A stretch of 35,097 bases of DNA from Eggerthellaceae bacterium. Its GTDB lineage: Bacteria; Actinomycetota; Coriobacteriia; Coriobacteriales; Eggerthellaceae. The notes under the pieces were generated by a model. The model was not told where the DNA came from, made no database searches, and saw nothing but the letters and a program-made list of their open reading frames with translations. The DNA is taken from the NCBI GenBank assembly GCA_017434045.1, contig JAFRGA010000053.1, forward strand, positions 1-35,097, in the 5' to 3' direction. A program made the position numbers and the translations under genes. This document shows positions 1 through 35,097 of this stretch, piece by piece (the stretch's first letter is position 1; each line of letters opens with the position of its first letter).

Positions 1-965
1 ACGGACTTGTCGGCGAAGTCGAGCATGCCGTTCTCGTCCATGGTGACGTTTTCGAGCAGGGCGTTGCGTTTGATGGCATTGTAGATGTCGGGCTCGGCCT
101 CGGGGTCGAGGTTGATGACCTTCGCGTAGCAGCCGCCCTCGTAGTTGAACACGCCGCTGTCGTCCCAGCCATGCTCGTCATCGCCGATGAGCAGGCGCTT
201 CGGGTCGGTGGAAAGCGTGGTTTTGCCCGTGCCGGAAAGCCCGAAGAACACGGCCGTATGCTCGCCGTTCATATCGGTGTTCGCCGAGCAGTGCATGGAG
301 GCGATGCCCTTCAGCGGCAGGTAGTACATCATCATGGACAGCAAGCCCTTCTTCATCTCGCCACCGTACCAGGTGTTGAGGATGACCTGTTCCTTGCTCG
401 TGACGTTGAAGCAGACGCAGGTCTCGGAGTTCAGGCCGTAGTCCTTGTAGTTCTCAACCTTCGCCTTCGCGGCGTTGTAGCAAACGAAGTCGGGCTCGAA
501 GTTGGCCAGCTCTTCCTCGGTCGGGATGATGAACATGTTCTTGATGAAATGGGCCTGCCAGGCAACTTCAATGATGAAGCGTACAGCCAAGCGGGAGTCA
601 GCGTTCGCGCCGCAGAAGCAGTCAACGACGAACAGGCGCTTCCCGGAGAGCTGTTTGGCGGCGAGGTCCTTCATGGCCTTCCAGGTTTCCTCGCTCATCG
701 GCTTGTTGTCGTTGGGATAACCCTCGGTGGTCCACCAAACGGTGTCCTTGGAATTCTCGTCCATGACGATGTACTTGTCCTTGGGGGAGCGGCCGGTGAA
801 CTCGCCGGTGAAGACGTTCACTGCGCCCAGCTCGCTCAGATAACCCTTGTCGAAACCCTCGAGTTCGGGATTCATTTCCTCTTCGAACAGCTGCTCGAAG
901 GAGGGGTTGTGGACGACCTCTTTGACGTCAGTTATCCCATATACGCTCAGATCGAGATTTGCCAT
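1..965 (-). CDS. pckA: Phosphoenolpyruvate carboxykinase (ATP), 5' part
   Basis: Reading the minus strand from the ATG at 965 gives 321 residues with no stop before the window edge, so the C-terminal part is missing. The protein has the ATP-type PEPCK signatures: an early [12 protein letters not shown] segment, the [20 protein letters not shown] block, and a P-loop [11 protein letters not shown] at about residues 242-252 with the ATP-binding Lys and Thr. The [19 protein letters not shown] metal/substrate segment follows. The family catalyses oxaloacetate + ATP to PEP + CO2 + ADP in the cytosol; in anaerobes it often runs toward oxaloacetate to fix CO2 and make ATP. The start is supported by a GAAAGG ribosome binding site just upstream. 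The reading is confident; the direction of the reaction in this organism is inference. Confidence 0.96.
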
Positions 966-1076
966 GATGCACCTTTCGCTTTCCTAGAACCCATTATCTG
1001 CGTACGGAACTACGTAGATGATATCTATCATAATGAAATTGCCCCGAAAGTGGTATGCGGCGGAAAACTTCTATAG

Positions 1077-1113
1077 AGAAAATCGGTGGAGAACGCCATG
1101 GCGCTCCCCACCG
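1077..1113 (-). terminator. Rho-independent terminator after the Ldh2 dehydrogenase gene
   Basis: Positions 1084-1113 form a long stem (CGGTGG arms extended through the GCGCCATGGCG core, few mismatches). On the minus strand it is followed by ATTTTCTC. It lies between the stop of the dehydrogenase gene at 1151 and the pckA start at 965, so it should end the helicase/dehydrogenase transcript before pckA. Confidence 0.7.
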
Positions 1114-1150
1114 CCTGTTTACTCAGCTCTGTCAATTGTGCCTAGCTACC

Positions 1151-2269
1151 CTATTCGAATGGGAAGCGGTAATCGAGGCCGAGCCTATCGCGCAGCTCGA
1201 TGAACTCTTTCTGGACAGCTTCACCGACCGGCACGCCTTTATCCTTGCGGTCGAGCCAGGCAAGGTACTCTTTCTCGCCTGCGGTGTAGATGCGGTCGTA
1301 GCCAGGTGCCTTCTTGGAAGCGCGCAGATCCCGGCAGATATCGCCGGCAATCTTTCGGAAAGTGTCGCGTCCCACGAAAGCGTCGGGATCCACCACGAAG
1401 AAGAAATGCCCGAGATGGTACATCTGCGGGGAGCCGTCTTCGGCTACTCCCGTGAGCGCCTTCATGAACTCGCCGCCCGCGAGTGCAGCTGAGAGGATCT
1501 CGACGGCAGCTGCGTAACCGTAGCCCTTGTACCCGCACATTTCATCACCCGGGCCGCCGCCAAGTGGAGCGAGGGCTGCCGAGCCGTCGACCAGCATCTT
1601 GAGGATTTCCTCGGACTCGGTGACGGTCGAGCCGTCCTGTGCCACGACCATGCCTGCGGGTGTTGGCTTGCCGATGCGGGCGTAGTATTCGATCTTCCCG
1701 CGCTGGACGATTGAGGTGGCGCAGTCGATGCAGAACGGGAACTCCTCGTCGGTGGGAAGCGCGATGGTCAGGGGGTTCGTGCCCATCATGTTCTCGACGC
1801 CGAATGTGGGGGAGATGGAGGGGCGGGCGTTGGTGCCCGTGATGCCCACCATGCCCTCGTTGCTGGCCATTGTGGCCCAGTATCCCGCAATGCCGTAGTG
1901 GGTGGAATTGCGTATGGCTCCGCCGGCCATGCCGTAGGCTTTCGCCTTCTCGAGGAGTTTTTCCATGATACGGTAGCTGGCTACCATGCCCATGCCATCG
2001 TGCGCGTCGGCGACGATGGTCGTGGGCGTCTCGCGCACGATTTCGAGGTCCGTGGTGGGCAGCAGCGTGCCTTTGACGATACGGTCGATGTAGATGGGCT
2101 TGAAACGGTTGCACCCGTGGCTCTCGATGCCGCGGCGATCGGACTCCATGAGCACGTCCGCGCAAATAACCGCGTCGTCATGAGGAACCCCATAGGCTTC
2201 GAACACGTCGATCATGAAGGAGTTGACGGTTTCCCAGGGAACGTAGGGCCTGGTTTCGACTACTTGCAT
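1151..2269 (-). CDS. Ldh2-family malate/L-lactate/ureidoglycolate-type dehydrogenase
   Basis: A 372-residue cytosolic protein of the Ldh_2 (PF02615) NAD(P)-dependent oxidoreductase family, which includes malate, L-sulfolactate and ureidoglycolate dehydrogenases. Visible marks are GIESHG at about residues 48-52, the NSTHYGIAGYW segment with the likely catalytic His124, a conserved FGVENMMGTNPL stretch and a GYKGYGYAAAVEIL stretch near the C-terminus. An ATG at 2329 would add 20 residues, but the ATG at 2269 has a strong GGAGGA site 6-7 bases upstream and fits the family start. It begins 43 bases after the helicase stop, so the two may be co-transcribed, although the functions are unrelated. 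The substrate cannot be told from sequence; malate or a similar 2-hydroxy acid is the default guess. Confidence 0.9.
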   Translation of the reverse strand: MQVVETRPYVPWETVNSFMIDVFEAYGVPHDDAVICADVLMESDRRGIESHGCNRFKPIYIDRIVKGTLLPTTDLEIVRETPTTIVADAHDGMGMVASYRIMEKLLEKAKAYGMAGGAIRNSTHYGIAGYWATMASNEGMVGITGTNARPSISPTFGVENMMGTNPLTIALPTDEEFPFCIDCATSIVQRGKIEYYARIGKPTPAGMVVAQDGSTVTESEEILKMLVDGSAALAPLGGGPGDEMCGYKGYGYAAAVEILSAALAGGEFMKALTGVAEDGSPQMYHLGHFFFVVDPDAFVGRDTFRKIAGDICRDLRASKKAPGYDRIYTAGEKEYLAWLDRKDKGVPVGEAVQKEFIELRDRLGLDYRFPFE

Positions 2270-2312
2270 GCTGTCCTCCGTTTCAACGGGATGTAGTGCT
2301 TTCGAACTTGTT

Positions 2313-4484
2313 TCAGGGTAACACTTCAAGATTGGCTCGCATTGACAAGCTGCGGGTTGTGTTCATGTTCTCGAACTGTATTTCATAGGAGCCGCGTTCA
2401 GCGTCGAAGCTCACGATGGTGCCGACGCCGAAGACGATGTGGGACACCCGCGTCCCTGGTTGCAGGGGAGGGCTTGCCTCATGTTGGTCGAGCTGGCGGT
2501 CCTGTGTGCGGATGTACGCTTGAGCGTCTTTGACGAGCGAGTCTTCCAGGGGGGTCTCGTAATCGATGAGGTCAGGGTCGATGTCGAGAACGAAGCGGCT
2601 TGGGTAACGGGGCATGCCGTCATGCGCCGTCCCGTCGGCGCAGGTTAGGTACAGCCCCTTCTGGGCGCGCGTGATGGCGACAAACGCGAGCCGCCGTTCT
2701 TCCTCCATCGCCTCGGTCGTCCTCGTCTTGCGTGAGGGGATGACGCCCTCGTTCATCGAGCAAATGAAGACATAGGGAAACTCGAGGCCCTTGGCGGCGT
2801 GGATGGTCATGAGCTTGACCTTGTTCGCCGAGAGGCCCTTGTCGAGGTTGGTCATCATCGAGGCGTGCATGAGGAAGCCGGCTGTGGAGGCCTCCTCGCC
2901 ACAGGACGTCTCCCATTCGTAGACTGCCTGGCGCAGCTCGGCTAGGTTGTCGAGGCGTTCCTGGCTCCCTTCGGTGCGCAAGGCCAGCTCGTAGCCGCTC
3001 TTGTCCATCAGCTCGGCGAGCAGCTCCGATGCGGGACGTGTCTCGGCTTCGGGAGCGTAGCGCTCGACGAGGTCCACGAATGCGTGCGCCTTGGTGCCCT
3101 TCATGAGGGCGTTATCGAGGTTATCGACCAGGGCCTGGTACAGCGACACGCCATTGCCCTCGGCGTATTGCCGCAGGAACTTCATTCGGCGGGTGCCCAA
3201 GTTACGCTTGGGCACGTTCGCGATGCGCTCGAACGAGAGGTCGTCGCGGAAAACCACCATGCGCAAGTACGATAGGGCGTCTTTGACCTCCTTGCGGTCG
3301 AAGAACTGCACGCCGCTGTAGATAGTGTAGGGAAGGCCCTCTTTGACGAAGGCATCCTCAATCGGTCGCGAGGCGTAGTGCGCGCGGTACACGATGCAGA
3401 TGTCGCGCAGGGGAACGCCGGAGGAGGCGAGCTGCTGTATCTGGTCGACGATCCAAGCGGCTTCGTTAGCCGAGCTCGTGCCGTGGTAGCAGCGTGTTTT
3501 CGGGCCGGGTGGCACCATGGAGATGAGGCTTTTGGGCAGGCGGTTTCGGTTGGCGCTTATGAGCGAGTTCGCCGTCATGGTGATCTGAGGGGTGGAACGG
3601 TAGTTCTCGTTCATCATCACCGTCTGCGTGCCGGGGAAGTGCTCGTCGAAACTCAGCAGGTACTTCACGTTGGCCCCACGCCAGGTGTAGATGGTTTGGT
3701 CCGGGTCGCCCACGACGAAAAGGTTGCGATGGTGGGCGGCGAGCACTTCCATGAGCTCGTGCTGCAGGCCGTCGATGTCCTGGAACTCGTCGACCATGAG
3801 GTACTGCAGGCGTTTCTGCCATTTGAGGCGCAGGTCCTCGCGGCGGCGGAAGATGTCGAGCGTGAGTATGATGAGATCGTTGTAGTCCAGGCCGAAGCAT
3901 TTCTTCTGCTGGTACAGATATCCGTAAAACAGGATGTCGTCGGGCGATTCGGCCAGGTCGTATTTGAGCTTGAGGTCGTCGAGCGAAAGGCCTGTCAATT
4001 CGAGGTGGTAGTTCTTGTGCGTGAAGGTCTTGCGTATCTCGAACATGTCGCGCGCACGGGAGAACGTGTAATCGCGCAAGGTGAGGCCGCGCTCGTCGTA
4101 GATGATCTGCAGCATGGCATCGATGTCCGAATTGTCCAACACGAGGAAGCTCTTGGGCAACGCCACCGCAGACGAGTCCTCTTGCAGCACCGACACGCAG
4201 AAGCCGTGGAAGGTGTTGACGTAGCCGGTGTCGGCATCGCCTGTGAGCTTGCGGATGCGCAGGCGCATTTCGTTGGCCGCCTTGTTGGTGAACGTGACGC
4301 ACAGGATATTGCCCGGCATGATGCCCAGGTCGTTGACCAGGTAGGCGAATCGCCGCGAGAGAGCTCGCGTCTTTCCCGAGCCGGCGCCTGCGATGACGCG
4401 CACGTAGCCTTCGGTCGTCGTGACCGCTTCGAGTTGGGAAGGGTTCAAGCCCTCCAGCGTGCCGTTGTCATCCAGGTCGTTCAT
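2313..4484 (-). CDS. pcrA: UvrD/PcrA-type superfamily 1 DNA helicase
   Basis: A 723-residue SF1A 3'-5' DNA helicase. Seen in order: a Q-motif region (LNPSQLEAV), Walker A GAGSGKT at residues 33-39, FTNKAANEM (motif Ia), NTFHGFC, motif II DEFQDID near residue 230, motif III VVGDPDQTIYTWRGA, motif IV ENYRSTPQI, motif V MTIHAAKGLEFPYVF and motif VI EERRLAFVAITRAQKGLYL. The C-terminus has the GTRVSHIVFGVGTIV segment typical of PcrA. The family unwinds DNA in nucleotide excision repair, removes protein roadblocks and helps plasmid or replication restart. The ATG at 4484 has only a weak ribosome binding site, but the reading frame upstream gives no better start. It diverges from the LuxR gene. Assignment to PcrA rather than another UvrD paralogue is likely but not certain. 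Confidence 0.93.
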   Translation of the reverse strand: MNDLDDNGTLEGLNPSQLEAVTTTEGYVRVIAGAGSGKTRALSRRFAYLVNDLGIMPGNILCVTFTNKAANEMRLRIRKLTGDADTGYVNTFHGFCVSVLQEDSSAVALPKSFLVLDNSDIDAMLQIIYDERGLTLRDYTFSRARDMFEIRKTFTHKNYHLELTGLSLDDLKLKYDLAESPDDILFYGYLYQQKKCFGLDYNDLIILTLDIFRRREDLRLKWQKRLQYLMVDEFQDIDGLQHELMEVLAAHHRNLFVVGDPDQTIYTWRGANVKYLLSFDEHFPGTQTVMMNENYRSTPQITMTANSLISANRNRLPKSLISMVPPGPKTRCYHGTSSANEAAWIVDQIQQLASSGVPLRDICIVYRAHYASRPIEDAFVKEGLPYTIYSGVQFFDRKEVKDALSYLRMVVFRDDLSFERIANVPKRNLGTRRMKFLRQYAEGNGVSLYQALVDNLDNALMKGTKAHAFVDLVERYAPEAETRPASELLAELMDKSGYELALRTEGSQERLDNLAELRQAVYEWETSCGEEASTAGFLMHASMMTNLDKGLSANKVKLMTIHAAKGLEFPYVFICSMNEGVIPSRKTRTTEAMEEERRLAFVAITRAQKGLYLTCADGTAHDGMPRYPSRFVLDIDPDLIDYETPLEDSLVKDAQAYIRTQDRQLDQHEASPPLQPGTRVSHIVFGVGTIVSFDAERGSYEIQFENMNTTRSLSMRANLEVLP

Positions 4485-4612
4485 AAGTACATATGTTCGT
4501 GCATTGGAGTGGAGATGTCAAGCATCGGACGGCTTGACGGACGTGCGGCTACGGGGACAGGCGGAAACTCGGGGGAAGGGCGCAAGTTTGCAATCAAGGA
4601 ATGCCCTTTGAA

Positions 4613-4660
4613 TTTGCACTAGGCAGTATGCGCTCCTTTCAAGGCGTTTAAGCGTGCAAA
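4613..4660. promoter_or_regulatory. Inverted repeat in the divergent helicase/LuxR intergenic region
   Basis: TTTGCAC at 4613-4619 and its complement GTGCAAA at 4654-4660 lie 34 bases apart in the 207-bp gap between the divergent genes, and another TTTGCAA occurs at 4587. This could be an operator or looped binding site. A 7-bp inverted pair can occur by chance, so this is a weak call. Confidence 0.25.
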
Positions 4661-4691
4661 TGATTGAAAACCAACGGGTTGTTAGGTCATA

Positions 4692-6356
4692 ATGATTCGA
4701 CCAATTGCGCCGCAAAGGACGTCATCGCGAATCGATACGACTGCAGCGGATAACGCCGAGGTAGCCAATTTGACGGAAAGAACGGACAAGAACGAGGCTG
4801 TATCCGCGATGCCGATTACGGCCGGCGGCCGCGAGCTTGCGCTTCTCGCGGTGGGTTTCGGCTGCATGATCGGCTATTCCCGCATGCTTTCGCTCGGTTT
4901 TACGGGATTCCTCTCAGACGGCGTCATCTCCTCGGTTGACACATGGTACGTCCTCAGGTCATGCATTTGCCTGGGGATTCTTGCCCTGTTGGCCATCGCA
5001 GGGTGGAAGCGCTGGTTCCGGCTGGGGCCACCTTTGCTGGTGGTTGCCACTGTCGCCGCCATAGGTGCGGCCCTGGTATTCGCCTTGGATGGAACGGGCA
5101 GCTTCAGGTGGCTCGTCGCCTTAACCGGGGGCGCTGGCATTGCCGTGCTCATGTACGTTTGGATGCTGCTGTTGAGCAGATTCGAACCTCGTGTCATTGC
5201 CGCCGTTTCGATGGGCGGCCTCCTTATCGCGGGAGCGATCATCGTGGGGGCCCCGCGATTAGACGCCAACCTGGCTCTTACCGTAGCCGCAATAGCCGCC
5301 TTCTTGACGGGCGCTACCGCCCTGTTGTTGGACCCGGGCTTGAGCTCGTGCATCCCCGATGGCCCCTTGCGCGCATCGCAGGCGGCGCGTGTTCCCTGGC
5401 TAACCGTGATCATGGTGCTCGTCTGCGGTTTTCTGGCGACGATCACATTCGGCATAGCCGAGCATCTGACCTGGCTCTACGATTGGTCGCCAAACTACAT
5501 CGCCTTCTTCTCCGCCATCGTCATCGTGCTCGCAGCAACGCTCGTTCCCATGGCCCGAATGGACTCATGGGTCCATCTCGCCTGGATACCCCAATTCGCA
5601 CTGCTTATCGTTGCGCTTGCCTTTTCGTGTTTTTCGGTTCGCGCGTCTATTCAGATAGCCGTCGGCTGCCTGCTCGCGGCAGTCTTCTGCACCCATTTCC
5701 TCCACTGGGCGATCTTCCCCGGCTTGTTCTCGACAATAAAGGTTCCCCGTTCGTTTCTGGCGGGAGCCATGCTCTTCTGCGCAAACGGATCGCTCGCCAC
5801 GGTCCTCGGCGATGCGCTTGGAGGGGCGCTTCCGCATAGCATGCAGAATCTGGGAGGGGTGGCAGGTCTTGCCGTCATCACGCTCGCGATGGTGTTTATC
5901 GTGACATTTCTGGTGTACCGGCATGCATCTGGTTCAACCGGGCTGATCGACAGCCTGATTCCGAGAGCTGCCCTTGAAACGGACGGAGCCGGCGAGAACG
6001 CCGATGCGGAAAAGACGAGGGCTGGCGGCGCAAACACCGTCGCTGTGCGCGGACAAGACATGCCGCCTGCTGACGATGCGGGCAATGCGCCACTCGCAGA
6101 TGCTTCGAGGGCGACCGATCTCCTGGATACGCTGCAGCGGCGAATCGACGGCATCTCATCAGAATACGGCCTCACCCCACGCGAGCGCGAGGTCGCCTTC
6201 CTGACCGTGCAGGGGTTCTCGTGCGCCTACATTGCCGACAAGCTCGTCGTCTCCGAAAGTACCGTGCGCTTCCATCAGAAAAACCTGTACAAGAAGCTCG
6301 ACGTCCATTCGCGCAACAAGTTCATCGAGTTGGTGGGCCAGCATCCGTCGGAGTAG
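4692..6356 (+). CDS. LuxR-family regulator with a multi-span membrane sensor half
   Basis: A 554-residue protein with two parts. Residues of about 45-425 are a series of roughly twelve hydrophobic segments with short loops, like a transporter-type sensor module. Residues of about 490-550 are a LuxR/FixJ DNA-binding helix-turn-helix, containing LTPREREVAFL, then CAYIADKLVVSESTVRFH and a NLYKKLDVHSRNKFIELV recognition end. The linker at about 425-485 is polar and Ala/Asp rich. Such membrane LuxR proteins occur in many copies in Eggerthellaceae genomes and probably sense a small molecule at the membrane, though ligands are mostly unknown. The ATG at 4692 has little ribosome-binding sequence; an ATG at 4809 (MPITAGG) preceded by GAGG is an alternative that keeps all membrane segments. 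No target gene can be named from context. Confidence 0.88.
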   Translation: MIRPIAPQRTSSRIDTTAADNAEVANLTERTDKNEAVSAMPITAGGRELALLAVGFGCMIGYSRMLSLGFTGFLSDGVISSVDTWYVLRSCICLGILALLAIAGWKRWFRLGPPLLVVATVAAIGAALVFALDGTGSFRWLVALTGGAGIAVLMYVWMLLLSRFEPRVIAAVSMGGLLIAGAIIVGAPRLDANLALTVAAIAAFLTGATALLLDPGLSSCIPDGPLRASQAARVPWLTVIMVLVCGFLATITFGIAEHLTWLYDWSPNYIAFFSAIVIVLAATLVPMARMDSWVHLAWIPQFALLIVALAFSCFSVRASIQIAVGCLLAAVFCTHFLHWAIFPGLFSTIKVPRSFLAGAMLFCANGSLATVLGDALGGALPHSMQNLGGVAGLAVITLAMVFIVTFLVYRHASGSTGLIDSLIPRAALETDGAGENADAEKTRAGGANTVAVRGQDMPPADDAGNAPLADASRATDLLDTLQRRIDGISSEYGLTPREREVAFLTVQGFSCAYIADKLVVSESTVRFHQKNLYKKLDVHSRNKFIELVGQHPSE

Positions 6357-6393
6357 CTTCTTGGGAAAGGTCGCGAGAGGCCACTATGCGAAT

Positions 6394-6415
6394 CGGGCCG
6401 ACCGCGGTCGACCCG
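6394..6415. terminator. GC-rich inverted repeat after the LuxR gene
   Basis: CGGG-CGACCG meets CGGTCG-CCCG in a 22-bp inverted repeat with one mismatched pair and no real loop, 38 bases after the LuxR stop. There is no T-tract on either strand, so it may be a factor-dependent terminator or a protein-binding palindrome rather than a classical terminator. Confidence 0.35.
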
Positions 6416-6505
6416 ACAATGCTCGATAAGCTATATGGTTTCCAGTGAATCGTTCCAGATTCCCTTGGCCGATAAAGCCAGCCCGCTCACACGAGTTGAC
6501 CGCTA

Positions 6506-6715
6506 TCAGCCCTCGTCCTGATTTCGGCCCTCGCGCTTCTTGCGCCATGCCTCCTCGTCCTCGGCTACTATTCGCTCTATTTCCCGCTCCATGGTGGATG
6601 GAATCCCGAAAAGCGTGCGCTGGGAGACAACAGGGCGCAGTTCCTTGCCGGCGGCTTCCGCCGAAAGGTAATCTTGGATTTTCTTCCAACGCCTTTCTTC
6701 GTCAGCGAAACTCAT
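6506..6715 (-). CDS. Small hypothetical protein
   Basis: A 69-residue, highly charged frame starting MSFADEERRWKKIQDYLSAE, with an acidic/basic helical C-terminus (REIERIVAEDEEAWRKKREG). It has no signal peptide, membrane segment or recognised domain. It lies 58 bases downstream of the HIT gene on the same strand and would be its second operon member. The ribosome binding site is weak (GAAGTGA). Composition and position favour a real gene over a chance frame, since no better frame covers this stretch on either strand, but the family is not recognised. Confidence 0.5.
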   Translation of the reverse strand: MSFADEERRWKKIQDYLSAEAAGKELRPVVSQRTLFGIPSTMEREIERIVAEDEEAWRKKREGRNQDEG

Positions 6716-6773
6716 GGAATCACTTCATCGAAGCAGGTTGTCGAACGCGTGGACGGCGCCTGTTGTGGAACGC

Positions 6774-7136
6774 TTAGTTACCGAGACGCTGAGAGCCCTC
6801 GAATGTGAAGCGGCCCATCTTCGTTCCACCCAGGATATGAACGTGCAGGTGGGCAACGGTGGCGGCGGAATCGGGGCCGGTGTTGATGATCGAACGGTAT
6901 CCGCTTTCGCCTACGCCCTTGATCTTCGCAACTTCGGGTACGACTTTGAGCAGCTTGCCGAGCAGCTCCTCAGGGACGCCGTCCTGCAAGTTGTCGTAGT
7001 GCTTCTTCGGGATGACGAGGGTGTGGATCGGCGTTTCGGGCTCGATGTCGTCGAAGGCGTAGAAATCGTCGTCCTCGTAGACCTTCTTCGAGGGGATTTC
7101 GCCGGCGACGATCTTGCAGAACAGGCAGTCACTCAT
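6774..7136 (-). CDS. HIT-family (HINT-type) nucleotide hydrolase
   Basis: A 120-residue histidine-triad protein. It starts MSDCLFCKIVAGEIPSKKVYED, has a CXXC pair at residues 4 and 7, a conserved IPKKHYDNL block and the catalytic triad HLHVH at residues 96-100. HINT proteins are small cytosolic dimers that hydrolyse AMP-lysine or acyl/aminoacyl-adenylates. A frame opening at a TTG at 7151 adds five residues, but the ATG at 7136 is preceded by AAAGGA at the right distance. A weak promoter candidate on the minus strand is TACACT with TGCATA 17 bases upstream. Length and motif order match the family closely. Confidence 0.95.
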   Translation of the reverse strand: MSDCLFCKIVAGEIPSKKVYEDDDFYAFDDIEPETPIHTLVIPKKHYDNLQDGVPEELLGKLLKVVPEVAKIKGVGESGYRSIINTGPDSAATVAHLHVHILGGTKMGRFTFEGSQRLGN

Positions 7137-7565
7137 AGTGCATCCTTTCAATTGGGGATTAAAGTGTAGCGCTTTTCGGAATCATTATGCACCACGTGAG
7201 GGGCACTTTGCCCCAAAGTTCAACCTACGGTACTCACCGTATTCGCAGTCCATGCCGACTCATGAGGGGGGACGGTCTTTCAAGGCATTCGCATCTTCAT
7301 ATCGAGGCGATGGCGAATCAGCTGATTGCCGATCATACGCAGGGCGGTTCCCCATGATGCGTTTCCGCCCATATGCAGATGATGGCGGTCTGTTTTCAAG
7401 AGGAAAACGCAAAACTAAAACAGGGCGATTTAACAGGCATAATAGCAGACCTATCAATATCCGCAGTTGCATTTTCCGTCAGGTTGGCATACTATCGCGC
7501 CCATCGGAAACGCTTCGTCACGTCCTGTCGTGGGATAGGGAGGGGCGAAAGAACGGAGCTGAAGC
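7137..7565 (+). promoter_or_regulatory. 429-bp intergenic region with a candidate ahbC promoter
   Basis: No credible gene lies here. For the plus strand, TTGCAT at 7467-7472 and TACTAT at 7490-7495 are 17 bases apart, a possible promoter 70 bases before ahbC. A G-rich hairpin (GGGGC, loop ACTTT, GCCCC) sits at 7200-7214 and resembles other repeats in this window. A 12-bp palindrome AATCAGCTGATT lies at 7316-7327. The boxes only partly match consensus. Confidence 0.35.
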
Positions 7566-8789
7566 GTGATAGGTATCTCTAAGCTGTATTGCGGTGCAGT
7601 CGAGCCATCTGACGTACTGCGTTACAAACGCCGCTCGAAGGAACTGCCGAGCGGACTTCTTCAATTCTCGAAGGACAAGAAGCCGGTCGTGGTGTGGAAT
7701 TGCACGAAGACGTGCAACCTGCGCTGCCAGCATTGCTATGCAGGTTCGGATGCGCAACGCTATGACCAGCTGAACACCGACGAGGCGAAGGCCATGATCG
7801 ACGACCTGGCAGCGTTCGGCTCTCCCGTGCTATTGTTCAGCGGCGGCGAGCCTTGCGTGCGCGAGGACCTGCTCGAGCTCATGCAGTACGCCAAGCAGGC
7901 GGGCATGCGCGTGGTGATCTCGACGAACGGCACGCTCATCACGCCCGATTTGGCCCGTCAGTTCGCCGAGGTTGGGCTTTCGTATGTGGGCATATCCATC
8001 GACGGCAAGCGCGAGACGCACGACGCCTTCCGCGGTGTGCCCGGTGCGTTCGATCGCTCACTTGAAGGCGTGGCCAACGCGAAGGCGGCAGGCATCAAGG
8101 TGGGCTTGCGCTTCACGATCAGCAAGTTGAACTACACCGAGGTCGACGACGTGTTCGACATCATGCGCGAACACGGCATACAGAGGGCTTGCTTCTACCA
8201 TCTGGTCTACACCGGTCGTGGCTCCGAGATGATGGACCTCGATCTGACACACGAGCAGACACGCGCTGTCGTGCGCCGCATCATGGACCGCACCAAAGCC
8301 TGGTTCGACGAAGGTGGCACACCCGAGATCCTGACGGTGGACAACCATGCCGACGCCCCGTTCGTGTACATGGAGCTGTTAAAGGAAGACCCAGAGCGCG
8401 CCGAAGCCGTCATGCAGCTGCTCAAATGGAATCAGGGGAACTCGACGGGCAACGGAATCTCGTGTGTGAGCTGGGATGGCGAAGTGTATGCCGACCAGTT
8501 CTGGCGTCATTTCAGCTTCGGGAACGTTCGGAATCGGCCGTTCTCGGAGATATGGACGGACGTGAGCCGCACGACCGAGCAGAGCGAGCTCATGTACCGC
8601 CTCAAGGATAAGAGGCCTTTCGTGAAAGGGCGTTGCCGCGAGTGCCGCTTCCTCGACGTCTGCGGCGGGAACTTCCGCGTGCGCGCCGAGGCGGCGACGG
8701 GTGACCTGTGGGCTCCCGACCCGGCGTGTTACCTCACCGATGAGGAGATTGCCCCCGAAAAAAGCATTAAAGGGGACTGTCCCCTTTAA
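7566..8789 (+). CDS. ahbC: AhbC-type 12,18-didecarboxysiroheme deacetylase (radical SAM)
   Basis: A 407-residue radical SAM enzyme. The N-terminal MIGISKLYCGAVEPSDVLRY stretch is characteristic of the AhbC/NirJ1 group. The radical SAM cluster is CNLRCQHC preceded by the first cysteine spacing CX3CX2C at C50, C54 and C57. A second cysteine set near the C-terminus (CRECRFLDVCGGNF and a later Cys) should hold an auxiliary 4Fe-4S cluster. AhbC removes the two acetate side chains of 12,18-didecarboxysiroheme to give Fe-coproporphyrin III in the siroheme-dependent heme pathway. The start is a GTG at 7566 with GGAG 7 bases upstream. The last eight residues (SIKGDCPL) and the stop are encoded by a palindromic repeat, so the original C-terminus was probably altered. 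The neighbouring ahbD-ahbA-ahbB fusion supports the assignment over NirJ of heme d1 synthesis. Confidence 0.88.
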   Translation: MIGISKLYCGAVEPSDVLRYKRRSKELPSGLLQFSKDKKPVVVWNCTKTCNLRCQHCYAGSDAQRYDQLNTDEAKAMIDDLAAFGSPVLLFSGGEPCVREDLLELMQYAKQAGMRVVISTNGTLITPDLARQFAEVGLSYVGISIDGKRETHDAFRGVPGAFDRSLEGVANAKAAGIKVGLRFTISKLNYTEVDDVFDIMREHGIQRACFYHLVYTGRGSEMMDLDLTHEQTRAVVRRIMDRTKAWFDEGGTPEILTVDNHADAPFVYMELLKEDPERAEAVMQLLKWNQGNSTGNGISCVSWDGEVYADQFWRHFSFGNVRNRPFSEIWTDVSRTTEQSELMYRLKDKRPFVKGRCRECRFLDVCGGNFRVRAEAATGDLWAPDPACYLTDEEIAPEKSIKGDCPL

Positions 8790-8793
8790 TGCT
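8763..8793. repeat. 31-bp perfect palindrome spanning the ahbC stop
   Basis: Fifteen bases on each side of T8778 are perfect complements (arms AGCATTAAAGGGGAC and its reverse complement). The palindrome codes the last residues of AhbC and contains its TAA at 8787-8789. It lies 34 bases before the next start, so its transcript would fold into a strong hairpin between the two cistrons. Its G/C-run design resembles palindromes at 16643, 19868 and 20609. Confidence 0.9.
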
Positions 8794-8827
8794 GAATGGT
8801 ATCGGTCACCGAGAAAGGTTCGAGCTC

Positions 8828-11191
8828 ATGAGCCAGAGCTATGCAGGCAACGGGCATCCGCATACTGGCGGCCATCCTGGGTCGCAAGCGGGCGGCGCGC
8901 GCTCGTATCGCCCGGGCGCAGGTGCGGCCGCACGCGCGTTCGAGGAACGCACGGGCATCAAGGCACCGCGCATCATCGCCTGGGAGATCACGCGCAGCTG
9001 TAACTTGTCGTGTGCTCATTGCCGTGCGGCGGCTCATTGCGAGCCGTATCCGGGCGAGCTTTCCCTCGACGAGTGCAAGCAGGTCATGGACGATATCGCG
9101 AGCATAACCGACCCCATTCTCATCCTCACGGGGGGCGAGCCGCTCATGCGCCCCGACATCTGGGAGATCATCGACTATGCGCATCAGAAGGGGCTCCATC
9201 CGGTTATCGGGACGAACGGCACGCTCATCGACGACGAATGCGCGGCGAAGATCGCATCGCACGGGATCCCGCGCGTGTCGGTTTCCCTCGACTTTCCCGA
9301 TGCGGCGGGTCAAGATGCGTTCCGTGGGAAGGCCGGTGCGTTCGAAGAGACCCTAACCGGTATGCGCAACCTGCGCGAACACGGCGTGGGCGTGCAGGTG
9401 AACACGACTATCACCAAGCTGAACAGCCATCTGGTCGACGAGATGCACGACCTGGCGCTGCGCGAGGGAGCCGATGCGTTTCACCCGTTCCTGCTCGTGC
9501 CGACGGGCCGTGGCGAGGACCTCGTAGACGTGGAGTTGACGCCTGATGAATACGAAGAGGTGCTCACCTGGGCTTACCATTGCCAGAAGGCAAGCCCGAT
9601 GCATTTCAAGCCCACCGATGCGCCGCAGTATTACCGCATCATCCGCCAGCTGAGCGCTCTGGAGAAATCTGACGGCACGCAAGACGCGCTTGCCTCCGGT
9701 CACGGCGCGGGAAAGGCCGCTTCCTTCGGCCAATCGCGCCCCGCTCCCTCGCCAGGCTCCTCCAAAGTGGAGGATTCGGATCAAGCAGCGCTGGCCAGGC
9801 GGTTTGGCATGGAGGCCCTCACGCGCGGTTGCCTCGGCGGCATCACGTTCGCGTTCATCAGCCATGTGGGCGATGTCCAGCCGTGCGGATACTTCGACAT
9901 GCAACTGGGCAATGTGAAGGAGACGCCGTTCTCCCAGATTTGGGAAACGTCCCCGGTTTTCGATGACTTGCGTCATTTCGACCGCTTGAAGGGGAAGTGC
10001 GGCGCATGCGAGTACAAGGGCGTGTGCGGCGGATGCCGTGCGCGGGCGTTGGCGGCGAGCGGCGACTACCTGGCCGAAGAGCCCTATTGCGCCTACATCC
10101 CGCGCAAGGAGGCGAGAAAGCGCGTGCTCGAGGAGATCCAGAGCGAGTTTCCGCTTGTGCACGACCCATATGGTGAGCTTGCCGATCGCTTGGGGCTTTC
10201 GCGCGAGCAAGTGCTTGATTCGATGTCGTCGATGCGTGCGGATGGGACTATCCGTCAGATAGGCGCATCCATCGCCTCGAAGAAGCTCGGCTACACCTCG
10301 ACGCTCGTCGCAGTCAAGGTTGCGGGCGACCAGGACGCCGTCGACTACGCAGCTGAACTGATCAGCGCACATTCCGAGGTGACGCACAACTACCTTAGGC
10401 CAGCGGAGTTCAACGTCTGGTTCACCGCCATTGCTCCCTCCCAGGAGCGCCTGGCGCAGCTCGTCGAAGAAGTTGCCGCAGAAACTGGTTGCGAGGACAT
10501 CTTGAACCTGCCTGTCACCGCCATGTTCAAGATACGCGTTGATTTCAGCAAACACGGCCAGGAGGGGCAGTCAAGAGCTCTTGGCCGCACTCTTGCGAAA
10601 TCTGGGCGGCCGCATCACAAAGGGTCGTGTCATGGGACGTCGTGTCCGCCCGAACTAGCGGATAAAGCTGAGCGTGCCCATCGCAGGGCGTTCGGGAAAA
10701 CGTCGTTCGACGCAGCGGACCCATTCGATGTGGCGCTTGTGCGCTGGGCTTCGATAGACGCGTCAGGCGAGCATCCGTTCCAGGATGCCGCGCGCTGCAT
10801 TTCCGCCCAGATCGGTGAGACTGTAGATGAAGAGCGTGTCATCGCGCGTTTGGAACAGTGGAAGTCGGAGGGTCTCGTGCGCCGCTTCGGTGCCTTCGTG
10901 CGCCACCAGAACCTCGGATATGCCTTCAACGGGATGGCTGTTTGGAACATCCCTGACGAGCGCGCATGCGAGATCGGGCATCTTTTCGCGCAATTGCCCT
11001 ATGTATCGCATTGTTACTGCCGTCCGTATTCCCAAAAATGGCCGTACAACCTCTATACGATGGTGCATGCGAAGACGCAGGAAGAGCTCGATGCGTACGT
11101 TTCGGAGATGGAGGCTCTAAGCGGCCTCGAAGCGCGCGTCCTCGTCTCGACGAAAGAGTACAAGAAGAGCCTGCCCGTGTATTTCGCCTGA
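8828..11191 (+). CDS. ahbD: Fused AhbD heme synthase + AhbA-like + AhbB-like siroheme decarboxylase
   Basis: A 787-residue three-part protein. Residues of about 45-425 are a radical SAM enzyme with CX3CX2C at C58, C62 and C65, a GGEP motif, and a C-terminal auxiliary cluster region (CGACEYKGVCGGCRARAL from about residue 391). This matches AhbD, which decarboxylates Fe-coproporphyrin III to heme b. Residues of about 428-575 are a first Lrp/AsnC-like unit (YGELADRLGLSREQV, RQIGASIASKKLGY), AhbA-like. Residues of about 630-787 are a second (RRFGAFVRHQNLGYAFNGM, SQKWPYNLYTMVH), AhbB-like, the siroheme decarboxylase pair. A low-complexity insert lies at about 280-320 and a basic linker at 580-628. 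The ATG at 8828 has AAAGG nine bases upstream; an ATG at 8789 lies inside the palindrome and is less likely. AhbA and AhbB are normally separate proteins. Confidence 0.87.
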   Translation: MSQSYAGNGHPHTGGHPGSQAGGARSYRPGAGAAARAFEERTGIKAPRIIAWEITRSCNLSCAHCRAAAHCEPYPGELSLDECKQVMDDIASITDPILILTGGEPLMRPDIWEIIDYAHQKGLHPVIGTNGTLIDDECAAKIASHGIPRVSVSLDFPDAAGQDAFRGKAGAFEETLTGMRNLREHGVGVQVNTTITKLNSHLVDEMHDLALREGADAFHPFLLVPTGRGEDLVDVELTPDEYEEVLTWAYHCQKASPMHFKPTDAPQYYRIIRQLSALEKSDGTQDALASGHGAGKAASFGQSRPAPSPGSSKVEDSDQAALARRFGMEALTRGCLGGITFAFISHVGDVQPCGYFDMQLGNVKETPFSQIWETSPVFDDLRHFDRLKGKCGACEYKGVCGGCRARALAASGDYLAEEPYCAYIPRKEARKRVLEEIQSEFPLVHDPYGELADRLGLSREQVLDSMSSMRADGTIRQIGASIASKKLGYTSTLVAVKVAGDQDAVDYAAELISAHSEVTHNYLRPAEFNVWFTAIAPSQERLAQLVEEVAAETGCEDILNLPVTAMFKIRVDFSKHGQEGQSRALGRTLAKSGRPHHKGSCHGTSCPPELADKAERAHRRAFGKTSFDAADPFDVALVRWASIDASGEHPFQDAARCISAQIGETVDEERVIARLEQWKSEGLVRRFGAFVRHQNLGYAFNGMAVWNIPDERACEIGHLFAQLPYVSHCYCRPYSQKWPYNLYTMVHAKTQEELDAYVSEMEALSGLEARVLVSTKEYKKSLPVYFA

Positions 11192-11226
11192 GGTAGTTCG
11201 AAAGGCTGGAAGAGCACTGCTCGCAC

Positions 11227-11232
11227 TATAAT
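11227..11232 (+). promoter_or_regulatory. -10 box of a likely leaderless rarD promoter
   Basis: A perfect TATAAT lies only six bases before the rarD ATG at 11239, so transcription would start on or next to that A. There is no ribosome binding site between them. The -35 region is weak. Leaderless mRNAs are common in actinobacteria. Confidence 0.6.
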
Positions 11233-11238
11233 GCAGCA

Positions 11239-12171
11239 ATGGACGAATCACGGCATACGGCGGTGCCTTCGGAGCATGGTTTGAGCTCAAGCGAACGACA
11301 GGGCGTCGTTGCGGGCGTGTTCTGCTACTTCTTGTGGGGGTTGTTCCCCCTGTATTGGAAACTGCTCGACGAGGTTAATTCATTCGAGGTCATCGCGCAC
11401 CGCATCATCTGGTGCTTCGCCACGACCATCATCTTCTGCGCCATCGCCCGGCTTGATTTGCCGAGGCTGCTCGGGCAGCGGCGCGCATGGCGTTACTTGG
11501 TTCCGGCCGCCCTGATCATCACGCTGAATTGGTCGATATACATCTTTGCCGTCAGCATCGACCACGTTGTCGAGACCGCTATCGGCTACTACATCAACCC
11601 GCTCGTCTCGGTTCTGCTCGGCATCGTCGTGTTCCACGAAAGGCTCTCGCCCTTGAAGATTATCGCGGTTGCGCTTTGCACCATCGGCGTGCTGTACTTC
11701 ACCATCAGCTACGGGCAGTTCCCTTGGATTGCGATCGTGCTTGCGATGAGCTTCGGCATCTATGGCGCCGTCAAGAAGAAGGCCGGGTATCCCGCTATCA
11801 CGGCCCTCGCGTTCGAGAATACGGTCATGGTCATACCTGCCATCGTTTTCGCCGTCGTGCTAGCGCACGTTACGGGAACACACGCCTTCGCCGCCAACCT
11901 CGACACGACGCATGGCATTTATCTCACGGTGCTGCTCATACTGGGTGGGCCGGCAACCGCCATCCCGCTCATCCTGTTCGCGAAGGCGGTGAACCTCATT
12001 CCGCTATCGCTGCTCGGTTTCATCCAATACTTAAGCCCCACTCTCGGACTTCTGACCGGCGTGTTCCTGCTTGGTGAGCCGTTTACGCTCGCGCATGCCG
12101 TCTGCCTCGGCTTCATTTGGGCTGGCATCGCGCTCGTGACCGTCGACTCCGTGCGCAAATCATCAAGCTAA
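11239..12171 (+). CDS. rarD: RarD-type EamA permease
   Basis: A 310-residue inner-membrane protein with about ten hydrophobic spans in two EamA repeats. The N-terminal block GVFCYFLWGLFPLYWKLL, then EVIAHRIIWC, then IYIFAVSIDHVVETAIGYYI and the LVSVLLGIVVFHERL segment, are RarD hallmarks. The C-terminal repeat has LLGFIQYLSPTLGLLTGVF. RarD proteins belong to the drug/metabolite transporter superfamily; the substrate is not firmly known, and the chloramphenicol label in databases is weakly founded. It begins 48 bases after the ahb fusion gene but appears to have its own leaderless promoter, so it need not be part of the heme operon. Confidence 0.92.
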   Translation: MDESRHTAVPSEHGLSSSERQGVVAGVFCYFLWGLFPLYWKLLDEVNSFEVIAHRIIWCFATTIIFCAIARLDLPRLLGQRRAWRYLVPAALIITLNWSIYIFAVSIDHVVETAIGYYINPLVSVLLGIVVFHERLSPLKIIAVALCTIGVLYFTISYGQFPWIAIVLAMSFGIYGAVKKKAGYPAITALAFENTVMVIPAIVFAVVLAHVTGTHAFAANLDTTHGIYLTVLLILGGPATAIPLILFAKAVNLIPLSLLGFIQYLSPTLGLLTGVFLLGEPFTLAHAVCLGFIWAGIALVTVDSVRKSSS

Positions 12172-12173
12172 AC

Positions 12174-12200
12174 CTGACATAAGACATGCGCTTGTGTCAG
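12174..12200 (+). terminator. Hairpin just after rarD
   Basis: CTGACATAAG at 12174-12183 pairs with CTTGTGTCAG at 12191-12200 with one mismatch and a 7-base loop, three bases after the rarD stop. There is no T-tract after it, so this may be a weak or factor-dependent terminator. Confidence 0.45.
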
Positions 12201-12302
12201 ACTGTCCGTCCACGAGGGCTTCGTCGAAGGCCGCCGGCCGGCCCGATGGCGGCTCGCCCGGCCTGCATGAGGCCCCTTCGCGCTTTGGGGTTCGCCCGCC
12301 CG

Positions 12303-12483
12303 AAGGGGTTCGCCTACGGCCCTCCGGCGGTAATGGCTTCGCCCATACGCCGCATCGTTGCCCGCCTGCCGGGTTGTCCGTCCGGAGGGGTTCGCCTACA
12401 GCCCTCCGGCGGTAATGATCAGACTTGCACGCAACATCGTTGCCCGCCTGCGGAAGCGGCTCACCACTCCGGACGGACGACCC
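12303..12483 (+). repeat. GC-rich dispersed repeat, two tandem copies
   Basis: Two copies of a unit built on GGGGTTCGCCTAC(A/G)GC, followed by CCTCCGGCGGTAATG, start at 12305 and 12387, 82 bases apart. Each is followed by a shared CATCGTTGCCCGCCTGC tail. The stretch 12376-12472 recurs at 34827-34923 with one mismatch in 97 positions. No transposase or coding frame is associated with it. Another partial copy, inverted, lies at 13333-13348. Confidence 0.9.
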
Positions 12484-12613
12484 GGCAGAGGGATTTTGTA
12501 TTGGATTTCGAAAGGTCCGCCCGCCCGGCCCGATTTGGGTTCGGACCTTGCGCCGGCTCGCAGAGATTTGGGGGAATGCGCGAGAGGACGGCCGGGCGGC
12601 GGCCGGGCTGACG

Positions 12614-13289
12614 TGCACTTCGCCCTTATTCCTGCACGATGCCGTGCACTTCCCCGAAATCCTTGCATCGACGCGAACTCGTGCAAGGAAACAGGCGAAG
12701 TGCACGGATGCCTGCAAGGAAATGGCGGAAGTGCACGCCGAAACGGGCGTCTGGCGGGCCTTTTGACGTGCACTTCCCCCAAATCCTTGCACGAAATTGC
12801 GCTCCTGCAGGAAAACGTGCGAAGTGCACGGCTGCCTGCAAGGAATTGGTCGAAGTGCATGGCAGGGGTGCAACCAGCTGCAAGGAAACGTGCGAAGTGC
12901 ACGGCCGGCTGCAGGAAAAGCAGGGAAATGCACGACAAGGATGCGGCCAGCTGCAGAGAAATGGGCGAAGCGCGCGGCCGGCTGCAGGAAAAGCCGGGAA
13001 GTGCACGGCGGGGGTGCAACCAGCTGCAAGGAAACGGGCAAAGTGCACGGCCGGCTGCAGGAAAAGGGGAGAAGTGCACGCGAGCGTTAGAGCTAGGCCC
13101 TTTCCGTACATTTCCCCATCACCCCTGCACCTGGAAGATTTCATGCAAGGATAGGGGGGAAATGTACGACAACCTGCAGCGAAACGGGGGAAATGGGCGG
13201 AAAACCACGTGCCGCGCAGGTCGAAAACGTTCATTTCCAGCATATCTCTGCACGAGTTTTCCTACGTGCAGCAAATGCGGGGAACTGCA
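12614..13289. repeat. Ordered array of eighteen 23-bp TGCA-ended units
   Basis: Every unit is exactly 23 bp. In its forward sense it begins TGCA (18 of 18), has AA at positions 17-18 (18 of 18), and usually ends GAAGTGCA; the middle is variable. Forward units start at 12682, 12713, 12806, 12837, 12879, 12910, 12952, 12983, 13025, 13056, 13144, 13175 and 13267. Inverted units start at 12614, 12645, 12769, 13107 and 13230. Gaps are 8, 14 or 19 bases, except for three module junctions of 28-33 bases. The 14-base gap always separates an inverted unit from a forward one; 8-base gaps join members of same-orientation pairs; 19-base gaps join successive forward pairs. The steps of 31 and 42 bp are not compatible with one reading frame, so open frames here are by-products. 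No known element was recognised. Confidence 0.93.
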
Positions 13290-13332
13290 CGGAAAAGGCC
13301 GTGCGGGCCGGGCGTGCGGCCTTCCCGAGGAT

Positions 13333-13348
13333 GCTGTAGGCGAGCCCC
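13333..13348 (-). repeat. Inverted copy of the GGGG-TTCGCCTACAGC repeat
   Basis: GCTGTAGGCGAGCCCC is the reverse complement of the dispersed unit with one change. It lies 43 bases right of the array, facing the copies on the left side, so the array is bracketed by inverted copies of this repeat. Confidence 0.75.
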
Positions 13349-13514
13349 TTCGGTCGGACGACCCGCCGAGTTTGCCGAATGCGAACCGGGCAGACGCCTT
13401 GAACCTGGCAGACGGACCCTCATCAGGGCAAAAACCCAATCGGTTTGCGTTTCTCAAGACAGCCTTGATTCTGGTCAGCTTATCCAGTTGTTTGCTACAC
13501 TGGTCATAGATAGC

Positions 13515-13545
13515 AACGCAGCAGGACGGGTAATGCTGCTGCGTT
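13515..13545 (+). terminator. Hairpin in the leader of the aldo/keto reductase gene
   Basis: AACGCAGCAG at 13515-13524 and CTGCTGCGTT at 13536-13545 are perfect complements with an 11-base loop, followed by TTCGG. It resembles a terminator with a short T-run and lies 59 bases before the gene start. It may end upstream transcription or act as an attenuator. Confidence 0.45.
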
Positions 13546-13604
13546 TTCGGGCCAACGTCGTTTACGCGATGATGGGCGATGCGAAGGAGACTAGAGGAGG
13601 AATC

Positions 13605-14762
13605 ATGGCTCTCGACACGAGCAAGATCAGCCCGCTGGGTTTCGGGTGCATGCGTTTCACGGGACGCGAAGACGATACGATCGACATCGACTATACGTCT
13701 CAGATGGTGGATGCTTACCTGGAGGCAGGCGGCAACTACTTCGATACAGCATGGGCGTATCCCAACAGCGAGGCTGCGCTCGGAAAGGCGCTCGTCGCGC
13801 GCCATCCTCGCGATTCGTACTTCATCGCCACGAAATGCGTTGCCTGGGTGCACTGCAACGGGCCCGAAGACCTCGAGAAGCAGCTTCAGGAATCACTTGC
13901 CAACCTGGGTGTCGATTATGTCGACATCTACCTTATGCACAACTTGGGTGGCAACCGTACGGCGGCTTTCAAGAAGCACGATGCATGGGAGTTCGTGAAG
14001 TCGGTTAAGGAACGTGGCCTGGCCAAGCACATCGGCTTCTCGGCGCATTGCACGCCCGAGGAGCTCGAGCAATTCATCGCCGACTACCCGGAAGCCGAGC
14101 TCGTGCAGTTGCAGGTGAACTACCTCGACTGGGAGAGCCCCTCGTTCCGAGAGCGCGAATGCGTCGAAGTCGCCAACGCGCATGGCAAACCCATCGTGGT
14201 CATGGAGCCGGTGAAGGGTGGCCTGTTGGCCGACCCGCCCGAAGCCGTGAGGAACATCCTTGACGAGGGCATGCCGAGCGATTCGTATGCCACCGCAGCG
14301 CTGCGTTTCGCAGCAAGCGTGCCAGGCGTGTTCACGACGCTTTCGGGTATGAGCACCCTCGAGCAGGTGAAGGACAACTGCGCGGCGTTTGCCGATTTCA
14401 AGCCATTGAACGAAACGGAGCAGGACGCCATCCGCAAAGCCCAGGAAGCCATGAAGGAGTCCGGCATCGTGCCGTGCACGGGATGCGATTACTGTGCGAA
14501 GGTGTGCCCGCAAGGCATTGGGATCTCCGGGGCAATGACGGCCTTGAACTACTACATCAACTTCGGCGATCCGTATGCGGCCAACTACCAGCTCGGATTC
14601 GTCGTGCGCTTCAATGGTGGGAAGAAGATGCCCAGCGAGTGCATCAGTTGCGGCAAGTGCGAGGAAGCTTGTCCGCAGAACATCAAGATACTGGAATGCT
14701 TCGATCGCATCAATCGCGAAATAGTGCCCTTTAGCAGGAAAAACGTGCTTATGAGGTATTAG
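13605..14762 (+). CDS. Aldo/keto reductase-like protein with two 4Fe-4S motifs
   Basis: A 385-residue cytosolic protein. The N-terminal 280 residues form an aldo/keto reductase barrel: LGFGCMRF at the start, FDTAWAYPNSEAALGKAL with the active-site Asp and Tyr, FIATKC with the Lys, and YLMHNLG with the His. The C-terminal part carries ferredoxin-type motifs CTGCDYCAKVCPQ (about residue 291) and CISCGKCEEACPQ (about residue 346). This architecture (COG1453) is common in anaerobes and presumably moves electrons between NAD(P)H or another donor and ferredoxin-like clusters; substrates are not established. The open frame extends 132 codons upstream into the repeat region, but the ATG at 13605 has a strong AGAGGAGG site and starts the conserved domain. 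It converges with the lipoprotein gene. Confidence 0.92.
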   Translation: MALDTSKISPLGFGCMRFTGREDDTIDIDYTSQMVDAYLEAGGNYFDTAWAYPNSEAALGKALVARHPRDSYFIATKCVAWVHCNGPEDLEKQLQESLANLGVDYVDIYLMHNLGGNRTAAFKKHDAWEFVKSVKERGLAKHIGFSAHCTPEELEQFIADYPEAELVQLQVNYLDWESPSFRERECVEVANAHGKPIVVMEPVKGGLLADPPEAVRNILDEGMPSDSYATAALRFAASVPGVFTTLSGMSTLEQVKDNCAAFADFKPLNETEQDAIRKAQEAMKESGIVPCTGCDYCAKVCPQGIGISGAMTALNYYINFGDPYAANYQLGFVVRFNGGKKMPSECISCGKCEEACPQNIKILECFDRINREIVPFSRKNVLMRY

Positions 14763-14768
14763 GGTGCG

Positions 14769-14806
14769 GCTGGCCCCTCAGGCAGCTCGATGCCCCAGGG
14801 GCCAGC
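14769..14806. terminator. Bidirectional terminator between convergent genes
   Basis: GCTGGCCCCT at 14769-14778 pairs perfectly with AGGGGCCAGC at 14797-14806 across an 18-base loop. It sits in the 54-bp gap between the stops of the aldo/keto reductase and lipoprotein genes. There is no strong T-tract. Confidence 0.6.
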
Positions 14807-14816
14807 TTGCGTTCTG

Positions 14817-15725
14817 CTAGCCTTCCGCCGGCGCCACGAAGTAATCGGCGCACGACAGGATGCCTTTGGCGATGCCCGCTTCGATTTTCTCGTCGGTAAC
14901 TCCATTGCGGCGGCAGATGAGCGTGCCGTCTTTGCCATCGGAGGTTTTGTTGTAACGGTAGATCCACTTGCCGTCTTTCCAGACGGCCATCATGTCGAAT
15001 GCGTTGAGGAAGAGGTCCCCGTCGGCATAATCGCCAATGCGTGTGAGGCCATAGCGTTGTTCGGTTACCGACGGGATGTTGAGGTCGGAAACGGAGATTC
15101 TATTGAAGCTTTTCTCATGCATGTCTTCGATTTCGTTGGTGTATCCTGCAAGGCCTCCGCTAACGTAGGTGACATCTGCGACGATGCGGTAGAATTGGCT
15201 ATCTTGCGGTGTTCGGTCGAGCTCCGGGTACAGGGCTTTGCACGTGTCAACGGTATACAACTGTCCGTCTAAGCAGAATAGGTCTATCGTCACGTCACGC
15301 TCTTTTGTTCTCCACATCACGTCGGTCGTGGTCTCGTCTATAGGCATGATTTTGGCTTCCTCAGACGAGCTTCCATCTGCTGCAGATGAGCTGCTCGTTG
15401 AAGATTTCTGGGCCGATGTTCCGCTTGAGGCAGCTGATTTTTCAGCCGAGGAAGAAACGCCCGATGCCGCGCTCGAATCGGCCGAGCTGGTTTGTTGGGC
15501 CTCCGCGCTATTTGATTTGGCAGTTTTTTCGGAGCTGGCAGAGGCATCCGACATCTCACCAGGATCGCCTGAGCTGCCAGCAGAATCTAGTTGACCGGAC
15601 GTTTTGCCCGATGCGGCGGAGCTGCTGGCCGAGTTCGGTTGGGAAGTTCCGCATCCGACAAGCGAGAACGCGAATACTAGGGCCACGATAGCCGCACCTG
15701 CCCACGTGAGTTTCAGTCGATCCAT
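14817..15725 (-). CDS. Hypothetical lipoprotein with Ser/Ala-rich linker
   Basis: A 302-residue secreted protein. Residues 1-25 are a lipoprotein signal peptide with lipobox LVGC, so Cys25 would be lipidated and the protein anchored outside the membrane. Residues of about 28-125 are a Ser/Ala/Lys-rich low-complexity linker. The remaining 175 residues form a compact domain rich in aromatic residues (WRTKERDVTIDLFCLDG, GGLAGYTNEIEDMHEK, WKDGKWIYRYNKTSDG) with several Cys. The start has a strong AAGGAGG site. No family was recognised; a linker followed by an extracytoplasmic domain is common among coriobacterial surface lipoproteins. It lies between unrelated genes and transcribes away from ccmE, so function cannot be inferred from context. 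Confidence 0.85.
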   Translation of the reverse strand: MDRLKLTWAGAAIVALVFAFSLVGCGTSQPNSASSSAASGKTSGQLDSAGSSGDPGEMSDASASSEKTAKSNSAEAQQTSSADSSAASGVSSSAEKSAASSGTSAQKSSTSSSSAADGSSSEEAKIMPIDETTTDVMWRTKERDVTIDLFCLDGQLYTVDTCKALYPELDRTPQDSQFYRIVADVTYVSGGLAGYTNEIEDMHEKSFNRISVSDLNIPSVTEQRYGLTRIGDYADGDLFLNAFDMMAVWKDGKWIYRYNKTSDGKDGTLICRRNGVTDEKIEAGIAKGILSCADYFVAPAEG

Positions 15726-15966
15726 GATTGCCTCCTTGGTTTCGAGCTTGACGGCTGGTTCTGCTGCGCCCCCCTTATTCGAGATGGTAGCATTTCTCTT
15801 CGGGCAATACGGTCAGCGTTCGCGACGGCGCTATCCAAAGCGGCTCAATTATCGACGAAGTGTAGGTGAACGGTTCAAATCAAGGTAGGTGTCTATGGAT
15901 TTGGGCTGTGCTATTCGGGATAATAAAGCCATATAGTCAAGGTATGCCGAAGAGTGAGGCGGCAAC

Positions 15967-16635
15967 ATGAATGCGAAAATGAAACGGCGCTTGGTTGCGG
16001 TGACAGGTATCATCGTCATCGTGCTCATCGCGGTCCTAGCCGTAGTGGGCGGCAATTCGGCTGCACGCACGGTTAGCGTTGCCGAGGCGATCGAGGTGCA
16101 AGACGACGCAAAGATCAAGGTCGAGGGGAATGTGGTCGAGAACTCGTTTTCCATCGATGGCGACGTGCTCGTATTCAAGATTTACGACAAGCAGAACGAT
16201 TCGCTGGCCGAGCACCAGCTTGAGGTGCGTTACGACGGAGGCGTTTCGGCTACGTTTGGAAACGACGTGACCGCTCAATGTACGGGCAAGAAGGATGCTG
16301 GGGGCGTGCTGAACTGCTCGGAGCTCGTGACCAAGTGCCCGTCGAAGTACGAAAGCGGCGTGGACGCCCTGACGGTGCCGGATCTGCTTGGATACGGCCA
16401 GAAGGTCGTCGATAAGCCGGTGAAGGTCGTTGGCACCGTCAAGACCGGCACGTTGGCTGGCGTGGACGCGGCCGAGCGCTTCGTGATCGTGGACGAGGGC
16501 AAGGGCGATGAGCTGCATGTCAAGTACGCTGGGGCCCTGTCGGACGATGCAGGCGAAGGGGCGACCGTCGTGTTGACCGGCTCAATAGGTTCCGACGGCC
16601 TGTTCACGGCAACCAATGTGTCATTGGAGGGCTAA
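15967..16635 (+). CDS. ccmE: CcmE, Cys-type heme chaperone with extra C-terminal domain
   Basis: A 222-residue protein with one N-terminal membrane span (about residues 8-28) and an extracytoplasmic OB-fold domain. CcmE accepts heme from CcmABCD, binds it covalently and passes it to the CcmF-containing lyase. Classical CcmE uses His in an HXXXY motif; here the equivalent is CPSKY at residues 124-128, the Cys-type variant known from some sulfate reducers and archaea. After it the protein continues for about 90 residues with a second OB-like pattern (KPVKVVGTVKTG, AERFVIVDEG, EGATVVLTGSIGSDGLF), which ordinary CcmE lacks. A GAGGCGG site precedes the ATG. It is separated from ccmF by 326 bp holding a large palindrome, so it may be transcribed separately or be subject to partial termination. 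Confidence 0.87.
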   Translation: MNAKMKRRLVAVTGIIVIVLIAVLAVVGGNSAARTVSVAEAIEVQDDAKIKVEGNVVENSFSIDGDVLVFKIYDKQNDSLAEHQLEVRYDGGVSATFGNDVTAQCTGKKDAGGVLNCSELVTKCPSKYESGVDALTVPDLLGYGQKVVDKPVKVVGTVKTGTLAGVDAAERFVIVDEGKGDELHVKYAGALSDDAGEGATVVLTGSIGSDGLFTATNVSLEG

Positions 16636-16961
16636 AGGCGCACGCCATTGAAGGGGGACAGTTGTGCATGGCAGCATGACGGGGGGACGGTTCTCGTGTC
16701 ATGCGCGACAGACATGACACGAGAACCGTCCCACCGTCATGTGGTCCCCCTGTCATGCTGCCATGTCAATCCCCCTTCAATGGCGGGTTGGCGACATCAA
16801 GGCGGTTCCCTGGAAACTGGCATCTAACCAAAGGGTCCGTTAGCGCGTTTGTCGGTAGTGACCTGAAACGATTTGATACAAGTGTGTATTGGATTACTTT
16901 TTTCGGGTAAGTTATCATTATTGCCTGTATTTGCTTGAATCCAACTGCGTAAAGGAAAAAC
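16636..16961 (+). other. 326-bp intergenic region between ccmE and ccmF
   Basis: Holds the nested palindrome at 16643-16785, then about 175 bp of AT-richer DNA. A weak promoter candidate for ccmF is TTGGAT followed 18 bases later by TATCAT around 16890-16920. A good AAAGGA ribosome binding site precedes ccmF. No small gene was seen. Confidence 0.5.
16643..16785. repeat. 143-bp nested palindrome between ccmE and ccmF
   Basis: Three concentric pairs of arms are visible. Outer 16-bp arms are 16643-16658 and 16770-16785 (CGCCATTGAAGGGGGA and complement). Middle 14-bp arms are 16667-16680 and 16752-16765 (CATGGCAGCATGAC). Inner 20-bp arms are 16684-16703 and 16713-16732, around a 9-base loop. The arms are perfect, and the joints between them are short unpaired stretches. 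It starts seven bases after the ccmE stop. It looks like a non-autonomous palindromic element or composite REP-like sequence; no transposase is nearby. Confidence 0.9.
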
Positions 16962-19130
16962 ATGGCCACCGTTGGCTTCGCGTTCCTCGCTATCGGCTTT
17001 GCCGCGGCAATTGCAGCGGCGACGTTGCTGTTAGCGGGCCATGTTTCCAAAAAGGCTGCCCTTTCCCGTATAGGCCGCATTTCGGTGCTCGCTGCCACGG
17101 TGGCGCTTCTCGTCTGCTGCCTCGTACTCGTCGTATGCTTCATGACCGGCGACGTCTCGATTCAGTACGTCCTCGAGGAACGCTCGTTATCCACCGATTC
17201 GCTGGCGTGGCTCTACAAGCTGTCGGGCTTGTGGGCTGGTCGCTCGGGCTCTCTTCTGTTCTGGACCTTCCTCATCGCATTGTTCGGCGCCCTCATCCTC
17301 GCGCGTTCGGGGTTGACCGTTTTCAAGGAGAAAACCGGGGGGAAAGGCCCCGACAGTTCACGTGCCTACCAGTTGGACAATCTTGCCATGGCCGTCGTGT
17401 CGGTTGTCGCTGCCGTGTTCTGCGGGGTGCTCCTGTTCTCGGAGGGCAGCATGCCCTTCACGCCCACGCCGTCCAATTACTTCGACGCGGATGGGAATCT
17501 GACGGCAATCGCGTCCACGTACTCGATGAACCAGCTGCTCGAGCATTGGGCCATGGCTATCCACCCGCCTCTGCTGTTCGTGGGCTATGCGGGCTTGACC
17601 GTGCCTTTTGCCTATGCCATGGCGACGCTCATCGCGAATGACGCATCCAAGCTGTGGGTGGAGCGCGCCACGCGCTTCGTGTTGGCGAGCTGGCTGTTCT
17701 TGGGCGCGGGTATCGGCCTTGGCGCCGTGTGGGCCTACGTCGTGCTCGGCTGGGGCGGCTACTGGGGTTGGGATCCGGTGGAAAACGCCAGCTTGCTCTC
17801 ATGGCTCGTCTGCGTGGCGCTCGTGCACACGTTCACGGTTTACCGGCAGCGTGGTGCGTTCAAGCGCTGGGCGGTCATGTGCGCGTGCTTGGCGTTCACG
17901 TTCGTCATCGTGGCCACGTTCATCACGCGTTCGGGCATCGTGCAATCGGTGCACGCCTTCGCGGGAGACCCGGTTTCGCTCGTGCTGTTCGGCGGGCTCA
18001 TCGCGGTGTCTATCGTTGTGCCCTTGATCGCCATCGTTGTGCGATGGAAGCTGTTCGGCTCCGACACCGAGGGTGGCGACGATGTCGAGAACATGCTGTC
18101 GAAAGATGCGGCGTACTACTTCAACAACGTCATCATGATAGTGTTCACGCTCCTGCTCACCTACATGACGCTGACTTCGGCCCTGCCCAAGTGGCTGCCG
18201 TTCGGGGGCGACTCGCTCGGCACGACGTCCTACGAGGCAATTGCGCGGCCGCTCGGCATTTTGTACCTGCTCATCCTGGCTATCTGCCCGCTTTTGGCTT
18301 GGGGGAAGACCGATCCGGGGAAGTTCCTGCGCCAGGCACGGATCCCAGGCGTATGCGCGGTCATCCTGTTCGCGCTTTTGGCGTTCTGGTGGGCGACGCA
18401 GTTCGTGCCGGTTTACGACGCCATGATGGCGAAGGGGAACGCCGCCTCGCAGGCCTTGCTCGAAGCGGGACCCGGCTGGTATTACAACGGCCTTGCGCTC
18501 GTCGGCCTGCTTGTGGCCAGCGTGCTGTTCTTCAACGCCCTGTTCATGTTCGTGCGTAACGTGAAGGTGCCAGGCAAGCGGGCGGCGGCCATCGGCGGAA
18601 GCTTCGCCCATATCGCCATGGGCGTCATCCTCGTGGGCCTCATCGGCTCGAACATGTACGTGTACGACCAGACGGGCTACATGGATTTCAATCCGGAAAC
18701 CAAGTCCGCCGAGCCTTTCAATGTACAGGAATACAGGCTGGAGTACGTGAGCGATTCGATCACAGACAATTCCGAGGTAAACAACACCGTCCTGTACGAG
18801 GTCGTGTTCGACGTGTACAAAAACGACCGCTATCTGGGCCAAGCGGCCCCGTCTATCCAGCTCGACGTGATGACGCAGCAGCAGAAGCTCAACGCGGCCG
18901 TCATCGGATCACCTGAGGAAGACCTGTTCGTCGTGTACCGCGGCGTCAACCAGAACGGTGATTTCTCGCTCGACGTGCGCGTGAACCAGTTCATCCTGTT
19001 CGTATGGGTGGGGTTCGGCATGCTGATGCTCGGCACGCTGTTCGCGCTCGTTGGCCGCAGGGCTCACAGACGTTCCGAAGATGAAGCGTCGAGCGTAACC
19101 TATTGCATTCCCCCCGATAAACAAGTATGA
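16962..19130 (+). CDS. ccmF: CcmF/NrfE-type cytochrome c heme lyase subunit
   Basis: A 722-residue polytopic membrane protein of the CcmF/CycK/NrfE family. The WWD heme-handling signature WGGYWGWDPVENAS lies at about residues 264-277. Before it are conserved blocks such as LWAGRSGSLLFWTF and HWAMAIHPPLLFVGY with a likely ligand His; after it come HTFTVYRQRGAFKRWA and FITRSGIVQSVHAF. About fourteen hydrophobic spans are seen, with a large extracytoplasmic segment near residues 590-690 before the last span. CcmF joins heme from CcmE to the CXXCH thiols of apocytochromes. An AAAGGA site fixes the start. It leads a tight set ccmF-ccmA-ccmB. Its clients probably include NrfA and NrfH in this window, but it cannot be told apart from a dedicated NrfE by sequence alone. 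Confidence 0.94.
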   Translation: MATVGFAFLAIGFAAAIAAATLLLAGHVSKKAALSRIGRISVLAATVALLVCCLVLVVCFMTGDVSIQYVLEERSLSTDSLAWLYKLSGLWAGRSGSLLFWTFLIALFGALILARSGLTVFKEKTGGKGPDSSRAYQLDNLAMAVVSVVAAVFCGVLLFSEGSMPFTPTPSNYFDADGNLTAIASTYSMNQLLEHWAMAIHPPLLFVGYAGLTVPFAYAMATLIANDASKLWVERATRFVLASWLFLGAGIGLGAVWAYVVLGWGGYWGWDPVENASLLSWLVCVALVHTFTVYRQRGAFKRWAVMCACLAFTFVIVATFITRSGIVQSVHAFAGDPVSLVLFGGLIAVSIVVPLIAIVVRWKLFGSDTEGGDDVENMLSKDAAYYFNNVIMIVFTLLLTYMTLTSALPKWLPFGGDSLGTTSYEAIARPLGILYLLILAICPLLAWGKTDPGKFLRQARIPGVCAVILFALLAFWWATQFVPVYDAMMAKGNAASQALLEAGPGWYYNGLALVGLLVASVLFFNALFMFVRNVKVPGKRAAAIGGSFAHIAMGVILVGLIGSNMYVYDQTGYMDFNPETKSAEPFNVQEYRLEYVSDSITDNSEVNNTVLYEVVFDVYKNDRYLGQAAPSIQLDVMTQQQKLNAAVIGSPEEDLFVVYRGVNQNGDFSLDVRVNQFILFVWVGFGMLMLGTLFALVGRRAHRRSEDEASSVTYCIPPDKQV

Positions 19131-19136
19131 GGCGTT

Positions 19137-19847
19137 ATGAACGCAGTTGAGGCGCACAACTTGACGAAGGCGTTCGGGACGCGCAAGGCGCTCGACGGGG
19201 TGTCCTTCGAGCTGCCCGAGGGTACGTTCCTCTCCATCTTCGGGCCGAACGGGGCGGGCAAGACCACGCTTCTGCGCGTCCTTTCCACCTTGGCACGACC
19301 GACGGCGGGTTCTGCGAGCATTTGCGGCATCGATTTGAAAGAGGATTCGGATGAGGCGCGTGGGCTCATCGGCATGATCTCGCATGCGTCTATGCTGTAC
19401 CCCGATTTGACGGCCGAGGAGAACCTGGTCCTGTTTGGCAAGTTATACGGGGTTGCCGACCCGCAGGCACGCGCATCGGAACTCCTCGAGGCCGTAGGGT
19501 TATCGCATAGGCGCCTTGACCAGGTGCGCACGTTTTCGCGCGGTATGACGCAACGCGTTTCCATTGCCCGCGCCTTGGTGCATGATCCCCGGGTCGTGTT
19601 CCTCGACGAGCCATACTCGGGGCTTGATCCGCATGCAGTCGACATATTCGACGAGCTCATCGCCTCCGTGCGAGGTGACCGCACCTTCATCATGGTGAGC
19701 CATGACCTTGCGAAGGGCTTCTCGATGTGCACCCATACACTCATGCTCGCGCGCGGCCGTGTCGTGGCCTTCGCACCGAAAGAGAAGCTCGACTACGATG
19801 AGTTCGCCGCGTTGTACCGCTCCACCGTCGGCATGGGGGTGGCGTGA
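19137..19847 (+). CDS. ccmA: CcmA, ATP-binding subunit of the heme-maturation ABC complex
   Basis: A 236-residue ABC ATPase. Walker A is GPNGAGKTT at residues 36-44, the Q-loop lies near GMISHASMLY, the signature segment reads TFSRGMTQRVSIARAL (FSRGM in place of LSGGQ), Walker B is VVFLDEPYSGLDP, and the switch His is in IMVSHD. With CcmB, CcmC and CcmD it drives release of holo-CcmE. It starts six bases after the ccmF stop with a GAGG site, and its stop overlaps the ccmB start by one base, indicating translational coupling. The identification rests on both the ATPase motifs and its fixed place between ccmF and ccmB. Confidence 0.93.
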   Translation: MNAVEAHNLTKAFGTRKALDGVSFELPEGTFLSIFGPNGAGKTTLLRVLSTLARPTAGSASICGIDLKEDSDEARGLIGMISHASMLYPDLTAEENLVLFGKLYGVADPQARASELLEAVGLSHRRLDQVRTFSRGMTQRVSIARALVHDPRVVFLDEPYSGLDPHAVDIFDELIASVRGDRTFIMVSHDLAKGFSMCTHTLMLARGRVVAFAPKEKLDYDEFAALYRSTVGMGVA

Positions 19848-20605
19848 TGGCGCGCCTGACGAGACAAATGAGACAAGGGGGCGGCCCCTTTGCCCCATCC
19901 GTGTCCAAGCCTTCCGCCTTCCAGCAGTACAAGACGCTTTTGGCGAAGGATTTGCGCCAGGAGTTCCGCACGCGCGAGATGCTCACGTCCATGGGTATCT
20001 ACGCGCTTCTCGTCATCATCGTGTACGGGGCAGCGCTTGCACTCACGGCGAACGGCCTCGATATCATGCGCATGGGCGGGGGCTTGCTCTGGGTGCTCAT
20101 CGTGTTCACGTCGCTTCTGGGATTGGGGCGGTCGTTTGCGCACGAGAAGGAGCAGGGCTGCATGGAGGGTATCATGCTCGTGCCCCTCGACCGTTCGGTG
20201 ATATTCCTGGCGAAGGCGACGGCTAACATCCTGTTCTTGCTTGCGGTCGAGATCATTGCGGTACCGCTGTTCTATTTCTTCTTCATGTCGGGCGAGCCGG
20301 TAGCGCCGACGTTCCCCGCAATCGTGGCACCGTTGCTCTTGGGCACCGTCGGCATGGCGGGCATCGGGACGATGCTTTCCACCATCACCATGAACACGCG
20401 TGCGAAGGACGTCATGCTTGCCGTGCTGTTCATCCCCCTGATCTATCCGCTGCTCTACGCTTGCGTCACGGCGACGACCGTCGCCATAACCGGCACCGAG
20501 TTCTGGATCGATTTCTTCGTCATGCCGCTCGTGCTCGCATGTGGCTACGATGTGGTGATGCTCTTGGTATGCTGGGTGCTGTACGATTTCGTCGTGAGCG
20601 CATAA
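19847..20605 (+). CDS. ccmB: CcmB, membrane subunit of the heme-maturation ABC complex
   Basis: A 252-residue membrane protein with about six spans. The family core begins KTLLAKDLRQEFRTREMLTSMG and continues through GRSFAHEKEQGCMEGIMLVPLDRS and AGIGTMLSTITMNTRAKDVML to a final hydrophobic end. Its ATG overlaps the ccmA stop by one base. The first 30 residues (MARLTRQMRQGGGPFAP and onward) are an extension not expected in CcmB; they are encoded across a 31-bp imperfect palindrome, so a repeat seems to have entered the 5' end and been tolerated in frame. A GTG one codon earlier is also possible. CcmB forms the permease-like part of CcmABCD, which acts with CcmE at the outer membrane face. Confidence 0.91.
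   Translation: MARLTRQMRQGGGPFAPSVSKPSAFQQYKTLLAKDLRQEFRTREMLTSMGIYALLVIIVYGAALALTANGLDIMRMGGGLLWVLIVFTSLLGLGRSFAHEKEQGCMEGIMLVPLDRSVIFLAKATANILFLLAVEIIAVPLFYFFFMSGEPVAPTFPAIVAPLLLGTVGMAGIGTMLSTITMNTRAKDVMLAVLFIPLIYPLLYACVTATTVAITGTEFWIDFFVMPLVLACGYDVVMLLVCWVLYDFVVSA
19868..19898. repeat. 31-bp imperfect palindrome inside the 5' end of ccmB
   Basis: Centred on G19883, 12 of 15 base pairs match (arms from ATGAGACAAGGGGGC). Its length equals the palindrome at the ahbC stop, and it has the same G-run/C-run layout. It encodes part of the unusual N-terminal extension of CcmB. Confidence 0.7.
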
Positions 20606-20608
20606 GAA

Positions 20609-20635
20609 GTGGAAAAGGGTCAGACCCTTTTCCAC
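20609..20635. repeat. 27-bp perfect palindrome between ccmB and ccmC
   Basis: GTGGAAAAGGGTC at 20609-20621 and GACCCTTTTCCAC at 20623-20635 are perfect complements around A20622. It starts three bases after the ccmB stop and ends 17 bases before the ccmC start, so the RNA hairpin lies between the two cistrons without covering the ccmC ribosome binding site. Confidence 0.9.
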
Positions 20636-20652
20636 ATAGTGAAGGAGTGCGT

Positions 20653-21414
20653 ATGTCAAAGGGGAAGGCGAGGGTGCCTGAAGCGGGTCAGTGGCCCGAT
20701 AGGCTGGCAATCCCGGCTCTCGCAGCGGGGACGGTGCTCACGTCCGCGGCGTTTCTGCTCGCGTTTCTGTATGCAGCGCCTGTCAACGGGGCGGCGCTCG
20801 ATGCGCCTGAGCTCGTGGGCGGCGTCATGGTGACGCACCAACAGCTGATCAGCCAGAAGATTTTCTATTTCCACATGCCGGTTGCCATCGTGTCGTTCGC
20901 GGCGCTCGCGTTCGCAGCGTATTACGGCATCCGGTACTTGTCGACGCGCGAGGCCCGATTCGACACCTGCTCTCGGGTGGCAATGGAGATTTCGCTGCTG
21001 TTCGTCGTCTTCACGATGGTCACGGGCGATTTGTGGACGCGCTTCGAATGGGGTGTCTGGTGGACGTGGGAGCCGCGCCTGACGACGTATCTCATACTCA
21101 TGCTCATCGTCATCGCGTACTTCGTCATGCGAAACGCCGTGGACGACCCCGAGCGTCGCGCTGTCTTCGCAAGCGTCATCAGCATCATCGCTCTCGTCGA
21201 CGTGCCCATCTGCTTCATGATCACACGCTTGATTCCCAGCAGCGTGCATCCGGTCATCACGCGCGAGGGAGGCATGGCGCCGGACATGGCATTGACCGTC
21301 GTCGTGGCCCTTGTAGGCATGATGCTGGTCGCGTTTGGCCTTTATCGCCTGCGTTTCCGGGAGGCACGCTTGGAAGAGCGCGTTCAGGCTTTGAAAGAAC
21401 AGCTGGACGGATAG
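20653..21414 (+). CDS. ccmC: CcmC, heme-handling membrane protein
   Basis: A 253-residue membrane protein with about six spans and the WWD heme signature WGVWWTWEPRLTTYLIL at about residues 132-148. Flanking histidines expected to hold heme are in FYFHMP (about residue 74) and SSVHPV (about residue 199). CcmC loads heme onto CcmE. The open frame runs back 64 codons into ccmB, but the ATG at 20653 has a GAAGGAG site and gives the normal family length. The C-terminus ends in a charged helix (RFREARLEERVQALKEQLDG). It is followed 48 bases later by ccmD. Confidence 0.93.
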   Translation: MSKGKARVPEAGQWPDRLAIPALAAGTVLTSAAFLLAFLYAAPVNGAALDAPELVGGVMVTHQQLISQKIFYFHMPVAIVSFAALAFAAYYGIRYLSTREARFDTCSRVAMEISLLFVVFTMVTGDLWTRFEWGVWWTWEPRLTTYLILMLIVIAYFVMRNAVDDPERRAVFASVISIIALVDVPICFMITRLIPSSVHPVITREGGMAPDMALTVVVALVGMMLVAFGLYRLRFREARLEERVQALKEQLDG

Positions 21415-21462
21415 GGCTGGATTTCAGACCGTACGATTTCCGTTTGTTGAAAGGATTGCGAA

Positions 21463-21654
21463 ATGAACCCGATTCTTGCCGATATCTACAGCACGGTCAT
21501 CCCGTCAGCCCTGTTCGTCATCGCCGCATACGTTCTCGTTTGGGCTGTTCTCCTCATCTACGTCATCAAGGTGGTGAGGGGCCTGAAGAAAACAGAAGAG
21601 CAGATAGCCGTTCTCGAGGAAGCGGTACGTGCAAGCCGGCCGCCCCAGGGTTAG
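21463..21654 (+). CDS. ccmD: CcmD-like small membrane protein
   Basis: A 63-residue protein with one membrane span (SALFVIAAYVLVWAVLLIYVI) followed by a basic turn and a charged helix (RGLKKTEEQIAVLEEAV), the standard CcmD layout. CcmD holds CcmC, CcmE and the CcmAB ATPase together. A GAAAGGA site precedes the ATG. Position directly after ccmC is the main support, since CcmD sequences are poorly conserved. The set here lacks recognisable ccmG, ccmH and ccmI; thiol reduction must be encoded elsewhere. Confidence 0.82.
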   Translation: MNPILADIYSTVIPSALFVIAAYVLVWAVLLIYVIKVVRGLKKTEEQIAVLEEAVRASRPPQG

Positions 21655-21723
21655 CCGGCCGCCTCAAGCTTAGCTGGTAGGATACAGGCCTTGCACAAGG
21701 GCTGCGCTTACGGTTTGCGAGCT

Positions 21724-22623
21724 TTACGAGAAGCGCTTACGCAAGCCTTTTGGCGAAGGGGCGGGTTCGTTCTGCTCGTCCTCACGCGTAGTTACGGATT
21801 CGTAGCCGATGATGAGTCCGCCCATGTCGGCATAATAGCTGCAGAGTCCGCCACAGGGTCGAATTGCCACGTCGGCCTGCGGATATGCCTCTGTAATCAG
21901 GTCGGCGAGCGCTTGCGCGGCTGTTTCGTTCAGGCAGTGGTCGATACGGACCTTCCCTCCATTGCAGCCTTGTTCTGCCATCTCGGTCACGATGGTCTTG
22001 AGCGTCCGTTTCTCGCCGCGGCATCGGTGAATGAGCTCGATCGTTCCCTCTAAGCTTGCATCGCCGATGATCCGGATGTTCAAGGCACCGACCAAGCGGG
22101 CGACGTGAGAGTTCACGCGCCCGTTGTTTGCGAGGTTGTTGAGAGATTGCAGCGCGTACAGGATGCGCGTGTGCTTGAGGGCCTCGTTGGTTTCCTCTAT
22201 GATCTCGTCGTATGTTTTCCCAGCGAGGATGCCGTCTTTCAGAGACTCGATGACCAGCTGCATGACAGGGCCGGTTGCCTTGCTGTCGAATACGTGAACG
22301 CGTGCTTCAGGATGGCTGGTCAAGTACATTTCGCGTGCCATCTCGGCGGATTCGAAGCTTGCCGACAATCCGCTGCTAATGGTGATGGCGAAAACCTCAT
22401 CGGCGCCTTCGAAAGCCGAGAGCCAGTCGTGCACGTTCGGGCACGATGTCGTTGAAGGGCCGGTATGCGTTTGCAGGTTTCTGACCATCTGGGTCACATC
22501 GGTTCCCAGTTCGTCAACGTACTCGTTGCTTCCGAACATTATTTTCAGAGGAACGGTTTTGTAGTCGATGTCCGACAAGGTCAGAAGATTGGACGAAGAG
22601 TCCGAGACCACTCGAATAGCCAT
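21724..22623 (-). CDS. DegV-family fatty-acid-binding protein
   Basis: A 299-residue cytosolic protein of the DegV (EDD fold) family. Marks are the start AIRVVSDSSSNL, the TSCPNVHDWLSAFE segment in the fatty-acid contact region, ITISSGLSASFESA, VHVFDSKATGPV and the GALNIRIIGDASLEG segment. DegV proteins bind a fatty acid and, as FakB, present it to the FakA kinase for phospholipid synthesis. No fakA is present in the window, so the partner is unknown. A frame opening at 22641 adds six residues, but the ATG at 22623 has a GGGGGGA site at good distance. It converges with ccmD and is unrelated to it. Confidence 0.9.
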   Translation of the reverse strand: MAIRVVSDSSSNLLTLSDIDYKTVPLKIMFGSNEYVDELGTDVTQMVRNLQTHTGPSTTSCPNVHDWLSAFEGADEVFAITISSGLSASFESAEMAREMYLTSHPEARVHVFDSKATGPVMQLVIESLKDGILAGKTYDEIIEETNEALKHTRILYALQSLNNLANNGRVNSHVARLVGALNIRIIGDASLEGTIELIHRCRGEKRTLKTIVTEMAEQGCNGGKVRIDHCLNETAAQALADLITEAYPQADVAIRPCGGLCSYYADMGGLIIGYESVTTREDEQNEPAPSPKGLRKRFS

Positions 22624-22751
22624 CAATCCCCCCAACAGCACTGCCTAAATCATGTTTCGTAGCATTATAGAGGGTTAGCGCGCATGAACAGGTGAGGCGT
22701 TTTCCGTCCATGGCTTCACCAGATGAATTCCCGCCCATCTGCTCGTCTGGC

Positions 22752-22794
22752 GAACTTGCGAACGAAAAGCGCGCCCCCTGTTCGCATCCTGTTC
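22752..22794 (-). terminator. Inverted repeat after the MocR-type gene
   Basis: TGCGAAC at 22757-22763 pairs with GTTCGCA at 22780-22786, and GAAC at 22752 can pair with GTTC at 22791. It lies just past the minus-strand stop at 22801. No T-tract was seen, so it is a weak call. Confidence 0.3.
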
Positions 22795-22800
22795 AGAGTT

Positions 22801-24231
22801 CTAGAAACCCCAAGCACGCGATAGCGCACGAATGCCGGGCTCGATATCGTTCTCGTCTATGCCCGCGAAACCCACGAGGACGTAGCGCCAGTCGTCGGGT
22901 GCGCAATCTTGCCAGTAACGGTTCGTCGGATACACGCGTACCCCTTCGGTTGCAGCTGCCGCGATGAGTTCCGTCTCTTTGCGGCCATCGTGGGTCTGAA
23001 GAAGAACGAACAAGCTTGTCGGGCCAGATAACACGTCTATTTCGGGGCCAAAGCAAGCCTTTACGGCATCGAGGAGCTTCTGGCGTTTTCGAATCATCGT
23101 TGTGCGCGCCTTGCGTATATGGGTCCGCCAGAGGCCTTCGTCCATGAACATCGCCATGGCCGCCTGCGTCTGCCAGGGTACTTGCGAATGGGAATCACGT
23201 TGTTCCTCTTGCCATTTGAGCATGAGCTGAGGGGGAAGGACGGCGTAGCTGAGGCTGATTGCCGGCGTAAATGAGTTCGAGAACGTGCCGATGGTTATGA
23301 CGTGGCCCGTTCGGTCGAATGTAGCCAACGAGGGCGTTCGGGCGATCCCCAGCTGGAATTCCCAGCCGTATTCGTCGTCGATGATGTACGCGCCTGTGCG
23401 TTGCGCCCACTCGACAAGCTCTTTTCGGAATTCGGGAGGCATAGGCCGATTCGTGGGAAACTGGCATGAGGGGGTGGTGAAGACGACTGAGGCGCCTTCA
23501 AGCTCCTTACGTGCATCTTCCCAGCTTGGAAATGGGTTAACGGAAAACGGCGATACCTCGAAACCAAGAGAGTGCAGCCGTTTGGCCACTTCGTCGTACC
23601 CCGGGTTCTCCAGGGCGAAGCGCGTTTCCGCTACCGGGAAAAGACAGGCGATGGCCGAAACGAGATCACGCGTGGTGGGCATTACGAGGATTTGCTCGTG
23701 GGTGCAGTTCAAACCGTATTCGCTGTTGAGGTATGAGGTGATTTGCTTGCGCAATTCGGGCAGCCCTTGCCGGTCATTGTAGAAGCAGGCCTTCTCGGCG
23801 CCCTTTATGAAGAACACTTCCCTGGACATGCGGGCCCAGGCAGTAAAGGGGAAAACAGTCCTGTCGATGGTGTCGTAGGCGAAGTCATAGGCGGGAACTT
23901 CGGCGTGCTGGCGGCATTCTTCCATCTGCTTGAGCTTTTCGAGGCTGTTGAGGTACTCAGGCGAGAACCGCTCCGATTGTTTTCCTTGGGTTGTGTCGAT
24001 TTCGCAGATAGTGAAGCCGCTCCCTCGACGGGCTTGGACATAGCCGAGCTCGGTTAGTTTTTGATAGGCCAGTTCGATAGTGGTATTGGAAACGCTGAGC
24101 GCGCGAGCGCACTCGCGTATGGATGGCAGCTTTTTCCCTGCAGGATACAACCCGCTTTCTATACCTTCGGCAATTTGCGTATAGACCTGTTGGTAAAACG
24201 GTTTTGGGCTGTTCCTGTCGATTGAGGGCAT
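22801..24231 (-). CDS. MocR/GabR-type regulator lacking the PLP lysine
   Basis: A 476-residue protein with an N-terminal GntR winged helix-turn-helix (about residues 11-78: FYQQVYTQIAEGIESGLYPAG, KLPSIRECARALSVSNTTIELAYQKL) and a large domain shaped like a fold-type I aminotransferase. Conserved aminotransferase pieces are ENPGYDEVAKRL, YIIDDEYGWEFQLG and the GTFSNSFTPAISLSYAVLP segment. In family members such as GabR and PdxR that segment reads FSK, with Lys forming the PLP Schiff base; here residue 319 is Asn (codon AAC). The protein may bind PLP non-covalently, bind another ligand, or have lost cofactor sensing. A GGGAG site supports the ATG. It diverges from nrfA and could regulate it, but nothing in the sequence proves that. 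Confidence 0.88.
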   Translation of the reverse strand: MPSIDRNSPKPFYQQVYTQIAEGIESGLYPAGKKLPSIRECARALSVSNTTIELAYQKLTELGYVQARRGSGFTICEIDTTQGKQSERFSPEYLNSLEKLKQMEECRQHAEVPAYDFAYDTIDRTVFPFTAWARMSREVFFIKGAEKACFYNDRQGLPELRKQITSYLNSEYGLNCTHEQILVMPTTRDLVSAIACLFPVAETRFALENPGYDEVAKRLHSLGFEVSPFSVNPFPSWEDARKELEGASVVFTTPSCQFPTNRPMPPEFRKELVEWAQRTGAYIIDDEYGWEFQLGIARTPSLATFDRTGHVITIGTFSNSFTPAISLSYAVLPPQLMLKWQEEQRDSHSQVPWQTQAAMAMFMDEGLWRTHIRKARTTMIRKRQKLLDAVKACFGPEIDVLSGPTSLFVLLQTHDGRKETELIAAAATEGVRVYPTNRYWQDCAPDDWRYVLVGFAGIDENDIEPGIRALSRAWGF

Positions 24232-24559
24232 GGCGACGCTCCCGTATGCAAAGTTGCCAAGTATTGAAATAGGCTAATACCAACAAAAACGCTGTCAGTT
24301 GTTTTTACAACAATATACGCAACTGAAAAGGGAAAAGTGTCCTGACTTTATTTTGGGAAAGTGTATCTTCCGGCAGGATAAACCGTAGATTAGCGCAATC
24401 CGCGCCACTTGAACCAGGACAATTCACAAGCGGATTGCAGGCATTGCGTCCCATGGGATAGTGTCATGAACATTCTTTGGATAGGTGTACCTTTACCTGG
24501 GTTTTCTCATGGTCATACAATCTTCATGACTAGGTATAGGTTCGTGAGAGGGGCCTGCC
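24232..24559 (+). promoter_or_regulatory. Divergent regulatory region with candidate nrfA promoter
   Basis: A 328-bp AT-richer gap between the MocR-type gene and nrfA. A plausible nrfA promoter is TTTACC at 24492-24497 and TACAAT at 24516-24521, 18 bases apart; the -10 matches 5 of 6 positions. CAGTTG near 24296 and CAACTG near 24320 form a loose inverted repeat around an AT-rich core that could be an operator. No clear FNR or CRP site was seen, and no small gene. Confidence 0.45.
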
Positions 24560-26047
24560 ATGAAGAACAAGAAACTGCTCATCACCATATGCGCCTTGGC
24601 TGTGGTGGCGGTGGTTGCCGGAATTGCCGCATGCGCGCCGAAGGCGAATACGAACGCTTACGGTAATCCGATGGTCAACGTTCAACAAGCTGACATCTCG
24701 CCTACGCCTGACAAGTTCGTCGTCGTGAAGGCCGACCAGTGGAAGGACGCATATCCGTACGAGTACATGTCCTACTTGTCGAACGCCAGCAACACGCCTC
24801 CGGCTGCGGATTACCTCAACACATCTGATGACGCCTGGCGTGCAGAGGGCGCTACGAAGGAGGACACCACGTCCACCCTTCCCGAGGATTGGGAGTACGT
24901 CGACGCGGGCAAGCTGGATTACCTCGAAACCAACCCCGAGATCAAGACGCTTGGCAAGGGCTATGGTTATGCGAAGTACTACACGGAGCCGGCGAGCCAT
25001 GTGTTCTCGCTCTGGTCGGTTTCGCACAACGGACGCGTGAACGACGGTACCAAGACCAAGGCTGCCTGCATCACCTGCAAGAGCCCGCAGTATTCCAACT
25101 TGGTCGACATGGAGGGCGAAGAAGTTCATCTCCGTCCATTCAACGAGGTTATCGGCCAGCTCGACGAGAACATCAGTTGTGCGAGCTGCCATGCGAACAC
25201 GCCGATGAAGGATGGCAAAGTCTATCTCGAGGTCGACCGTGCCGAATGGGTCCGTTCGATGGGCGCTGATGCAGGCAAAACCATAGAGGGCGAAGTGTGC
25301 GGGCAGTGCCACTGCGACTACTCCATGGCGCCCGGCACCAGCATTCCCACGAGCCCATACGACAACGGCCGTTCAGACATGGTTCCCGAAAAGGCCCTGC
25401 ATTGGTATGACGACCATAATTTCGTGGATTGGACCTATGCTTCCACTGGTGCCAAGATGTTGGCCATTCGCCATGCTGAGTACGAGTTCAACTACGGTGG
25501 AGACAACAAGATCCTGCCCATGGGCTCGCATATGAACCAGCTCGGCTATGATTGCGCCGACTGCCACATGGCCACTGTGAAGGCCGAAGACGGCACGGTG
25601 TATGCTGACCATCACTGGATTAGCCCAACCGAAAATGACGAGCTCATCGAGCGCGATTGCAAGAGCTGCCACGCTGACCTGAAGGCCGAAGTCAAAGCCT
25701 GGCAAGACGAGATCGACGGCGCTACGACGGTCCTCGGCCAGCGCTGCGAGAAGTTCATCCAGAATCTCGAGTCGAAGGTCGCCACGATGCAGGATGACCC
25801 GAACAAGCCCGGCGAGCAGGCCCTCATGCTCGACGAGGCGTTCGCCAAGAGCAACGGCATCGACGCCAAGACGCTCGAGCGCCTGCAGTGGATCCAGCGT
25901 GCGTCGTGCTATTACTGGAACCTCGATGCGGCAGAGAACAGCGAAGGCGCCCATAACCCGACGTATTACCGTTACTGCCTCGACAAGGGCAACGAGCTTC
26001 TCGACGAGGGCGACAAGCTCCTGGGCATGTCCTCGGTCGCAGCGTAA
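24560..26047 (+). CDS. nrfA: NrfA, pentaheme cytochrome c nitrite reductase
   Basis: A 495-residue secreted multiheme enzyme that reduces nitrite to ammonium with six electrons. The active-site heme has the diagnostic CXXCK motif, CITCK at residues 170-174. Four ordinary sites follow: CASCH (207-211), CGQCH (247-251), CADCH (332-336) and CKSCH (367-371). The N-terminus is a hydrophobic signal peptide ending IAAC, which looks like a lipobox, so the mature protein may be lipid-anchored at Cys28 on the outer face of a single-membrane cell. A GAGGGG site precedes the ATG. It is followed 96 bp later by nrfH, its electron-donor partner. Length and heme order match NrfA well. Confidence 0.97.
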   Translation: MKNKKLLITICALAVVAVVAGIAACAPKANTNAYGNPMVNVQQADISPTPDKFVVVKADQWKDAYPYEYMSYLSNASNTPPAADYLNTSDDAWRAEGATKEDTTSTLPEDWEYVDAGKLDYLETNPEIKTLGKGYGYAKYYTEPASHVFSLWSVSHNGRVNDGTKTKAACITCKSPQYSNLVDMEGEEVHLRPFNEVIGQLDENISCASCHANTPMKDGKVYLEVDRAEWVRSMGADAGKTIEGEVCGQCHCDYSMAPGTSIPTSPYDNGRSDMVPEKALHWYDDHNFVDWTYASTGAKMLAIRHAEYEFNYGGDNKILPMGSHMNQLGYDCADCHMATVKAEDGTVYADHHWISPTENDELIERDCKSCHADLKAEVKAWQDEIDGATTVLGQRCEKFIQNLESKVATMQDDPNKPGEQALMLDEAFAKSNGIDAKTLERLQWIQRASCYYWNLDAAENSEGAHNPTYYRYCLDKGNELLDEGDKLLGMSSVAA

Positions 26048-26061
26048 AGCATCGAAGCACC

Positions 26062-26087
26062 GGCCCTCGCGTGTGATGCGCGGGGCC
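26062..26087 (+). other. Hairpin between nrfA and nrfH
   Basis: GGCCC-CGCG and CGCG-GGGCC arms form a GC-rich stem-loop 15 bases after the nrfA stop. With no T-tract it is unlikely to stop transcription fully. It may protect the nrfA message or lower nrfH expression relative to nrfA. The function is inferred from position only. Confidence 0.45.
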
Positions 26088-26143
26088 TCAACCCATCCGA
26101 TTGATGCCGCGGCAATGGGGCGGCGCACCGGGAAGGGGAGACC

Positions 26144-26875
26144 ATGAGCGAAGAGAAGAAAACCACGGAAAACCAACCAGCTGAAAAGCGCAAGAGCAAG
26201 AAGCTCCCCATCATCGCGGTCGTCGTCGCGGTCATCGCGATTGCGGGCATTGGGTTCTGGAGTTGGCATGAGACACCCGGCTTCTGTGCGGCCTTCTGCC
26301 ACAACATGGACCAATACCTCGAAAGTTACGAGCAGGAGCAGGGTGTGGCAGGTGTTGACAAATACGGAAATGCAGTGTCAAACACGAATGCCATGATGGC
26401 GACTATGCACCGTAACACCAAGGCGACGGCCATGCCCGAGATCCGCTGCATGGGTTGCCATCATGCAGTAATAGGCGAGCAGGTCAGCGAGGGTATCGGC
26501 TGGGCTACCGGCAACTATCTCGATCCGCTCGACGAACGCGTGGGCGAGCATCTGACGGCTTGGTGGAACGAGCCCGCAAACAACTTCTGCGCAAATAAGA
26601 ACTGCCATGTCTATCTGCTCGGCGATGACGGCGCGTTGAGCTACGACAAGCTCGAGGCTTCGACGAAATCGCGCGCCTTCAACCCGCACGAGCGCCATCA
26701 CGAGAACCTGACGCTTCAATGCACCGATTGCCACAAGGGCCATCGTGCCTCGACGGTCGTCTGTACCGGTTGCCATAACCACGAGAACGTCAAACTGCCC
26801 GATGGCTGGGTCACCTATATCGAATCGCAGGAAATCATGAGGGCGCAATTCCCTGGCCAAGCTCAAGCAGCGTAA
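26144..26875 (+). CDS. nrfH: NrfH/NapC-like membrane multiheme cytochrome c
   Basis: A 243-residue cytochrome with a charged cytosolic N-terminus, one membrane anchor (about residues 22-41) and an extracytoplasmic heme domain. NrfH passes electrons from menaquinol to NrfA. Heme-binding sites are C48-AAF-C52-H53 followed by N-M (the CHXM pattern of the NrfH quinol-site heme), CMGCH at 102-106 followed by another His, C149-ANKN-C154-H155, CTDCH at 193-197 and CTGCH at 207-211. The first is CX3CH and the third CX4CH, so two of five sites are non-standard; typical NrfH has four CXXCH sites and about 160 residues. It has a GGGGAG site. Assignment rests on position after nrfA and the CHNM site; a paralogous NapC-type cytochrome is the alternative. 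Confidence 0.88.
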   Translation: MSEEKKTTENQPAEKRKSKKLPIIAVVVAVIAIAGIGFWSWHETPGFCAAFCHNMDQYLESYEQEQGVAGVDKYGNAVSNTNAMMATMHRNTKATAMPEIRCMGCHHAVIGEQVSEGIGWATGNYLDPLDERVGEHLTAWWNEPANNFCANKNCHVYLLGDDGALSYDKLEASTKSRAFNPHERHHENLTLQCTDCHKGHRASTVVCTGCHNHENVKLPDGWVTYIESQEIMRAQFPGQAQAA

Positions 26876-26897
26876 GAAACAATACTCCCCTTATCAA

Positions 26898-26930
26898 AAG
26901 GGCACTTCAACCAGGAGTGCCCTTCCTTTT
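26898..26930. terminator. Bidirectional terminator after nrfAH
   Basis: AAGGGCACT at 26898-26906 pairs with AGTGCCCTT at 26916-26924 over a 9-base loop, followed by CCTTTTG. On the minus strand the same stem is followed by TTTTGATA. It should end nrfH and also the ahcY transcript arriving from the other side. Confidence 0.85.
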
Positions 26931-27007
26931 GTCCCTTGATGGAAATGAACAGGGTACGGGTTTCCGTTCAGGCCAACATGACGAATCGCCGCCCCCTGTC
27001 AGGTTTT

Positions 27008-28258
27008 CTAGAATTTCCAGCTGTTCATGTAGGCGATTTGCTCGTCGGTGAGCGTGTCGATCTCGATACCGAGGGTCTCAAGCTTGACGGTGGCAACGCC
27101 GTCGTCGATCTCTGCGGGAACGTCGTACACCTTGTTCTCGAGCTCGCCGGCATGCTTGTACAGGTACTCGGCGGCAAGCGCTTGGTTTGCGAAGCTCATG
27201 TCCATGACGGAGGCGGGATGGCCTTCAGCGCAGGCGAGGTTCACCAGACGGCCCTGGGCCAATAGCACGATTTTGCGGCCGTCTTCGAGCGTGTATTCCT
27301 CGACGAGCGGCTTGAGCTCGACCTTGCTCGTCGAATGCTCTTCTAGCCAGGTGATGTTGATCTCGGAATCGAAGTGTCCCGAGTTGCACAGGATGGCGCC
27401 GTCCTTCATGTTTTCGAAGGCTGGGGCGTCGACGACCTTGCAGTCGCCCGTGACGGTTACCCAGACGTCGCAGTACTTGGCGGCCTCCTCGGCCTTCATG
27501 ACGCGGTAGCCCTCCATGTGCGCCTCGAGCGCCCTCAGCGGGTCGACTTCGCAGACGATGACATCCATGCCCATCCCCTTGGCGCGCAGCGCGAGGCCGC
27601 TTCCGCAGTAGCCGTAGCCCGAGATCACGATGGTGCGGCCGCACATCAGGCGGTTAGTCGCCCTGATGATGCCGTCGAGTGTGGATTGGCCGGTGCCGTA
27701 GTGGTTGTCGAAGCAATGCTTGGTGTTGGCGTCGTTGATGTTGAACACGGGATAGCCGAGCGTGCCCTCGGCGGCCATGGCGATCAGGCGCACGACGCCG
27801 GTCGTGGTCTCCTCGGTTCCTCCGATTACGCCGGGGAGCTTGTCGGTGAAGCGCGTGTGCAGGGCAGTGTCCAAGTCGGCGCCATCGTCCATGATGATCT
27901 GCGGGTTGGTGGCAACTACCGCGTCGATATGGGCGTTGTACGTGTCGGCGTCCTCGCCGGCGATAGCGTGGACTTCGACGCCGAAGTCGCGGACGAGGGA
28001 CGCGGCGGTGTCATCTTGGGTGGAAAGTGGGTTGGAGGCGCACAGCGTCACCTGGGCCCCTGAGGCCACGAGGGCGCGCATGAGGTTGGCCGTCTCGGTG
28101 GTGACATGCATGCAAGCACCGATGCGCACGCCTTCAAGCGGCTTCTCTTCCTCGAACCGCTCGCGAATGCGCGTGAGCACGGGCATGTCGCGCTCCGCCC
28201 AAAGGATGCGGGCCAAGCCCTGGTCGGCAAGATTGATGTCCTTGATCTCGTAAGCCAT
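27008..28258 (-). CDS. ahcY: Adenosylhomocysteinase
   Basis: A 416-residue cytosolic NAD-dependent S-adenosylhomocysteine hydrolase. It regenerates homocysteine and adenosine from SAH made by methyltransferases, relieving their inhibition. Visible blocks are ACMHVTTETANLM, GGTEETTTGV, INDANTKHCFDNHYGTGQS with the substrate/NAD Lys and Asn, the Rossmann motif GYGYCGSG, and LCNSGHFDSEI. The C-terminus keeps the conserved aromatic end (YMNSWKF). Length fits the shorter form found in archaea and many anaerobes, which lacks the roughly 40-residue insert. The open frame extends 22 codons upstream, but the ATG at 28258 has a strong GGAGGA site and starts the conserved protein. No SAH riboswitch was recognised upstream. 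Confidence 0.96.
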   Translation of the reverse strand: MAYEIKDINLADQGLARILWAERDMPVLTRIRERFEEEKPLEGVRIGACMHVTTETANLMRALVASGAQVTLCASNPLSTQDDTAASLVRDFGVEVHAIAGEDADTYNAHIDAVVATNPQIIMDDGADLDTALHTRFTDKLPGVIGGTEETTTGVVRLIAMAAEGTLGYPVFNINDANTKHCFDNHYGTGQSTLDGIIRATNRLMCGRTIVISGYGYCGSGLALRAKGMGMDVIVCEVDPLRALEAHMEGYRVMKAEEAAKYCDVWVTVTGDCKVVDAPAFENMKDGAILCNSGHFDSEINITWLEEHSTSKVELKPLVEEYTLEDGRKIVLLAQGRLVNLACAEGHPASVMDMSFANQALAAEYLYKHAGELENKVYDVPAEIDDGVATVKLETLGIEIDTLTDEQIAYMNSWKF

Positions 28259-28572
28259 GAGTTCCTCCGATTTCCTTTCGTTCCGCTTACTCGGCTCAGA
28301 ATTGCGGCGCATACGGTGTTTCAAGCCAGAGTACCATCTATGGATGACGCCATAGGCTCAAACTCGCCAACACCTGATAATCTTGACGTTTCGAACGAAC
28401 TGACGAAAGTTCGGGCGGGCGGCCTTTCAGGGTGCTTGGCACCGTGCCAGGTTTCCTTTCAGAGCTGCCGAACAGGTAGAATAAGCCGTCGCTTCATATG
28501 AATAACTGTGACATTACCGTCGGGTAATCGTACGAGCCGCAGTTTGCCAGGGCAATCTGTTACACTAGGACA
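28259..28572. other. Intergenic stretch upstream of ahcY
   Basis: No credible gene. It holds a perfect 13-bp palindrome TGGCACCGTGCCA at 28437-28449 within a GGTGCTTGGCACC context, flanked by two CCTTTCAG direct repeats, and a small stem ATTACC/GGTAAT at 28513-28528. An ahcY promoter should lie in its left part but no clear boxes were found. Confidence 0.5.
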
Positions 28573-28878
28573 TTGTTTCTTTCGGGTCTGTAGTTGAGGA
28601 ACGTCAAGTTCCAAGTCCATGGCAGATGCGGTCGAAAGGATCCACGTAAACCGGACGGCTTGCCGTCCGGCGAGCACGGCGCGTTCTAGGTGTAAGTCGC
28701 ATCGCCCGTTGATACACGGCATGGTGTCGTGGCGGGCGAGAGGGTGATGGTGAGTAGCTCAGCCCCGATGCGCGAGTGTGGGGTCGAAGACTAGGTCAGC
28801 CGGAGGAAACAAGCTGGCGCTTGGCGCCTGTGTATGGGAATTGAGCGCATCGGCGTTCGGAGATGGAGGTTTTTGAAC
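28573..28878 (+). promoter_or_regulatory. Structured leader upstream of the solute-binding lipoprotein gene
   Basis: An extended -10 element TGTTACACT at 28558-28566 would start an RNA near 28573 with a leader of about 300 bases. Strong stems are CCGGACGGC/GCCGTCCGG at 28651-28670, TCGCCCG/CGGGCGA at 28702-28739 and GGCGC/GCGCC at 28816-28828. GATGCG (28625), CGCATC (28698), CGATGCGC (28766) and GCGCATCG (28845) can pair in two mutually exclusive ways. It could be a riboswitch-like leader or an independent small RNA. No known riboswitch, SRP RNA, RNase P or tmRNA signature was recognised. Confidence 0.5.
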
Positions 28879-29787
28879 ATGAAGCGCTTTGGAATGGCAA
28901 TGCTCGTCTGCGCAATCGTGGCATGCACCAGCCTGCTGTTGGCGGGTTGCGAAGCCAAGACGTATACGCCTCCAGCAAAGAACCAGACCGTTTCGGCGAG
29001 CGCGCTTGGCAAGGCGGGCGTGTTGCGCGTCGGCGTCAATTCGGCATCCGCGCCCTTGGCGGGGCAAGCCACCTCTTCTTCCCGCATTGTCGGCATCGAC
29101 GTCGATGTGGCTTCGTATTTGGCCGATCAGCTCGGCTGCAAGGTCGAGATCGTGGATGTGGGCAATGATCCTGCAACGGCTCTTGCAAATGGGACGGTAG
29201 ATGTGGTTCTCGGCGTCGAAGCCACCGACGACGAGGTGCAGTACTGGTGCTCGCCCATGTATATTCAAACAGGGGTAGCCCTGTTCGGGACCGCGTCGGA
29301 AACAGCTGTCCCCACCATCGACTCGGCTCCGAAAATCGCCGCGCAAGCTTCATCGAAGAGCTCATGGCGTGTGACGAACCTCTACGGGGACGATTCGCTT
29401 GTCGCGCAGGACGACCTGAAATCGGCGTTTGCCGCTGTGGAGCAGGGAGCCGTTCGCTATGTTGCAGCTGATGCCGTCATCGGCACGTACGTTGCCTACA
29501 CGAGCGATTACAACGAGAAGATCGTCGCGCTTTTGCAAGATGCAACCGGGTATTGCGCTGCGGTCAATTCGGCGAATACGGAGCTCCAAACGGCTTTGAC
29601 GAGCGCGATGGACACGCTTGTCAAGGGGGGCATGATGAACGTGATCGAGGCGAAGTGGCTGGGCGCACCTCTGAACCTCAACGATGTGACCGTTGTCAAG
29701 AGCGCTTCCGGCAAAGACGACGCTTCCAAGAGCGCCGCATCCGCCAAGAGCGCCGACGCTGCCAAGAAGGACGAAAAGAAATCCTAG
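28879..29787 (+). CDS. Periplasmic-type solute-binding lipoprotein (SBP_bac_3-like)
   Basis: A 302-residue lipoprotein. The signal peptide ends LLLAGC, so the mature protein starts at that Cys (about residue 24). The body resembles family 3 amino-acid-type binding proteins: GVLRVGVNSASAPL, the IVGIDVDVASYLADQLG segment that normally defines the ligand pocket, GTVDVVLGVEATDDE, and VRYVAADAVIGTYVA. The last 30 residues are a Lys/Ser/Ala/Asp-rich tail. No permease or ATPase gene is adjacent, so it may feed a transporter encoded elsewhere or act as a sensor. A GGAGG site nine bases upstream supports the ATG at 28879 over one at 28834. It follows an unusually long, structured leader. Confidence 0.88.
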   Translation: MKRFGMAMLVCAIVACTSLLLAGCEAKTYTPPAKNQTVSASALGKAGVLRVGVNSASAPLAGQATSSSRIVGIDVDVASYLADQLGCKVEIVDVGNDPATALANGTVDVVLGVEATDDEVQYWCSPMYIQTGVALFGTASETAVPTIDSAPKIAAQASSKSSWRVTNLYGDDSLVAQDDLKSAFAAVEQGAVRYVAADAVIGTYVAYTSDYNEKIVALLQDATGYCAAVNSANTELQTALTSAMDTLVKGGMMNVIEAKWLGAPLNLNDVTVVKSASGKDDASKSAASAKSADAAKKDEKKS

Positions 29788-29832
29788 TAAAGTCCGGAGC
29801 AGTATTCCAAGGACAAATTCGCACGAACGCAC

Positions 29833-29857
29833 GAGGGGGAAGCCGAGCTTCCCCCTC
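29833..29857. terminator. Bidirectional terminator between convergent genes
   Basis: GAGGGGGAAGC and GCTTCCCCCTC form a perfect 11-bp stem with a 3-base loop. It lies between the stops of the binding protein and the M16 peptidase. The T-tract is poor on both strands. Confidence 0.7.
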
Positions 29858-29903
29858 TGTGTATGGGATGACGCGCATCCCCTCGGATTTGGCGCAGATA
29901 ACC

Positions 29904-32852
29904 TTATCCGACGAGGCTGATAACCGTGAGCGGCGTTGCAGCCGACTCGAGTATTGCGCGATTGCCAAAAACGCAGAAGGCCTTCTGCTCGCTCATCTGA
30001 TCGAGCGCCGATCCAAGTGAGCGAACGTCTTCAGGAGTTGTCGCGATAATTTGGCTCCTCAACAAGCGGCGTTCGCCAGATGGGCGTTCGGCCAGGAACT
30101 CGCCTGCCTGACGGCGCATGAGCGTCCGTGGCTTGACAGGTGTGTCCATGGAGGCCACCGAGGCCACGACGAACCCTTCGAAGTCTTCCTTGGAGGGGTT
30201 GAACCCTGAAAGCCATGAACTCGCATCCTTGAAGCGGGCTATGGTCTCGTCCAAATGCGGGTCGCGGTAAGAGTGGAAGCGCATGTTGCCGCCGCGCTGC
30301 GCCTGGAACCCGCATCCGTAGGCGCCGCCCTTGACGCGCACTTCGTTCCACAGGTAGTCAAGCGAAAGCGCCCGACTGGCAACAGCCCAGCTTCCGGAGT
30401 AATCGAGCCCGAGCAGGCGGCGGTCCCAGCCCATGGAGGTGAAGCACACGTCGCTGGGAACCACGAAGGCCTCGTTTCTCACGATGGGTGCGGGAATGTG
30501 CAGCTGTCCGCGTGGTGCGTCGGAGATGCCGGGCGTGGCGCTCGTCTGCCAGAAGAGCTCGTAGTCGGCATCGGATCCGGCGAAGCTCATGGTGCAAGCG
30601 TCATCGCTGAACAGGCGTCTGGCCACGTCGGCCAGGCGATTGGCAAGCTCGTCTGCGCGCTGGTCGTAGTTGTCGATGAGCTCGCAGACGAAGCGGTAGA
30701 AATCCACAGTGCCCAACTGCTCGTTCACGACGCCTGCGGCAGAGTAATAGGACTTCAAGCGGCTCACGGCGGACGAGTGACCGGAGTTCGCGAAAGCCTG
30801 CTCCAAGCTTATCTTGCGCTGCTTCAGGATGTCGAGGATCTTGTCGGTGGCGTTGAAGTCGGTGCTCGTCATCACCTCTAATGGCAAAGATACGAGGGCG
30901 TCCATGTTCTTTGACAACGCCGAGGAGCTGACGACGAACATCGGGCGGGCTTTACGCGCATCTGCCTTGTCCTCGAAAGCCTCGGTGAAAAACGAGAGGT
31001 TACCCAGCTTGTCTTGAATGATCGTGTCGAGCTGTGAGGCGGTGTGTTCGGCGGTATCGAGCTTTCCAAGGACGTATCCCAGCAAGGAGACGTAGGGCAG
31101 CTCGTCGAAGGGGATGCGATCAAGGTCGAAATAGCGGTAAGCGTAAGCGATGCCACGTGTGGGCACCTGATGGCGCAGGCAGGGCAGCGGTGCATCCGGG
31201 TCAAGGCTGAAGGCTGGTTCTGCCGGGGCGTCTCCAATGTCAGAAATTGACAGTCTCGGCAATGTGGCAATGGCCTCGGGCGGGTCAGGTTGTTCCTGAA
31301 GCTCGCGCAGCAAAGCCACTTCGGCGTCGATCTGATCGACCTTGCTGGGCGTGAGGGCGCTTTGCGCAGCTTCGAGTCGCTCTGAGAGCCCGCCATCGTA
31401 GGCGTCTGGGTTCGGGACGATCTCCGCCTCGCCAGCGTGGTCGTTCTCGCAGAACAACGTGCGTGCCAGATCCTCGAAGTAACCGTTGGGAAGCTCGCGG
31501 CGCAATTCGGCGAACATGTCCTCATACCGCAGGTAGTCGGTGGCGGCGTCATCGTCGTAGAGCCATCCCGACAAGGCGTTCATGGCGTACACGACGCCGT
31601 CGGCCATGCCGAAATCATGCTCGCGCATACGGAACTCCTCATGCGAGAGCGCGGCTTCGATGAGCTTGTGATCGAGCCCTTCTTCAAGCAGCCGCTTGAT
31701 TTCGTTCTCGATGACGATCGCGTTCGAAAACGGCGTCTTGTTGTCGGGCATTTGCAGCTGGATGACCGCAAAGGGCTGCAACAGCGCATCCGACACGTAT
31801 GCGTGGATGTCATGCGCAAGCCCCATGTCGAGCAGCCGGCGCTTGAGCGGCGCCTCGTTGCTGCCCAGCAGCGCGTCGAGCAAGATGTCTGTTGCGAACA
31901 CGCGCGTGCGGTCGCGCGAAGTGCCGATGACCCAAGCGCATCCGGCACACGCGTTTTCGGGAGCGGTCCTCATCGGGACGCGGCTGGTGAAGCGACACCA
32001 ATCCTGCGGCTCGATCGTGCGGGGCGTGAGCGGGGCGAGGCCGGCGGCTTCACGCACCTCGTCAATTGCGCGTTGCTCGTCGGCAACGGGCGAGAGGTAG
32101 CGCTCGTCGAGGAAGGCCAGCGCGCGATCGATGTCGAGGTTTCCGTACAGGATGATGTAGCTGTTGTCGGTGCGGTAATGGCAGCGATGCTCGTCGAGGA
32201 AGTTTTCGTAGGTGAGCGTCGGGATCGTCGCCGGTATTCCGCCCGATTCGTATGCATAGCAGTTGTCGGAGAAAAGGCTTGCCTGGAGCGTGTTGTAAAG
32301 CACCGTGTTCGCGTCGCTGAGCGCGCCTTTCATCTCGTTGAACACGACACCGTTGTAGACGAGGGCCACATCGCCGGCGACCGAGTCTTCGTCGCGTTTA
32401 AGCTCGTAGTGCCAGCCTTCCTGCTCGAAGATTTGGCGCTTCTCGTAGATGCGGGGATGGAATACCGCGTCGAGGTACACATCCATCAGGTTGTACAGGT
32501 CTTGCTTGTTGGTGGAAGCTACGGGATAGAGCGTCTTGTCCCCGAAGGTCATGGCGTTCAGGAACGTCTGCATCGATCCCTTCAGCAAATCGACGAAGGG
32601 TTCCTTCACCGGAAACTTGCGCGATCCGCACAGCACCGAATGCTCCAGGATGTGGAACACGCCAGTGTCGTCGGCTGGAGGCGTGCGGAATCCGATGGCG
32701 AAAGACTTGTTCTCGTCATCGTTCTGCAAGTACAGGAGCTTTGCGCCCGATGCCTCGTGCAGGCCGGTTATGGCCTTGCCCTCGATTTCGGGTAAGGCTT
32801 CGCAAGAATCGATGAGAAAGCCGTGGATCACGGCATTGGGCTTCAGTTCCAT
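29904..32852 (-). CDS. M16C-family zinc metallopeptidase (PreP/Cym1-like)
   Basis: A 982-residue protein with the inverted zinc motif HXXEH as HILEH at residues 67-71, followed by VLCGSRKFPVKEPF and the FNEMKGALSDANTVL segment carrying the distal Glu. The order N-terminal catalytic half, middle linker, C-terminal inactive half matches the M16C (presequence protease) subfamily. The later segment RVKGGAYGCGFQAQRGGNM corresponds to the conserved Arg/Tyr substrate-clamp region. These enzymes close around and degrade unfolded peptides of about 10-70 residues; the bacterial form has no signal peptide here and should be cytosolic. The start has a GGGAGG site. It diverges from the unknown membrane protein at 32975. 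Confidence 0.94.
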   Translation of the reverse strand: MELKPNAVIHGFLIDSCEALPEIEGKAITGLHEASGAKLLYLQNDDENKSFAIGFRTPPADDTGVFHILEHSVLCGSRKFPVKEPFVDLLKGSMQTFLNAMTFGDKTLYPVASTNKQDLYNLMDVYLDAVFHPRIYEKRQIFEQEGWHYELKRDEDSVAGDVALVYNGVVFNEMKGALSDANTVLYNTLQASLFSDNCYAYESGGIPATIPTLTYENFLDEHRCHYRTDNSYIILYGNLDIDRALAFLDERYLSPVADEQRAIDEVREAAGLAPLTPRTIEPQDWCRFTSRVPMRTAPENACAGCAWVIGTSRDRTRVFATDILLDALLGSNEAPLKRRLLDMGLAHDIHAYVSDALLQPFAVIQLQMPDNKTPFSNAIVIENEIKRLLEEGLDHKLIEAALSHEEFRMREHDFGMADGVVYAMNALSGWLYDDDAATDYLRYEDMFAELRRELPNGYFEDLARTLFCENDHAGEAEIVPNPDAYDGGLSERLEAAQSALTPSKVDQIDAEVALLRELQEQPDPPEAIATLPRLSISDIGDAPAEPAFSLDPDAPLPCLRHQVPTRGIAYAYRYFDLDRIPFDELPYVSLLGYVLGKLDTAEHTASQLDTIIQDKLGNLSFFTEAFEDKADARKARPMFVVSSSALSKNMDALVSLPLEVMTSTDFNATDKILDILKQRKISLEQAFANSGHSSAVSRLKSYYSAAGVVNEQLGTVDFYRFVCELIDNYDQRADELANRLADVARRLFSDDACTMSFAGSDADYELFWQTSATPGISDAPRGQLHIPAPIVRNEAFVVPSDVCFTSMGWDRRLLGLDYSGSWAVASRALSLDYLWNEVRVKGGAYGCGFQAQRGGNMRFHSYRDPHLDETIARFKDASSWLSGFNPSKEDFEGFVVASVASMDTPVKPRTLMRRQAGEFLAERPSGERRLLRSQIIATTPEDVRSLGSALDQMSEQKAFCVFGNRAILESAATPLTVISLVG

Positions 32853-32903
32853 ACGCGTATCCTCCCGGTTGGATCGCTGCGGACTCTTCTTGAGCGACGA
32901 TCC

Positions 32904-32956
32904 GACACGTCCCTTTTATACGCTGATATCTCGTATAATTTGCCTAGAATTATACC
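32904..32956. promoter_or_regulatory. Divergent promoter region
   Basis: The gap between the M16C gene and the plus-strand gene at 32975 holds several -10-like boxes: TATAAT at 32934-32939 and TAGAAT at 32945-32950 (with CTGATA 16 bases upstream) for the plus strand, and GTATAAAA near 32915-32922 read on the minus strand. Individual assignment is uncertain. Confidence 0.4.
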
Positions 32957-32974
32957 GCGAGCTGGGAGCGTTCT

Positions 32975-33391
32975 ATGGCACAAGAGGGATTCAGGCATAT
33001 TTCGGTAACTCCGCCAGACGACGATGATTTCGTAATCAATGCCGGAATCGTCAAGGGTCCCGCCTCCATTCCCCAAGTCGATGGGGCAGATAAGGGCGCT
33101 TCCGAAAGCGACGTCGCCGGACCTCGAGATATTACGCTGGACTCAGATAACAGTGGAAGCGATGCGCTCGACGATGGCAGGCTCGCTGATGAACCCGCTG
33201 TGGAATCGGATGATAGCAAAAAGGTTGAACAGGCCGTGAAGCGCAGGGGAGCCGAAGGTGAGGAATTCCAGGAAACGACCCTTCAGGACCTGCGGGGAGA
33301 ACCGATGCCGTTTACGCAGAAAGTGGTGATAATCGCGGCGGTTGTTTGCATAATCGGTGCGCTTGCGTATTACTTCATCTGCATGAGTTAA
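32975..33391 (+). CDS. Hypothetical acidic tail-anchored protein
   Basis: A 138-residue protein of unknown function. Residues of about 12-85 are strongly acidic and likely disordered (PPDDDDFVINAG and many Asp/Glu/Ser). A basic/charged patch (KKVEQAVKRRG) and the segment ETTLQDLRGEPMPFTQK come next. One membrane span at the very C-terminus (VVIIAAVVCIIGALAYYFIC) leaves almost nothing outside. The bulk is therefore predicted to be cytosolic and tail-anchored. The ATG has a GGGAG site. It lies 59 bp before another single-span protein of similar design, suggesting a shared role at the membrane. Confidence 0.82.
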   Translation: MAQEGFRHISVTPPDDDDFVINAGIVKGPASIPQVDGADKGASESDVAGPRDITLDSDNSGSDALDDGRLADEPAVESDDSKKVEQAVKRRGAEGEEFQETTLQDLRGEPMPFTQKVVIIAAVVCIIGALAYYFICMS

Positions 33392-33430
33392 TATAATCTA
33401 ATCATTTCGCAGACTCGATTCAGGCGAAAT
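33392..33430 (+). promoter_or_regulatory. TATAAT box and hairpin before the next gene
   Basis: TATAAT lies at 33392-33397 directly after the preceding stop. ATTTCGC at 33404-33410 and GCGAAAT at 33424-33430 form a 7-bp stem with a 13-base loop, followed by CTTTAG. The box could start a separate transcript; the -35 is weak. Confidence 0.4.
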
Positions 33431-33450
33431 CTTTAGGGAGGACGTAAACG

Positions 33451-34731
33451 ATGACCAAACGAAGAACATACGACTCCGATGATTACTATCCGGGAAACAC
33501 CGATGATCGCATTGGCTTGACCAGCGCGTTTGAACCAGTGCGTCGTGATCCCCAAGCTGTTAAATACGACAAGGGCGACCAAGCCATCGGCCTGACCGAG
33601 GCGTTTGCCCGCGTCGGTGCCGACGAACCTCCCTCTTGGAACGAGGAGGCCAAGTGGGATGGGTTCGATTGGAATGCCGACTGGGGCACGGATGCCGATT
33701 ACGCATTTTCCGAGGATGGCCTTTCCGAAAGAGTTTCCACCACGGATTCGCACGGCGCTGAAGGCGCAGATGATCGGGCGGTATATGCCGATGCTGCCGC
33801 CATCGCGCCAGAGACTGTCGTGAGCACGCCATTCAAGAGTGAATCACGAGACTTCGACGTGCAGAAGGACCTTGCTCATGCGAGCGCCGTGCTCAGGCCG
33901 GGTGGGGCTGCCAGCCGCGGCAAGCATTCGGGCCAAGACCCCGAAACCGCTAGGCGCATGTGGCAATCGCATCGCAGGCGCCGGCTGCTCATCGTCATCA
34001 TCGTTTTGCTCGTCCTGGCTTTGTGCGCTTTGATTTACTTCGGGTTCCGCACGGTGTCTAAGAGCCAAGAGGAGGCAGCGCATCAAGCTCAGGAGCAGAT
34101 CGAGGCTGCAAAGGACAACGTCACTAAAAGCGCTGGCGACGATACGGTTGAAACAGCTGCTCAGCAAACAGATGTGCCGACTCTGACGACGCTTTTCGGC
34201 AAGACGTCCGACGAGGCAATCGCCGAACTCGCGCGCGGTGCATTTGTGACGAACAATCAGGCGAACAAGGATAAGAAGAGTTCCATCAAGACGAACATCA
34301 CGGTTTCGCTGGCAGATGAGCCTTCGGATTCGAAGACCGGCACGCCCCTCGTGTACCTTGGCCTCGACAAGAATGGGAAGATAATCCAGACAGGCTATTC
34401 GGCAGCTGCTTCGGCATTGGGCTTCGGTTCGCTGAGCTTTGCGGATGCGGTCAACAACGAGCATGTGATCGAGCAAACCCTCCGCAAGGTCGGGGTTGCG
34501 GTCGACGATGGTGTGGCAACCTTGCCTGAGGACAGCAGCAAGTACGTCACGTATGGCAAGGACGGGAAAACGGTCGTGAAGGAGCGCTGCTCCTTCGAGG
34601 GCGAGGCCGATGTAAACGGCACACCCTGCACCTGGTCGGCCGTGCTCTCGTACGACTACACCACGCAGACCATCACTGGCAACCTTTCCGATACCGTGCG
34701 CATCATCTACGTGTACGTCACCAAGAAGTAG
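33451..34731 (+). CDS. Hypothetical bitopic membrane protein
   Basis: A 426-residue protein of unknown function. The N-terminal 170 residues are acidic and aromatic, with a twice-used motif DRIGLTSAFEPV and QAIGLTEAFARV near residues 19-51, and W-rich segments (WNEEAKWDGFDWNADWG). Basic residues (SHRRRR-like) precede one membrane span at about 176-199. The C-terminal 225 residues would be outside: a coiled-coil-like stalk (SQEEAAHQAQEQIEAAKD), then a folded-looking domain with two Cys and the end SDTVRIIYVYVTKK. A strong GGGAGGA site precedes the ATG. The paired short motif may be a binding site for a cytosolic partner. It probably works with the tail-anchored protein just upstream. Confidence 0.85.
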   Translation: MTKRRTYDSDDYYPGNTDDRIGLTSAFEPVRRDPQAVKYDKGDQAIGLTEAFARVGADEPPSWNEEAKWDGFDWNADWGTDADYAFSEDGLSERVSTTDSHGAEGADDRAVYADAAAIAPETVVSTPFKSESRDFDVQKDLAHASAVLRPGGAASRGKHSGQDPETARRMWQSHRRRRLLIVIIVLLVLALCALIYFGFRTVSKSQEEAAHQAQEQIEAAKDNVTKSAGDDTVETAAQQTDVPTLTTLFGKTSDEAIAELARGAFVTNNQANKDKKSSIKTNITVSLADEPSDSKTGTPLVYLGLDKNGKIIQTGYSAAASALGFGSLSFADAVNNEHVIEQTLRKVGVAVDDGVATLPEDSSKYVTYGKDGKTVVKERCSFEGEADVNGTPCTWSAVLSYDYTTQTITGNLSDTVRIIYVYVTKK

Positions 34732-34732
34732 A

Positions 34733-34787
34733 GCGAGCCTGACGCGAGCCTGAATCTTGCGTCAAGTATTCGTTTCCAGCGGCTCGC
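34733..34787 (+). terminator. Nested hairpin after the last gene
   Basis: GCGAGCC at 34733-34739 pairs with GGCTCGC at 34781-34787; inside it TGACGC at 34740-34745 pairs with GCGTCA at 34759-34764. It starts two bases after the stop and runs into the GC-rich repeats. Confidence 0.45.
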
Positions 34788-34793
34788 CCGCCT

Positions 34794-35097
34794 GAGGGGG
34801 TTCGCCTACAGCATCCTTGGTTGGCCGTCCGTCCGGAGGGGTTCGCCTACAGCCCTCCGGCGGTAATGATCAGACTTGCACGCAACATCGTTGCCCGCCT
34901 GCGGAAGCGGCTCACCCCTCCGGCCGGACGCCCCACTTGCCTGTCAGGTTAAGGGGGGCCCGCTTGGCTTGCATTTGCCCCGCAGGCGTGTCTGCCAGGC
35001 CGCCCGGACGAAAGGGCTCGCCTACAGCGTTCGCGGGAGGTCCGCCCGCCCGGAGGGGTTCGCCTACAGCGTCCTCGGCGGTAATGGCTTCGCCCAT
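34794..35097 (+). repeat. Second cluster of GC-rich dispersed repeats
   Basis: Four copies of (G/A)GGG(T/C)TCGCCTACAGC start at 34797, 34838, 35013 and 35055. The second is part of a 97-bp block (34827-34923) that matches 12376-12472 with one mismatch, and similarity continues for about ten more bases. The last copy continues into GGCGGTAATGGCTTCGCCCAT, as the copy at 12305 does. The cluster runs to the window edge. A minus-strand open frame here is repeat-derived and was not called. No gene was seen from 34732 to the end. Confidence 0.9.

Follow-up and report, generated by a model that had tools for sequence, protein, structure and literature searches.

An Eggerthellaceae bacterium from the gut or rumen encodes a single protein that unites the enzymes for the first and third steps from siroheme to heme. 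Its gene, at 8828-11191 on the forward strand of the window (the entire 35,097-nucleotide stretch of DNA analyzed), is one unbroken open reading frame of 787 aa, in which a histidine-rich tail is followed by AhbD (a radical SAM/SPASM heme synthase), AhbA, a linker and AhbB. In the siroheme route, AhbAB carries out step 1, AhbC step 2 and AhbD step 3. We consider it very probable that the fusion serves siroheme-dependent heme synthesis as a bifunctional enzyme that works with AhbC in trans, and that it stems from a one-time merger of cistrons with later fission. The C-terminal AhbA-AhbB half would fold as one alpha+beta barrel and convert siroheme to 12,18-didecarboxysiroheme, the separate AhbC would convert this to Fe-coproporphyrin III, and the N-terminal AhbD half would then form heme b by radical SAM oxidative decarboxylation. 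The likely effect of the fusion would be equimolar output and co-location of the two enzymes.

The fused reading frame is real and under selection

Residues of the fusion are numbered here from the ATG at 8828. The frame remains open as far upstream as an alternative in-frame ATG at 8789, but 8828 is the better start because it is preceded by a putative Shine-Dalgarno-like GAAAGG (8813-8818, forward strand), while the ATG at 8789 sits in a dispersed palindrome. Compared with the aligned fusion L038, differences at codon positions 1, 2 and 3 number 19/11/82 in the AhbD core, 18/10/67 in AhbA and 21/9/63 in AhbB. This excess of third-position changes, which holds for each of the enzyme parts when the nearest relatives are compared, indicates that all three are constrained at the protein level; by the same codon-position comparison with L038, the tail, an insert in AhbD and the linker are under looser constraint than the enzyme parts.

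A search of genome contigs recovered the three-part frame in the Berryella wangjianweii chromosome (L044), Slackia exigua ATCC 700122 (L052), Hugonella massiliensis (L049), Gordonibacter sp. Marseille-P4307 and many MAGs. While the fragmented source assembly (103 contigs) could raise the suspicion of a sequencing or assembly artifact, the same frame in Berryella, Slackia, Hugonella and many MAGs refutes that reading, which retains practically no probability. Together with the third-position excess, conservation of the frame in independent genomes marks the fusion as a real, selected protein rather than chance read-through. The single AhbD-AhbA-AhbB protein proposed by an earlier sequence-only reading is thus confirmed, with one frame, profile matches in the order D-A-B and occurrence in independent genomes.

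Family identity of the three enzyme parts

We compared each segment with NCBIfam profiles. The AhbA part (siroheme decarboxylase alpha; residues 431-573, 10118-10546, forward strand) scores 186.6 bits against NF040708 (cut-off, 140) and the AhbB part (siroheme decarboxylase beta; residues 649-781, 10772-11170, forward strand) scores 212.5 bits against NF040707 (cut-off, 125). Between them lies a length-variable linker region (10547-10771, forward strand) that contains HHKGSCHGTSCPP and is partly of low confidence in the structural model. The HXYXR siroheme-pocket motif described for AhbA/B (PMC4145669) occurs as HNYLR in the AhbA part (residues 520-524, 10385-10399, forward strand) and, on motif inspection, as HCYCR in the AhbB part (residues 728-732, 11009-11023, forward strand), and both copies are kept in 18/18 Eggerthellaceae-type fusions examined, including the one in the window. 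Among solved structures, the C-terminal 360 residues match Desulfovibrio AhbA (4czd_A, E = 1.7e-33) and AhbB (4czd_B, E = 1.2e-19) as well as NirDL. A Pfam search gave no match for the second HTH, that of AhbB.

Because AhbA and AhbB have the Lrp/AsnC fold, and heme binding is reported for the AhbA/B complexes of some species (PMC4145669), the C-terminal half might instead be a pair of heme-sensing Lrp/AsnC regulators that control the AhbD step. We rejected this reading as highly improbable: both parts score above the equivalog cut-offs, both HXYXR motifs are intact and Lrp-type regulator structures match the C-terminal 360 residues only at E of about 1e-3 (9e-4, versus 1.7e-33 for 4czd_A). 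The possibility raised earlier that these segments would resemble Lrp regulators more than AhbA/B, or lack the pocket residues, is therefore not borne out.

For the AhbD part (radical SAM plus SPASM; residues 49-425, 8972-10102, forward strand), TIGR04545 is the top family with a lead of more than 125 bits, but the score of 463.4 bits falls under the curated NCBIfam cut-off of 500, which is an annotation threshold and not a biochemical feature. Fused relatives without the insert score 484-496 bits, the split sister L058 scores 504.9 bits and split Eggerthellaceae AhbD proteins score 481-505 bits. Since the split proteins also lie near the cut-off, the low score looks like lineage divergence plus the effect of the insert, a low-confidence stretch of 40 residues ahead of the SPASM core (9674-9793, forward strand; delineated by alignment and model) that accounts for part of the loss and is found, among the aligned fusions, otherwise only in L038. 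A different enzyme such as NirJ2 was rejected for this part, because the NirJ2 profile trails TIGR04545 by 125 bits and some of the lost score is due to the insert.

Signature motifs agree with this assignment. The radical SAM cluster motif is CNLSCAHC (CX3CX2C; residues 58-65, 8999-9022, forward strand). AhbD of methanogens and sulfate reducers carries two auxiliary clusters with the motifs CX17C and CX2CX5CX2CX17C (PMC10452713), and both are present: the first, with AuxI ligands, at residues 335-353 (9830-9886, forward strand) and the second, with the AuxII ligands and the last AuxI ligand, at residues 391-421 (9998-10090, forward strand). Seven SPASM cysteines are in register and C252 is a candidate eighth, being the putative first SPASM cysteine and remaining AuxI ligand, at a spacing lengthened by the insert. 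On these motifs and the best-matching family, the N-terminal half appears AhbD-like, with the sub-cut-off score as a reservation.

An AlphaFold2 model of the fusion, built from a 38-row alignment (mean pLDDT, 81; pTM, 0.61), likewise matches the expected enzymes, its best PDB matches being the siroheme decarboxylase NirDL (4ch7, E = 6.5e-24, TM = 0.72 by target length) and the SPASM enzymes SuiB and PqqE, to which the AhbD part corresponds. For Methanosarcina barkeri AhbD, too, SuiB has been reported as the top structural relative (PMC10452713). The AhbAB half is accordingly predicted to have a NirDL-like fold; with a pTM of 0.61 and no error matrix, we drew no domain arrangement from the model. 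Overall, profiles, structure matches and signature motifs support the enzyme identities of the sequence-only reading, with steps 1 and 3 in one chain.

Distribution and history of the fusion

AhbA was detected in 36 of 138 Eggerthellaceae genomes. Counted from open-frame lengths, 18 of these carriers have AhbA fused to AhbD, 17 have ahbAB apart from AhbD, and one, at a contig edge, is counted in neither group. All AhbA carriers in the genus of the window are fused (8/8), and all those in genus g132 are split (3/3). In the split relatives, ahbAB lies immediately downstream of ahbD, either overlapping it or after a short gap; for example, the ahbD stop of L058 overlaps the ahbAB start (CCTGATGAG), and ahbAB of L042 begins a few bases past the ahbD stop. 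AhbA-AhbB is a single chain in relatives with a separate AhbD, and this join is older than the fusion with AhbD.

In a tree of AhbD, 17 fused rows group with the split rows L042 and L058 in one clade (support, 100/99), with the two split rows nested inside it (99/95), although strict monophyly of the fused rows is not rejected (AU test, P = 0.108). The simplest and most likely reading of this tree is one fusion and one later fission, a direction that rests on the Coriobacteriia outgroups. An ancestor within the Eggerthellaceae would have lost the stop that separated adjoining ahbD and ahbAB cistrons, giving the fusion, and a single fission would have followed in one sister genus.

A separate AhbD-AhbA-AhbB fusion occurs in the rumen genome RUG14528 (L056, 6792-9200), outside the Eggerthellaceae fused clade. 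It is without the tail, its linker carries VRQQEGGSQ repeats, and the position of the second HXYXR is taken by SHCVLR. A common origin with the Eggerthellaceae fusion was rejected on the AhbD tree (AU test, P = 0.006), with caution for long branches. G369, considered as another fusion of the L056 class, was also rejected: ahbD and ahbAB lie in separate frames there despite a reported open frame. Six other Eggerthellaceae genomes (G030, G070, G138, G208, G009 and G175; L149-L154) have a fused AhbAB with an AhbC-like gene near it, and no close AhbD was found in them. The best candidate for AhbD there, a radical SAM protein of ~340 aa (319-338 bits), lies at least 9 kb from ahbAB, and the candidates read in L149 and L150 are without a His tail.

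AhbC and the possible benefit of fusion

Directly upstream of the fusion lies ahbC (7566-8789, forward strand), which encodes the radical SAM/SPASM 12,18-didecarboxysiroheme deacetylase of the middle step and scores 654.9 bits against TIGR04546 (cut-off, 650), so the adjoining AhbC gene named by the sequence-only reading holds up. A palindrome, AGCATTAAAGGGGACTGTCCCCTTTAATGCT, spans the ahbC stop codon at 8763-8793 and provides the final codons and stop of that gene. In a genome-wide pattern count, its core AAAGGGGACNGTCCCCTTT occurs at 16 sites, compared with 0 for a reversed-pattern control.

Two benefits had been suggested for the fusion, and neither is supported as stated. The first was a 1:1 ratio of the two decarboxylase units, but AhbA and AhbB already form one chain in relatives with a separate AhbD, so this ratio is independent of the AhbD fusion. 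The second was channeling of unstable intermediates; because AhbC acts between steps 1 and 3, the substrate of AhbD is not the product of AhbAB and direct channeling between the fused halves is impossible. Channeling by way of a docked AhbC is possible, with the fusion acting as a scaffold that passes intermediates from AhbAB to AhbC to AhbD. The siroheme route is an anaerobic pathway with reactive intermediates, and the AhbC gene adjoins the fusion in the window and is near it in many relatives. However, AhbC is separately encoded, in many fused genomes it is about 0.7-1 kb or more away, and the pTM of 0.61 gives no domain arrangement, which together make a scaffold unlikely. Less likely still, and a long shot, is a fuller scheme in which AhbC sits docked between the two halves of the fusion, no intermediate is released, and the N-terminal tail binds the iron-porphyrin product and passes it to cytochrome maturation.

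The fusion could also be a neutral merger of adjacent, co-translated cistrons that links the same enzymes without gain, an explanation compatible with the enzyme identities and one to which we give a little under an even chance. Half of the AhbA-carrying family members manage without the fusion, the sister-genus genomes L042, L058 and L160 are split and nested in the fused clade, and the lengths of the A-B linker vary widely among fusions (about 35 to 276 aa). A slight benefit, or none, would agree with this variation in linker length, with the fission and with the number of relatives that are split. On the other hand, the fused frame has been retained over about 17 diverse lineages, where one stop or frameshift would split it and only one fission is seen. 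The fused and split forms in sister genera offer a natural comparison for physical cooperation among siroheme-route enzymes.

A histidine-rich tail on AhbD

The fusion begins with a Gly/His/Pro tail (8828-8932, forward strand) that contains NGHPHTGGHPG and is, from comparison of N-termini, a short form of a (GHPGG)n tail; it is disordered in the model (pLDDT of about 30). In most Coriobacteriia examined (L018-L109), AhbD starts with Gly/His/Pro repeats such as GHPGGHPGGHP, whether fused or unfused, so we rejected the tail as a hallmark of the fusion. Across the class, it takes the form (GHPGG)n or GHPAG(V/I)P, with up to 17 GHP units in Berryella. A literature search found no mention of this His-rich tail in Coriobacteriia AhbD, to which the present analysis draws notice for the Eggerthellaceae heme synthase. 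It is possibly a metal- or heme-binding tail. The His-rich linker of haloarchaeal PitA binds Co2+ (PMC5746218), which may be taken as a suggestive parallel only.

Comparison with known heme synthesis proteins

Fusion of ahbAB and ahbD has been reported in five Methanomicrobia assemblies (cluster 36.2; PMC11237513). As described there, that protein likewise joins the siroheme decarboxylase AhbAB to the heme synthase AhbD; it is archaeal, whereas the Eggerthellaceae fusion is bacterial, clade-wide and equipped with a His-rich N-terminal tail. No report of a bacterial AhbD-AhbAB fusion was found in the open-licence papers searched. Since the same type of fusion is already reported in a few archaea, the Eggerthellaceae protein is a modest curiosity rather than a new system: a bacterial, clade-wide example of a fusion noted until now, in the literature searched, only in a few archaeal assemblies.

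In non-methanogenic archaea that make heme, ahbA and ahbB are as a rule fused (PMC3942049). AhbA-AhbB fusions and NirDL of Hydrogenobacter thermophilus (4ch7/4czc) share with the C-terminal half the two-domain, single-chain siroheme decarboxylase but, unlike the Eggerthellaceae fusion, are without an AhbD part. The AhbA, AhbB, AhbC and AhbD enzymes of Desulfovibrio and M. barkeri (PMC4145669, PMC10452713, PMC3942049) belong to the same families and have the same signature motifs, but are encoded by separate genes, versus one gene for D-A-B here. Haloarchaeal PitA similarly joins a terminal heme enzyme, ChdC, to an ABM-like domain and has a His-rich segment (PMC5746218), but its catalytic domain is unrelated, the segment is a linker rather than an N-terminus and the route is aerobic.

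Heme pathway context

Genes for siroheme supply are present on contig C97 of the same genome (HemA-CysG_N fusion, HemC and CobA-HemD fusion). Two of these are further fusions within the same pathway (L126, 1092-2657 and 3621-5168), joining HemA to the CysG N-terminal domain and CobA to HemD. HemE (over cut-off) and ChdC were found in 0 of 12 genomes searched, most of them fusion carriers; because the window's own assembly is only 77% complete, these absence calls rest mainly on relatives. The siroheme route is thus the one complete de novo path to heme that was seen, indicating that many Eggerthellaceae depend on it for heme. HemH ferrochelatase was detected in 10 of the 12 genomes (G276, G220, G284, G266, G250, G261, G255, G039, G223 and G272) and was not found in the 77%-complete assembly of the window. 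HemH without HemE or ChdC perhaps serves salvage of external porphyrin, or metalation of coproporphyrin for AhbD.

The window also encodes CcmE-, CcmF-, CcmA-, CcmB- and CcmC-like genes, a nitrite reductase-like cytochrome and a Cgr1-like cytochrome, and these cytochrome and cytochrome c maturation genes are consistent with a high demand for heme. Elsewhere in the window are two tandem repeats, at 12288-12451 (82 bases) and 12805-13080 (73 bases), the latter of which opens long, probably spurious frames on both strands.

Follow-up and report, generated by a model that had tools for sequence, protein, structure and literature searches.

Intergenic arrays of a two-arm 25-bp motif at near-whole-turn spacing in Eggerthellaceae: a putative platform for a DNA-binding protein

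Results

Organization of the array in the window

The window, a 35,097-nt stretch of contig JAFRGA010000053.1 from an Eggerthellaceae bacterium (assembly GCA_017434045.1, hereafter genome G000), contains an array of 18 short units at positions 12614-13289, or 12612-13291 if the outermost units are counted at the full 25 bp of the motif. All 18 units start with TGCA and carry AA at positions 17-18, as recorded in the initial annotation of this DNA. The gaps between consecutive units are, in order, 8, 14, 8, 33, 14, 8, 19, 8, 19, 8, 19, 8, 28, 14, 8, 32 and 14 bp; three junctions (33, 28 and 32 bp) deviate, and all remaining gaps are 8, 14 or 19 bp.

The array opens with an outer unit on the minus strand (12614-12636), separated from unit 2 by a same-orientation step of 31 bp. 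It is followed by a five-unit core on the plus strand (12645-12828) with the arrangement O1(-) 14 I1(+) 8 M(+) 33 I2(-) 14 O2(+), in which two inverted pairs, or dyads, lie 124 bp apart. Dyad 1 (12645-12704) consists of units at 12645-12667 (minus) and 12682-12704 (plus) with a 14-bp gap, the middle unit M occupies 12713-12735 (plus), and dyad 2 (12769-12828) again joins a minus unit (12769-12791) to a plus unit (12806-12828) across 14 bp. Seven same-orientation units on the plus strand (12837-13078) start at 12837, 12879, 12910, 12952, 12983, 13025 and 13056, their steps alternating between 42 and 31 bp to give a 73-bp higher-order repeat. The tail (13107-13289, plus) is a diverged second copy of the core, with units at 13107(-), 13144(+), 13175(+), 13230(-) and 13267(+) separated by 14, 8, 32 and 14 bp; the same tail is also kept in L011, L012, L013, L016, L018 and L021.

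Downstream of the array region, the plus strand of the window carries the cytochrome c maturation genes CcmE (15967-16635) and CcmF (16962-19130). A raiA RNA is located at 28577-28808 (plus; 138 bits against a gathering score of 101.3). An 82-bp G+C-rich repeat, separate from the arrays, is present in two tandem copies at 12288-12451; it has 42 matches in the source genome, often near arrays, and no match in 14 other species of the genus searched, and its reverse complement has GTAGG next to a possible hairpin.

A 25-bp motif with two conserved arms

The pattern TGCANGGAAN6GAARTGCA, allowing up to 2 mismatches, occurred at 139 sites in G000 compared with 1 site for the reversed control, far beyond chance. 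Conservation extended past the 23-bp unit, with C at 94% and G at 96% of positions 24 and 25, respectively (157 units), which equals that of most positions from 1 to 23 and indicates a unit of ~25 bp whose terminal TGCA is not its boundary. The motif is thus better described as 25 bp long, with two conserved arms around a variable 6-bp core; in G000 it reads TGCAAGGAA-N6-GAAGTGCACG, and the second TGCA (positions 20-23) falls within the 3' arm. The 5' arm differs by species (TGCAAGGAA; TGGACGGAA/CTGACAGAA; TGGCAGGAT/CGGCATAAT), and the 3' arm GAAGTGC is common to all. Units of G002 begin with TGGACGGAA or NTGACAGAA and those of G013 with TGGCAGGAT or CGGCATAAT, each followed by GAAGTGC, and in neither genome does the 5' end contain TGCA. 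The original description of units of exactly 23 bp with TGCA ends therefore holds locally in the window, but not for the longer motif or for the 5' ends in G002 and G013.

Distribution of the arrays

Using patterns together with a sequence-only model, we found ~16 intergenic arrays in G000, a minimum count as some arrays stop at contig breaks; the intergenic status holds for the stretches read. The family was present in 4 of 15 genomes of the genus, namely G000, G002 (~14 arrays), G013 (~11) and G009 (one); searches of the 11 remaining species did not find it. The window array is accordingly no relic found once, and the many intergenic loci with a common spacing rule anticipated in the initial annotation were present in G000, G002 and G013. 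Outside the genus, no match was returned by the R1 model with stricter filters in 397 genomes of the order, only a weak partial match in G152 by the R2 search of 138 family genomes, and two matches in genome_contigs, at the level expected by chance. A UvrD tree placed the array-bearing species scattered rather than grouped, as a weakly supported single-gene tree in which the G012 row was pieced together from overlapping hits. A different near-perfect inverted repeat recurs in G007 (L092:5093-5171 and L093:4946-5050), with TGCACGGGAGGGGAGCAAGTGCA and its complement 7-17 bp beyond the arms.

The cores of the four species are variations on one arrangement of dyads. Written as orientations and gaps, the recurring core is -14+8+33-14+ in G000, -14+18+22-14+ in G002, and -14+8+2-18-14+, with six units, in G013; the single G009 array, -29-14+33-8-14+, is the G000 core when reversed. 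Comparison of the middle units of G013 showed that its gap-8 unit is the one kept in G000 and its gap-18 unit the one kept in G002.

Spacing and helical phase

Across G000, same-orientation gaps were mostly 8 bp (54 cases) or 19 bp (25), divergent gaps were 14 bp in 36 of 39 cases, and convergent gaps were 33 bp (19 cases) or 28 bp (4). The 8/14/19-bp rule proposed initially thus describes the window apart from its three junctions, but is too narrow for the family, to which the recurrent 33-bp and the rarer 29-bp gaps also belong. All of these gaps, 33 and 29 included, make sense as whole helical turns, and the 28-bp tail junction is the true exception.

All four array-bearing species preserve the 60-bp inverted pair and its 14-bp gap. 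The dyad gap was 14 bp in 36 dyads of G000 and 17 of G002, never 13 or 15 bp, although on average 21-44% of linker positions varied from copy to copy. Dyad-to-dyad distances of 124, 123 or 134 bp and same-orientation steps of 31, 41-43 and 52-53 bp differ for the most part by whole helical turns. Since copies within one genome share descent, equal gaps within a genome are not independent observations. A phase fit that left a single contact point per unit free gave a helical repeat of 10.4 bp per turn and a contact point at 19.2, with a mean cosine of 0.75 over 11 spacing classes, the off-phase class included. Ten of the 11 classes lay within 0.13 turn of an integer, the steps of 43 and 53 bp being slightly off, and the 51-bp step at the 28-bp tail junction was half a turn out of phase. 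Random spacing sets matched this fit in ~1 in 1000 cases with 11 classes and 17 in 1000 when collapsed to 8, in a test with few classes, picked after inspection of the data, and with two parameters tuned alike for real and random sets. The fitted point lands in the conserved GTGC of the 3' arm, and one turn earlier lies the conserved GGAA. The earlier proposal of steps near whole turns on one DNA face was borne out in all four species, with the 3' arms on one face; save for the single 51-bp junction, this is the spacing expected of a cooperative nucleoprotein array.

Constraint on arms and conservation of one locus

Among the main cores of G000, the mean pairwise difference was 8% in the arms compared with 32% in both the unit cores and the 14-bp linkers, so that the arms diverge ~4 times slower. 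The corresponding values in G002 were 15% (arms), 51% (unit cores) and 27% (linkers); the small set of tail copies gave a weaker pattern (6%, 4% and 23%).

G002 and G013 both have an array, oriented alike, in one intergenic region between orthologous genes whose proteins are 80-84% identical. Measured from the first dyad, its units start at 0, 37, 79, 124 and 161 in G002 and at 0, 37, 78, 134 and 171 in G013; the dyad units (0/37/124/161 against 0/37/134/171) differ by a single 10-bp shift. The linkers are hardly alignable between the two genomes, and the 5' arms carry in each case the type of their own genome. This is probably one array that kept its position through saturation of its linkers, with one whole-turn change. 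Two independent insertions could also have produced this coincidence, for which our own rough estimate of the chance expectation is ~0.1.

Genes flanking the arrays

Arrays are flanked by varied metabolic, transport and housekeeping genes or by genes without a Pfam match, and Pfam scans of flanking genes revealed no recurrent transposase or DNA-binding gene. Arrays of G000 showed no preference among tandem, divergent and convergent intergenic regions, and those of G002 avoided divergent regions (0 of 13) and favoured convergent ones, both counts being small and based on gene calls from a home-made finder. Two G002 arrays adjoin DUF559/Vsr-like genes (L083:2032-2985 and L128:5627-6652; 54% identical to each other); this family was rejected as the array partner, being common in array-less species and having no match in G000. 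At the window locus, a search of relatives for the empty site found EamA with the downstream synteny lost. A MITE or other non-autonomous transposon would have fixed terminal inverted repeats and a target-site duplication; the core of the arrays is an inverted structure, the array ends vary, and the relatives searched, too diverged or rearranged, yielded no clean empty site.

Several known element classes did not account for the arrays. Steps of 31, 37, 42 and 56 bp break any reading frame and speak against coding sequence, and the mixed orientation, the gaps of 8-33 bp and the variable unit cores do not fit a CRISPR array. A known RNA was discarded after Rfam gave only sub-threshold microRNA-like matches, as was a plasmid iteron or centromere, given intergenic loci beside unrelated metabolic genes and no match to the arrays in plasmid and phage collections or in a viral_contigs scan.

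Discussion

The motif, the geometry, the constraint on arms and spacing and the distribution, all read directly from the genomes, would probably be best explained by arrays that serve as a binding platform for a putative two-domain DNA-binding protein, whose preferred 5' arm changed between species. Each array would be a stretch of double-stranded DNA to which a single sequence-specific protein binds in many copies. The protein would recognise two blocks of the 25-bp motif (positions 1-9 and 16-25), which share a face of the helix at a distance of about one turn, probably through two DNA-binding domains of one polypeptide. Whole-turn spacing would set nearly every motif on the same face, and bound proteins could thus make contact and assemble into a continuous or looped complex. 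The fixed nucleus of this complex would be the inverted 60-bp dyads, two per core and 12-13 turns apart, extended by a variable run of flanking motifs. When the preferred 5' arm of the protein changed, all arrays of a genome would have followed, consistent with the same architecture in four species despite different 5' arms. The dispersed, intergenic and patchy occurrence in the genus suggests that the arrays spread or were lost as interspersed elements. The predicted protein may self-associate and act by bridging or condensing DNA, or by mobilising the element. Counting against the platform are the lack of a recurrent binding-protein gene beside the arrays and the out-of-phase 28-bp tail junction, and the bias of G002 arrays to convergent regions might indicate a function in transcripts.

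The dispersal of homologous copies, their patchy presence on the weak, single-gene UvrD tree and the finding of just one position common to two species would also suit a non-autonomous mobile element, with dyads and flanking motifs as end sites bound by a transposase or recombinase, mobilised in trans and without host function; bipartite 25-bp sites with inverted symmetry would fit such an enzyme. We regard this reading as unlikely, since no cargo genes lie between paired arrays, no transposase recurs next to them, the variable number of units leaves the ends unfixed, and the arms are constrained at dispersed copies, unexpected for dead copies. Spread of a REP/BIME family by a RAYT (IS200-like) transposase is largely refuted and very improbable. 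The arrays do form intergenic, species-specific mosaics of regularly spaced units in both orientations, as REP/BIME elements do, and Y1 transposases occur in 12 of 15 species of the genus, but no array lies beside the Y1 genes examined in G000, G002 and G013, and G009 has an array without a Y1 match at the cut-off. Moreover, REP units are imperfect palindromes mostly tagged with GTAG or CGTC, whereas the units profiled in three species have two unlike arms and lack a tag, and palindromic ends are missing in G002 and G013.

The initial annotation had suggested selection on DNA or RNA geometry, as in a cooperative protein array or a structured RNA. The first alternative gained indirect support from the whole-turn steps and from arms conserved against drifting cores and linkers; the second was not supported. 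Transcribed inverted units would form hairpins ending or stabilising mRNAs, like REP at gene 3' ends, and the dyads indeed fold well as RNA (z -2.9 to -6.1), overall covariation in a mixed-species alignment exceeds that of shuffles, and the gene orientation around G002 arrays points the same way. Yet much of this covariation lies in the arms, whose letters are common to the units of one genome and change from species to species throughout, on both strands and in every copy. Of 50 sequences, 14-31 leave the core positions unpaired, roughly half of the copies, and the cores of the two arms of a dyad do not covary. Among 20 core-identity tests (10 unit pairs in each of two genomes) a single one reached p = 0.01, for I1 with O2 in G000, which is no evidence of pairing given the number of tests and the same orientation of these two units. 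Same-orientation runs likewise cannot pair with each other, whole-turn spacing is meaningless for RNA, no Rfam family reached its gathering score in the array, and G000 showed no gene-orientation preference. A structured RNA or transcript-end element is accordingly quite improbable.

Returning to the protein platform, the arrays offer a natural example in which DNA geometry is better preserved than sequence. They make a clean system for studying the joint change of a protein and its many sites, and a route to an architectural or mobilising protein in poorly studied gut bacteria. Literature searches limited to open-access papers turned up no description of such arrays for this bacterial group, and the arrays and their putative protein appear undescribed so far. 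A more tentative extension is that Eggerthellaceae may possess a chromosome-organising system new to science. In it, a putative self-assembling DNA-binding protein would act on 1-16 arrays scattered over each genome, with a conserved symmetric nucleus, and its recognition sequence would turn over between species with no change in the three-dimensional geometry of the complex.

On our best reading of the sequences, the arrays would work like a cooperative nucleoprotein array and look like a bacterial interspersed mosaic element. BIMEs act as protein-binding sites for IHF and gyrase (PMC2817692). With the BIMEs and REP sequences of enterobacteria, Pseudomonas and Stenotrophomonas, the arrays share intergenic, species-specific mosaics of short units in alternating orientation at regular spacing, but they differ in their two-arm units, variable core and mostly whole-turn spacing. 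The ends of multi-site transposons (Mu, Tn7, IS21) contain several bipartite sites of 22-25 bp in fixed orientation and spacing, and the bipartite sites of the arrays, similarly fixed, would likewise suit a two-domain DNA-binding protein; unlike these ends, the arrays come without cargo or transposase, at 1-16 per genome, with a variable number of units and a symmetric two-dyad core. Plasmid iterons and ParR sites are helically spaced repeats to which one protein binds cooperatively; the arrays have the same helical spacing, but are chromosomal, occupy many loci and are mixed in orientation.
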